A DNA stretch of 64,000 nt, from NCBI GenBank assembly GCA_949751835.1, contig CATKHK010000007.1, positions 248,001-312,000 on the forward strand, in the 5' to 3' direction. Under the pieces are notes generated by a model. The model was given only the letters and a program-made list of their open reading frames with translations. It was not told the origin of the DNA and made no database searches. This document shows positions 1 to 64,000 of this stretch, one piece after another. The first letter of the stretch is position 1. Every line of letters starts with the position of its first letter. The position numbers were made by a program, and so were the translations under genes. Source of the stretch: Blepharisma japonicum. Its lineage: Eukaryota; Ciliophora; Heterotrichea; Heterotrichida; Blepharismidae.

Positions 1-219
1 AAAGCAATATTTAGAGCTGATGTTAGACTGTCTAAAGAAGAAATGGGGGATGAGGTAACTGCTGATAATGACTTATTCAAAGTGAAGCCAATGAAAATTG
101 ATGATTACAAGTTTTTGAAAATTTTAAATGTAAATCGACTTGACCAAAGGGAAGATGAGTGCAAATATATAGCAGAAAAATATGAAAAAGATCCTGATTA
201 TTGTTTATGTGACTTTTAA
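1..219 (+). CDS. 3' end of an unrecognised gene
   Basis: The frame is open from the first base of the window to a TAA at 217-219, giving the last 72 residues of a protein whose start lies upstream. The fragment is acidic and lysine-rich and ends DPDYCLCDF. I recognise no domain. Only the C-terminus is visible and codon usage resembles the neighbours, so it is probably a true gene end, but its product is unknown. Confidence 0.55.
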   Translation, partial: KAIFRADVRLSKEEMGDEVTADNDLFKVKPMKIDDYKFLKILNVNRLDQREDECKYIAEKYEKDPDYCLCDF

Positions 220-364
220 TGACGAGTAATAAATGTTAACACAAGCTAGGCTAATTTAAATTCTTTGAATATTTTCCAAGTAATATTCATACAAATAAAT
301 CTATATTAAAAAATCTGTTCAGGAATAAAAATACCTCAAAACTTCTAAGCTTATTTTCCTATAA

Positions 365-2512
365 ATGTTAATTTTTGGTAAAGCATGCGGTGGCTCTCGG
401 AAAAAAGGTCAACCTAGAAAAGATCTCGACCTCAAAATTTTAAGCCAAAGATACAGATTTACAGACCCAGAACTTATCCTCTACAAGCAGCGCTTTGAAC
501 GCATTGCAAGAGGGCTAGGCTTCACTATAGAAGACTTTCGAGAAAATATGGGACTCCTTGGAATGAAATCGACCCGTTTAATAGCAGATAGGATTTTTGC
601 AGTCATGAACAAATCGAAATCGGGGATTGTAACCCTTGAAGAGTATTTAAGCTACACAAATATTTTAATGAATGGAACTAAGCCAGAAAAAGCCCAACAA
701 AGTTTCAAATTAATAAAAAATGCAGGGCTAGGGAATATTACTTACAGTGAATTTTCAAGCTGAATCATTAATGTTTGAAAAATGTATAATACTTTGACAG
801 GAATTGAGGTATCTGCAACACAAGAGGATATTCGGTATTATTTTGACCTCCTGGATTTAAAAAAAGATAATGAAGTTGATTTAGAAGAGTATACTGAATC
901 AATGGGGAAAAATGAAAACCTGTTTGAATGGTTCGATTTTGTAAATAAAAGAATTACTGATAAGATAAACCCACCTAATGTTGACCAAAAAAGACTCGAA
1001 AATATGAGCTATAAAGAATCAATAGAAAATATAGAAGATGATATAAAAGATTGTCTGAGTGTAATCAATGGTTTAGATAATGAAAAAACAGATACCTCAA
1101 AAATGAGAGCTTATAGCCAAAGTGGTATAAATTTTCCGCTCAGAAGAGGAAGCACTTTTTCAAATTATTCCAGCCAAAAATATGAAGTTAATGACAATAG
1201 TACATCAGAAACTGATATTAATATTGGTAATGCAAAAGTTCCAAAAATTTTATTGTCAGAATGCTCTGATGAAGAAAGTGACGAAAATGAAAAAAAGCTG
1301 GAAAAGCTGAAAGAAAAGCTGGTTAATTTATTAGAAAAATTAAAAATATTTAAAGAAAGCGATTTATCAAGCACTCATAGCAGGGTTAAAGAAGATGATT
1401 TAGCCTTATCGAGTGTAGAAATGAAAAATATGCATAGAAAAGACTCAGCAATTCACTGGGGGGATCATGACTGAAATTTAGTTCTAAATATGATGCTTGG
1501 AATACAAAAAGCAGTAAAAGCATCGGCTGTTAATTTAGACTCAACTGCTGATGTAACTAAAGAAGAGTTTAAAGAAAAATCTAAACATAATCTTCTACCA
1601 GGAAAGGAAAATCAAAACAGAAAAGTTTATAAGTTCAGAGATTATGCGCCAATGATTTTCGAACGAATAAGAAGATTTTATGGAATTTCTGCAAGTGAAT
1701 ATACAAAATCCTTAGGTGTTGAAAAAATAATGCAAAGCTTAATGATCAATGAATTTTCCTCTTTAGAAGGCCAATGCTCATCAGGAAAAAGTGGAAGCTT
1801 TTTCTACTTCAGTGATGATGGGAAATATATATTAAAAACTTTGAAACGAGAGGAATATTTATTTTTAAGAAAAATTTTACCTGACTATTACTTTCATGTT
1901 ATGAAAAATCCTCACACTCTAATCACTAGGTTCTTTGGTTTTCACAAATTAATAGTAAGTGTTGGACACATGCTTTATTTTGTGGTAATGGGAAACGTCT
2001 TCAAATCTGGACACGAACTGCAAGAAGTCTTTGACCTAAAAGGCTCTACATATGGAAGATCTACCAATCCAAATGCAGATAAATCAGTAGCAAGAAAAGA
2101 TTTAGATTTTCTTCAATTAAATAAAAAAATTATCATAGGAAAGGACAGAAAAAGACTATTAATCCAGCAAATAGAGAGAGACTCAGAACTAATGGTCAAT
2201 TTAAATATCATCGATTACAGCTTGCTATTAGGCATTCATGAAATGCAAAATAATATAGAAATTATAAATAAGCTTGCTAATCACTCAGATTTTATCCCAT
2301 TTGTTGAAAGAGATAATGGTGGAATAATTAGCAGTGACGGAAAAACGCTTTATTTTATGGGAATTATTGACATATTAACACATTATGGAAGCAAGAAAAA
2401 AGTAGAGCATATGCTAAAAGCAGCACTCCACGACAAAAAGGCAGTTTCTTGCGCTCCACCAGGATTTTATGCGCAGAGATTTATCACTTTTCTTGATTCT
2501 TTGATTGAGTAA
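365..2512 (+). CDS. EF-hand / phosphatidylinositol-4-phosphate 5-kinase fusion
   Basis: This is one 715-residue frame once the TGA codons at 761, 776 and 1472 are read as Trp. The N-terminal part has two EF-hand-like loops, about residues 82-93 (NKSKSGIVTLEE, degenerate) and 164-175 (DLKKDNEVDLEE), then an acidic linker. The C-terminal ~300 residues are a PIP kinase catalytic domain with SGSFFYF, FDLKGSTYGRS, IIDYSLLLGIH, IDILTHYG and PGFYAQRF. The activation loop reads KKVEH; Glu at this place is typical of type I kinases that make PI(4,5)P2 from PI4P, whereas type II enzymes have Ala. It would act at membranes, probably under calcium control. The start is the first ATG after an in-frame TAA. 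A similar EF-hand/PIP5K fusion is known in Plasmodium. I see no introns. Confidence 0.9.
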
Positions 2513-2556
2513 TTAATTGTATAAAATTGATTAATTATTTAATTTATATTGCTAAA

Positions 2557-4587
2557 TTACGCAATACTCACCCATTTTTCAAAGAAATTTCTTTCAGTTT
2601 GCCTCACGTAATTTTCTATAATTTTGACAAAAGCATGAAGGTTTTTCTTTTTGAGATTTCTTTCTTGTGATTTTGCCTGCCATGCAAAGAAAGCGACCTT
2701 GAAAAGCGAAGATTTCTTCAATTTGACTCTAAAAATGTAAGATACAATTTGACTTAAGCCTTCTGGGCATTCGTCTTGATTGACATTTTTTAAAAAACTT
2801 GAAGTGTCAAGGGTTGAGTTATAAAAACTTTCCCCTGAATACACAAAAGACTTGTCAAAATTTAGAGAAGATTCAATTCTGGAAATGGGCTTATAGGAAA
2901 GTTGATAAGACGTGAATTTTATTACTTTTGGTTTTTTAGGAGCTTCCATAAAAGATCCAGAAACTTGTTGATTTCATTTTGTCCATGCCTGAAGAACACA
3001 GATCATAAGAATATGATCTAAGTTTCTTAGAGCTGCTTTAATAATTTTATGTGATTTTTTTAATGGCTCTGCTTTGTGCTCTTCCCTATATTCCAATGAA
3101 GTAAATGCTTTTTGCTTTGGCGTGAAAATTTTCACTGCAATGACCTCATCAACTCTTGTTACAACATTCCTTGTGACAGTTTCAATTTCTTCTACCTCTT
3201 CAATGTATTCTGGGCTTTTCCATGTTTCAAAAGCTCTTAAGAGATCTCTGTTTAAAATAAAATTCAAATTTCGTAAAATTGTTTTTCTGAATTTAAATCT
3301 TTCAGAACCCAACAAAGCATCATCTCTAGGCAATGATTTTCACTTAAAAAATGCTGTTTTTATGTTATACCTAACAATATGTGCTAAATTCAGTAAATGT
3401 GACTTCCCATTCGCTTCTTGCGAAATTGTTGGCTTTTTCATTCTTACAAGCCAAGTTCTCAAACTTTTTTTGATTAAATTTAGCAAATGCTGAAGCCTGC
3501 ACTTCAGAATTGTAAGTTTAAACGATCTCTGCTTTATATCATCAAAATAGTTCCTTTTTTTAATATAAATCATTTTTGATATCCCAAAAAGAGCTACATT
3601 TTGTGCAGAAGATACATAATCTTCGTATTTTCGCTTAGTTTCGTTAATTTCATCTTCAAGCACTAGCTGTTTTCATCTAAAAAAACCTTCGCATATGCTT
3701 AAATATGCATTTGTATTATAAAAATGAAAGCTTGCTCAGCTAAGCTTTTTGAGCCATTTCATTGCATTTTGGTGATTCTGAATTTGATCAATTTTATCAT
3801 AAAATATTTGAATATTTCCTTTTCATTTGATAAGAAATTCCTTCATAAGCCCATGGTACCTTAAAGTTCCACAATGAATGATATGACCTAAAACTCCAAC
3901 CCCTGATGTTAATCGTGAATGGGGTAAAACTTTAAATTTAGGAACATAGGTATGAGATTTTACACTTTGAAAATATCATCTATACAAAGCATCTTGATCC
4001 AAGTGAATTTTAGTTGACATCACCATTCGTTTAACTGATTCTGTTAGAATATTCTTTTTTTCCGAAGGTGTTAATTTAATTTTTTTGAATTTTTTGTGAA
4101 CATGTGTACGATGAGACTTTATCCTTAGTAGATTAATTTGATTTTTTTCAAACAAAGGATGAACTACAAGCTTAAAAATGTGATTATAACGTCTCCTCAT
4201 TACTTTAGTAATGGAATATGAAAAAACCATAGCTTTGTATTCAATAGAATCATCAGCATAACCTATAGACTCGCTGTGGAAGGTTGACCCATCAGTTCGA
4301 CTTGGTGGTCGACTTTCACTAAATTTATATGAAGAAGAAGACTCGCTATAGCCTTCAGAGTCTTCTCGGTCTAACTGATTTTCCTGGACTGTATATGACC
4401 GACGTACATATGGAATATATTTTCTCACACTTGGAGCTGGCTCTTCTTGATCATTTTCCTGGAATTCTTGAGCCACATTTTGAATACACTGGACAGCAAG
4501 GTTTAAATTCTCAGCCTTAGATAGAGTTGATATAATAGAATAAACTTCATTTGTGGAAGATGATTTTGGATTTCTATATCTCGCCAT
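2557..4587 (-). CDS. Tryptophan-rich helical repeat protein (Sfi1-like?)
   Basis: With TGA as Trp this is one continuous 676-codon frame from ATG at 4587 to TAA at 2557; several internal TGAs lie at the same kind of position within repeats. After a Ser/Glu-rich N-terminus (about 120 residues) the rest is basic and helical, with recurring units in which a hydrophobic run ends in Trp: MKWLKKL, FFRWKQ, LRTWLVRMKK, FETWKS, LQAWTKW, FAWQAKS, FFEKWVS. Such spaced L..W units recall Sfi1 centrin-binding repeats, so a centrin or basal-body partner is possible. This is inference from pattern only. It is convergent with the PIP5-kinase gene, with 44 nt between the stop codons. Confidence 0.6.
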
Positions 4588-5396
4588 TCGGTTAAATTGT
4601 AAATTTATTTTTAATTAGGTAAATTTTCAGTCGCATTTTCTAGAAATGCGCAACTTTGGCAATTTAAAGAGTTAACTGATAAACAGTTTGAAGAGAAATC
4701 AATACTGAACGGATATTAAAATTACAAATATGGACAAATAACTAATAAATTATTATGAAATCTTTATCTATTATATTTAATTTCATATTTATGTCTGTTT
4801 TTCTTCACAAATTAATGAGAAATTTGATTTTTGTGATATAAGAACAATTTTATCAAAAATCTTTCTAGATCATATATGAATTCTTAAAAATTAAAAGAAT
4901 TTATGCATTATGAATTATTTAGAAATGGAGATAAAAATAAGTAAAATAGTAGGAAATCTTTTGGTACAATTTTAAGAGACCATAATTAATAAATTATATG
5001 AAAAATTATAAAAATTATTGAAAATGGTTTACAATAGATTTCTTTTCAATTCTTTTGATCACTATGGCTCAATTTTACGTGCAACTCGCCCTTTAGTCTT
5101 GCAGCTCTTCTTAATTTGTGGTCTTTTTTCAGGAGGCTCATTGAACAGCAAAGTAAATTTTGAGAAATATAACAAATCAGCCAAGTCAATTCTTTATAAA
5201 CTTGCAGAAATAGAAATCATAGAAAATGAGATTAATAAATAATAAATTCAAGAATTTAGAATCTGATTGATAATTTTAATTGTTTAACTTCATAAAATTG
5301 ATAAAGATTATAAATGATTAAATCCTTCTTCATAAGATTAAAAGAATTCTAAAATAGACCCTTTAAATCACTCATAATTAGTATAATACTTAATAA
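4588..5396. other. AT-rich spacer with one small ORF
   Basis: About 0.8 kb between two minus-strand genes. It is mostly AT-rich, with frequent TAA/TAG in all frames. The only notable frame is 5024-5242 on the plus strand (72 codons from ATG, ends TAA), with a hydrophobic middle (LVLQLFLICGLF) and a charged helical tail. It has no recognisable homology and may be a small gene, a relic or chance. Confidence 0.3.
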
Positions 5397-6974
5397 TTAT
5401 TTAATTAAAGCCAACTGATCTTGCCTTTTCTTGATTTCTTTATTAATTTCAATTTTTAATTGATTCAATAGTTCCATCCCTCTTGCACTTTTTTCTTCAC
5501 TAAATTCTGATGTTTCTATTTGCTCATACAATGTCTCTATGACAGAATGCACTATTTTTATCATTTCGTTATCATTTTTCCTTTTCTTTATTTTTTCCAT
5601 ATTCTTAATATTTATTTTCTTCTGCTTTTTTTCTTTGCTCTCTTCATTTCTTTCAAAATTCTCTTCCAAACTGTGATGCTTGAATTCTTCAATTTCTGGA
5701 GGATGGTTTCTTGGCCTCACTGGCCAGACTGGGTCATTTAATCTTCCATCAAATAAAATAACTTTATAGGCTAAAGCCATCCTGATTATTATGTAAATTT
5801 CCCCAACAGGTGGGAATTTTAGCAGTCTTCTCATGATTCCAGTGCTGTCGCTTGTCATCAGAAAATCTTTTACAAAGATAATCATTGCGACACAGACTAA
5901 GTCTAAAAGTCCTAAATGGTTTACAAAATCTAATTTACCTGTGATTGCTTCGCTTTCATTTGAATAATCTCAACCTATACAAGCGAATATAGAATCCCAT
6001 ACTATAATTGTGTTGGGAAAGCTTAATTCTCGACTTAGCATGCATCTTATATATCTTTGCAGATAGATCTGTGGCTCAATTTTTTCTTCTTCTAAGTGAT
6101 CATAAAGGTCTTTGTCAATAGCTTTCAATAATCTATGATGAATTTTGTGGCATCGCTTTAAGATTGGTGATGCATTTTCTTCATTACTTTTATCTTGATT
6201 TACTAAATCATTCCTTTCTGTTTCCCATGAAAATAGTTTATCTTTTTGAGACTTAGGCTTATTGCTAACCACTGGCTGGAACATTTCCATCATTCCTAGC
6301 TCCATAATCCGTTTGAAAATCCAAAATGTGTCTGCTTCTATATAATTTGGGTCATTTAAAATATTCAAGCATTGTGCAGCATCTTCGGCAATCTCTAATA
6401 TCCCTTGTGCTTGCTCTGAGTACACAACAAATAGCACAAGTCCTAATAATTCATGCATTCCTTGTTTATATGAAATAATTGGATTTAGTTTGCACCATGT
6501 GAATAATGCATTTGTCATGATTTCTTTGATAGGCTCCATCTGGAATAGCAATCTGTCTTGATAAGCTCTTTCTACATCTTGTCTAATAGTTTGCCTTAAT
6601 TGGAAGTCTTGATGATAATTATTTCAAGGGTTCTATATATTTTTTACATCTGGATCTGGAGATAATGGATTGAAAATCAGTGGATCTAAGTCCTTAACTG
6701 GGGCTTTCTAATTAGTAAATACTCCATGGATTTCTTTTAAAGTTGCATACTCTTCTCGAAGATTTCGGGTAATTAAAATTCAGTTTTCAACTGACTCATG
6801 CTCTGGAAAAATCCCTAGGAAAATTCTTCAGCTTATAAATCGGTTGTGCAATAAGCCTAAATAACCGTCTAATGCAATCTGCCTTAGACTTGCATAGTTC
6901 TCTTTGATGAAAAATGTTTTTTCGAACTGTTTAGGATTTAATAGATAATCTAGTGGGACAAGCTCTTCAGTCAT
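5397..6974 (-). CDS. TBC-domain Rab GTPase-activating protein, TBC1D5-like
   Basis: The gene encodes about 515 residues in three exons. Two 15-nt introns (minus strand) lie at 6708-6722 (GTATTTACTAATTAG) and 6633-6647 (GTAAAAAATATATAG); removing them joins the NPLSPDPD and NPWNNYHQD parts into the typical start of a TBC1D5-type domain. The Arg-finger motif IRQDVER and the Gln-finger motif YKQGMHELLG are both intact, so GAP activity on a Rab is expected; TBC1D5 relatives act on Rab7 with retromer at endosomes. Other TBC landmarks include FWIFKRIME and WDSIFA. The C-terminus is a Lys/Glu-rich coiled coil. TGA is read as Trp in the WDYSNE stretch near 5970. The start ATG at 6974 follows an in-frame upstream stop. 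Confidence 0.88.
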
Positions 6975-7070
6975 TTTATTTAAATAACATTTTTTTTTCA
7001 AGTTTTTTAAAGCTAAATAAAGATTTTAATCATGCGATCCTTTTATATGTTTGAAATAACTAATAAATTC

Positions 7071-8070
7071 TTAACTATAATGCAAGTCTTGGGACTTTTT
7101 GAAGAAATAGCCACGCACAAAGAAAGCTATAGCTAAAAGTATTGTAATTCCTCCTACCACAATATAAGCAATCCCCAGAAAATCGTTTCTTCCTCCAAGT
7201 GCGTTTGCAGTTGATATAACTACATACTTTTTCCCATCAAAATCCGATATATCATAAGTGCTATTAATTTGAACTGTATAAGTCCCCACTGTAAGGTCAT
7301 CTTCTATCCTCCCCCACAATTTTCTGAAATTCGGCAGTCCAGAAACCCTCATCCACACTATAAAATGTTCTATATAGAAATTTACCATCTTCCACATCTT
7401 TCCACTGCTTTTTTTGCCAATTTTTCAGATTTTTGAATTTCCTATCTTTATCTGAAGGCCAGGCAATGTCATTTTCTAATATATTAACTCTGTGTCCGTT
7501 TTGGTCCCACATAATAAAAGTATCATTAAAAAAAGTTTTCGCGATAAGCCCACATGGGTTGGCTACATCTTTATCAGTCAAATCCCAGCCGCCTTCTCTA
7601 TATTTCGGCTCAATCCCTAGGTCTTCCATTGTAACAATAGGGTCACAATCTGTGCTTACCGATCCTTTAGATAAATCGTTTCCCATCAGCTGGTTTTGTG
7701 ATTTGGATTTTACATATCTTCGATGGTTTTGGTAAAAATTGTCAAGTTCATAGTAAAAATACACTGTGGAGCTCATTTCATCGGTAACATCAAAGGTAAT
7801 ATTGCAAAGACTCTCTCTGTCATATTTGGTTTTGTCACATTCTCCTACGTTGTCATACCGCTTACGGTGCTCAATGATTTCTAAAGAATACGACAATAAA
7901 ACGCTCCCTACAATTATAAAAATCGACCCTAAAGTTGTAAAAATAATCACAGCTGATTTAACTGTAGGAACTGGCTTGTAAGCTTTCATTGTCTGCTGAC
8001 GAAAAGGGGTGTTTCGAGGCTTGCGATTGTGCTGCTCTTCTCCTAAAGGAACTACTTGTCCGTCTGCCAT
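7071..8070 (-). CDS. CDC50/LEM3-family subunit of P4-ATPase lipid flippases
   Basis: The gene encodes 327 residues in two exons. A 16-nt intron (7370-7385; GTAAATTTCTATATAG on the minus strand) restores the frame into EHFIVWMRVSGLPNF, the most conserved stretch of the family; all other introns found here are 15 nt. Topology is typical: a cytoplasmic N-terminus with KAYKPVPTVKS, TM1 (about residues 38-60), a large ectodomain with conserved cysteines, then NDFLGIAYIVVGG and TM2 near the C-terminus. CDC50 proteins chaperone P4-ATPases out of the ER and are needed for aminophospholipid flipping. The start codon is only 5 nt beyond the stop of the upstream gene on the same strand, unless the internal Met28 is used. 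Confidence 0.92.
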
Positions 8071-8075
8071 TTTAA

Positions 8076-8636
8076 TTATGAATTAATTTGGTTATTTAAA
8101 GCTTGCAACGTTTCCAAGGTGGGAAAAAGAGACTTTGACTGGGTAGAAATCTGAGACATGACATCTGTGTAGTGAAGGATATTTTTATCTGTATTTTCGA
8201 TTTCATGCTTGATTTTTTCTATTGCACTTTCAATTTCGCCACAGGTAGGTAGTTTATTGATGGCTCGGGCTTCTTCTTCATATTCAATTAAATTGGATCT
8301 TAAGGATTTTTCGTGGGAGTACTCTTCTTTTAAGGCTTGAATTTCTTGCTTGTAGCTGTCTATTTTGTCTTGTAAAGCCTCAGTTTGGGAGATTAAATAG
8401 TTTCAGTCAGCTTCATAAGAGTAATGAGATAATTCTCTTTTTTCTGCGATATATTCAAGCTCTTTGATGCCTTCTTTCAAGTCGTTTAAGAGTTTTTCGC
8501 TTTGACTTGGATGAATGTTTTTGAAATCAACTATGTGACCAAGTTCTAAACATTTTATAGCGAAATTTCGTAATGCAGGGCTTTCTTTGTAGAGGAGTCG
8601 ATTTAGCAGGGCATCTTCTTCGTTTAATTTTTTCAT
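8076..8636 (-). CDS. THOC7-like coiled-coil protein (THO/TREX complex)
   Basis: The gene encodes 186 residues with a single TGA-Trp codon at about residue 78. Near the N-terminus it has DALLNRLLY, resembling the RLL segment of THO complex subunit 7. Then follow long coiled coils with a KSLRSNLIEYEEEARAINKLP stretch that parallels the KxxR.NR.EYDALA..I...P region of THOC7. THO binds nascent mRNA and couples transcription to export. The size fits THOC7 (about 200 residues). The match is by eye over weakly conserved coiled coil, so the assignment is tentative. It lies head-to-tail with the CDC50 gene, 5 nt apart. Confidence 0.6.
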
Positions 8637-8943
8637 ATTTATAATTGTTTATTATTTAAGTAAGTAGATATAAGATTTCGAAGAGCAATGAAAAATGCAG
8701 TTAAAATTAACTTTTGTAACATATAATGAGGATAAAACAGTCGAGAAATGAAAAATAACTTTCCTAAAATGCAAAAAGACTTCTGCTGTAAAATAGAGCA
8801 TTTCTCTGCTTTATCTTTACAATATTTAAAATATGAGTGTTGTTACCATAGACAAAAGACACAATGAAAAAAATTCTGATGACTATGGAAATTATGTGGA
8901 GAAAATAAATATGAATACTAAGCTTTATATATAATTTTTATTA

Positions 8944-10401
8944 ATGAATTTAATAAGTTTAGGAGGAGAGCACACTGAAGAGGCATGCATATACTGTAAA
9001 AAGGGTCCATCCACCGTTTTTGGTTTTTATTGTAAAGAATTGAGTGTAGAAAACTACGAAAAATTAATGCTTAAAGGATATAGAAGATGAGGTGACATCT
9101 GCTATGTCCCAATCATAGAAAAGTCATGCTGCAAGCTAATTTCTTTAAGATGCAATACAATTTTATATAAGCCTAATAAAAGCCAAAAAAAAGTCCAAAA
9201 GAAATTTGTCCGCTATTTAAACGCATCAAAAAATCTAGCAAAAAGTAAAAAAAGAACACACGAAATATTGACAATTCCAAATGATTTAAAAGAAAAACTA
9301 AAGAATACTGTAGAAGCTGCTTGCGAAGCATTGGGTATCAGTTTTGAAGATAAATTATGCATTATCAAAAGAAACTCACCTAATAGAAAAGAAAGATTTG
9401 GAGATTACTCTATAAGTTCTGCTATAACTATTCACATTAAAGCAAAACAGAATGGCCAAAATTTGAAACTATCTGATATAACAGAACTATTGCAAAATTA
9501 TTTTGAAATAGAAATAAGTAACAGCAAATGAAGGATCTTTTCTGTTGAGAATGGATTTATCAATCTACTCGAAAATGAAATTGAAGAGATAAAGTTTCTG
9601 GATAAAAATAAAGATGAAAATAAAAGTTCAGCACTTCCTCATACTTACGAGCAAGAATTGGTTGATAGTGATTTTTCTCAAGAATCATATGAATTATATA
9701 AAGAGTATATCAAGGCTGTGCATGGTGAGACGCCAACCAACCTATCAATTGAGCATTATGTGCAAACTGTATGCAAATCATCTTTAATAAAAGAGCAGCC
9801 ATCTCAAGAGTATCCTTATGGGCTAGGAAGCTTCCACATGCTTCATAAAATTGATGGGGTTTTAGTCGCTGTTGGTGCCATTGACATTCTCCCCAGCGGA
9901 GTTTCCGCAGTATATTTCTTTTATTCTCCAAAATTATTCTTTTTGTCGCCAGGGATCTTTTCTATAATGAAGGAAATAGAATTTGTTCAAAAACATCTCT
10001 CTGAAAATTTTAAGTACTACTATTTGGGCTTTTATATTAATAACATCCAAAAAATGAAGTATAAAGGGGAATTTTATCCAAGTGAACTACTTTGTCCTAA
10101 AAAATTTGTATGAGTTCCTATTGAAAATTGTTTGGAAGATCAAAACCATAACTTTTTAGAGCTTGCAGGCTGTTACTCTCCAACCAGCTGTCTTCCTAAA
10201 GATCAAGATATGGACTTTTCAAACATTGATGTACTGTCTTTTATTAATGAAAATGCAAAAATTTCAGTTGATAATGCGATACATACTATTTCAAGTTTAG
10301 ATCAAAATTTTAGGCAGGCTATATTAGAAAGACTGACAGAAGCTTTGCATTATATAGGAAAGCATTTATTCAAAAATTTTATCTTTTCATTCATAAATTA
10401 A
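8944..10401 (+). CDS. ATE1: Arginyl-tRNA--protein transferase
   Basis: The gene encodes 485 residues, intronless, with TGA as Trp in GYRRWGDICY, in the central linker and in KKFVWVPIENC. The N-terminal ATE domain has the cysteine pattern CIYCKKG, FYCKELSVENYEKLM, ICYVP and SCCKLISLRC, which is the iron-sulfur or metal-binding and regulatory part of the family. The C-terminal domain has SYELYKEYIKAVHG, GSFHMLHKIDGVLVAVGAIDILP, SAVYFFYSP, YYLGFYINNIQKMKYKG and PSELLCP, all family signatures. The enzyme adds Arg to N-terminal Asp/Glu/oxidised Cys in the Arg/N-degron pathway. The ATG at 8944 is the first ATG upstream of the Cys motifs. The length is a little under the usual 500-520. Confidence 0.95.
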
Positions 10402-10645
10402 TTTTTCAGCTTAAAATTATTGTGAGAGTCTTGATTATTAAATATTCAAATTTATAATGAATAATACATCTAATTAAGTGAAAGCGCAGCTTGTAAGTTC
10501 TTCTTTGTCTGTCTCAATTGCAAAATATTTATTTTCAAGTTTGATTAATAAAAATAACATATTATAATTAATTTCATTGATGAAAATTGAAACATACTAA
10601 TAAAACCTAAATTTAAGAAAAATTCAATGGTGCATCAAGATAAAA

Positions 10646-12901
10646 ATGGGAAATATTAGCCAATGTTGCGAAAACTCCAAGCTTCAAACCACAATATTTG
10701 ACCTAAACGAAGAAAATAAAAGACTTAAAAAGCGTGAATCAGATGAGCAACATTCCAAAGAGCAGCTAAAAATTCTATATGACAAACTTTTATCTGAAAA
10801 AGAAGCCTCAAACATTCTCATCACAAACCAATTAAATATCTTGAAAAACGACAACATAAGTCTCACACAGCGAAATGAGAAACTTAAAGCAAGACTTATT
10901 GATGGTTGCCAAGATCAAGCCGCCTTAGATTTTCTTACTCAAGAATACGAGGAAAAACTGAAAAAATTAGACTCCGAATATTCCTCAAAAATCCAAGAAT
11001 TATCTGCAGAAACCCACAAGCTTCGTTTAGAGCTAGTACTCCTTACCGACTCTCACAAGCGTAGAGTCCTTTGGGGTGCTTTAAAATATATGAAAAAATT
11101 TTCCCTTCAAAATCTTTCTACCTCTATGGACAGATGAAAAGAAATATTAGAAGACCCTGAACATTTGGAGACAGAAGGAAGCATCATGTTCAAAACTATC
11201 GAATTTGATGTAACTTCTATATATGACGACGATGACAATAAAGTGAATCAAGCTGGCGTCAAAGCTGCCCTTGATATACTTTCAGAAGAGCAAAAAGCGA
11301 CGATTAGTGAAAACCCTTTAATGATCTATTATAACGCTCATAGAGGAAGAGGAGAAAAACCTATGTCAGTCCAAAATGTTTTCAGGTTTTTTGAAGAAAT
11401 GCTTGATAAAAAATATGAAGCTGATTGTGCAGATTTGGAAGCGAGAAGGGCTCCGAGGACGATGCCAGATTATATGATGGATCATTTAATTAGGGTGTAT
11501 GGGCTTAAAAAAATCGCTCATAAATCATTGTGCCAGATAATCCCAACCCTGGAAGAATTGAACAGAAAAAGAAACTCCTTAGGGATTTTATTTTCGAGGC
11601 TAATACAAGTTATTCATTATGACCCAATTCCTTATCAATTAGCTTTGTTTTTAACAAAAGCAAGGATTGAGTTCAATAAATTAGTAGCAAATGCACTGAA
11701 AGATATGAAAACCAGAAATATTGAAGCAAAAGCAGGGAAAAGTGATAATGATGGGGTAGCTTTTCTGATTGACGTTATGAATTTAATTTACAATTTATTT
11801 GATACTGATAGAGGAAGCCGTGGAAAAGCAATAAGCTTGCTAAAACCTGAAGGTTTTACACCAGAACAGTTTATGGTTTTTAGGATTTGCCATAAAATCA
11901 TTAGAATGGGGGAAACTGCAGAAAATGTATTTGCAGCATTTGATGTTGATAGAAAAGATAACGAAATTTCACGAGATCAGCTAATAGAAGGAATGAGAAA
12001 AGCACTAGAGCTTGCAATGCCAGAAGATGAAGCCACAATTCTTTTTACCGTTTTAGATCCCAAAAATACAGGCAAAATCTCACGGGATACATTTTTGCAA
12101 AAAATTGACATAAAAAGCCACTATGAAAATTGCAAATCATTGAATTTAACTATAAAGAAAAGCAAGTTTTGGATGGTTCTTATTGATGTCTATAAGACAG
12201 TACAAATAAAAGACACAGCTTCTTTGATGTCATGGTTTAATTCCCAAGGGAAAACTCACTTAAACTTTGACGAGTTCAAAAATTACATTTTAATATTGGA
12301 TCCTGATCTTTTTTCAGAAGAAATACAAAGCTATTATGATGATGGGCTAAGGTTAAATGCAGACGCAAGTTTGGATGGCTTAACTTCGGAAAGCTTCTGC
12401 AAAGTGATAATTAGGGAGTCTATAGGAGGGAAAGGTGTTAGAGATTTCAGTAAGATTTATGTAGAATTGAAAAGCGGAGGATTTACTGTAAGGTCTTTGT
12501 CGAGGAAAAATTCAGATTTGAATTTGAGCCAAGATGATATACAACCGCCTACACCTAAAGTAAAACATTCAAGAAGAATGTCTGGGCTGGGGGCACAGCC
12601 ACCGATGAGGTCAAGAACACCAACTCTTGAGATGCCGAATCCGAAACATAAGAAAAGAGGTAGCTTTACTGGGCTGCCACCACCAGCGTCAAGCAAAATA
12701 CCAATTCCAAGGCCAAGAGAACCAACAAAATCGCCAGAGCCAAGAAGTAGTCACACTCCTGAGCCTAGATATAGCAGCTTTATTCCTGAAATGAGACAAA
12801 GTGAAGGAGTTCCTAGAACCAGCGAAGAACCAAAAACTCCGGACGAGCCCAAGTCCCCTCGCTTTGGCTGGCAAAGGTCTAGAGAGTTCAATATTTCTTA
12901 A
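10646..12901 (+). CDS. Lipid-anchored coiled-coil EF-hand protein
   Basis: The gene encodes 751 residues in one frame; TGA at 11135-11137 is Trp. The N-terminus MGNISQCCE is a good N-myristoylation (Gly2) plus palmitoylation (Cys7, Cys8) signal, so membrane attachment is likely. Residues ~15-140 are coiled coil. The middle is helical, with a degenerate EF-hand pair around VFAAFDVDRKDNEISRDQL and FTVLDPKNTGKISRDTF. The last ~170 residues are Pro/Ser/Arg-rich and probably disordered, with many S/T-P sites. I do not recognise a named family; a calcium-responsive membrane or cortical scaffold is a reasonable guess. It is convergent with the phosphodiesterase gene. Confidence 0.82.
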
Positions 12902-13068
12902 TTTTATTTAAATTCTAGACAATTAGTAAAAGAAAAAATAGCATATATGAAATTATTTAATAATAAAAATGATAAATCGTAATAAAATAACAATAGATAG
13001 AGAGAAAAAATCCAACTTGCATTGATTTGAATATATTTTAATTAAGGAAATTATTAATTTAGATATTA

Positions 13069-15324
13069 TTAAAAAGAATTTTTTGGTGGGTCTTTTGTAA
13101 CTGTTCTCAGATTTATAATAGATCCATCACTTGATTGAAAATCAAAGGGAATAGTTGAGTTTGGCCCATGTCTGATTGCTTTATCTTCCCAGTTTTTGCA
13201 ATTTTCATTTAATTGGCTATAGCAATTTGCATTGATGATATCAGATTTTAAAAATCTGCATCAGCTTTCAAATAGAGGAATGCAAATATTCTTTATAAAC
13301 CCAGCCTGGCTTTTATTAATGTCACATGTGTTTCTATCACAATACATTGAAACCTGCATGACTTTGTCCTTTTCAATATCCCCTTGTTTAAAGAATTCTT
13401 CTATAAGCAGAAAAGATCATTTTTCATGCAATATTTGGGCTTTTGCGCTATGTCCTAAATCTGCACATTTTAGCCCCATGGACAAAATTAAAAATTTATC
13501 CTCATGATTTTCCAAGCTTAAGTCTCCAAGAGCTATCCTTGAGTTAAATTTTCCTAAAGCTTCGAAATGCATAGTCATATCAGTATGCAAAACCATCTCT
13601 ATTATTAGCTTTCTGCTCTTTAACCAATCATCATTTGCTAAGTGTTTGAATACATTGTTGTCATCTTCTTTCATAATTTTGAATATTTTGGAGGCATGCA
13701 TCATTTCTAAGACTCTGAAATCATTATAATTAATTGCTAAGTCATTACGACTATTTATCAAAAATCGTGTCGTAAAGCCAGGGTGGCCAACATCATGTCC
13801 TAGGGCAGCAATCATTGCTGAAAATGTTTCCAGAGTGCTAAGTGATTGCAGCAGTCCGCTTTGAGTTAAAAAATATAAGAGAGAATGCAAAACATCTGCA
13901 GCATGGCATGCATTATGATAAGGGATCTCTTTATTGTAGGACTATATATCAAATACATTTTCTAGCGTTTTGAAAAATGAATCAGAAACAACCTCTGGAA
14001 TACTGAAAAGTTCATTCATCCCTCATTTCTGCAATAAATATTTTGATATAATTGAAACGCTTGACCCAGTCATTTGATAAACGAACCAAATATCAAAATT
14101 CCAGTTAGTTCCTATACCAGATAAAATTCTTTCTAAGTCAGGAGAGCTATATCCTACAAGGGTTGGTTTCTTTTCAATGACTTCCGACATAGTTTTTCTT
14201 CTTAAAGTTACTCTTTGAGATTCTCCATGCCCTCTATCTACAAAATTTTCCAAAATAAATGTCAAATCTTCTTCATCCATATCTTTATTGTTTTGTATGT
14301 CTGTTTGGTTAAAAAGCTTTCCATGAACTAGCTTTCTTTTAATTTTTTCTATATCATAAATCGCCCTTTTTAGCTTATTTTTCACATCTGAAAAAATAAT
14401 AACAATAGAAGCTGCTTTTATATTAGTCTTTATTTTGTCAAGGGTTTTGAAAATTGCTTCAATTTTTGGCTCAAAAAATGTTTCTTTAAAGTTATTTTCC
14501 TTTTCAGAAATTGGAAGGCCTGCACTCATTGCTTGCTCTTCTTTTGATTTCCTCCAAAAAAGTTGTTTTGCTCTAAATTCTGATTGCCTAGATTCTACTA
14601 GCTGAAGAACTAAAAATACTAGCAAAATAAAGAAATCTGATAATAGTGCAATTATCGAAATAGCTGATAAAGCCACAAAGCATGCTAAAAGCAAAGTAAG
14701 GGAAAAAAAGGCAATTATTGCAATACTGAAGAAATTATCAAAAGTAACAATTCTCAATAATGCGATAAAGCAAGCCATAGCTAAAACATGAGATTGTGTA
14801 CTTTTTTCATACCCACATCCTGAGATTCCTGAAAGAATATTTTCCTCACACAAAATTAAATAGAGCATGATAAAAAGTCCTAGAGCTGCATAAAAACTTT
14901 GAGCATAATAAATAAGATTGTGGTTCATTAAAATGACAAAGAAAATTGCATATGATAAAAAAAGAATAATTGCCAGCATAGTTATTCGAACTATAAAATG
15001 AGTCTTACATATGCTATTATCATAATATAGCAACGACCAGGTAGCTACTGAAATAATGATATAGGATGTAATGAATATATAAAATGTCAGCAAGTTGTTT
15101 TTAAATTCCTTTGATAAATACTTTGGGTTTCTCTTATCTAGGTACAGGGATTCAGCATATAACTTATTCAGGGCCACGTCTTTATATGTCAGGAAATTTG
15201 GGTTGATAGGCAAAGAGATATTTTCATGTTCTTCATGGCCGAGAAGGGAATAAATTGAGTGATTTGTTTGAGTATAAAATGCAGACTCACTCACTTGTTT
15301 GTCAGAAGTTGGCTGAAAATCCAT
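13069..15324 (-). CDS. Six-TM class I cyclic-nucleotide phosphodiesterase
   Basis: The gene encodes 746 residues in two exons. A 15-nt intron at 13942-13956 (GTATTTGATATATAG, minus strand) joins ENVFD to SYNKEIPYHN within the catalytic domain. The N-terminal half contains six hydrophobic segments (about residues 60-290). The C-terminal half is a PDEase HD domain: YHNACHAADVLHS, LGHDVGHPGF, NDFRVLEMMH, MVLHTDMTMHF, KCADLGHSA, and KSQAGFIKNIFIPL with the invariant Gln that contacts the purine. All metal-ligand His/Asp positions are present, so it should hydrolyse cAMP and/or cGMP at a membrane. Ciliates commonly link membrane cyclic-nucleotide enzymes to ciliary and behavioural control. TGA-Trp codons occur at several sites. 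Confidence 0.93.
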
Positions 15325-15607
15325 ATATTAAGAATAAATTTTTTTCGTTGAAAATTTCTAATTTGATACTAATATGCTAGTTTTTTTTCTTTCTACCTTT
15401 CACCTATGAAAATAATTTTTATTGTCTTTTTTAGATTAATTGTATTTGGAAAGTGCAAATCGAAAGTAAAAATTCTTGCCCAAATAATAGTTTTTAAAAA
15501 TTATTCATAATGGACATTTAAGACTAACGAATCCTTAAAATAATTACTTAAATTTGAAGAAAATTATAATAAATATAAATTAAAATAAAATATTATTAGG
15601 CATAAAA

Positions 15608-16417
15608 TTAAACTCCAGCTTGTCTCAAGGATCAAGAGTCCAAGCCATTTACTATAATCACTTCATCGCGGTTATCTGTTATGTTTTGAGGAGCATCTAA
15701 TATGTCTCTAATCCTTTCGCTTTCTACTTTTTGTTCAGGCTCAATAGCTCCCAATTTCAATAAAGATTCTTGCTGGACCTCTGTAAAAATATTTTTCTTT
15801 TCACAGGTATCTTCAATGAGCTTCTGCATTGCATTTCTACTTCATGCAATTTTTATATATTTTTCTAAGCCTAATAGCGCTCTACAATAAATTTCGTTTC
15901 AATCTTTGCTTTCTTCATTTAATTCTTCCAGCTTTTCTCTCATGTATTTTATATTGCTATGGAAAACATAGGAATCATCAGTGTGTATTGAATTTATTGA
16001 ATCAGCCAAAAACATTCATTTTTCAAATGACGATTTCTTTTCTTCAGGAATTGATTCTTGATAATTCTCGGATATAAATCGAAAAATTTCTTTAGTTGTT
16101 GCTTGGGGTGGATTATTTATAAATCCTGACTCATAAATCGTTTCTAAGCAATCTAATATTTCTTCTACTGAAAATTTCGTATGATGCTTTTTTATAAGTT
16201 TTGATAAAAGATTTATTGATTTTTCATATGTGTGCTGATTTCTTAAATACTTTTTAATTTTTTCCAAAGCTTTATCAGGTGTAATCTGCACAGGCTTGTC
16301 TATTTTCTTTTCTTCACAGACTTGCTTTTTCATGGCTGCCGCATCCTTGCTTATATACCTGTCTATTTCCCTCTCAGCTCTTGTTCGCTTTAAATTTTCC
16401 CTTTCGAATTTTTTCAT
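15608..16417 (-). CDS. Unrecognised helical protein
   Basis: The gene encodes 269 residues from ATG at 16417 to TAA at 15608, with TGA-Trp codons at, for example, the EKWMFLAD and SKDWNEIY positions. It is charged and predicted helical throughout, with a basic N-terminus (KKFERENLKRTRAEREIDRY) and an acidic C-terminus. No catalytic motif, signal peptide or TM segment is visible. It is divergent from the next plus-strand gene, with 133 nt between the start codons, so the two may share a promoter region. Function unknown. Confidence 0.7.
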
Positions 16418-16550
16418 TATTTATAAAATTGGAGAACATTATTTTTAATAAGGAACTGATATATCTTCGAGAATTCAGTAAAATAATAACTATAATTTCT
16501 GGTCTTTTCTGAAGTAAATTAATTTCTGATTCAACATTTTGAATTAATAA

Positions 16551-17213
16551 ATGTGTCGACAAAAAAATTTCGACACAGAACTTATGAGCTATAACACAAA
16601 ATCTCCATTCAAACCAAAGCTTCGCAGACTGAAAACGGAGATAGAGCATAGATCTTTGACACCTCCTAAGGTCTATATTAAATCTGATCCTCTCATACCA
16701 AAGTTACCACAAATACCGAAAAACTTAACCCCTATAAATTTCTCAACAAAACATGAGAATTTTTCTCCAAACGCGTATTTTACATCCTTCTTCCCTCCAA
16801 ACTTAAGCCCTAAAGCAATAGATAACCCAAAAGCCCTTAAAACCTACACAAAACACACAAACTTAAAATTCAATTTTTTCAAATTCCAGGTCGACACAGC
16901 GCCTCAGAAGAGCAGAACACGATCACTAACTCCTTTGCCACAAAAATCATTCACAAAGAGCACTGATGATGAGCTGGAATTTTTAATTAATGAATATGCT
17001 GACGACAAAAAAACGACGTTGGCGTTAAATAACATAATAAAAAACTGGCAGCCGAAATTCAGCAAACACAGAAGGATAGAAACGGCTGTAAAAACAAACA
17101 GAAAACACATAAAAAGACAAATTGAAGAACTAATGGAACAAAAGAAAAAGTCCATTGAGAGGATCAGTGAGTACATTGATGGAGTAATACAAAACATTAA
17201 ATTAGAATGCTAA
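16551..17213 (+). CDS. Unrecognised basic protein
   Basis: The gene encodes 220 residues, strongly basic. The first ~150 residues are low complexity with many Lys, Pro and S/T-P sites (RSLTPP, RSLTPLPQKS) and look disordered. The last ~60 form a coiled coil (IEELMEQKKKSIERISEYI). A second Met at residue 12 is an alternative start. No domain recognised. It is convergent with the TMEM87-like gene, with only 27 nt between stop codons. Confidence 0.65.
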   Translation: MCRQKNFDTELMSYNTKSPFKPKLRRLKTEIEHRSLTPPKVYIKSDPLIPKLPQIPKNLTPINFSTKHENFSPNAYFTSFFPPNLSPKAIDNPKALKTYTKHTNLKFNFFKFQVDTAPQKSRTRSLTPLPQKSFTKSTDDELEFLINEYADDKKTTLALNNIIKNWQPKFSKHRRIETAVKTNRKHIKRQIEELMEQKKKSIERISEYIDGVIQNIKLEC

Positions 17214-17240
17214 TACATTTCGAGAATAATTTAGTTTGGA

Positions 17241-18575
17241 TTATTTTTTCTTTGTCAGCTCGATCCCAGCCTTTTCTTCTTCCTCAAAGGATAACTCATC
17301 GTCTTCTTGAACTTCTTCTGAAAATGCTAAAAGCTTTGATCGCTCATTTACTCTCCAGATAATCATAACGCTGATTACTACAATGAAAAACACAACATCC
17401 CAAACTGCTATGAACATCCAATACCAATGCCATACTTCTTCTTTTGGCCAAATGAATTTAATAAAACTTTCAACAATTGTCCATAGTGCACTGAGTCCAC
17501 CAACAATAGCTAAAGCCCATCCAAACTGCTTAAATAGACCTAACTTAAAGTTTTGTTTGTTTTGTGTTAGCTGGAAGAATAATAATACAAGCCAAGAAAA
17601 CATCAGATAAAGCACAAAAGTATTGATAATCACTAATGGCAAAGAAACTAATAAGGTAATCCACAGTTCTGCTGATTCGTGGGTGCGTAAAACAGCTTCA
17701 TAAATCATGTCAAAAATCACATAAAGACTTCCAGTAGCCAATATAAGTTTTAAAGAATCCCCAAGCGTAGAATGCACAATTCCCCAGCCTTTAGATGCGC
17801 AAAGTAATAATACTCTTGCTAAGCCATCTCTTAAGGCCTTCAGAAAAACACTCAAAATTAATATTGATACTTCTCTCTGGCCGTTTTTATTGTAAACAGC
17901 CCAGTCTAAATACCCAACAGCATATTCAAATATACAGATTCCTAATATTCCTGGAATTCACACTTTTTGTACAAAAATTGCACTATCAAAATAATAAGCT
18001 AGCAAAATTCCCCAAGAAACAAGCAATATAATATACAAGAAGCACATAAGCTCATAAAACTAATTAGAAAATACTGGCATCAGCATATAAAACTCTGCTG
18101 GAACATAACCATGCGGGTTTTTTGACTCGACAGTAATTTGTAAGTTTAATTTTGCTTCGCCACAAGCAAATAATAAGACATAATAAATATCAGTGTCGCT
18201 TATTTGGCGCAGTGCATATTTCTGCTTTGAGCTGAATGTAATTTTTGCATTATTCAATTCATTGGGGAGGTCTGTAGAATTTCCCTTGCAAGATATATGT
18301 AAACTCATGTAGCTCTTGGCATTTTGAATCTTTATTAAGGAAGCAATTTCTTTACTATTGTAAATTCCTATAGAAAAATCTTCAGTGTAATTTGTCATTG
18401 ATGATCCTATATACAATTTACATGTAACATTTATATAAGAGTCTGCTTCAGAAGTTTGCTTTGAAAACATAGCAATTTTTTGCAGAAGAACGAGGGCTGG
18501 AGGAGTAATCATATGCTCCACTGAAATTATATTGCCAAAACCAAATATTGGAAAAAAGAGTAGCACCTTCCACAT
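17241..18575 (-). CDS. GOLD-domain seven-TM protein, TMEM87/GPR107 (lung 7-TM) family
   Basis: The gene encodes 439 residues in two exons. A 15-nt intron at 18060-18074 (GTATTTTCTAATTAG, minus strand) joins AEFYMLMP to FYELMCFLYII at the start of TM1. It has a signal peptide (MWKVLLFFPIFGFG), a luminal beta-rich region of ~140 residues and then seven hydrophobic helices. The signature segment RVLLLCASKGWGIVHSTLG corresponds to the conserved R.L.L..S.GWGI.RP.LG of TMEM87 relatives. The C-terminal tail is acidic and ends KKK. Relatives localise to Golgi or plasma membrane and affect protein transport and mechanosensation; the precise role here is unknown. Confidence 0.87.
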
Positions 18576-18748
18576 TTTTATAAAATTTACATATTTTTAA
18601 TAACGAATAATTAGAATTTTTAGCCAAAGCTAAAACTAATAATCATTAAAGAATTAGAATTCTGATTATTAAACTATATACTAGCTTAAGCAAATTAATA
18701 ATAATCAAATTATTTAAATATAAATAACATAAAAACAAGTCTGAAAAA

Positions 18749-19639
18749 ATGTCTGGAAAACGAAGAAGTAGAGATTCAGAGCGACATCATGAGTCTGTTT
18801 CTAAGAAAGTTCAAAAAGTGATAGAAGATTTACTCAACTCATGTGATCCTTATGAATCAAAGCACGATCGTCCAGGCTCTCCTCTAGAAATAACTGAAGA
18901 CACCCGAGACGTACTTTCTGAACTTAACCAAAAGATCGATAAACTTTATAGTTTCTATGAAAGTGAAGTAAAACAGTCTAGAGAAAAAGAAAGAATTGAG
19001 AAAGAAGCAAGAAGCTATCAAAATAATGCAAAGCCAGAAGAAATGGATCTAATTGCGATGAAACGGGAAACTCTTCGAAAATTTGTAGAAATGACTCCAC
19101 AGAATGATAGTGAAGATTTATGAATGTATAGTCTTGGGAATACCTTTGACAGAAATGAAATAAAAGACTTGGAAAATAATTTACAATCAAAGTTGGCTGA
19201 AATACGTGATGAAATTTCACAATGTAAAATGGCTCTTTCTAGTCTGCTAACGCAAGGGATGGCTGGATTTACAATGGTAAAGCTAATAGCTTATAGAGAT
19301 ATTCTCAATGAATGCAAACTGCTCACAATTCATGAAGACCCAGAATCTAGCTTGCTTGAGCTATGTGGAGAGCATATAAATGATTTCACGATAAAAAACA
19401 CAGTGAATGATGTTATTGAGCTTACCAAATTGCTTAACACTTATAAAGAATATTTATTATGGGTTTTCTTAGCTTTGCAAGGCGGCAACAAACAGAAATT
19501 TGCAGAAATTCAAAATGAAATCATAGAAAAGGGTTATTTACTAGAAAAGCAAGACTTAGATCACCCGGCTGCAGAATCTATTAAACCTAAAGAAGAAGTG
19601 GAAGAAGAAGAACTTTCTGATGTATCTTTAGACGAATAA
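18749..19639 (+). CDS. Unrecognised helical nuclear-type protein
   Basis: The gene encodes 296 residues; TGA at 19121-19123 reads Trp in DLWMYSL. It begins with a basic Arg/Ser segment (MSGKRRSRDSERHHES) that could be a nuclear localisation signal, continues with charged helices, and ends in an acidic tail (EEVEEEELSDVSLDE). A central, more hydrophobic helical part (about residues 160-250) may be a folded domain. No known family recognised. It is divergent from the TMEM87-like gene, about 170 nt apart. Confidence 0.7.
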
Positions 19640-19814
19640 TAATTTTTAATATAAATCCAACTATATATCAAACCATTCATCAGACAGTTACTAAATAAAA
19701 ACAATTGGAACCAATAAAATATTTCAAAGCGATTCTTCTCATTGAATATCTAAAAAATCAGTCCAGCCACCATTTTAAAAGTGATATTCAAGCTTAAAAA
19801 TAAAATTAAACAAC

Positions 19815-20048
19815 ATGGGATGCACTTCATCCTTAGGACATGCTAAAGTAATAAGAAGCACGAATCAGCTGAAAAGAGCTGACATATCAAGCAAGAAAAC
19901 AAGATGCACTATGAAAGACTTGAGCTTTAAACTGTGCAGATCGACGAAAACAAAAGAGGACTTGTTTGCGATTGGTGAGGTGAATCCAGTAATGGAGGAA
20001 TCGATGAGGTATAATGAACTCTATGTTTCTGAGTGTAGTAAATTATAA
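19815..20048 (+). CDS. Small N-myristoyl-type protein, family A copy 1
   Basis: The gene encodes 77 residues beginning MGCTSS, a consensus for N-myristoylation of Gly2 with palmitoylation of Cys3. The middle holds a motif shared with the next copy (20853-21104): a conserved T-[MV]-[KR]-D-L-x-F-x-L core, then KE-[DE]-LF-x-I-x-EV and a MEES box. The protein is Lys/Arg-rich near the anchor, suiting contact with acidic membrane. No enzyme domain; likely a small membrane-attached adaptor or regulator. The conserved spacing between paralogs argues that it is a real gene. I know of no named family. Confidence 0.68.
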   Translation: MGCTSSLGHAKVIRSTNQLKRADISSKKTRCTMKDLSFKLCRSTKTKEDLFAIGEVNPVMEESMRYNELYVSECSKL

Positions 20049-20852
20049 GCTAATGTAATATGGATAAGTTTTATGAGAACTTGCACATTTGCCAGAAATT
20101 GAGAAAACGCAAAAACTATTGGAAGAAGATGCATGAATCATTTCCAGGAAAATTAAGTAATAATTTTTTAGAGAATAGGAGAAATTAGAGTTAATGATTA
20201 ATTAATTGGTGATTTAATCATGTATGACATCATTGAAACACAGAGAGAAAAAACAAAAGGAGTATATGGTAATAATATTTTGAATAATTAAATTAGGGAT
20301 TTAAAGAGAATTTATGGTATGTGACAAATTTTTAAGGATTATTTATACTTGTTTGATAAACATATAAAGGATTATTTAGGAAGATTTTATAAATCTTAAA
20401 GTGCTGATATGAAACTGACTAAAGTGTATTTTTGATAACAAAAAAATGTATAATTATCGAATATTGCTTAATATAATTTTCCAAAGATTTCAACAATAAA
20501 ACGGATATCTATTGCCATGGTGAATTCATTCTAATTAATCCTACACTAATTATTTGTAAATCAATAGATATTCAAGAGATTTAAATTATCTAAATTTTTG
20601 GGCTCTTAACTTATTAGTTTGTAAAATATATTAAAATGCAAATGTATAAAAATATGCAATAAATATCTAGAAAATAATCATCTTGCTTTGAATTAAGTTC
20701 ATTTTGCTGAATATACAATAATATGCAAGCTTAAGTTCATATTCTATGCAATACGTGCAAATATGAACTGCCTATACAACAAATCATTTTACCAATAAAA
20801 CCATCTATATGGCCTATCCCTATCCTAATTATTACTAATTTTAAGCATTTAA
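20049..20852. other. AT-rich spacer
   Basis: This is 0.8 kb with dense stop codons. One tiny frame, 20060-20188 (42 codons from ATG, ending TAG), is basic (LRKRKNYWKKM) and could be a micro-ORF or relic just after the preceding gene. Repeated short runs with AAATATGCAA-like words occur near 20640-20770. I see nothing else supportable. Confidence 0.3.
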
Positions 20853-21104
20853 ATGGGATGCAAAGTATCATTAAATCGTGAGATGATTATAAAGACTCGT
20901 CCTGATTTCAGAAAATGCAAAAACCTTAAGAAAGCTCTATGCACAGTAAGAGATTTAAAATTTAACCTAAAATACTCAGGAAATCTCAAAGAAGAACTTT
21001 TTGAAATTCATGAGGTCTGCTCTATTATGGAAGAATCCGATCCCTCTCGACAGATGTCTGAAGTTGGGAGCTGCATTGGAATGAATATTTCAAAAGCCTT
21101 GTAA
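20853..21104 (+). CDS. Small N-myristoyl-type protein, family A copy 2
   Basis: The gene encodes 83 residues beginning MGCKVS, again a Gly2 myristoylation plus Cys3 palmitoylation signal. It shares with 19815-20048 the core TVRDLKFNLK, then KEELFEIHEV and SIMEES, in the same order and spacing. The C-terminus differs. The two are clearly tandem duplicates separated by 0.8 kb. Function unknown; a membrane-tethered peptide ligand or adaptor is the simplest idea. Confidence 0.7.
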   Translation: MGCKVSLNREMIIKTRPDFRKCKNLKKALCTVRDLKFNLKYSGNLKEELFEIHEVCSIMEESDPSRQMSEVGSCIGMNISKAL

Positions 21105-22418
21105 AAAATAGATAATTAGGCATTATGCTATTTATATTGGCTGGCGCATACTGAAGCCTTTAAAAATCAATTTCAAATTAAGCCCTTAAATAGATTAAGC
21201 TTAGTAAATAAATGCAGCATTAACTTTGGAACTAAAACTTATGCTTTTATCTTTGGACACAATTTTGTTTGAACATCTCCAAAAGGTCTATATTTTTTGT
21301 AAAAGAAGAACAATTTGGTTTTAAAAAAATGAAGCAGATGATATGAAATGCATCAGCAGATTTATGAATTATATATTGGTCTTTATTGTTTTTGATGCTT
21401 AAATTTGAGTAATGTATTTGATAAAAGATAAGGGAATAGCTATAAGTTCTTTCAATAATATTTAATTAAAAATTGCTTTATGGCAATTTTATCCTCTTTG
21501 AGGCATGATAGATTTCTTCTATTATCATGGCTATTTACTTTCTATCAATTTTTTTTAATATATTATTTGATCTAAATATTTTTAAATTTTTGTGCATTTT
21601 GATTAACACTTAATTAAAAATTTTAATTCTTAATATAATAAGATTAGCTTTTGGATTAATGAGTTATAGCAAATCTGATATCAAAAATGTATTATGTCTC
21701 TTCATAAAGTCCTAAATTTATATATGCTATTCAGAAACCTTTCACATTTGAGACAAATTAAGATTTGGTAAATCCAAAAACTTAATTTTGATATCATTTA
21801 ACAAATTTTGGCCTTCTTTAAGTGAGCGATATTAAAATTTTATAAATTTAATATGCAGACAAAAAGCACTTTAAAAGTTCAATTGGAGAAGAAAACAAAG
21901 AAATTTATTAAATTTTATTTATAAGTATTAAATATATTCTAACAGTTATAGTTATAATTAAAATAATTTTAGCGTTAGAAAGTTTATAAAAAATTAAGAG
22001 CAAGTATTGCCAGAAAAGTTTATTCGCTATCAAGAAGTGGAAATTCTAAAAGATAAAATGAAATAAAAAGTTCTTAAACAAAAATTTGTCTATTATTCCC
22101 CCTCTTGCAAATAAAATTATATTTAATATAGTATATCTTGCAATAATTTCAATATGGTTATATTAGATTATAGGAGGCTCAAAGTCGAAATTGATGAAAA
22201 TAAAATTAGACTCTGGCTGACCAACTCATCATCGCCATCTCTCTTGTACAAATAACCCTACTGAATAAGCATATCTGATACCAAACTTCTTTCATCAAGG
22301 TCCCTGAGCCCTAACAGATCTCCAGCTAGAGGAATTAAGAGTTCACTCTTGATTTTAACACTATTTTAATTCATTTTTTAATTTCAATCTATAAAATTTA
22401 ATCACTTTTAAGACTCTG
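21105..22418. other. Long AT-rich spacer
   Basis: This is 1.3 kb, very AT-rich with frequent stops. A short patch at about 22195-22345 has higher GC. Read on the minus strand it is open except for one TAG and gives a protein-like stretch (LAGDLLGLRDLDERSLVSD), so it may be a decayed exon. No RNA gene recognised. Confidence 0.3.
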
Positions 22419-23258
22419 TTAATTAAATAGTGATGCCAAATTTGGGAGAATAAAATTTGGAGAAAAATCATATCTTGGTAAATCTTCAATCGACGTCACC
22501 CCAGTCAGAACTAATAAAGTGTCAATTTTACAATCCTTTCCTACTTTTATATCAGAATCCATTGAATCTCCAATTAAAACTGTTGTCTCTTTATCTAAAT
22601 TATTTTCTTCAATTATAATATCCAGTATAAAAGTGCTTGGCTTTCCCACAATTTCAGCTTTCGTTCTTGTCGCGATTTCTAAAAATGCAGTTAGAGGTCC
22701 ACAGCCAGGTATCGTTTTCCCACTATTAAGAACAAGCCCAGAGTCACCATTGGCTGAAATTAAACAAGCTCCATTTTGGATATAGAGTGATGCCATATAT
22801 CCTATATTATAGTCAAATCTAGTATCACGCCCGACTACAACTGAATCAACAGGATTTCTAATAGTAAAATTTTCTATGTCTTCAAATGAAGTAATAAAGG
22901 ACTGCTCAATATTAGAAATATGCAAAATTTCATAGCCATGAGCTATAAGCTGGGACTTAAGTTGATCTGTGCCGATTAGATAAAGCTTTTTAGCATTTGG
23001 GTGACTTCTTTTTAAGTATTTGCTAATAGCAGCTCCCGAACAATAAATTTCTTCAGGTAAAGCTGGATATCCATGAGATGAAATTTGCTGAGAAAGCTCC
23101 TCAGGGGTTTTGGTTGAGTTGTTTGATAGAAAATACATCTTTTTTCCTTGGCTTTTTAAAGCTTGCAACACTTCAAAGCTTCCTGGAATATCTTGGTGTC
23201 CTTTTCACAAAACGCCATCACAATCAAAGATATAAGAGCTATATTTATTTGGATCCAT
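22419..23258 (-). CDS. HAD phosphatase of the phosphoglycolate/glycerol-3-phosphate (PGP/PDXP) type
   Basis: The gene encodes 279 residues from ATG at 23258, intronless; TGA gives Trp in DGVLWKG. HAD motifs are complete: motif I FDCDGV (nucleophile and acid Asp), motif II SNNST, motif III Lys in VGKPS, and motif IV GDSMDSD. Between II and III lies a C2-type cap, as in 4-nitrophenyl phosphatase, phosphoglycolate phosphatase and pyridoxal phosphatase. Substrate cannot be fixed from sequence; members dephosphorylate 2-phosphoglycolate, glycerol-3-phosphate or PLP. A paralog of the same length lies at 27003-27842 on the other strand. Confidence 0.92.
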
Positions 23259-23371
23259 GATTGTCTATTTGATCATTTTTTGAGGTAAACTAAAATTTTA
23301 TTATTAAGCCTTTATAAAGAGATTATTTCAGAAAGGTATAAAGCTTTAATTATAGGATATTCAATAGTCGC

Positions 23372-23835
23372 CTAAAATTAATGAATCCAGAGATAGAGAA
23401 ATATATGCTAAAGCATATATTTAAGAAGCTTATGCACATATACTAATCGATCTCAGTAAGAAATTAATAAGTTTAAGAGTGGAAAATGCTAAACAAAACA
23501 TGAATTTGCTGGATGAGAAATATTTCTAATCAGTTTTAATCTAATTTTAATCCTATAAAAAATTAAATTATGGATCTCTAGCCAGGATCAGGATTTTCAG
23601 CGAGAGAATTTGTGCTAAAGTTTATCGAAGCAATTTGAGGTAAGAATTCTGGATATTTTCAGAGCTTAGTTCGAATCCATTTGTGTTGAGTTTTAACTTT
23701 TGGATAAAGAGGACAAGAAATTGAAAAAAAGGCGGCACAGCAAAGCCTAGCAATCATTAAGTCATTCAGGCATTTTTTCCAGCTAAATGATATATAAGGT
23801 GCTTTATCAGGAGCTATTCAATAGCAATTAACTAA
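23372..23835 (+). pseudogene. Decayed 14-3-3-like gene
   Basis: Pieces of plus-strand frame separated by TAA/TAG codons and frame changes give, in the right order, stretches resembling 14-3-3. First an REIYAKAY...LSKKLISLRVE..KQNMNLL segment (N-terminal helices), then SAREFVLKF (compare the VFYLKM helix), then EKKAAQQSLAIIKSF (compare the EAA..SL.AY helix), then a fragment at the place of the IRLG...N helix. At least four in-frame TAA/TAG codons and missing sections rule out a functional product. Assignment is by eye from fragments and the ends are approximate. Confidence 0.5.
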
Positions 23836-23878
23836 TCCTAAATCCTCTAATCAATTTTAGTTATTTAATTAAATAATT

Positions 23879-24064
23879 ATGGGAAACTATTTAGCAAGCT
23901 GCTTTACAAATACTAGTCCAGATGAAAATGAAAAAAAAATTCAAGAAGAAGGAAGGGCAATATCAATTACTATACTGAAAGAGTCAATTATAAGCAAACC
24001 TAGCTATGCTACCATGATAAATTCTTTCAATAATATGAACGAAGATTTATTTGGAACTGCGTAA
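23879..24064 (+). CDS. Small N-myristoyl-type protein
   Basis: The gene encodes 61 residues beginning MGNYLASCF, fitting Gly2 myristoylation with a nearby palmitoylatable Cys. The rest is short, polar, with no domain and ends DLFGTA. It resembles the two small MGC proteins at 19815 and 20853 in size, lipid anchor and locus, but its core motif is not clearly shared, so it may be a distant member or an independent small gene. Confidence 0.5.
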   Translation: MGNYLASCFTNTSPDENEKKIQEEGRAISITILKESIISKPSYATMINSFNNMNEDLFGTA

Positions 24065-24309
24065 TATAAAATATTCTAATATAATTAATATTCGTTTTAA
24101 TCTAGCAATTCATTCAAAAAAGTAAATTCTCCTATCTTTACTACCCTCCTTGGCTGTGCAAAATCAAACCAAAGCAAATTTATTATCATAATTATTGGCA
24201 AGGATTTATTAAGCTGAAAATTATTTTTAATCTATTTACAGAATTAGAATAAATCTAATTTGATTATTTTATACGAATCTATTATACTTCCACATTGGCT
24301 TCACGATTT

Positions 24310-25529
24310 TTAAATTAATAAAAAGAAAATATAGCTGAAAAGAGTCAGAGTGAAAAACCCAGTAATATATTGAATTGCACTGAGTAAAGTGCACTCTTTT
24401 ATCCCAACATCATAAAGTTGGCAGATAATTAAAACAGCAATTGCAGTTGGGCAGCTTGCAGCAACAAAATTCACATAAGCCATCACTTTATTATCTCCAA
24501 AAATTCCTAACCACCAAANNNNNNNNNNNNNNNNNNNNNNNNNNNNNNNNNNNNNNNNNNNNNNNNNNNNNNNNNNNNNNNNNNNNNNNNNNNNNNNNNN
24601 NNNNNNNNNNNNNNNNNNAACCACCAAACAAAATAAGTATATAATAGCGTAATGCTAGGTATTATTAAGTTTCTAAATAATGTGACTCATATTGCATATT
24701 TTTTATCAATTTCTTTTATCTGATCCTTGCAGAGCATAATATTACTTCCTAATATCATTTGTGAAAGAACTATTCCATTATAAGCTATCGTCATTGCGGA
24801 GTCAGAGATTGATAATAAAGGAGCATGATCATCAAAAAACAATCACTTAATCCCAGGGATAAATCCAAAGATAAGTCCTACAAAACTCGCAACAGGAACA
24901 GGCGATAAAAAACTTTTCACTAGGATTGCTTTGAACGGCATAGGCTCTCTTTTTGCTTCATTTTCGTTGATGTCTTCTTGCTCATTAGCAGCATCCCCAA
25001 CTTTTCTTTCATTTTCCTTTGAAATTGCATCAATTCTTATTAGTGTTAATCCACCAACTCACATAAAAATATTGAAAGTCAAAGCAATTATCGCTATGTA
25101 TCCATTTACATCTTTACAATGATCGTCATCTCCTAAGTAGCCATATGAAGAACAAAGACCCTGAACAACTAGTAAAGGAATATTTGCCATATTAGGGAGA
25201 GCTATCATTGTGACTGTAACGAAAATAAGATTCTTGGGAGGCTTCATAATCGGAATGAAAACAAATCCAATCAGCCCGGAAATGGAAATTGTTATTGTAG
25301 GGGACACAAAAAGTGGCCAAAGTTCTGACATTTTGTTGATATCTACGTATTTTGCAAGGTTGAACAGGCAATATAATGGAAAAAAGAACTCTGGGTAGCT
25401 TTTAGATATTATATCATTTGAAGCCTTATTGAAAATTTTGAGATGAGTTAAGGCTGCGCCTGCAAGTGTTATAGTTATTAGTGGAACCATCCCTGTGATG
25501 CAGCCAAGGATGATGGCAGATGCGCTCAT
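24310..25529 (-). CDS. PIN-like (auxin efflux carrier superfamily) membrane transporter
   Basis: The gene runs from ATG at 25529 to TAA at 24310 and is interrupted on paper by 100 Ns (24519-24618). If the Ns and one copy of the flanking 10-bp repeat are removed (110 bp), the frame is continuous through YFVWWLGIFGD and gives 369 residues. The protein has ~10 hydrophobic helices in two bundles split by an acidic cytoplasmic loop (KENERKVGDAANEQED). Features typical of Mem_trans proteins are the N-terminal SASAIILGCITGMVPL, the middle IALPNMANIPLLVV (compare the PN...P motif) and the C-terminal ASCPTAIAVLIICQLYD. Such carriers export organic anions; the substrate here is unknown. TGA-Trp codons are present. 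Confidence 0.85.
24519..24618. other. Assembly gap of 100 N
   Basis: Exactly 100 Ns, a usual placeholder for a gap of unknown size. The 10 bases on each side are identical (AACCACCAAA at 24509-24518 and 24619-24628). Collapsing this overlap restores the carrier reading frame, so no sequence appears to be missing. Confidence 0.95.
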
Positions 25530-25895
25530 TTTTATTTAAAGCAAATCCTTAGACATTTTAGCTGCTTGAAGGCTGATCATAATTAGTTCATCCATTTATA
25601 AATCTTGCAGCAAGTCTTTAAAAGAGGAATATTGAGTTAACATGCAAATATTTAATGCTTTTAAAATAGATTGTGCATCTGAGCAATTGATGCAAATTAA
25701 TAAAGCTAAAGGGTTGAATTATTATATTAATTTTTAATACTTGGTGAAATGCAGAATAAGATACCCTATAATAGTTAAGCAATATAATTTATTATGATAT
25801 AAAATGTTCCTTATTATTTACGTATAAAAATATTATACATCCATTTTTAAAATGGCATAATTCTGGCCAAAATTATAATCACTTCAGTGCTTTAT

Positions 25896-26888
25896 ATGTG
25901 AATTATAACTGCCCTGCTCTTCTCATCAGCCTTAGCCAAACCTACACCAGCTCCTTATCTAATCACTCAAAATAAACCTCTTATCATTGCTCATCGAGGA
26001 GCATGTGGGTATATTCCTGAGCATACTTTACAAGCTTATGAAGTTGCATCGTATATGTCTGCTGATTTTATTGAGCCTGATTTAGTTCCATCAAAAGACT
26101 TTCACCTCATCGTGAACCACGATAATCTTCTGAATGAAACAACAAATATTAATCTTTTACCTCAATTTTCTAATTTGCACACAACAAAAACCATCCAAAC
26201 CTATAAAGGAAATATTACAGAAACCGGCTGATTTATTGAAGATTTTTCATTAAATCAAATAAAAGAGCTCAGAGCTAAACAAAGGCTAGATTTTAGACCA
26301 AAACATCTGAATTACTTGTTCCAGAAAATCACAATAGAAGAAACACTTAGCTGGGCAATTAATGAGAATTTGGAGAGAATAAAAAATAATAAAAAACTGC
26401 TTGGAGTGTATATTGAATTGAAATATCCGAAATATTTTAACTCAAAAGGATTCTCGGTACAGGAAATGCTTCTAGGGATATTAAAAAAGTTTGGGGTTGG
26501 AGACTTAAATGGTGCAAGCAAAATATGTCCAATAGTTTTGGAGTGCTTTGAATTAGAAACTTTGACATATTTTAGTGAAGTTACTGATCTGCCACTAGTA
26601 TACTTAATTGATTCAAGAATAGGAGGTTATGAGATTGAGGAGTACTCAAAGATAGTTAATGGAGTTGGGCCAGATTTAGGGTATATTTTTGATCTTGGAT
26701 TAGATGGCACTGGATTTATTGCCAAGGCTCACAGTAATGAACTGTTTGTTCATCCATGGGTCATGAGAGATGATATGCTACCTGAAGGAGCCAAAGCAGA
26801 AGAGATGTACTTAAAAGTGCTCTATGAGAATTCTGATGGAATTTTCACAGACTTTCCAGACTCCGCAAATACATATTTTAGCACATAA
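25896..26888 (+). CDS. Secreted glycerophosphodiester phosphodiesterase
   Basis: The gene encodes 330 residues. The ATG at 25896 is followed by a TGA-Trp and a signal peptide (MWIITALLFSSALA), so the protein enters the secretory path. The GDPD core is clear: IIAHRGACGYIPEHT (catalytic His-Arg and Glu), DFIEPDLV (metal-binding Glu/Asp), and LIVNHDN (second catalytic His). A later LGVYIELKYP segment and GIFTDFPD near the end complete the TIM barrel. It resembles bacterial GlpQ-type enzymes, which hydrolyse glycerophosphodiesters to glycerol-3-phosphate and an alcohol. The next gene on the same strand is a HAD phosphatase. Confidence 0.93.
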
Positions 26889-27002
26889 TAGTCTTTATTA
26901 AACTTAAATCCTAAATAATTATCCAAATAGTAAATTTTTCTTATTAATGCCATAGCTTGATATTTCTAAAACTTAACAAGGGAATAAATTATGGAATAGA
27001 TA

Positions 27003-27842
27003 ATGATTATAGATGAACTAAAAGAGTTTCAATTTTTCTTTTTTGACCTTGATGGAGTGATCTGCAACAACCATAGACCTTTACCAGGCTCTTCTGAGCT
27101 TATCCAAACACTCCAAAGCCTAGGAAAAGAAATCTACTTCATCTCTAACAATTGTGAGCTTTCCAGAAGAAGCATATACAAAGCTTTAGAAGGATACAGC
27201 ATACACTCAAAAATCGAAAACATAATTTGCGGCTCCTCCAGCTGTGCTCTCTGAGCTACAAACAACTGTCAAGCTCACTCAAAGATATTGACAATTGGAG
27301 CAAAAGGGCTAAATGAAGAGCTGAATGACGCAGGATTTCAAATAGTTTCTGCGGAAGCTCTTATCAGCCCTGATGTAGATTACGCTGATATACAAACTGA
27401 TGATGATATAAAAATTGTTGTGGTTGCTGATACTTTGACGTTGAGCTATCATAATATTGCATATGCTTCAATATGTATACAAAAAGGAGCGAAATTAATC
27501 GCTCCAAACTATTATGACGTGAACTGAAAACTGGGAAGGTTTAAAATTCCTTGCTCAGCATGCACAGTTAATGCCTTAATTTCTTCTGTTAGGGATCAGA
27601 CTTTTGCTACCCCTGGGAAGCCGCACCCAATGATGCTGGAAAACATCATCACAAGAGACAGTTTAGATAGAGCAAAAATTATTATTTTTGGAGACACTAT
27701 GCCAACTGATATTTTATTAGCAAAAAATTGCGAAGTAAAATCTGCACTTGTCCTGACAGGAAATGAAAACTCGGAGTCATATTTGAGATTCTCGTTCAGC
27801 CCTGATTTTGTATATAAGAACTTGGTGGAGGTTCTCAAGTAA
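27003..27842 (+). CDS. HAD phosphatase of the PGP/PDXP type, second copy
   Basis: The gene encodes 279 residues, equal in length to 22419-23258 and plainly related: motif I FDLDGV, motif II SNNCE, motif III Lys in TPGKPH, motif IV GDTMPTD. Two TGA codons are Trp (in CALWATNN and DVNWKLGR). The cap region is diverged and shorter of Gly/Asp, so the substrate may differ from the first copy. It lies 114 nt after the GDPD gene on the same strand. A role as glycerol-3-phosphate phosphatase following GDPD is attractive but speculative, since the GDPD appears secreted. Confidence 0.88.
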
Positions 27843-28645
27843 ATTACTCATAGTTTAATAAGAAATAGAATTATCGTATAAATTTTAGAAATATTTAATT
27901 TGAGGAAACAAAGAGTAGATTAGAGGTTTAATTTGTTCTTATTTTAATATCAATAGGAAGAATCTTCAGGATAATGGATATAAAGTATTTTTCGTATTAA
28001 AGATCATTATTTAAATAGTTGATATATCAATTTTGGATTAGATAATTAGCTAGTCACATATATTACTTATCAATATTTGCATTTTTGTGATTAAATGTCA
28101 TTCACAATTTAATTTTTATTCTTGATTTAAGCATGACCTAAAATATTATCTCTCACAATTCTTTAAGTTATCAATGATAATGAATAAATATATAGTTTTA
28201 TATTAGGAATTAAAAGCTTTAGAAGTTTAAGGTTTAAATTTTGAATATTGGCTATACATTTAAAAAATGCCTTAGAAATGTGCCAAGTCTATAAAGAATA
28301 ATGATAAAATTAGCATAAGAAAGCATTTTGTTTCTCTCATAAAAGATCCTTAGGCTGTTAAGTATTTGATTCTAGCGATTCATTCTTAAGCATGTTTAAG
28401 GTGAATTTTATATGTATCAATGAGGCATTTTTACTACGAGCTGATCTATAATGTCTTAATAGGAATGGATGAAAGGAGTAAGGATGAGGTATTCATTAAT
28501 TGATGCAAGTCACTTGGCCAATTGAGAAGCCAATAAGAACTTTATTGATGGCTTCATTAATCGAGGATATCAAATATTGACTATGATGATAATAAAATCT
28601 GCTTTATGAATCACAAATTGCGTAGCCTCCATAATAAATTGGCTA
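27843..28645. other. Spacer with short coding-like fragments
   Basis: AT-rich. Near 28388-28538 the plus strand is open for about 48 codons with a protein-like stretch (DERSKDEVFINWCKSLGQ), ending in TAA. In another frame the downstream zinc-finger gene is open back to an ATG at 28469. At most one of these is a real coding extension; the other is chance or relic. Confidence 0.3.
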
Positions 28646-29125
28646 ATGGTAAAGAGCAATATTAAACAATCTCCACTAAGAGATTTAAAATGCAATGTTG
28701 CAGGATGTGGCAAAGTTCTAAGTTCAAAATACAACTTAAAGCGGCATGTAGAGTCTTGCCACTACGGTTACCGGCCTTATGAGTGCCCGCATTGCTTTAA
28801 ACGCTTTTCTTCAAAGCAAAATAAACGAGAGCATACCAAATTAGAGCACTCCTCTATTAAGCTCCCAAAGGCACCACAAAGGCAAGAGAATTGTCCAAGT
28901 GTCAATATTAATATCCCTCATTTGACAACCTTAATAATTCTTTCAACTGACCCTGATCTAAGGCCTTTATCAAGATATGCAAGAGTTTACTTATTCGGGA
29001 ATGATGATATAACTCTGAATCCTGATAAATATATCTTTAATCCAATTGAAGCAAGCAGAAATAATCCTAATGCCAAATTAGGCATTCCATTAGAGCTTGA
29101 GAGTGATGAAGAAAAAATTGATTAA
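28646..29125 (+). CDS. C2H2 zinc-finger protein
   Basis: The gene encodes 159 residues from ATG at 28646. Two adjacent C2H2 fingers lie at residues ~16-65: C-x4-C...H-x4-H beginning CNVAGCGKVLSS, then CPHCFKRFSSKQNKREH. The remainder is acidic and without a clear domain. It is a likely DNA-binding regulator. The frame is open upstream to another ATG at 28469, which would add 59 residues including a hydrophobic, TGA-Trp-containing stretch. I prefer 28646 because the fingers then start near the N-terminus, but the start is not settled. Confidence 0.78.
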   Translation: MVKSNIKQSPLRDLKCNVAGCGKVLSSKYNLKRHVESCHYGYRPYECPHCFKRFSSKQNKREHTKLEHSSIKLPKAPQRQENCPSVNINIPHLTTLIILSTDPDLRPLSRYARVYLFGNDDITLNPDKYIFNPIEASRNNPNAKLGIPLELESDEEKID

Positions 29126-30126
29126 GTTAATTTTAGATCTTAACATTTTGCAAAGGGATAACGTTGATCACAATTGCGTCCTAAAAATAAGCATCATTTA
29201 TTGAAATCTAAGGTTATATTTAAGCCATAAGAGCTTATTGTAAACATTAAAATTTCTGAATAGATTTCGTCACCTAATTTTTGGATTGCTATGATGAGAA
29301 ATCTGAATTAATTCTCCAGAGTGAGGAGAAAATGGGGTGTCGGTAGTTTAATTTCTTAATTTTATGCATTTTATATTTCTATCCATACAATCCGCCTAAA
29401 AGCAAAATACGGTTAATTAAGTTCTAGAATAATCAATCTTTCGACCAAAATTTGATCAAGATTCTTCACTAAAAGTTCAAGATTGAAACTTTGGATTTTC
29501 TTCAAGGGATTAAATTCCATTGTTCAGGATTTTCGCATCCATTATGGGATAAAAGTATAGAAAGTATATTAGTTGCAAATTAGCCAAATTTATTGATAAA
29601 AAGAAAATAGACCAATATAATTATTTGCCATATAAATTTGATTAAATAATACCAAATGGAAGGAATTTTTGTGCTGAATTTCTTTAATCTTAGCTTAATT
29701 CTAATAGTTTATGCAGCTATTGATATTTTTATGGCTTCTATAAATGGCCAGCAATTCGTAGAATAGGAGAAGAAGAACTCTCCATAAAGAATTCATCAAG
29801 TGGACCAATTTTATAATTTATGCCAAAAGAAAATAGATAGCTTGTAATCAAAAACCTAAATCTGCAAATTAAAGAATATTTTCATTTCAAATATATAAAA
29901 TTTGAATTTTTAACATTATTTAGAAATTTAATAACTCTAAATTCGCGACAAAAAATCTTGTTCAGTAGCCAAGGGCATTCATTATTTTCAAATCATTGAA
30001 TTAGACTATAGGCTAGTGCGTCTTTAAACTTAGTCGTTATTCAATGTAAAAGTGCATAAAAATTTTAGCCAAGATAAATATTTATACATTAATTATATAA
30101 AATTCTATTTTTATTTAGATTTCTAA
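29126..30126. other. AT-rich spacer
   Basis: One kilobase with no convincing frame in either direction. The longest open run I found (about 29408-29552, plus) is ~48 codons with no recognisable content. No repeats or RNA genes recognised. Confidence 0.3.
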
Positions 30127-32526
30127 TTACAATATTTTTGCATATGTGTTGGGCTTTGAATCAATATAATTTTCTAAAATAAGCACTTTATGAGAAACGT
30201 CTTCATTTTCCAAAATTACGCTCACTTCACTCTCATCATTGTCTTCAGTTTCTTGCTTCAGCATAAAATCTCCATCTAATTTTATATTAAAATAGGAGTC
30301 AAAATCTGTCTCTGCTTCTTGAACCAACTTTTTCGGATCAACACAAAAATCTTCTATTTCAGTTTCTTTTTCAGAAAAGCTTTCATCATTTTTATTCTCA
30401 TTTTTTAAAGAGTTTTCAAATAAAGCAAGCTCATCAGATTTTATTTTTAAATATGAAGGCTTTTCGAGCTCTAATGATTTTTCTTCAATTTTTTCAGTTT
30501 TTGAAAACTCATATGTTATCGGATCATAGAAAGGAATTTCAACAATTTTGCAATGTGGATGAGGCATTTTTTCATCGAAGTAGGACATTTTCGATGATTT
30601 TGGAAGGGTGAAAAGACCTTTGGATACTGAAAAAGTTCTTGCTCTCTTTTTTACTGGAGCATTTTTAGGTGAAGATCCAAAACTTAGGCTTGTTTCGCTA
30701 AAAACTCTGCGAATTGGAAAGCTCCGATTGAATTCTTCTTTTGCAGCAGAGCTCCAAATCCCCAGTCTTTTCAGAAATCTCCCCACTTCAATTTTCCATC
30801 AATTTTTTTCAGGGTTCTTTTTATTCAAATCAATTGGATTATGAAGTCTTGTGTCGTCTTCAATTTCCCAAAGCGGAACATTATTAAAAAGAGGCTTATA
30901 AACTCCTAAAAACAAGTTCATAGCTTGCTGTTTTTTAGGATCTGTTATGAGATTTGCCCAATGTCTCTTAATCGCTGTGAATTTTTTCTTTTTCTTTTTA
31001 TTTTGAATATATTTCCCTTTGTGGGCTTCGGAGCCTGAATACTGAATTCCAATCATATCTCCCATTTCTTCATACAATTGGCTTATCAATCTAATTATCA
31101 TTGAATCAATATTAAGGAATTGAGCTAATCCCATTTCTTTTAGTTGTCTTTCTAGTGCAACCCTTGCAACAAGCATTTGGGCTATATTAGTTCGATCTAT
31201 GCTATCAATGCAATTGGTTCTGACAGTTCCTATCTGAAAAGCGCACTTCATCAGCCCATTTGTTTTAAATTTACAAGTGAAAATTGAAGTTTGGTCCAAA
31301 CATTCTCCAGCTAAAATATACATGTTGTTCATCATATTTGCCCTTGATGTTTTCTCTTCAGTTTTTATGTCAAATGGATAAAATTTCAGCTTGTATTTAC
31401 TTGGGAGATGGTCATTAAGATACTCAATGCACCGGAAATATTCTTGGGCAATTGCATTTTCTTTGTGCTTTTTTTGATACCTTAGCAAACTAATAAGATT
31501 TAACGGTTTACCGTATCTCTGGAACAAGTCAGCTATGTGCTTTCTGGTGCCTTCTCTTAAAAAATCATTTTTATTCAAAATGATTGCTGGAGGTGGTATA
31601 ACTGGGTTTGGCTCTTGGCACCAAAATAGAGGCACACTTCCCCTAACTTGGACAAAGGAACTCATTGGCCCAAAAGGTCCTTTATCAATAAGAATCTGCT
31701 CTTCTTCTACATCATTTGCAACTTTTCCTTCTTCATTGAGTCCTCTTTTAAGATACCTTGTACCAGCAAAATATCTTGACCTCCTCGCAATGACAACTAA
31801 GTCAAGAATTCTTCCTACCATAGACAGACAATGGTACCCTACATATCCATGAATGATAGGAGTTATCCAAGTTTTGTCTTTAAGTGCTGATAAAACTGAT
31901 ATCATTTGATCATGGTTTCACACATACATGGTTTTCCAAGGATAGTATTCTCACTCATGCTCACACTCATTATTTACGCACTCACCCAAATGGTGCTGAG
32001 ACTGAGTCCTTTTGTTAGCTCTGGATAAGGATTTATCGTCTCCCATCATTGAGGAAATGTTTTCTTGGAGCGTATGAGTGAGATCGTAGGTATAAGAGTA
32101 ATAAAATCCCATAGTCATGTCTAGACCGCTGAAAATATCCATGTACCGTTTTTCTTCTGATTTCTGTTTTTCTGGGAAAAGCTTTAAAAGTTTGGTTTCT
32201 TGAATTTTGTATATGGACTGGTCTCTGATTTTGGCAACTTTTTGACTTTTTGCTATGTAATATAAGTAATAGCCCTGGAGGAATTTTGTGAGTCCTAGTA
32301 TAGCTTCGGCTTCTGTGCCTGTACGTATGTTGTCTTTTGGAAGAATATTGCTGAGATACATAAGCAGATCATTATGACTCAGAGTTTGAAAATCCTCTTG
32401 GATTGAAATAGGTCCAGAACTTTTGATGATTTTTATCATACTGAATAGCGGTGATGTCTTTTTTTGTCCTGTAATTAAGAAATAAGTACCTGCATCATAA
32501 ATTTTGATATTCCTATAACTTTCCAT
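30127..32526 (-). CDS. SAC-domain phosphoinositide phosphatase, FIG4-like
   Basis: The gene encodes 799 residues in one frame with TGA-Trp codons (in EHEWEYYPWKTMYVW and near 30799). The SAC domain spans about residues 30-560, with FLQGYYLYYIAK, YDLTHTLQ, RRSRYFAGTRYLKRG, SFVQVRGSVPLFWCQEPNP and the catalytic CX5R-T motif in TNCIDSIDRTNIAQ. The motif layout and the FAGTRYLKRG segment fit FIG4 rather than Sac1, and there is no C-terminal TM. FIG4 removes the 5-phosphate of PI(3,5)P2 and works with PIKfyve and Vac14 on endolysosomes. The ~240-residue C-terminal tail is acidic and Ser-rich, probably disordered. Start ATG at 32526. Confidence 0.93.
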
Positions 32527-32587
32527 TTATAGAGAGTATTTAAGTTCACTGCTAAAATTCAACTATTTTTTAATTTGAAATTTTATA

Positions 32588-35500
32588 TTGACTATAATGT
32601 TTATTTATCAGACAATTTTGATTTTATTATTTTCATTGGGTGATGGCTTGACTTCCTATAAAATTCCAAAAACTGGAACTCCTCCTGATGCAAGAAAGCA
32701 TTCTGCAGCAGCTTATGACTCAACCCAAGATAGAATGATAGTATTTTCAGGATCTTCATCTGAGCGAGAATATTATAATGATATATGATGTTTCGATTTT
32801 GGCAGCTATCAATGATCACAGCTGATACCCTCAACATCTTCAGTTCCTGACCCTCGGGTGAGTCCAGCAATATTTTATGACAAAAATCTCAACCGACTTC
32901 TGATCTTTGGAGGAAAAACGTATGTTGGCATTGCTTCTGATATTTGAAGTTTTGACTTAGAATTTCTTATTGTAAGTGATATTTAGTGAGAAAAAATAGA
33001 TTTTTCTAGCTGCCGATTTCACCCAACATCAGCAATGGCATCAGTATCATTTATATGAAATAAAAAAACTTACTACTCAATTTATGGTGGTAAATCTCCT
33101 GATTTAATGCAAACAAGGCTTTATATATTTGACTTTGAGAATGAAAATTGTACAATTATGCCAAACCAAGGGGATTTGCCAGTGCCTGGAGGTGAATCCC
33201 GAATGGTTTTTTATAAAGATTCACTTTTTGTATGAGGAGGACTAACCTATAATTTTTACTACAACCAAGAACTATATATTTATAACCTGACAACTCAATT
33301 ATGATCAAAACCAACTATACTTGGCGACTTACCTACTGGAAGAATGATGTTTGACATTGCAGAGTATTCAGGTTACCTCTATGTCTTTCCTGGATACAAT
33401 AGCAATTTCAATTCAGGCATTAATGATATTTGGAGAATAAAACTGTCTGATCTAACATCTTGAGAGAAGGTCACATTTACAAAAGACTCAATAACAGCTG
33501 TGAGAAGCGAAGCTGTCAGCATTTTTGTAAATTCGACCCTGTACCAATTTAGCGGTGCCCTCAATACCAATGATTTGATTTCTATTGATTTGTCGCAGAC
33601 CACTCCAAAATATGAAACAGTCACAGAAAATTGAATTTCTCCTCCTGCAAGAATGAGTTTTTCAATGGCAAGAGTTGAAAAATATTTGATTGTGTTTGGA
33701 GGGATTGGGAATAATGAAGAATTGTAAGAAATATGCAGGTTTAATGATGTCTGGACTTTTGATATGGAAGAGGAAGTATGAAAATCACTCGATCCTGCTT
33801 CTAATCTTTCTCCAAGATCTGGCCAGGCCACCAGTGAGACTGGATTTGGAATGGTAGTTTTTGGAGGAGAAGACAGTTCAGGCTTGCTTAATGATTTTTA
33901 TGTATTTTCTCTAGCATCTCAGTCTTGGCATGAAATTACTAATACTGGAACAGCTCCTAGTCCCAGAAAAGGAGCATGCATACAGACATTTGAGCCTTTT
34001 ATTTTTTTATTTGGAGGATTAACAAAGACAGGATTTTCCAATGACATTTGGATATATAAACTATGGGAAATGTCTTGGGAAAATATAACTCCGGCTGGAA
34101 ATTCTGTCCCACCTATGGCATGGCATGAATGTTACATGAACTGAGACAACGATTGACATTTTTATGCTCTATTTGGGAAACTTAGTGGCGATCTTCCTAA
34201 TAAAAACATTTACAAATATAGTTATGCGACAAAATCTTGGGAGATCACTCATACATTCCAATATAATGACATAAGAACAAGCTTTAGCGAGTTATCAACG
34301 GAGGTTTTTGATACTTTTTTTATTGCAATTGGAGGAGAATTCGATGACTATTATTCATGCAATTACATTACGCTAATAAATCGCACTAATTTTGAAACTG
34401 CGACTACAGAATATATGGAAGAGTCTTTATTTTCTCATGAGTCATCTTATTTCATAGACAAGCTCTATGTGTTTGGAGGCAGCTTATCAATAAACACAAT
34501 TATGCCTGGAAGGCTTGTTTCAAGTACATTGTATAAGATAGCTTTTAATGATTCACAAATAAGATACCCCTGCAGCTTCGGATCATATAAAGTAGGACCT
34601 GAATGCAAAATTTGCCCTGTTGGGACTTATTCAGAATCATATGATGCTTCTGAGTGCAAAAAATGCCCTGCGGGGACTTATCTTAATATACCTGGAGCTG
34701 CAAGTTCTAATTTGTGCATTCCTTGCAAATATGGAAGCTACACAAATGCTACTGGGACTGGATTATGCCAGCAATGTCCTGCAGGAATGGAATGTGAGAT
34801 TGGAAGCACTTCTCCAAGTATTAAATTGCATACCTATAATCAGACCAACCATCAGCCTGAGTACTATGAAGGAGGAGCAAAGACTGTCAACAAGTGAGTA
34901 TACTTTATGGAAATCCTGTTTTCTATATTAAGTGTAATTCTTATTTTAATTGCAGTCCCCAATAAAAAGTTATCAAGCTGAGTGTCAAAAGCAGATATTT
35001 ACGATGATAAGCATAATGAAGACAATCAGCCCATGTATAAGAGGAAAACTTATATTGGAGGTCTGTTTTCCTTATTGACTACTCTATGAGCTTGCTTTAT
35101 TGTGATCATGTATATTTTGCAGCAAGCCTATGACAATGTGACTGAAACAAAATCTTTAATTCCTCTTCTTCACCTTTATCAGCAAGCAGGGAAGTTTTCT
35201 GGTGATATTTCTGTATCTCTCAGTCTATACAATTATGGAGGTACTTGTGTGAAAAACGGAAAGTGTGCTGCAGGAATTTCTTTGACTTGGATGAACACAT
35301 ATAGCGATGAAACAACAATAAAGTGCAAATTTGTTGATAAAAATTGTGTAATTTTCACAACTTGTAAAAACTGTGAGATATTAACAGATGCAAATTTAGT
35401 TTTTAATTTCACAGAAAGTAGCAGTTATGGGAGCTATTTTTTAGTTGAAGTGACCTCAGATTCAGCAATTCCTAATGAACCGAGCTCTTATTCAGTGTAT

Positions 35501-36028
35501 GTTTATCCTCCAAAAGATCAGGTGCTGATAGGACAGAATCCTAATTATGTTAATTTTATTATGACACCAAGCGTAAGATTTATATAGCTTTTTCTTTCAG
35601 ATGTAAACACTTGGAAAAACAATCAGACTGGGTATCTAATTTCTCTGGAAAATACCAAGCTTGGATCGAGTTGGACTGTGGACGAGATGGCATATTATAA
35701 ATATGTAAATATAATCCTTAATTTTCAAACTGATACGACAGGGCTTCTAACTGCAAGAACAATCAATATGGATTTTATTTTATTTGTAAGTACTTTATTT
35801 GGGTCTTTAAGTGGAATAGTAGATTTAGGCGGTTTTCTGATGGAGTTTGTGGAACAAAAGTTGAATGAGATCAAAGAGAAAAGATCATCAAAAATAGAAT
35901 TAAGCCATTTAGCACATAATGTGAAGAAATTCTTAGGAAATTTTTCTCAACAACAAAATTTTAATAAATTATTTAGCAAGAGCTGCACAGTTGAATTTGA
36001 TAGTTTTATGGTCTCTAATAAATTTTAA
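32588..36028 (+). CDS. Kelch-repeat, cysteine-rich membrane protein, tandem copy A
   Basis: The gene encodes 1131 residues in four exons. The 15-nt introns are 32972-32986 (GTAAGTGATATTTAG), 33724-33738 (GTAAGAAATATGCAG) and 35573-35587 (GTAAGATTTATATAG). It has a signal peptide (MTIMFIYQTILILLFSLGDG); about ten kelch-type units with FGG/FSG turns and paired W/Y, ending near residue 640; a GCC2/GCC3-type cysteine repeat (CKICPVGTYS..., CKKCPAGTY..., CQQCPAGMEC); then TM1 (FMEILFSILSVILILIAV), TM2 after KRKTYIGGLFSLL, and a second, smaller ectodomain with NDET-type Cys pairs before a charged cytoplasmic tail. Many TGA-Trp codons sit exactly at kelch Trp positions. It is probably a surface or adhesion protein; ciliates carry large families of this design. 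Confidence 0.85.
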
Positions 36029-36673
36029 GCTATATTTTATGTAAAATATTGAAAATTTAACAGAATAATTTTTTTGAACCTATAAACTAGATATAAATTT
36101 CTTCAATTACAAAAGACACGTTTGTTATATTTCTTCAGTTTCAAAAGGCATCTTTATTTTGCTAATTTGAAGGTTTTTCTAAAATTTTATGATTTGGAGA
36201 AAATTTTATAATTTCCTTTTGATTTTCACTAAGTTGTCTCCTTTCAATTGAAGGACTTAGTTCGATCTTCTTTAACTTTATAAGTCAATTCTTAGATAGC
36301 ACTCTTGCTTGCAGAATTTTTGGAGTTTATTTATTTAAGTCTTTAATCTTAGAGCTGAATATAAAAAAGAAAGCTATCTCAAACTTTCCCATATTCATAA
36401 GATTCAGCTTCAATCCGTATCTGGCAAATGAATTACTTTGAAATAAAAACTAGAAAAACATAATGAGATAATTGATGTAAAACAGTCCTTAAATAAGAAA
36501 CTCTACACTGATTTGCGATAAAGTTTAGATTAAGTCAAAAACTCACTTCAATACAATTATCCAATACAAAAGCCTCAAAACTAGCGATTTGATTTATCTA
36601 ATGCTCTTTAGTTCTTAGAATATAAAAGTTGCTAAATTATTTCTCATTGTTTTCCATAGAGTCAGATTAACAA
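36029..36673. other. Spacer between tandem kelch genes
   Basis: 0.65 kb of AT-rich DNA with stops throughout both strands. Two near-repeats of TTCTTCA-[AG]-TT-[AT]-CAAAA occur at about 36101 and 36131. No gene seen. Confidence 0.3.
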
Positions 36674-39600
36674 ATGCTTATTTATCTCTGCTTATTATTT
36701 TACTCAGCCAGCAGTTTACAGTCTGTTAAAATTCCCAAAACAGGACAACCTCCAAAAGCAAGAAAATATTCATCTGCGACTTATGATACCAATGGAAATC
36801 GAATGATAATATTTGCTGGCTCATCAGATCAAAGAGAATATTATAATGATATTTGAAGCTTCAAATTCGATACTCTGGAATGGTCAGAACTAAACCCATC
36901 AACTCCTACATCTCCATCACCTCGCGTGAGCCCTGCTATTTTTTATGACGAAAATGAAAATAGAATTATTCTTCTTGGAGGAAAAACCTATTTAGGAATT
37001 GCTTCAGAAATTTGGAGTTTCAATTTAGACTTTTTTATCGTAAATTTAATTTAGTGAGAGCAATTAGATTTTACTGGCTCAAGATTTTACCCAACGACAT
37101 TTGCTGCTTCCTGCTCATTTGTTTGGAATAATAAAAATTATTATTCGATATTTGGAGGAGAGACGACAGATTCTGTTTATAATCGACTATATCTGTAAAT
37201 AACATTTAGGCTTGATCTTAAAAATGAAACCATTTCATTGCTGCCAAATAATGGAAATTCTCCAAATCTAATGCAATGCGAGATGGCATGCAATAATGAT
37301 ACTATTTATGTGTGGGGTGGAACAAATACAAATTTTGTTTATGACACAAACTTATACATTTATAATTTAACGTCGCAATGATGAATCAAGGTTGATGTCA
37401 GCGGAAATAAACCTCTTGGACGAATATTTCACACCGTACAAATTTACTCTGGATTTTTTTATGTTTTTCCTGGATTTAATTATAATACTGAAGGAGATCT
37501 CATGGATATTTGGAAAATAAACTTAACAAGCCTAAATAGTTGAGAATCTATGAGTTTCACGAATTCTTCAACATCTGCAAGAAGCATGGCAGCAAGCATT
37601 TTAGTTAATTCAAGTTTATATCAATTCAGCGGATCAACAGTTACGAATGATTTAATCTCAATTGATCTATCATTGCCAATTCCATGTTTTGAAACTATTT
37701 CTAGCCAATGAATATCTCCGCCACCAAGAATGAGGTTCTCAATGACTTCGATTGAAAGCTATTTAATTGTTTTTGGAGGGTTGGGTAGAAATGATGTGTT
37801 GTAATTTTCAATTAGATATAACGATTTATGAATATTCGATATTGAAAAAGAACTCTGAAGTTCTCTTGAAACTTCTGTTGTGCCTTCTGCTCGATCAGGA
37901 CATGCCTCAGCTCAAAGTAGTTTTGGAATGGCTATCTTTGGAGGAGAAGATAGCACTGGTTTGCTTAATGACTTATATATTTTTTCATTTAAAGCACAAA
38001 GATGAAGCCTTATCCCCAATTCTGATAATAATGTCCCTACTCCCAGAAAAGGTGCATGCATGTACTTCATCGATCATTATGCAATTTTGTTTGGGGGGAT
38101 TTCCAAGACAGGCTATGTAAATGATATATGACGCTTTGATATATATGATTTATCTTGAACTAACCTATCTCCTTATGATAGTTCGGTCCCTGCTCTGGCA
38201 TGACATCAGTGCCTTTTAAAATATAATGGCGATACATTGAGTTATTATGCTTTCTTTGGACAAATTGTGGGCGCATTCCCAAATAAATCAATTTACGGCT
38301 TCAATTTAGACACTAATTCTTGGTCACTTTTTAAAAGCTTCAACGGAAATGAGTTTGGGTTGGCTCCGAGCGAGTCCACAGTGGTTGTGTTTCCTGATTA
38401 TATGGTGATAATTGGTGGTGAATTTGGTGATTTTTATGTATCTTCAACAATTTCTACAATGAGTGTAGAAAATTTTACAATTTTATCAGTAGAGTATATG
38501 GATATCCCCTTATTTTCTCACCAATCTGCTTATTTTGCAGATAAATTATACATTTTTGGAGGAAGTCTTTCCATTAACACCCTTCTTGCAGGAAAACTGA
38601 CATCAGGAACACTATTTAAAATATCATTTGAAAACTCTAAAGTTCGCTATCCATGCAGCAAGGGTGCTTATCTTAATAATTCTCAATGCTTAATTTGCCA
38701 ACCTGGAAGCTACTCAGCAGAGTTTGATTCTACTGAGTGCACAAAATGTCCAAAGGGAACGTTTTTAGAGGATTCTGGAGCCCAAGTTGGTTCGCTTTGT
38801 GTCCCTTGCAAAGATGGAAGCTATTCAGACGAACTTGGTGCTGACTTGTGTAAAAACTGTCCTGCTGGGATGCAATGCGATATAGGGAGTACAGATCCAA
38901 CAGAACAAGTGTACTTGCCTTTAAAATTCTCTAATCAGCCAAAACAATATGAAGGAGATGTGAAGGTTGTAAATCACTGAACTTTTATATTTGAGATCGT
39001 CATATCTGTATGGATTTTTTTAATAGTTTTTCTGGCCTTCTTTAGCAATAAATTTTGGGACTGAGTTGCTAGGGTTGATATATTCGACACTCAGCATAAT
39101 AAAGACAACGAGCCAATGGTAAAGAGAAAAACGTCAGTTGGAGGGTTATTTTCATTAATGGCTTTGCTATGAGCTGGATTTTTGGTCGTTTTGACAACTT
39201 TGCAAATATTTTATGATAACGTCACCGAAACAAAAGCCCTTATTCCTTATTTATTTTTAGCGCAAGAAGCTGGAAAAGTTTCTGCAGACATAAAAGTTGT
39301 GGTGAGCTTATACAATTACGGTGGGAATTGTGTCGTCAATGATAGCTGTGCAAATGGAATTAGTTTATCTTGAACTGGTACAGTTCATGATGGTGCTACT
39401 TTGGATTGCTATTTTATCGATAAAGTTTGTTATGTGTTTTCTGAATGCAAATCCTGCGTTTTGTCATCGACTTCAAGCTTAACTCTCAGTTTATATGAAA
39501 CGAGTAGCTATGCAAGCTATTTTTCAGTGAATGTTACATCAGATTCATCAATTCCTGGCGAATCTAGCTCCTATGCAACTTATATATATCCTCCTACAGG

Positions 39601-40108
39601 CAGTCTTTTTATTGGACCTCAGGCTACATCTGTGGATTTTATAATGACTCCTTGTGTAATTTTTATATAGTTATTTCTTTCTGATTCTTCAGAATGAAAA
39701 AATAATCAGACAGGTAATTTGGTGTCTTTTGATAAATATACGCTTGGGTCAACTGGAACAGTGGAGACGATGACATATAATAGATATTTTGAAATTCTCA
39801 TCAATTTCAATGTAGATATTACTGGATTGCTAATAGTTAGAACACTCAACATGGATTTTCTTTTATTTTGAAGCAGTGTGTTTGGGTCAGTCGGAGGAAT
39901 GATTGAAATTGCAGGACAAATTATGGAGAGCTTTGAAGAGAAATATAATGATAGAAAAGAAAAAAAGCAGCTAAAGGAGGAGAGGAAAAAGAGGATCTAT
40001 GAGGTCGAAAAATTTAAATCAATTTTTCATAGTTTTGCAGAACTCAAAGGGCAGTCAAAACAGTCAACATTTGATCTTGAAAATGGGTCAGAAGAAGACC
40101 CTTTTTAA
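36674..40108 (+). CDS. Kelch-repeat, cysteine-rich membrane protein, tandem copy B
   Basis: The gene encodes 1124 residues in five exons, colinear with copy A: signal peptide (MLIYLCLLFYSASS), kelch units, GCC2/GCC3-type cysteine repeat (CLICQPGSYS..., CTKCPKGTF..., CKNCPAGMQC), two TM segments around KRKTSVGGLFSLMALLW, a Cys-containing ectodomain and a Lys/Glu-rich cytoplasmic tail. The 15-nt introns are 37040-37054, 37195-37209, 37801-37815 and 39656-39670. Three match copy A in position; the one at 37195 is absent from A. The pair arose by tandem duplication and has diverged considerably. Probable surface or adhesion role; ligand unknown. Confidence 0.85.
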
Positions 40109-40385
40109 GTCATTTTGCTGAATTTACAGGCTTCTGTCTATTACATAATTAGCTTAAATATGTATATGAAATAATATGCTAGAATGAAAATGTTTATCAT
40201 CCTTTTTTATAATTAATTCCAGAAGTTTTGCATGCATTGATGAGTGATTTTGCATAGAATAATGTGCTAATCTTTATCAAAATTGCCTCTTAGTTCCTTT
40301 CAAATCATATTTATAAAATATAAAATTTAAAATCAAATCCAAAGCAAGCAAACTACACATTCCAACAGCATTGGAGTGTCCTAAG

Positions 40386-41933
40386 ATGCCTACAAGTATC
40401 TTAAAAAAATTTGATAATAGTTATGAGCTAAGCCTTGGACCTGGCTCATATAGATCAGCCACACCTACTCCAGGCCCTGCATATCAATTTGATACATCAC
40501 CGAGATTAGCAAGTCCAATAGAGCACCAACTTAATTCTGTCTTGATCAGGTATAGTGGAAATAAGAAAAAGTTTGTTAATAGAGATATTTCAGCACGTGA
40601 TATATCTTTGCATACTCGTAAGAAAAAGAATGATTTGCTCAAAGAAAAATCTCAACAAAGATTAATTGATGCAACTCTAACAAAAAAAACAAAAGAGTTT
40701 ATTGAGATCACGAAGCATGAAAATCTTGTAAAAAGTCTTGAAGAAAAATATGCTAAATATGAATTCAGAAGAAATAGAAAAGAAATCTTACAGATCAAAC
40801 AAAACTGAGGAATTTTGTTTATAATCATAGCATTTTCATGATCATGAAGGGAGCAATTTAATAAGCTCAAAAGATTCAAAGTGAAAGTCAACTTTTTAGG
40901 AAAATGATTTACAATAATGTGCTTGCTAATTGGAAAGATTAGAATTCGATGCAAAATGATTAAAAATAGAAAAGCTTGGAACGCTCTAAGAGACAAAATG
41001 CCTCGATATGTAAGAAGGTGAAAGTTAAATCGAAAAAATAAGCATACACAGATTATGGTAAATTTTCTTGATTGATTCCTGAGCCATGCACAAGCATATC
41101 AGATGATAAAACGATGAAAGAAAAAAATAATTTTAATTCAAAAAAGTTTTAAATCGATGAAGCTAATATATAAAGCAAGGCTAGATACTTTGCTGCTACT
41201 ATGATCGAAAACAGAGCCTCAAGCAGAGATAGACCCTAAGAAAAAGCAAAATATTGACAATCAGTTTATTCCTGAAAAAATAAAGCTTCACTATTTGAAA
41301 CCTTATCTATTAAAAAAATTAAAAGAATTTTCAAAAGAAATAAGCCAACATTTCAGAATGATAAAATCAAGAGAAATTGAATTGTCCATGCAAAAACATA
41401 TGTATCAAATTGAAAGAGCTGTAACTGGCAAGAGATTTAGCATAAGAAATCTCCTTCCCAAAAGGCCAAGGTTTTTTTTATTCATTTGCAAAAGCGAATT
41501 AAAAGATGTGATCAAAAATTCATTGAAAGATAAAGACAATTGAAGTACCATTTTGGGTACGAAAGTTAATGGCACTCAAAATTTATTGAGTAAACAGTTA
41601 TCAATTATATCAGCAGGGCCTTCTAAAGTGAGAAAAAGGAGCAGAAAGAAGAAAAAGATTGTTTTTGAAGATATCGAGATAACAACGAGAAGTCGAAGCC
41701 GGACTATTAGAAATAATAGGGCTAACCAGATTTTGCTAGCACCAACTAAAGCTGTATTTGCAAGATATGAAGTAAACAATGCTATTATCGAAGAATTTGA
41801 CTCTAACTTCAAAAATTTGAGAGGGCAACCAACAGAAGCAAGTTTTAAAGGGAGTAAAATGGAAATTGAAGAAGTTGATGATTTTGATTTTGATACTGTC
41901 AGAGTCAGACAGAGATCAAGAACTAGAAGATAA
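40386..41933 (+). CDS. Basic PGP/IQ-motif coiled-coil protein, tandem copy 1
   Basis: The gene encodes 515 residues in one frame with about nine TGA-Trp codons. The N-terminus has GPGSYRSATPTPGPAYQF, like the PGP-x-x-Y motifs of SHIPPO/ODF3-type microtubule proteins. Then follow long basic helices with Trp-containing units and an IQ-like segment (LIQKSFKSMKLIYKARL), which may bind calmodulin or centrin. Near the C-terminus is a KKKKIVFEDIEITTRSRSRT box, then an acidic stretch and a final RQRSRTRR. A cytoskeletal or cortical role fits but is inference. The start is the first ATG; the 11 bases GCATTGGAGTG just upstream are shared with copy 2. Confidence 0.7.
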
Positions 41934-42877
41934 AATATAATAAATATTATCAGTTTGAATTTATCTGCCAGCTAATTTGTTAATGCTGAACTTAAATACC
42001 TAAAATAGAATTCTATACAAAATTGTTTTAAGGCAACATAGTGATATTTTATGATTGCTCTTTTAAATAAGCTTTTTTTTACTTGCGAAGGTAAAATATT
42101 GATCTGATTTTTAGTGCCAGTGCCTAGAGTCTGCATATTGAGGAATAGTAGAGTTAGCTTTGCCTGTATAATTGGATTTTTCACTATGTTTTTGAAATGT
42201 GCAAAATAATTCAGGATGACTTCAAGAAATAAAGGGTTCTAGGAGGCTTAGTATTGAGTGGAGGTGTAAGGGATGCCCAGAGAATCATCTCAAGCCAATT
42301 CTTTTCTCTGAAGCTATACCTGTAACTCCCAAAAGATGATGATGTCATCAATTGGTGATGAATCCACAAATTTTTGATGACGGATCAAAAAGAATTAGAA
42401 AATTTTCCAAGTCCTTACAAGAATCTAAAGAATATTTAAGTGGACATTGATCTAGTATAATTAATATAATAAAAGGGAAAAAAACTCTTGTGAGAGAGGA
42501 AAAATTAATTACGAAACAGGATTTTTAGTAGTTTACTGAAATCAAGGTAGGCCAAAACATTAAAATTTAATCTCCAAAATGAGAAAGAAGTCCTTTTTTA
42601 AAGTATAGCTGGAAACTATGACGTCATTAAAATGCTACATGCTAATATTGTTGTTAGTATAAATATCCATATTAAATAATGCGATAGCTTGACGCTCTTT
42701 TTATTTTAATTTATTCGACAAGTCTTTATAAACATTTATAAGCTGCTTACATATAAAATTCATTTTGGTTTATCAAAAGCACTATTGATTTCTTTCATAG
42801 TTTAATAATTAAATATAAAATTAAAAATTAGCTCTAAAATTAACAAGTATGATACTCCAATCGCATTGGAGTGCACG
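41934..42877. other. Spacer containing an orphan coding fragment
   Basis: 0.94 kb between the two tandem copies. Apart from the start-less open frame at 42172-42528 (listed separately), it is AT-rich with dense stops. The last ~60 bases before copy 2 resemble the leader of copy 1, ending in the shared GCATTGGAGTG. Confidence 0.35.
42172..42528 (+). pseudogene. Orphan open frame without a start, probable gene fragment
   Basis: A frame runs from just after a TAA (42169) to a TAG (42526), ~118 codons, with five TGA-Trp codons. Its translation looks protein-like: WRCKGCPENHLKPILFSEAIP, then PKRWWCHQLVMNPQIFDDGS and a Lys/Ser-rich end. A CxxC pair suggests a zinc knuckle. No ATG occurs before the middle and I found no 15-nt intron linking it to an upstream exon. 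So long a frame is unlikely by chance in DNA this AT-rich, so a relic or an unrecognised exon is likely. Family unknown. Confidence 0.4.
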
Positions 42878-44695
42878 ATGTCGCCTAGAGGCTTCTCAAA
42901 AAGATTTGATAGCAATTGTAATCCAGGTCTTGGACCTGGCTCATATAGATCAGCTACGCCTACCCCAGGCCCTGCCTACGAGTTTGAAACTTCTCCAAGA
43001 TTTGCAGCCCCACTAGAGCACAAGTTTAACTCTGTTTTAATGAAATTTATTAGGTACAGCAGTAATAAGCAAAAACTTGTTAATAGAGATATTTCAGCAC
43101 GTGATGTTTCTTTGCATACCCACAAGAAAAATAATGAAGTGTTAAAAGAAAAATTTCAAATAAAATTAATTGAAGCAGCCTTGACCAAAAAGACGAAAGA
43201 AAATATAGAAAATGCCAAACATGAAAAAGTTGTAAAAAGCCTTGAAGAAAAATATACTAAGCAAGAATTTAGAAGGCATAGGAAAGAAATTTTGCAGATA
43301 AAAAAAAATTGAGGAACCCTATTTATAATTGTAGCATTTTCAAGATCGTTAAAACAGAAATTTAATATGCAAAAAAGATTTAAAGAGAAAGTCAATTTCT
43401 TAGGTAAGCTATTTATGATAATATGCTCGTTCATTGGAAAGATGAGAAACCGATGCAAAACGATTAGAAGTAAGAAAGCTTGGAAAATCCTTAGAAGCAA
43501 AATGGCTCGATATATAAGAAATTGGAAGATAAATCGAAAAAATAAGCATAAAAAAATTTTGGAGAACTTTCTTGATTTGTTTCTAAGCCATGCACAATTG
43601 CTCGAGATAATGAAACAATGGAAGAAAAAAGTAGTTTTAATTCAAAAAAGCCTTAAATCGATGAGGTTAATTTATAAAGCAAGGCTATACGCCTTGCTGT
43701 TACTGTGATCTAAAATAGAATCACAGATTGAGGAAAGTCCTAAAAAGCAGCAAAACATAAGCAATCAGGCTATTCCTGAAAAGATAAAGATATACTACTT
43801 GAAGCCATATCTATTAAAAAAATTAAAAGATTTTTCATTTCAAATAAGCTATTATTTCAAAATGATAAAATCAAAAGAAATTGAATTTTCCATCCAAAAG
43901 CATATGTGCGAAATCGAAAGAGCTATGACTGGCAAAAGGTTTAGCATAAAAGCTATATTTCATGCACAGGAATTGATTTCATTGGTATTTTTTCATTTTA
44001 ATATCTCTCATTAGGCCAAACTCGATATTCATAAAATTATAATATTTATCTTTTAACATTTATATTCAAACTGATTAAACTTTATTTGCCGTTAATTTTT
44101 AGTAATTTTAACTTATTGCTGGGCCATATACTAAAATAAAAATTCAAGTCTAAACAATTTGTTTTGGAGTAATTCTTTATTTTACCAGCACGAAACCAAT
44201 GGCAACAAATATGAGCTCATGAGCTATATTCTGCCCAAAAGACCGAATTTTATTATATATAACTGCAAAAACGAATTAAAAGAGGTCATTAAAAACGCGC
44301 TGAAAGATAAGGATAATTGAAGCAGTATCTTGGGGATTAAAATAACCGGAACAAATAAACAGTTCTCAATTAAATCAAGATTCCATAAACAGAGAAAAAG
44401 GACCCAAAAAAAGAAAAAAATCATTTTCGAAGATATCGAGATTACAACAAGAAGCCGAAGCCAGACAATTCGAAATAGTCAGGTAAATCAAATTCTGCTT
44501 ACTCCATTAAAAGCAGTTTTTCCGAAATACGAGTTAAATAATGCTGCCATCGAAAAATTTGATCCGAGCTTTCCAAGGATAAGAAGGCATCCTATGGAGT
44601 CAAACAATAAAGGAGTTAAAAAGGTCATAGATTTAGCTGAAGATACTGATTTTGATAATATCAGATTTAGGCAAAGATCAATGACTAGAAGATAA
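42878..44695 (+). CDS. Basic PGP/IQ-motif coiled-coil protein, tandem copy 2, interrupted
   Basis: This gene is colinear with 40386-41933 over its whole length: GPGSYRSATPTPGPAYEF near the N-terminus, the same basic helices and IQ-like segment, TGKRFSI, PKRPNF, KKKKIIFEDIEITTRSRSQT and a final RQRSMTRR. After TGKRFSIKAI the frame enters an insert with TAG/TAA stops and resumes at ILPKRPN near 44228. Removing 273 bp between two TA dinucleotides (43954-44226) gives an uninterrupted 514-residue protein, one residue shorter than copy 1. As the DNA stands, translation would stop at 44014, losing the C-terminal third. It is either a gene with a retained eliminable element or a recently broken paralog. 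Confidence 0.65.
43954..44226. mobile_element. TA-bounded 273-bp insert, candidate retained internal eliminated sequence
   Basis: The insert interrupts copy 2 of the tandem pair and has no counterpart in copy 1. It is bounded by TA (43954-43955 and 44227-44228). Excision leaving one TA removes 273 bp, a multiple of three, and restores SIKAILPKRP against SIRNLLPKRP in copy 1. The ends form an imperfect inverted repeat: TATATTTCATG on the left, TATAGCTCATG read from the right end on the other strand (9 of 11 match). TA-bounded excision is the known rule for ciliate internal eliminated sequences. No ORF is seen inside. The simplest reading is an unexcised or alternatively retained element. Confidence 0.55.
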
Positions 44696-45060
44696 GCTTA
44701 ACTAGTATGTCTATTAAAAAATATAATATTTTTAAATCAGTAACTACAAATAGCCACAAATACTTTGTCATAAAATTTAACGAGACTCTAGTTTTCACCA
44801 TTTTTAATTATGCCTAAAATTATCTGAGCTCTGCTAGAACACTCATTAAGTGATTTCATAATACGAAAAAATTTCTAGTCAATAAATTTTTGACTATAAA
44901 TTTTTATATAAAATTTCAATTATCCTTCTTACAACATAAATATTACTATAATTTGCCCCTAATTCAGTCAAAAGCATTTAAAAATAATTAATTTCCATTA
45001 TAATAATAACCAACAAAATGTGTGCAATGTTAAAAATTTCCTGTATAAGCTTATTAAATA
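44696..45060. other. AT-rich spacer
   Basis: 0.37 kb of AT-rich DNA with stops in all frames. Nothing recognised. Confidence 0.3.
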
Positions 45061-45884
45061 TTAATTATTATTTAAACTGCATTTTACATTAAATTCATCA
45101 GAAATATTTAAATAATTTTGAACAAAAAGCCAGACTTTCTTAACAGACATTAATACAGACGATCCAGAAGCAGAAAATATTGTTATTCTGCTATTTATAA
45201 TTCTTGAGCTTGAAATATAGGTTCTTGTCTTAGTGATGTATAAAATATTTCCTGCCTCCATCATCTTACACATTGCTAAGATATGTGATTTTTCTTACAA
45301 ATTTCACTTTCCATATATGCTAGGATTTTTAAAGGGGGTGTGGCAATTTCAAATTCATATTCAGCTTCATGAATAGGGAAAATGCTTATCCTAATTCATT
45401 TTTCATGCTATAGGAAGACTTTCTTGAAAATAAATTCAGGGGCACTTCTTTCCTGAGCCCAATCATACTCATTATAAAAGCATAGTTTATGTGATAATTT
45501 TCTGTACCGACTACTAGAGGTCTTTCTTCAAAATATCTGAAAATATGTGGGCCATATCTTTGGAGTCAGTCATCCAAAAAAATATTGAGAAACTTTAGAC
45601 CACTCTTTTGGCACTTATAGTAATCTCTTCAGTTGTAGAATTTGGAAAAAATGTGGAATTGTGTCTTATATGCCTGGGGATACCTTCATTTGTTGGAAGC
45701 CTCCAACAAATACAATCTAGAGTATAGAACCTGAGATCAAACCCTGCTTCTGGATTTTATAATAATATCCATTTAGGATAGGATCTTCTGAAAAAGGCTG
45801 GGGTTTCATCATAACAAAAGGAGGAGATAGCATACATTTTCTTGCTTTTTCATTGCAGAAATCGAGACATTTTTTTAATGACAT
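45061..45884 (-). pseudogene. Frame-disrupted gene, unknown family
   Basis: Starting at ATG 45884 (minus strand), protein-like segments occur in succession but in different frames, separated by TAG/TAA or frame changes: a start with LSPPFVMMKPQPFSEDPILN, then WRDYYKCQKSGLKFLNIFLD, then FYNEYDWAQERSAPEFIFKK, a TAG, then HEAEYEFEIATPPLKILAYM, and a last open part ending in TAA at 45061. No 15- or 16-nt GT...AG introns fit the junctions, so this looks like a decaying gene. A second, shorter remnant of its first segment lies near 47500-47600. Family not recognised. Confidence 0.5.
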
Positions 45885-46202
45885 TTTTTATAATTTATAA
45901 AATAACCCCCTTAATTCTAATTTTTAATTATTTTAATCTTTGTGAACAAAAAATTACCATTTTTAGAGAAAGAAATCTTAAAATTAGCAACAAAAAATGA
46001 AATTATATGTTAGAAAAGCTATCTTAGAGTTTATATTATTCTGAAGAAATCTATTATGAGTTGATTTATATAAAAAAGTTGTATAATTATTAATATCAAA
46101 ATTTTGGCTCTTATAAGTGAGCAATCAATTCTGAAATATCTGTAAATTTATAAGCCAACTATATGTTTACCTTTTAATTTAGCCATTACTAAAAATTATA
46201 AA

Positions 46203-47246
46203 ATGCAGCTTAAAACTCACAGTCCACTTAAATTTCTTAACTCTCAACTAAGCTCAGGACTAGAAGAGGGTGGTAGTAAAAGCATTCAATATCATTTTAA
46301 TCAAAATCTTGATAATCGATTATTAGATCCTCAAGACTTAAAAACAAAAACATCTGTAATTTTAAACAATGTCAATAATCCTGAAATAGAGTGAGATTAT
46401 AGAAGAACTTGCTCACTATATGAAAAACAAAGTTCTATTTCGATTCCGAAGCTTCAAGACACTTTTCAAGAATTTGTCAATGCTTACCACAAAATCACAT
46501 CTCTATATCTTATTAGAGAAGTAAACAAGAGAACTAATTTATTTATTTATGACACTGAAAGTCAAAGAGAGCTAAGAAAACCTTTGAAAACTCCTAAACT
46601 AGTCGACAAAACCACATGCATAGCCCCACTTCCAAATGGCAAGCTATTCTGTTTTGGTAAGGGAAAGCCTTCTGGGTTTGCTTTTATAATTTCTGAAGAT
46701 TTCAGTGTTCGAGAGTTGCCATCTGGAACACCATGCTGCTTATCATCAGCTATTTATTTCAAAAAGTCTATTTATTGCTTTGGAGGATCAGCTAATGGAC
46801 TTCTAACTTCAGCTTTGTCAGAAAGGTTTGATATGGATAAAAATCGATGATTTAAATTAACCCCTATGCTTCAAGGCGATTACTGCTGCCATTGTATAGT
46901 ATTTAAAAGGAATATTTTGATTGCTGGAATGCAAAATAACCTTATGCTATATTCAGTTGATCTCAACTCTTTCTCTATAATTCCATACGAATTTAAATTA
47001 GTTAGAAAGATTATTATAAAGGTAGGAAGATTGTATATAATTGAATGTGGCATGGGATTTATCTATGAAAGTGAGGCTGAAGATGAGTATACTTGGAAAC
47101 AAATAGCAAAATCCGGAATTCGCCATTATCCTTACCAAGTTTCATGCTCATATAATAAAGGAGGAGTTTATATAGGGTATATTCAAAATCCTAAATGCAA
47201 TTACTGAAAGTTTAGATTGGATATAAAAAAAGTTTATGAGCTATAA
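46203..47246 (+). CDS. Soluble kelch-like beta-propeller protein, copy 1
   Basis: The gene encodes 347 residues with TGA-Trp codons (EIEWDYRR, KNRWFKL, CNYWKF) and no introns. There is no signal peptide. The N-terminal ~110 residues are helical; the rest has kelch-like blades with IAPLPNGKLFCFGKG, SAIYFKKSIYCFGGS and NILIAG turns. Its paralog is 49547-50611 in the same orientation. Likely a cytoplasmic propeller for protein binding; partner unknown. Confidence 0.8.
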
Positions 47247-48096
47247 AGGCTTGAGTATACCTATAAAATAAATTCTATAATAATACTTTGCCCACTTATA
47301 AGTCAACACTCAATATTGATTATATAAATTAAAGAAATAGGCTCATTATTTTAATAACTCTTTTATAAATATTTTAATGAATCTAATAATTTAAATATTA
47401 TAAAATATCTTATCTCCTCCCATACATTAATCTCTAATATAAAATATTTTATATTCCTGAGATAAGATACAAGATCTGAACTTCATTTTGCATTTGACTA
47501 TAATATCCATTTAGGACAAAATTTTCTAAAATGACTGAGGATCCATCATAACAAATGGAGGAGATGGAGTAAACTCCATCATTTTCTAGAGCTATTTTTA
47601 ATTATTTAGCCTACATATATATGCTGGTTAAAGTGGATGTAATTTTCTGAGGAGTTCAATTCATTAGAATGTTTTTAACTTGAATTCCTTAATCAGCATT
47701 TATCAGAATCCGTACTTTTTAATGAGCCAAAACTTCAACTTATTTGGGATCGCTAATATATTCATCATAATATATATATATTTAAAAGAAAGAAATATCT
47801 CAGTTTGGAAGGAATAAAGAAAAAACAATTAAACTTTACTGTGACTTGCATACTTTTGGAAAGTAATCTCAAACATACCATTCAAAGCTGAAAGCCCAAA
47901 AGTTAGATTTCTTTAAATAGATGAAACTCTGTTCATCTTTATTTTTCAAAAACTTTATTTTATATTCAGATTTCTTCACTGGCAATATTTATGCATAAAA
48001 TTCTAATTCATTCCTTCAGAATTTTAATTAGCGTTAGAAATTATCATTTATGATATAAATAAAGAAATTAAATATTAATCTAGGCTATTTAGATAT
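47247..48096 (-). pseudogene. Spacer with two minus-strand gene remnants
   Basis: At about 47500-47600 the minus strand matches the beginning of the pseudogene at 45061-45884: FTPSPPFVMMDPQSF against MLSPPFVMMKPQPF, with the same downstream AATGGATATTAT word, but broken by stops. At about 47842-47995 another minus-strand stretch is open for ~50 codons and protein-like (KFLKNKDEQSFIYLKKSNFW, then a TAA). The rest is AT-rich. These are likely leftovers of duplicated genes in this block. Confidence 0.4.
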
Positions 48097-49233
48097 TTAT
48101 ATAAGTTTCATACAATTTTCTATTGAAGTCAGTGTTTCATCTTGATTTCTAATATAGAAGTAAATATTTGGAACTATAGGAATAAATCTATTGTTTTTTA
48201 ATCTTGAAGGATAGCGAACTATGTTTGTCATATTTACCAAATTTAACGAGTCAACTAGCTCTTTAAGATCCTCGAAATAGTTGATGTCCTTGAAATTTTT
48301 AAGTAAAGTCTCTTTGTTCTTTTGTCTTCATTTAGTAATCCCTTTTGCCAATTCAAAATGATAAGTAAACTTCAATCCATAATCGCTTATCCAAAAATTA
48401 AAATCTATAATATTCGGATCTACAAAATATTTCTCTTTTATTTCACTTACAAATATTGTTTTAAAATCTGAGTTAAGTTCAATGCAATTGAGGCACAATG
48501 GCTTTTTAATGAATTTACACCATGTAATCTCAGATTTTTGGATTTTTAAAGTCTTACATCCAAAGCAGGTTCTTTTCCATGTTTTTTGGTATTTTTTAAT
48601 TCAGCTTGACTTTGTTGGTTTTATGTTTCCATATTCGACCAAATAAAAATGATATCATAATTCTTCACTGTTTATAGATTTATAAATGTCTTTAGAAATT
48701 GTAGCCAGTTTTAAAACTTCATCAGTTGGATGCAAAAATTTAAAAATTTCTATTCAGGCTCGCTTTAATCTGAAGACTTCTGAAGTAATGTTTTTGTTCC
48801 CGTAGCTAGAACTATGAGGACGTTTAATAGGCAAATTTCTCGAATTTGTTATAAATAAATAATTTTCTAAAAGCTGTATATCGCTATTACTTAGGTGAAT
48901 ATCAAAATCACTGATTTGTAAGAAGCTATTTGATGCATAAGGAAAACAACAAAGGTGAAATATTTTGTTTTGAGAAATTATGATAACTTCAAGGCTTTTA
49001 ATAAATCCCCTGCAAGTGTTGCATATAGTTCTGAAAGAAGAAGCGTACCCAATTCAGATTTTATGTTGGACAAACTGCATATTAGTCAGAAAAGACCCCA
49101 TTAATAAATTTATATCATGGAAAATTTTAATAATGTTTGTGCATAGCTTATTACTTTGTTTAAAAACAAATATTATTTTAGATGCAGATTTTTTGGTGAC
49201 CCATAATAAAAATTGACTTAAATAAACGAACAT
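48097..49233 (-). CDS. F-box-like protein with a four-cysteine zinc motif
   Basis: The gene encodes 378 residues from ATG at 49233 to TAA at 48097, open only if TGA is Trp (five such codons). In the middle lies an F-box-like helix set: RAWIEIFKFLHPTDEVLKLA, then SKDIYKSINSEELWYHFYLV. It is followed by a CFGCKTLKIQKSEITWCKF...KPLCLNCIEL segment with two CxxC pairs, a probable zinc-binding treble clef. The C-terminus is helical without a recognised fold. If the F-box is real, the protein may recruit a target to an SCF ubiquitin ligase. Related Cys/F-box proteins are common in ciliates as expanded, fast-evolving families. Confidence 0.7.
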
Positions 49234-49546
49234 TTTTAGAAATGGGGGTTAGATATAGGGTTATGTGTAAAGGTTTGCAGATAGAGGCAACTTATCCTCT
49301 TTTTATTTATAAATATAAAAATTTTAGCCCATTAATAGGGTAAAAATTCGTTATTGCAATTTTTAAATAATTTTCAAATCTTGGTAAGGATTCCATATGT
49401 ATACTAATTTTATCGATTTTAATGGATTAAAAGAAATCATTAATTCTTTGAAATAAATGTAAGCTGATAAAATAAACAAGGAGTGTTTTTATAAAATATA
49501 ATGAAGCTCAAAACTAAAAAAACCTAAATTCTTAATATAAATTATA
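49234..49546. other. Spacer between divergent genes
   Basis: About 0.3 kb of AT-rich DNA between the starts of the minus-strand F-box-like gene and the plus-strand kelch-like copy 2; presumably carries both promoters. No motif recognised. Confidence 0.3.
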
Positions 49547-50611
49547 ATGGAACTCACAACTCAAAAAGAACAACTTAAATTACTTAATTCTCAACTTGAT
49601 AGTTCAGCAGTAGAAGATTTGATATGTGACACAAGCCAACCTCTGGCAAAATCTCAAGTTTTCAGTTCACAATTATTGTCCTATCAATACCTCAAGACTA
49701 AAACTTCTGAGATTTGAAAAAAGGCGAATAACCCAGAACTAGAGCTGGATTTTGCAAGAGCATGCTCGCTATATGCAAGCCAGAGCTGTGCTATAGATCC
49801 ATTTCTAACTCAAGCATATAAAGAATATATTGAGGCTTATTATCAGGCCACATCTCTTTATCTTTTTAATCACGAGATATGAGATTTAAAAACCAATGCG
49901 TTTATTTATGACACTGAAAATGAAAGAAAAGTTGTGAAAGAATTGAAAAAACAAATACCAATAAACTGAGGAACGAGCACTGCTTGGCTTCCAAATGGTA
50001 AAATATTTTGCTTCGGCAGATATGAGCCAACTAGAGGAATCGCTATAATAATTGATAAAGATTTGAATGTTCAAGTATTGCCATCTGGAAAGCCTTGCTG
50101 CTTATCATCCGCTGTCTATTTTAACAGGTCTGTCTACTGCTTTGGAGGAGTATATTACAAGGAAGTTTTGACTTTATCTTGCAGATTTGACTTGGATAAG
50201 AATCGATGAATTAAATTAAATCCAATGCCAAAAGCTGATTGGCTTACACACAGTTTGGTATTTAAAGGGAATATTTTGATTTCTGGAAAAGAAAATAAAA
50301 ATCTTTTGCTATATTCGACCAATCTTGGCTCTTTCTCTACAATCCCTTATGACTTTCCTGTAGATAAAAGAAAGATATTAGTAAACACAGACAGGTTGTA
50401 TTTGATTGAATTTTTTAAGGGGTTGATATTTGAAAGTGAAATTGAAGATGAGTATACATGAAAACAAATAGCAACTTCAATAATCAGCCAATATTCTAAT
50501 CAGTTTTATTTTTCGTATAACAAAGGAGCAATATATATTGGGATTTTAGAAGATCATGACGCTAATTATTACAAGTTTAGCTTAAGTGAGAAAGTGATGA
50601 TTAAACTGTAA
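49547..50611 (+). CDS. Soluble kelch-like beta-propeller protein, copy 2
   Basis: The gene encodes 354 residues; TGA-Trp codons are frequent (for example in SEIWKKAN, HEIWDLK, INWGTS, KNRWIKL, EYTWKQ). It is colinear with 46203-47246: shared FIYDTE, LPNGK.FCFG, LPSG.PCCLSSA.YF..S.YCFGG, F..DKNRW.KL.PM, VFK.NILI.G and ESE.EDEYTWKQIA. No signal peptide. The duplicate has drifted in its N-terminal ~60 residues. Probable cytoplasmic binding protein. Confidence 0.8.
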
Positions 50612-50776
50612 GCAATGCTTAGTTTGCTTGCCAGAAAAACCAAATTAATAATTTTCATTCATCTGCGATATAATTTCTTTATATTGCTTCGATAATTGAT
50701 TATATTAATAGAAAAAATAAGTGAGAGTATAACATCCAAATCAACCCATTTTTATTTGGAAATTTGTGTAAATTTA

Positions 50777-51685
50777 TTAAAGAAAATATGGAACGACAGA
50801 TCTAGGAGGGATACTTTTAGCACTCTCCGGGACTTCTGTGAACATTTTAAAAGTACTTGATAAATCCTCTGAAACTTCCAAAATAGCTGCTTGGTTCGCA
50901 CATCTATAAAAATAATTTGGAGCACTCCAAACAGTGACTAAATTCTGAAGAGGAAACCAAAACTTGTACCCTTCTTGAACAAGCTGGTGTGCTCTGCATA
51001 TTAAGTTGAGACCATTAATATGATTGAATTCTTCAGTGACTTTTGACCCAAAAATTCATCCAGCACCTCTTGGGCTCATTGACCAAGTTTCAATATCTTC
51101 AGGATCACTCCACATCAGATCGCAAAATGCCCCTTCATGAGGAATTTCGACTTTTCTTTCTATTACCCTAATTTGATCAATTGTTTTTATTTCAGGTGAT
51201 AATCCACCATGCACGCATAAAATTTTGTCTTCCACTACTGCTGATATATTTAAATAGTCAAAGACTTCTGTGCAATATTTCCAGGGATTTGCATTTCCGT
51301 ATTTTCTAACGCATTCGTCATAAAAGCCATAAACTTGTGTAATTTGTCTGCTTTCATGGTTGCCTCTGAGTAATGTGATGCTTTGTGGGTAGTTGGCTTT
51401 TAAGGCCATGAGAAGCTCGAACGTTTCGACTGAATTATAGCCACGATCGACATAATCTCCCATAAAAATATAGTTTTTTACAGGAATTGGACCACCTACT
51501 CTAAAAAGCTCGAGAAGATCATAAAATTGTCCGTGAATATCTCCACAGATTATCACAGGAGCAGAAACTGGCTGGACATTATTTTCTTCCATGAGTATTG
51601 ACTTGACTTTTTCGCAGAGATTGAATAGATCACTTTCAGCAAGACACTTACCTTGCTTTAGCGTATTGAGCCACTCTTCTTCCAT
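50777..51685 (-). CDS. PPP6C: Serine/threonine protein phosphatase 6 catalytic subunit
   Basis: The gene encodes 302 residues, intronless, one TGA-Trp (in RGAGWIFG). All PPP metallophosphatase motifs are intact: GDIHGQ, GDYVDRG, LRGNHE, the HGGLSPEIK motif, and WSDPED...SPRGAG. The C-terminus [11 protein letters not shown] ends in the PYFL typical of PP6 rather than the DYFL of PP2A and PP4, and NVQPVS.PV near the N-terminus also fits PP6. Like its relatives it probably works with SAPS-type regulatory subunits in cell-cycle and kinase control. Length matches the family (about 305). Confidence 0.95.
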
Positions 51686-52310
51686 AAAATTGAATTAAGA
51701 ATAGAGAAAATGGCTAATTTAGATGAAATGTAAAAGAAAGTTATTGTTAGGCTTCGAGAAATAATATTTAGAATAGTTACTATTTTATTAAAATAGATTT
51801 GATGATTATTCAAATTATCAACTTTACAATAGTTTTATATATGAAGTATTGCTCGCTGCTAAATAATTTCCTATGCTCGTGTACTTATTAATAAAGTTTA
51901 ATTAGTTTTTATATTATTATAATTATTGATATACAATAATTTATTGGTTAGTTTTGTTGATAGAAGAATAGATAATCTTAAAATTCATATTTTAAAGTTT
52001 TTTAAATTAAGCTCCTTCTAATATTAATATTTAAATTATTATATTAAACCTTGCAAATAAGAAGAGTAGACTTATATAGGCTCTAAAGCTTCTCAGCCAT
52101 GACAACTTTAATGATAATATTTTTCCTTCCTTCATTCGATAAATAAAAAACACTAGTTAAGAAAGAAAATCCTAATATCGAGAGAGCAAAACTAGCTCAT
52201 TATATAATTTACTATTGATATTAAATTTTAATTTAATTTTCAAACCTATAAAACATTAGAAAATTTTTATATTATCCATTAATTTTCTATGCTCTAATAG
52301 CTTTTTAAGC
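51686..52310. other. AT-rich spacer
   Basis: 0.63 kb. No open frame of note in either strand and no repeat recognised. Confidence 0.3.
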
Positions 52311-52910
52311 TTATCTTTTGGAAATCATCATATTTCCATAATCCGCCAAGCCTCTTCTCTTTTCTGGTGAGCTGCTATACTCTCTTGATATACGAGGAGT
52401 GTATCCTAGAATAGGATTATTATTAATTACCAGTGGATTGTGCTTTGTAAATTTAGGTTGCTTAAATATTGATAAATTCAACTTATCGTCATGGCTATGT
52501 TTTAATCCAGGGCTATGAGTAGTATAAGAAGATAAAGAAGATGATTCATAATCAGTTGAAATAGACTGGCTTCTAGGATAGATTGGATATTGAATATCAT
52601 TTAGTTTCTTAGGAGAAGAAATTCTATTAGCAATATTTTGAGTATTTCGTTTTTCAGAAACCAAATACTCTAAATTTAAGGAAGTATCGTATTTTGGAGA
52701 GCTCTGGAGAGGGCTATCATTTAAAGACCTTTTATATTTTGCCCCCAGTATGTTTTCTTCAATTGATAACGAATTATTGGATTTAGGGATTTCTCCAATT
52801 ATCGCATAATTGAGAGAATTTGTATTTTTTCGATGTCTGAATCTTTTCTTCCCTATGTTTACTTCTTCTGGATTGAGATCTAATTGAGGATGAATTACTT
52901 TAAAAATCAT
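52311..52910 (-). CDS. Unrecognised Ser-rich protein
   Basis: The gene encodes 199 residues, basic, rich in Ser, Asn, Pro and Lys, with several S/T-P and SPK/SPE sites (DSPLQSSPKYD, SSPEKRRG). It looks disordered and potentially phosphorylated. No domain, TM segment or signal peptide. A single clean frame with ATG and TAA supports a real gene; function unknown. Confidence 0.6.
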   Translation of the reverse strand: MIFKVIHPQLDLNPEEVNIGKKRFRHRKNTNSLNYAIIGEIPKSNNSLSIEENILGAKYKRSLNDSPLQSSPKYDTSLNLEYLVSEKRNTQNIANRISSPKKLNDIQYPIYPRSQSISTDYESSSLSSYTTHSPGLKHSHDDKLNLSIFKQPKFTKHNPLVINNNPILGYTPRISREYSSSPEKRRGLADYGNMMISKR

Positions 52911-53413
52911 TTCTTATTATTATCATCTTGCCTACACTAGCATTTCTAGAATAAAGTATTTGGTCTCAAATTATAGTGTGCTTATTATGATTATAAATCT
53001 CTTCATCTACATAATGTCTAAATTTATGCTCTATATATTTGAAATCCTAATTGTTTGGTATTTAAATTCAAAGACTCCCTTAATTTTTGACTCAGCTTTT
53101 AATATGCTTTAATATGAATTCTCTAAAATCTGTATAAATTACGTAACAACCCAATTGTTAATTGATGAATAAAGGAAATTAACTATTAAACAGGCTTTTA
53201 ACTGCTCAATTTATTTTAAATTAAAATCGAAGTATTTTTAAATAGAGTGAAAGCTTTTGTAAGCTTTATAATAGAGAAAAAACTTTATCAGCATTCTTAG
53301 ATAGAATACAATAAAATTTTATTTAAATTAATTCGAAAGCACTATTATATCCCTATTGCCAAAAATAGGGATTAACTGACAGATTAGATACTCTATTTTA
53401 AACTTATAAAAAT
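52911..53413. other. Divergent intergenic region
   Basis: 0.5 kb of AT-rich DNA between the starts of the Ser-rich minus-strand gene and the Nup98-like gene; probably holds both promoters. I see no specific element. Confidence 0.3.
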
Positions 53414-55885
53414 ATGAATACTAGCTCTTTTCAATCTGCTAATCCCTACAGCAAAATGCCGAATCCTTTTCAATCAAATACAGCATCTAATTATCAAAAC
53501 CCTTCGCAATTCCAAGCCATACCAAATCCATTTCAAACCTCAATGCCATCTACTTTCAATACCTTCCAAGCTCAACCTCCTATAATAAGTTCTTCTCAAA
53601 ACAGGAGTTTTTCTTCATTCCAGCCAGCCTCTACACTCCAAAACAATCCAATGACAACACAATCTTCAATTTATGGGCAAACTTCTACCCCTATGGGCTA
53701 TTCCCAGCCTTTCCAAACGCAAGGCAGTTCCAATACAATGGGCCAAAATAGAGTTGGATTTAACTTGCCAACTTCTAATACCCCTCAAAACGTTTATGGG
53801 ACAACAAATAATTCTATAAGTTTTGGTAATAGTAATCAATTTGGAAATTACCAGAAATATAAGGTTACACAGATAAAGGAAGATCTAGTTGCAATTAACA
53901 TCACTAATATAATTGGAATGCAAGAATATGGCCATAAGTCAATTGAAGAACTTAGATTTGAAGAGAAGAAAAAGTATCCGAATGGTGCACCTATGGGAGG
54001 GAATAGTCAAATGCAAGCATCAGCTCTTAGAACTAGCAATCCTTTTGGTATCAATTCAACTCAGATATCAAATCCTATACCAACTTATAATAAACCATTT
54101 AGCAGCTCAACATGGCCCCCTCAAGGCTCATCATTTGTTCCAGCTCAAATAGGAGCAACAAATTCATCACAACCTTTTCAAGTCTCAAATGGGCCTTTTT
54201 CGACTGGCTATGCTTCATTGCAGAGTACACAACCCTTTGCTCAAGGAATGCCATCTCCTTTTCAAACATCACAGCAGCCAAATTCTCTGAGTTCAATACC
54301 TTTTCAAATGTCTCAGACTCCTTTTCAATCATCTCAGCCCTTTCAGGTAAAGCCAACATTTCCACTAGCTTCGACAACACCAACCCAGCCTTTTTCATCA
54401 AATATTCAGCCATTTCAAACTTCTCCATTTTTTCAATCTCAGCCTACACAAAATAATTCTTTAAATCAGCGATGGCCAGCAACTGGATCTCAGCCATTTC
54501 AGCCCAATCTTACATTTTCAGCTCCTCAAACTACAACTCAGAATCAATTTACTGCATTAGCTCAGCCTTTTCAAAATTTCCAGCCTGCTCTCCAGGCTTT
54601 TCAAAATACTTTTCAGCCAAAGCCTTTAATTGCTCCTAATAGCCAAGGTCTTCTTTCTGCTAATTCAAGCTCAATGCCTATGAGCTCAGCTTTTCAATTA
54701 GGTGCAAATACCTCCCTAATATCTCCGCCATTACTACCTTCATCAAACTTTGTATTACCAAGCCAAAATTTAAGCCCCACATCTTTTAACCCAATCAATC
54801 CTTTATTACAAAGCTCTACCCAACCTGGCTCTTTTTTCCAAACTTCAAATCAGCCTACCTTTACACCTGCTCAAGTTACTACACAATCACTATTTGGAGG
54901 ATATTCTCCAAGCAGTACCAATTCAACAAGCTTTAAACCATTTTCTCCGACAAATAGACAAACTGAGACTATTTCCTCACAGATCGAGCGCATAACATCT
55001 CCAAAATTTGAAAATAAATCAATAAGAAGATTTGAGAGGAAGATTGGGAACTCATGGGATGACTGAAGAATGAACCAAACCCCAAAATCTCCTGATATTT
55101 CCTGCTTGATCAAAAGACCTAGTTTTGCAAACTTAAAGTTAGAGCCATATAAAGAAGAAGATTTTTCAAAACTAGACCCGGCACCTTCTCCAGTAAACAG
55201 AGGCCGATCTTTTGAAATAGAAGCAGTCTTGCATAATCCTAATCCAACTCACATTAAAATTCCGACACATAAGAATATGCTGATTAATGATATCAAGACG
55301 TATATTTTGAGACAAATTACAATTCCAGAAAACTCAACAGTACAACTTGTCTTTAAGTCGACCGTTGCACAAGAAAATGACACTATAGGATCTTTAGGTG
55401 TTTCTCATGGTGATACTATAAATATTGTTATAGCCGAGGAAGGGCCAAGCAAATCTGAAATGGTTGTAAAAGAGATGCTACCGAAGCTAACTAATGAAGA
55501 ATACACTATTTCTCCATCCATGATAGAATTAGCAAGAATGACAAAAGATGAAATCACCAGGGTGAAAGATTTTACAATAGAAAATTCCTATGGAAAAATT
55601 ATTTTTGAGGGTGAAACCAATTTGATAGGAATCGATCTAGACGAAATTATCAAAATTGGATATCACGAAGCAATAATTTATCCTGATGAATCTGAAATTC
55701 AAAAGCCTAAAGTAGGAGAAGGACTTAATAAATCTGCAACAGTCATGCTTTACAAATGTGCTCCAGACCGTGAGTCTGAAGAGAAATTTGAAGAGAGACT
55801 AAAGAAAGCCTGCTTAAAAGACCGAACTCAATTTATTGGTTGGGATAAAGAGACTCAAATATACACATTCAAAATTAATGGTTAA
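53414..55885 (+). CDS. Nup98-type nucleoporin with FQ/PFQ repeats and a ubiquitin-like domain
   Basis: The gene encodes 823 residues in one frame; TGA at 55064-55066 is Trp (SWDDWRMNQ) and links what would otherwise look like two genes. Residues 1-545 are low-complexity Q/S/P/T with FQ motifs (21 by my count, 11 of them PFQ) and only four FG and no GLFG. A GLEBS-like Gle2/Rae1-binding motif sits at ~165-190 (NIIGMQEYGHKSIEELRFEE). Residues ~600-680 resemble a ubiquitin-like fold (IKIPTHKNMLINDIKTYIL...DTIGSLGVSHGDTINIVI). Residues ~690-823 are the Nup98 autoproteolytic domain (SPSMIELARMTKDE, VKDFTIENSYGKIIFEGETN, GIDLDEIIKIGYHEAIIYPDE, VGEGLNKSA, TQFIGWDKET). It ends at FKING with no HFS cleavage site and no Nup96 part. 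It would act in the nuclear pore. Confidence 0.88.
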
Positions 55886-56045
55886 ATAATATGTTTCATT
55901 AATTTTTTCTTTTAATAATGCATTTCTTTATATCATTACATATTATTGCAACTTTTTTGTATAAATAAATTAAATAAATACAAAATTGATTATTTCATTT
56001 AAATTGCCCATCTGCAGACATTCATATTTGAATATTCAATCAGAA

Positions 56046-57404
56046 TTAAATTGGAATATCAAGAAAAACAATTACGCATGTAATATCATCAATCACTTCT
56101 TCTTCCTACATAAATCTTACTGTTGTCCAGCGATTATTTGCTTCCTTAGCAAGTGCATCGCAAGCGCCTTGAACATCTCTTGTCTTCCAATAAGGTACAA
56201 CTATTTTTACTACTTCTTCGTTGCTTAAAAATTCAAAAATGCCGTCACTTCCAATAACTAAAAATTTATCATCAGGAGTTAAAGAAAACTCTAAAATTTC
56301 TGGATCACAAATAACGCCAACTGAGCTGGCAACTCCGTCTCCTATGGAGCGTGACATTGCAAGACCAGGAATATCTTGATGTTTAAGCCAGACTCTGGCT
56401 GGCCCTAATGGGTTTCCTTGCTCGTCTTGATAAGCTTCAATTCTTCCTCCGCAGTGTAAAATTCTGACTGATTCGTCTTGATCATCAGGCTTATGATCTC
56501 TTGAGAGAGCTATAGACATCCAATGCTTCCCAGATTGCTTAACAGGGATATTTTGCTGTGAAAGAAACGCATCTGATAGTTGCCTTCCTAAAAGGGCTCG
56601 GGAATCACCTGTGTTTGCACATCATAGCTTTTTTCCACGGATTAAAACCGAAACCATTGTAGAGCCACTAAAGCTTATGTCAAATTCTTGATGGTTCAAC
56701 TCAGAATTTACTTTAATCACAGATGAAATTAGTGCTCTTCGTGGATTTCCTAATAGATTTGGATCTTGGCTAAGAATTGTAGGGAACCGTTGCTTAATAT
56801 ATCCTGAGACTTCTCCACCATAAAGTCCATGCCCATCACAGACTGAAAAGAAATAGCACTCAGCACTCATTCCAAAATTAACACAGGTAATAAAATTATC
56901 TTGATTCTGCTTTTGAGGATTTCCTGGGATAAAGCCTTTTTGAGATCTATGGGCAAATGAAGAAACAACCATGACTTCTTTTGGCCTTTCTAGTGAAAAC
57001 TTCCTTTTGTGAGTCGTCTCAGGGTCTATATTCCTATTTCCTCCATGAGTTTCTGGTCTTTCTGCAAGAGAAGTTGCTCTTCTATGCTTTGGAGCTGAAT
57101 GGGGAGGAGGAGGAGATTTTCTAGGACTGACTCTACCAGCTGCTTTAGCAGGAAAAGCTTCTTTAGAGCTCTTTAAGGAATTTTTCACAAAGTTTTCTTT
57201 TACAGCTTTTTCAAACCGATCGGAAAAACCTGCTCCTGTTCCTCCATATGAGTTAAAAGGTCTGTGATGAGGCCTTGACGAATTTTTTGAATTTGTTCTA
57301 CGAGGTGGAGGTTCGTCACTACTCTTGATTAAGCCTTTAGTTCTAGGAGTTGAGGGTTTAGAATTGGATTTTCTCTTTACTGCAATACTTAACTTTTGAT
57401 CCAT
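56046..57404 (-). CDS. PP2C-type (PPM) serine/threonine phosphatase
   Basis: The gene encodes 447 residues in two exons. A 15-nt intron at 56106-56120 (GTAAGATTTATGTAG, minus strand) joins NNRWTT to EEEVIDDITCVIV, the usual PP2C end. The first ~140 residues are basic and Pro-rich and disordered (KSPPPPHS, many Ser). The catalytic domain has NQDNF, FSVCDGHGLYGG, GSTMV, NTGDSRALLG, LAMSRSIGDG, VIGSDGIFEFL and DDITC, so all metal-binding Asp residues are present. Ciliate genomes hold many such phosphatases; the substrate is unknown. TGA gives Trp in KKLWCANTG. Confidence 0.93.
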
Positions 57405-57781
57405 AAAAAATAAATTTTAATTCAAATTTTTCATTACAAAATTGAAAATTAACGACGTTAATATGATTAAAAAAAACTTTAAATAAAGTGCTTTTATATT
57501 TCTTTTGACCCTTTTTAAAATGATTTTAAAGGACTTATCTGTAGAATAGAAAGCTTGTTTTATATTATTTCCAATTATATATGAATATTCTTTTGAAGCT
57601 AAGATTATTTAGGATACTAAAAATAATCCCTATTTTTATAAGAGCTGAGCTAAATAATAGGTTTATTCTCAATAAGCAACGAGTAAAAATTAATTTAGCT
57701 AGCTAATTTGATCCCTTCGTAATTAAACACTTCTTTTCTTACAATATCAAATTTAAACACACCTGCTTATTTAACTTAAGA
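57405..57781. other. AT-rich spacer
   Basis: 0.38 kb between two minus-strand genes; AT-rich with stops in all frames. Nothing recognised. Confidence 0.3.
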
Positions 57782-58822
57782 TTAAGAATCATCATCCATA
57801 GGTGGCGCGGATGGGAAATAGTTAAAAGCCGCATCAATTGTGAGACGAGCTTGCGGCATTTCAGTTGGGGTCCAGTCAGCTGGAGCCTCCAATATTTGAG
57901 GACTTATTTCCATTGGGTGTATTAAAGTCCAAACTTCAAAGCTTGGGTCGTTTATAGACCCCAGTACAGCTCTGATTTGGAATGAGTAGGCACACTCTAT
58001 CTTATTGCCTTTGGTTGAGCAAACATCCTCAATATTTTCTCTCAAATCTGAGAATGGAACTTCAATTCTTAAAGCATTTTGACTCAGCAGGCCAGTTGAA
58101 GCAGGTACACTTCCAGTTTTTAATGTTTTAAGAGCATCTCTAACATAAAATACATTGTCCTTATTGCTTCTAAGTCTTAAAGTTCTCCATAAAGTGACTT
58201 CAATTGTCTTAATTGGCACATGGCACATGGAATTGTCTGCTTCAATAGTAATATTAGCTTGCTCTGTAGGAAGATACGCATTTTTATCTAAATGTGCTTT
58301 AATATTAGTTGTGCCTTTATTTAAGCACTTGCAAGTAATAATCTGTCCCGATTTTTCTAACGAAACTGAATATCTTTCCCCTGTGATAACTTGTTTGACA
58401 GTAAATGGCGCTGATTTATTGTAGCATTTATCGTTACTTGGGGAAATTTCAGCTTTTACCTTGTACATGATCTCTGCTGAGTATCCTTTCCTCTTAACTT
58501 TGAAAGACCCAGGTAGATTCTCAGGGAGTATGAAGGCGAATGGAAAAGTATATTGTCCAGGAACGATGGAAATCGTATCAAAGTTAAATAGAGGAATTTT
58601 CACCCCCATATTATAGTGTTTTGCTTTCGTTCCTCGGTTTGCATCGCTAGGCCTTTTCTTTCATTCGCATTTTTCAACGCCCTTCACTTTGAGTCAGACT
58701 GTGTTGGACTCAACAGTTTCTTTAACAGCAAGATAGACCTTCCCAGACACTTCGCCTCCTGCATTAAAAGATGTCCCATCCAGCTGAACAGCAAGCTCGC
58801 ATTTATCACTAGATGCACCCAT
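57782..58822 (-). CDS. Arrestin-domain protein with a C-terminal PSAP motif
   Basis: The gene encodes 346 residues from ATG at 58822, with two TGA-Trp codons (NTVWLKVKG, CEWKKRP). It has arrestin N and C beta-sandwiches: the N domain has the GGEVSGKVYLAV and VWLKVKGVEKCEW strands and IVPGQYTFPFAFILPENLPGS, typical of alpha-arrestin/Vps26-like proteins; the C domain begins near IKAHLDKNAYLPTEQANITI. The protein starts MGASS, a possible N-myristoylation site. The tail NYFPSAPPMDDDS holds a P-S-A-P motif, the known ligand of the TSG101 UEV domain. It is probably an endosomal or plasma-membrane trafficking adaptor. Confidence 0.88.
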
Positions 58823-59043
58823 ATTATTTTATTTCATCAACAATATTTATTTTGGCCTCTCAATCAGAAAGAATTTATTGAATATTTCCTTAAGGGAAAA
58901 AATCCCTTTCACCTATATAAAACCATTTTCCAAATGCTACTTTAAGTCAATAATCAATAAAATGTGGTTCTCTAATTCACCTAATTTAGAGAGGTAGAAG
59001 GACTTAATAATACTTCGAATAACGAATAATATTAATTTGGATA

Positions 59044-59877
59044 ATGACAAGTCTTCAAAAGTACCTGATTCAAAAGGAGCAAGCTCAAAAAGAGTATGAA
59101 GAGCCTAAAGTTGGAAGATATTCCTTGCCAGCCAAATCGCAGGTTGATCGTTCATTAGGCCTCGAACAGTTTTTCCCTAACGAGTCTGATGATAATCTAG
59201 TGCTATTTGCATCAATGTTCTCAAGCAAGGAAGAAATGGATCAAGCAGTTGAAAATATTTTGAAAACAGGCTCGTCAATCCAAAATTACATAAAAGACTG
59301 AAACTTGGTGCAAGGACGTAAAAGAAAGCCGAAGCAAAATCAAAATCAGCAACAAGGTTCGCAAGGCAAGTCATCTCAAGAAAAGAAAAAATACAAAAAG
59401 AAAGATATGCAGCCTGAGAGATCCCAAAATCAGTCTAACAGGTCCTCTAATCCAAGCTCAAAGCCAATTAGCAAGACTGCATCCTATGCATCATCTCAAG
59501 CTTCACATTCAAGAAATGAAAGTACAACTCAACAGAGCATTGAAATCGAAGCGCCTAAAATTATTCAAGAGACCGAGAAAGCACCTGAGCAAATAGAAAT
59601 AAAAGTCGACTTATTGAAAGATGAAAATCCTCAATTCTCAGTTATTGATGAAGAGCAAACAGAAAAGTTCATTGGAAGACAATTTTCTCATAAATCTGAA
59701 GAAAGTGAGGCTTCGAAGAAAAAAGATACGGTGGATTTTCAAGGCCAAGCAGGGATTGAGACAAAAGAAGTTGGCGTTCAGGTGAGCCAGGAGTCTGGGA
59801 TTCCAGTTATGATTGTTCCTTTGCAAGACAGAGACTTCTTCAGGATTGAGAACTTGATCTATCCAAAGCACTACTAA
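59044..59877 (+). CDS. Unrecognised, largely disordered protein
   Basis: The gene encodes 277 residues; TGA at ~59299 is Trp (KDWNLVQG). The first ~85 residues are more structured (FFPNESDDNLVLFASMFSSKEEMDQAV). The middle is a Lys/Gln/Ser-rich low-complexity stretch (KRKPKQNQNQQQGSQ, KKKYKKKD) like RNA-binding tails; the end is acidic, then a short folded-looking C-terminus. First of four head-to-tail genes with minimal spacing; the next ATG is 15 nt after its TAA. Confidence 0.68.
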
Positions 59878-59892
59878 TTAATTTTATTTAAA

Positions 59893-60675
59893 ATGGTCAC
59901 TTTGACTCTTGGAAAGCGATGGGAGGAGAAAATGAACGAAATCGCGAATTTAAAAGTAGCCAAACATGAACTAAAAGAAGAAATCAGCGAGCTTAGAACA
60001 GAAATGGAAAACTATAAAAAAAGAGCCGAAGACGCTGAATTTTCTAATCAAGAAACCCAAGTTCTTTACAAGACTGTATGTGAAGAACTCGCATCATATA
60101 AAAAAGACAACTCTGATAAAACTAAAAACATTTTAAAATACCAGCAGGACACTACAAATCAAAGCATCGCTATTGAGCAGCTTAGATCAAGCCTATCTTC
60201 CCTACAACTCAAATTAGATGAAATTTCAAATTCTAATATTCTCAAAGATAAATTAATTTGTGACCTTAAAGAAGAAATCCAAAGGGGTGATAGAGTTAGA
60301 GCGAAGCTAGAACAAGAAAGGGACCATTGGCAAGAAGAGCATGAAAAGAAATGCCGAGAAGTTGAGCTTATAACCAAATCGCGGGATCATTGTGAAAAAC
60401 ATATTGCTATATTAGTAAAAGACAAAGATAGACTATTAAGCAGAAGGGAAGAGCCTTCTACAGTTTTATCACAAAAGCATGCATATTATGACTATGTGGA
60501 GTCCCAACAACTCCCTGAACCAAAACCAAATAATTCATGGGGCAATGTCGAAAACCTTCGACTGAAGAACTTACTTGATGAAGAAAAAAAGCTCAACAAA
60601 GAGAAAGAGCAGCAAATAGAAAAACTGCAGAAGGAAAACTGGAATCTTATAAATCGGTTAAGAAATAAGAAATAA
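59893..60675 (+). CDS. Coiled-coil protein
   Basis: The gene encodes 260 residues, nearly all coiled coil with heptads (LKEEISELRTEMENYKKRAE; DEEKKLNKEKEQQIEKLQKE). A short break with Pro/Asn (LPEPKPNNSW) lies near residue 210. No TM or catalytic motif. Likely a structural or cytoskeletal component. It starts 15 nt after the preceding stop and ends 6 nt before the next ATG. Confidence 0.7.
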   Translation: MVTLTLGKRWEEKMNEIANLKVAKHELKEEISELRTEMENYKKRAEDAEFSNQETQVLYKTVCEELASYKKDNSDKTKNILKYQQDTTNQSIAIEQLRSSLSSLQLKLDEISNSNILKDKLICDLKEEIQRGDRVRAKLEQERDHWQEEHEKKCREVELITKSRDHCEKHIAILVKDKDRLLSRREEPSTVLSQKHAYYDYVESQQLPEPKPNNSWGNVENLRLKNLLDEEKKLNKEKEQQIEKLQKENWNLINRLRNKK

Positions 60676-60681
60676 TTTAAC

Positions 60682-61122
60682 ATGGACAGATCTGAATCAA
60701 CAGAAGCACTTTTTCAAGTCTTGGGGTCTCAAAAGCAAAGAATGAAGTCTTATGAGCAGTCAATCAGAGACTCTAACAAATCAATTGAAAACTATGTAAT
60801 TGAACAAGTAAAACACAAGCGAGAAGTCCAAGAATCAGTTGCAAGAAATCCTTTTAAGTTGCATGGAGAAGCTGGAGAAACAGTCTCCAGGATCTTAAAC
60901 CTTCTAGACTGATGGAAAACCAATCAGCAAGAAGAGCAGAAAGAGCTTCTATGTGATGTCGAAACAAATTTGCAAGAAGCTGATGAAATCTTGAACAAGC
61001 TCAAAGACGAAGTAAACTCCAGGAAAATTTATGGAGGCGCCAAAGTGCCTTCCAGAATAAAAAATAAGCTGAAAGAGATGAATCAGAAAGCGAGACAAAA
61101 AAGTGTCAATAAAATTCCATAA
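60682..61122 (+). CDS. Small coiled-coil protein
   Basis: The gene encodes 146 residues; TGA at 60910-60912 is Trp (LDWWKTN). It is helical and charged throughout, with an RNPFKLHGEAGETVSRIL segment in the middle and a basic C-terminus (KNKLKEMNQKARQKS). Family unknown. Only 6 nt separate its ATG from the stop of the preceding coiled-coil gene, and 21 nt its stop from the next ATG. Confidence 0.65.
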
Positions 61123-61143
61123 TTGTAAGAGTTTATAATAATT

Positions 61144-62526
61144 ATGAAATGCACATTTAAAGGTAAAATTGAGCGATTTTCTCAAGCTTTACATTCAAAA
61201 ACGTGGGAATTGTTTGACAAAGTTCCAGGGAATGAATATGTGTGGGGAAATATTGTGAGAAGAACAAAGTATTGGAGAGAATGGGATGTAAAGGTAGGAA
61301 ATTCAGCTGCACAAAAATTATTTAAAACAGGAAAAAATCCTTTCGATCTTTTGCATTTAGGGATCTATGGTATTAAGACAAATCAGACGAAATACTTGGA
61401 GAAAATGCAAAAAGAATGAAAGACAGTAGGCCCAATGATTGGGATTGATGAAATGATAGCCTTGGAAAAAGTCTTAATACAAGAAGATGGACAAGAAAAC
61501 AGAAATATTATAAGAGCCCAATATAAGCCTGAGTGAAAAGCACTAAACTATATCAAATATTTGAATCATCCAGACGTCTCTAATATCGAAATTTCTGAAA
61601 ACAGCAGAGAAATCGCAATAGAAATAGATGGTAGGTGAATAGTCTTTGTAGGCTGTCCCTCAGAAGAAATGCCTTTAAATCCTTTCCTAGATCTAATCAA
61701 CAGGTATAATATTCAGACTATATCTGTCCCCTTGTCCCACCCTGAAACTTTGGTGTCTCCTGAAGAGGCTCGGCTTTACATCAACAAATTAGTTGAAGAC
61801 AGGGCAAGCTACAAAGAAGAGCAAAGCGTTCAAATGATAGCAAAAAATCAATTTGGATTGAAGATGAATGATATTTATTCCACAATGGTTCTTAGATCTT
61901 GCTCAATGAAGCAGAAAATATTACTATCAGCTCCATCAAAAGGAACCTTGATGACCTGGGCGACACAAATCCCGGATATCAACGAGTATTTTAATGAAGT
62001 TCGAGTTGCCACATTTTTGGATTTATGTGAAGTTCTGGATTCAGTTGCTAATAAAGGTTGCAATTTATGCACAAAATCTAAGAAAATACCAACTGAAAAA
62101 TATATTCACTCATTATTATCGTCTGATGAATTAACTGAGCAGTATATGGACTATATGGCTTTCAAAATCCAAAGCTTTACAAATAAAGAAAACATTCTTA
62201 TTCTTTTGCCAATTTATTTGATGCATGCATTTGCTAAAAAATTTTTGAGTCCAGCAACAAATCCATTGATCTTTCAGCACAAAGTTAGCGCTGACGAGCT
62301 TGCGATTGCTTCGTTCCTATTTGATGATGAGTAAATTTTATTTAGAGATCCAGCAGCTACTAAGCAATTTTCCAAAGAAGAAATGAAGGAGTATTTGGAG
62401 ATCAAAAAGCAGAGTGAAGAATTACTTCAGCCTTCTAGCTTTGATTTGTGGCCAAAAGAGATAAAGAAAGAAAACCAGTGCTTTGCAATTTCTAGGTTCA
62501 TTAAACAAAACACAAAATTTGGGTAA
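61144..62526 (+). CDS. Unrecognised alpha/beta protein
   Basis: The gene encodes 455 residues in two exons. A 15-nt intron at 62331-62345 (GTAAATTTTATTTAG) joins FLFDDE to DPAATKQF. Three TGA-Trp codons occur in the first third. The N-terminus is basic (MKCTFKGKIERFSQALHSK) and could be a mitochondrial presequence, but this is weak. The centre shows alternating strand/helix segments (REIAIEIDGRWIVFVGCP; ILILLPIYLMHAF). No catalytic motif recognised. Its TAA directly abuts the stop codon of the convergent carbonic-anhydrase-like gene. Confidence 0.7.
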
Positions 62527-63333
62527 TTAACTATTTATAATAAAGAATAAAAGAATTGATGATATGCAGTATTCAAGGGAATAAGAATACCGAATAGTTC
62601 TTCCATTTCTAGACTGAAGAGATCTCACGTTTCCATTTTTGAACGCAGGGTTTCCACTCCATGTGTCATTAAAATAATTCATCTGCTCGAAACTCACTCC
62701 TTGCTCAGTTTCAAAAATATACCACAAGACATTTTCTTCACAGTCTGGCATAGTCAATGATCCGCTGTACATAAAATAATCATCACTTGGATCTACAATT
62801 CCCAGCAAGTTTACATTTGAGTTTGAAGGCAAAACATTTGACATCATAGTAGAAGGTAAATTGTCTACTTCAATTGCGTCAAAAAAGTAAGAAAAATCTC
62901 CAGGTCGGATCATCACAGAAACCACTGCTCGTTTGGGGAAATCAACTGTATAATCACTATCAGATACTGTATGGTAGATTTGGAGTTCCATTTGTGAGCT
63001 GTGCCCATTGAATTGATGCTCACTGGGCCTATGAAATATGATATAGTCAGTGAGGAATTTCCTGTCTAAACCATCTGAATCGGTAACGGTGATATAGCCA
63101 AAATCGCTTTCTATGTAAATATAATTTCCATTATTAGATACAGTTCGTGATCCAGTTTTTCCGTAATAATAAACTTCCATTGAATATTTTGAGCCAAGGG
63201 AGCTTGCGCTGCTTTTCTTAATGTTAATTGGGGATTGTTTGCCTCCTGAACTGCACGTGCCAGTCCAGTCTCCGCCATTGCTTGAATAATCCCAAGCAAG
63301 TGCATAATAGAATAAAAAGATAACCAACTTCAT
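62527..63333 (-). CDS. Alpha-carbonic-anhydrase-like protein lacking two zinc ligands
   Basis: The gene encodes 268 residues from ATG at 63333; an upstream in-frame ATG at 63396 would bury the signal peptide. It has signal peptide MKLVIFLFYYALA, then an alpha-CA fold with GGDWTGTCSSGGKQSPINI, YIIFHRPSEHQFNG, MELQIYH, RPGDFSYFF and YSGSLTMPDCEENVLWYIFE. The active enzyme needs three His (94, 96, 119). Here the aligned positions are Ile99, His101 and Gln118, so two ligands are lost although the Thr199-equivalent region SLT.P is kept. It therefore resembles catalytically dead carbonic-anhydrase-related proteins. A hydrophobic C-terminus (CISSILLFFIINS) suggests a GPI anchor or TM tail. Likely a cell-surface binding protein. 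Confidence 0.88.
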   Translation of the reverse strand: MKLVIFLFYYALAWDYSSNGGDWTGTCSSGGKQSPINIKKSSASSLGSKYSMEVYYYGKTGSRTVSNNGNYIYIESDFGYITVTDSDGLDRKFLTDYIIFHRPSEHQFNGHSSQMELQIYHTVSDSDYTVDFPKRAVVSVMIRPGDFSYFFDAIEVDNLPSTMMSNVLPSNSNVNLLGIVDPSDDYFMYSGSLTMPDCEENVLWYIFETEQGVSFEQMNYFNDTWSGNPAFKNGNVRSLQSRNGRTIRYSYSLEYCISSILLFFIINS

Positions 63334-63820
63334 TTTAATTTTTCTGATTTGAAGGAGCATAATATAATATATTTTGCTATCATTTTTTGTTCCCATACCT
63401 TGAAATTGCGCTGCTAAGGATTATTCTTGCAGTAAGGCAACCTTTCTCCTCTTGGTATTCTACTTATTTGGCTTGTATAATGAATTGCTTATATTTCCTT
63501 TTGATTTAAAACTCTAGTAGAATTCTTTTAGACTCTGATATTCGAAAAGAAATTAGGCATCAAAATATAAATAATAACTAAAAGTATATACTTTGTAATT
63601 CTCTTTGGAAAACCTTAATAAGTATAAAATGACCAAGAAGTATAATTAGAAAATTTATTTTAATTCATAAATAGTATTATTTTTAAATTGAACTTATTAA
63701 CTATAATATTTAAGCAATAATTTCAAATATCAATAAAGCTTTCTAAGTTGAAATTAAAAGTAATGAATCTTTCTGTTGGATGTTAGAAAAAATGAGGAAT
63801 AAGAATAATATAAATTGAAT
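63334..63820. other. Divergent intergenic region
   Basis: About 0.5 kb of AT-rich DNA between the start of the carbonic-anhydrase-like gene and the A20 gene. No open frame or motif recognised; likely contains both promoters. Confidence 0.3.
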
Positions 63821-64000
63821 ATGGATTCACATATGTGCAGAAATTGTAAAGAGTTTTTTGGATGCCAAGATGGGCTTTGCTCGAAATGCTTTAAATTAGA
63901 AAAACTGAAATCAGAAACGATCCGGGCTCTACCTGAGCTTATCTCAGCGGTTCCACCCCCTGTCGAAGAAACCAAACAGCCACCACCTCAGGTGATTCAT
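63821..64000 (+). CDS. A20-type zinc-finger protein, 5' part only
   Basis: The ATG at 63821 opens a frame that runs off the window. The first residues MCRNCKEFFGCQDGLCSKCF form an A20 zinc finger (C-x2-C-x10-C-x2-C) with the typical FFG and GLCSKC signature. It is followed by a helical segment and a Pro-rich linker (SAVPPPVEETKQPPPQ), as in ZFAND5/6 and plant stress-associated proteins, which have an AN1 finger after the linker. An AN1 domain would be expected beyond the edge. The A20 finger binds ubiquitin in this family. Confidence 0.82.
   Translation, partial: MDSHMCRNCKEFFGCQDGLCSKCFKLEKLKSETIRALPELISAVPPPVEETKQPPPQVIH

Follow-up and report, generated by a model that had tools for sequence, protein, structure and literature searches.

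Contrasting LF and PF repeat classes among the Nup98 and Nup62 proteins of Blepharisma japonicum

One cytoplasm serving two nuclei differently is best known from Tetrahymena where, according to the available part of PMC5450191, the Nup98s with GLFG repeats (MacNup98A/B) are macronuclear and those with NIFN repeats (MicNup98A/B) are micronuclear. The DNA analysed here, a stretch of 64,000 nucleotides from Blepharisma japonicum (contig C7, positions 248001-312000; hereafter the window), carries a Nup98 gene with a repeat domain rich in FQ and PFQ and almost free of FG. Could PFQ repeats be a third solution to the same two-nucleus problem, as a sequence-only reading of the window had proposed? 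We searched the 45.2-Mb assembly (224 contigs) for related genes and compared their repeats. The window gene is labelled P0001, and the other repeat-bearing Nup98s of the same genome P0002 to P0005.

A Nup98 gene with PFQ repeats

The features of P0001 are collected in Table 1. Its frame contains a single in-frame TGA, at residue 551. Genetic code tables 11, 6 and 4 were tried; tables 11 and 6 were rejected because TGA is a stop in both and the frame is broken there, and TGA was therefore read as Trp, the only code tried that keeps the frame whole. In the paralog alignment this column reads DDWR in P0001, DNWR in P0002 and DKWR in P0003, with Ser in P0004 and Cys in P0005; P0002 and P0003, both with Trp at this position, contain no TGA codon at all. 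Both the TGA=Trp reading and the presence of a 15-base GT..AG intron in a related gene (see below) fit the features given for Blepharisma in the available part of PMC9942806, namely UGA as Trp, introns mostly of 15-16 bp and 66% AT. Inspection by eye of the initial 300 bases of contigs C7, C81 and C97 revealed no run of the Blepharisma telomere unit.

Table 1. Features of the window gene P0001 (positions in the window)
Feature	Position	Strand	Evidence
Nup98-PFQ gene, 823 aa with TGA as Trp; ATG at 53414, stop TAA at 55883-55885	53414..55885	+	Translation; Pfam Nucleoporin2 2.6e-27
Disordered F-repeat domain, first part, residues 1-145	53414..53848	+	Motif counts; GLEBS bounds set by eye
GLEBS-like segment, residues 146-191, contains GMQEYGHKSIEELRFEE	53849..53986	+	Pfam GLEBS 20.2 bits at residues 166-183, cut-off 27; paralog alignment
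Disordered F-repeat domain, second part, residues 192-513	53987..54952	+	Motif counts; end set by eye
In-frame TGA read as Trp551	55064..55066	+	Trp in this column in 2 of 4 paralogs
Ubiquitin/SUMO-like domain, residues 605-673	55226..55432	+	Pfam Rad60-SLD 1.8e-6; paralog profile vs RAD23 9.9e-8; Foldseek SUMO1 1.4e-5
Nup98 C-terminal APD fold, residues 695-821	55496..55876	+	Pfam, Foldseek and profile matches
C-terminus ING-stop, just before the expected HF of the autocleavage site	55874..55885	+	Alignment with paralogs ending HF, NF, NF

Residues 1-513 of P0001 contain 44 F, 21 FQ, 11 PFQ, 18 PF, 4 FG, 1 LF, 1 SLFG and no GLFG, and the counts previously made on the letters alone (21 FQ, 11 PFQ, 4 FG, no GLFG) were reproduced exactly. 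When the same residues were subjected to 20,000 composition-preserving shuffles, the mean number of motifs was 5.7 for FQ, 5.4 for PF and 0.7 for PFQ, and in no shuffle was the observed value reached for any of the three. FG was not enriched in these residues (4 observed, shuffle mean 2.1, p 0.16). Tandem Repeats Finder detected no tandem array within the gene, and the 11 PFQ are encoded by five different nine-base strings; the PFQ repeats are therefore not a recently amplified DNA repeat. An assembly error or a pseudogene was considered unlikely, given the intact frame, the well-scoring folded domains and the confident structural model.

Without the GLEBS-like segment, the repeat domain of P0001 is 467 aa long, with an F density of 9.2 per 100 aa, a charged fraction of 1.9% and a hydrophobicity of 0.423, values close to those of P0002 (8.7 F per 100 aa, 1.6% and 0.415) and to the hydrophobicity of 0.412 that we computed for the engineered GLFG 12-mer described in the accessible part of PMC8245513. 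A median length of 549 +/- 87 and a charge of 2.5% are given for Nup98 FG domains in the available part of PMC4283134. P0001 has the long, Phe-dense and charge-depleted N-terminal domain of Nup98s, its disorder being judged from composition, and from its likeness to P0002 and the GLFG 12-mer in F density, charge and hydrophobicity this domain would be expected to form a cohesive phase. Since these properties are kept with almost no FG, the PFQ domain provides a natural test of the need for the glycine of FG.

Folded domains, paralogs and the Nup96 locus

The C-terminal domain of P0001 scored 96.2 bits with the Pfam Nucleoporin2 model (cut-off 28.4). The claim of the sequence-only reading that this is an autoproteolytic-type domain therefore holds for the APD fold, but not for the cleavage site, as the protein ends with FKING and lacks the HF. 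The GLEBS match of P0001 (E 6e-4) falls below the Pfam cut-off; its SIEELRFEE is aligned with the GLEBS of P0002, which passes it at 28.5 bits, and the segment also aligns with that of P0003, which scored 22.8 bits, again below. A GLEBS-like segment was seen in four of the five repeat-bearing Nup98s (in P0004 without a Pfam match) and is missing from P0005; a GLEBS-like stretch also aligns in the Dictyostelium Nup98-Nup96.

The ubiquitin/SUMO-like domain of P0001 reached 28.1 bits with the Pfam Rad60-SLD model (cut-off 23.8), and a ubiquitin-type domain (UBL) above the Pfam cut-off precedes the APD in all five repeat-bearing Nup98s (the window gene and loci L002, L003, L004 and L005). The AlphaFold model of the last 229 residues of P0001, built from a five-sequence input, had a mean pLDDT of 86, with a pTM of only 0.63; with Foldseek, parts of it were matched to Nup98 APD structures (2.6e-11) and SUMO1. 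A UBL+APD profile of the five paralogs matched a Nup98-Nup96 chain (2.5e-30) and RAD23, and in each of the 55 sequences that it matched, the UBL or the APD gave the best stretch. The APD fold is shared with the human/mouse and Dictyostelium Nup98-Nup96 (PDB 1ko6, 3tkn, 7r5j, 9hcj) and, from the structures matched, with Nup100, Nup116 and Nup145N of yeast, which also has several Nup98 paralogs. The yeast structures are short APD constructs, uninformative on the ubiquitin-like domain; in 7r5j and 9hcj, which are long chains of 880 and 1164 aa, the profile reported a single stretch, the APD. No report of a UBL in Nup98 was found in the available parts of the open-access literature. The internal UBL is a possible docking site for enzymes of the SUMO or ubiquitin pathway.

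The Nup98-Nup96 precursor combines an FG domain with Nup96 and is cut at HF/S. P0001 has no HF/S, and the only Nup96 match of the genome is at another locus. The chains end with HF-stop in P0002, NF-stop in P0003 and P0004, FKING-stop in P0001 and KHILNYLIW-stop in P0005; four of the five repeat-bearing Nup98s thus stop at, or just short of, the scissile bond.

A protein search of the genome returned seven places, corresponding to the window gene, five clear relatives and one non-relative (E 1.57). The Pfam APD model detected at least eight loci, two of them far below the cut-off; the six above it are the five repeat-bearing Nup98s and one repeat-less APD-Nup96. The possibility, raised earlier, that P0001 might be the only Nup98 of the genome is thus contradicted by four more repeat-bearing Nup98s with other repeat types. 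At the Nup96 locus (L006/L008, contig C99) an ATG located after the preceding gene opens an APD without repeats, followed by PHF/TRYGF, which resembles a cleavage site, and then by Nup96, whereas in Tetrahymena Nup96 forms one transcription unit with MicNup98B (available part of PMC5450191). The APD-Nup96 gene carries the 15-base GT..AG intron GTAAGGAATATTTAG, and the gene directly before it is VTA1-like, as named from reading its sequence. A genome search with the repeat region of P0001 returned only P0001 itself; as it missed the known P0004 and the PF-type Nup62 described below, it is uninformative on further PF-type FG-Nups. No relatives were confirmed in viral and prokaryotic contig collections, where absence is uninformative.

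LF and PF repeat classes in Nup98 and Nup62

The glycine after F is rare well beyond P0001. FG density per 100 aa was 0.86 in P0001, 3.9 in P0002, 1.67 in P0003, 0.59 in P0004, 1.85 in P0005, and 0.21 and 0.78 in the two long Nup62s, compared with 6.3-10.3 for ten Nup98 FG domains listed in the available part of PMC4283134, where domains end at the last FG while ours were cut by eye. The Nup62 L020 has 1 FG for 41 F, and P0003 7 FG for 37 F. Such a wide loss of glycine makes FQ alone a weak signal, in part a lineage-wide habit, and the classes are set apart by the residue before F and not by FQ. P0001 does not resemble the canonical FG/GLFG type, which has about 6-10 FG per 100 aa with GLFG/SLFG; with so few FG, no GLFG and a single SLFG, it was not filed as an FG-type Nup98.

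By the residue before F, the five Nup98s fall into an LF class (SLFG/SLF; P0002, P0003 and P0005) and a PF class (P0001 with PFQ and P0004 with NPF). P0002 (C97) is of the SLFG type, with 17 FG and 15 LF; P0003 (C81) has 11 LF, 10 FS and 7 FG; P0005, shortened and adjoining P0003 on C81, has 9 LF; and P0004 (C87) has 10 PF and 7 NPF with no LF. The same distinction separates the two long Nup62s, L020 being LF and L022 PF. The ratio of [LIM]F to PF was 39:8 in P0002, P0003 and P0005 together versus 1:28 in P0001 and P0004 (Fisher p 1.5e-12), and 20:1 in L020 versus 0:13 in L022 (Fisher p 1.5e-8); these p-values overstate the certainty, as the class rule was drawn after the sequences had been read, the domains were delimited by eye and the Fisher tests treat as independent motifs that are not. 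In each of the five Nup98s and in both long Nup62s the class motif (PF or LF) was strongly enriched relative to shuffled sequences. P0001 and P0002 have nearly equal contents of L (4.7% and 4.3%) and P (12.3% and 12.8%), so that the difference between them is one of placement and not of composition. As to physical character, two domains stood out: P0004 has fewer F (5.9 per 100) and P0005 more charge (8.5%).

Among the 12 genome matches to the Pfam Nsp1_C model of Nup62, three were above the cut-off (L020, L021 and L022), and all three passed again as whole proteins. L021 is a short Nup62 of 267 aa on C87, with 7 F, 2 PF, 1 FG and no LF, and fits neither class clearly; some 70 kb separate it from P0004, the NPF-type Nup98 of the same contig. 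Two of nine Nup54 matches were above the cut-off, their printed frames having no FG repeats. Nup96, Nup93 and Nup107 each gave one genome match. The Nup155/133-type N-domain gave one match of 115 bits, one of 24.6 bits that passed only with its neighbours and two below the cut-off, and is thus not a clean single copy. Expansion is therefore more marked in the barrier and channel proteins than in the scaffold. The Nup214 propeller model gave 12 weak and scattered genome matches, the best at 30 bits (cut-off 29.6), a pattern to be expected from WD40 proteins, and in the six loci fetched, with about 1.5 kb on each side, no F-rich frame passed the script threshold, so that no FG-bearing Nup214 was seen. 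The Nup58 and Nup88 models had one and three genome matches, respectively, none above the cut-off.

In unrooted UBL+APD trees of the five Nup98s the LF members were split from the PF members with supports of 96/96 and 98.7/99. When mouse, Dictyostelium and APD-Nup96 sequences were included as outgroups, the LF members still grouped together (81/86, UFBoot/SH-aLRT, and 85/80, SH-aLRT/UFBoot). P0001 and P0004 were no longer recovered as a clade: in the best rooted APD tree P0001 joined the LF clade (SH-aLRT/UFBoot 83/69), and constraining the two PF Nup98s to be sisters lowered the log-likelihood by 2.2 units. We therefore make no claim of a single origin for the PF class.

Two kinds of pore and other explanations

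The organization of this Nup98 set recalls that of Tetrahymena as described in the available part of PMC5450191: there are several Nup98 paralogs of two contrasting repeat classes in one genome, one with L-F-(G) and the other departing from FG. The second class differs, being PF (PFQ, NPF) here, with no NIFN and no NIF in any of the five Nup98s. FQ itself has counterparts there: according to the same partial source, the Tetrahymena Nups contain FN, FQ, FA and FS variants, Nup62 has FX repeats with X being N, Q, A or T, and Nup214 is split as Nup98 is, the NIFN repeats of the micronuclear MicNup214 mostly having Q as their last N. The proposal of PFQ repeats as a third solution gains some support from the contrasting classes, but PFQ is not a lone kind, since the PF class is shared with P0004 and with a PF-type Nup62.

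Outside ciliates, a likeness is seen in Arabidopsis Nup98B, in which Pro before Phe is also a main motif (1.6 PFG per 100 aa, Table 2 of PMC4283134, available in part); unlike P0001, with its 4 FG versus 21 FQ, the plant protein keeps Gly after Phe, at 7.8 FG per 100 aa. Yeast Nup100 and Nup116 also differ from P0001, being rich in SLFG/GLFG according to the same source. No report of PFQ or NPF Nup98s was found in the available parts of the open-access literature, nor any open-access paper on Blepharisma nucleoporins or on FQ repeats alongside FG repeats in nucleoporins; the available parts of PMC8421043, PMC9579204 and PMC9958989 contained nothing contrary on PFQ/NPF repeats or the UBL.

We propose, with a probability of roughly 0.55 and partly by analogy with Tetrahymena, that the cell may have two kinds of pore, with LF and PF barrier and channel proteins on a shared scaffold, assigned to the macro- and the micronucleus. 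The five repeat-bearing Nup98s, the LF/PF split in both Nup98 and Nup62, and the two Nup54 matches against single Nup96, Nup93 and Nup107 argue for this proposal, as does the Tetrahymena precedent of nucleus-specific Nup98s. According to the proposed mechanism, the cell would build LF-type and PF-type pores, each with its barrier and central channel, on the common scaffold, where P0001 would be anchored by its APD, and each pore type would be assigned to one of the two nuclei. The Phe side chains, with canonical-like density, hydrophobicity and low charge, would still form a cohesive phase, while Pro before and Gln after Phe would alter the affinity for particular importins, so that one pore type would let certain carriers through more readily than the other. 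Like its counterparts in other Nup98s, the GLEBS-like segment would serve to recruit Rae1/Gle2. By likeness to the GLFG-bearing macronuclear pores of Tetrahymena, we infer that LF would be macronuclear and PF, including P0001, micronuclear. The fuller version, according to which Nup98 and Nup62 supply two complete barrier chemistries on one scaffold, one for each kind of nucleus, separate from GLFG/NIFN, extending further than that pair by reaching the central channel, and with an almost FG-free selective phase, we hold tentatively, at a little under even odds.

Several observations stand against this assignment. The split was seen in only two gene families, the PF Nup98s do not form a clade in the rooted tree, and L021 fits neither class clearly. 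In addition, both nuclei of Tetrahymena have Nup62, Nup58 and Nup54 (available part of PMC5450191), so that a split of Nup62 and Nup54 here would depart from the precedent. Moreover, five Nup98s exceed the need of two nuclei. This excess, like the presence of Tetrahymena Nup62 on both nuclei, would agree with LF and PF Nup98s occupying different places of the same pores (cytoplasmic or nuclear side, or inner ring), the classes marking position and not nucleus. The distribution of GLEBS, present in four of the five Nup98s and absent from P0005, also recalls yeast, in which Nup100, Nup116 and Nup145N divide labour and GLEBS is divided among the paralogs. However, duplicated Nup62 and Nup54 would not follow from a division of the Nup98s by position, and we consider this explanation unlikely.

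Alternatively, constraint may have been relaxed: if Gly after F became unneeded in this lineage, the neighbours of F could have drifted in each duplicate with no functional split. The low FG density (0.2-1.9 per 100 aa in all of the seven domains except P0002, against the tabulated range of the partly available PMC4283134) and the failure of the rooted tree to unite the PF pair fit such drift. Yet the class motifs are enriched over shuffles in the five Nup98s and two long Nup62s, as is PFQ in P0001, and this enrichment, despite varied PFQ coding and with no tandem array, suggests that the motif has been selected. Most of the domains (P0004 and P0005 excepted) have retained F density, low charge and hydrophobicity, and the same two F contexts recur in the unrelated Nup62. 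Drift is still less probable in our view. It is also conceivable, though we find it quite improbable, that the PF-class Nups serve at a single stage, for instance in meiosis or in the new macronucleus as it develops, instead of being constitutive in one nucleus; Tetrahymena exchanges its nucleus-specific Nups while the macronucleus develops and induces them in conjugation (available parts of PMC4432229 and PMC5450191). If an assignment of LF and PF pores to the two nuclei is correct, a second lineage using another repeat pair, Nup62 included, would suggest that the setting of nuclear identity by residues adjacent to Phe is general and repeatedly evolved.

Inspection by eye of the regions around these genes revealed signs of duplication. 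At both LF-class Nup98 loci L002 and L005 the next gene, on the same strand, is 2-Cys peroxiredoxin-like, which suggests segmental duplication, and the starts of contigs C81 and C97 (L010, L011) are very similar. Within the window, 32597-36028 and 36674-40108 are tandem paralogs that encode kelch-like repeats, a Cys-rich segment and what look like membrane helices. Further paralogous pairs are found at 40386-41933 with 42878-44695 and at 46203-47246 with 49547-50611, which suggests that small duplications are frequent in this genome.
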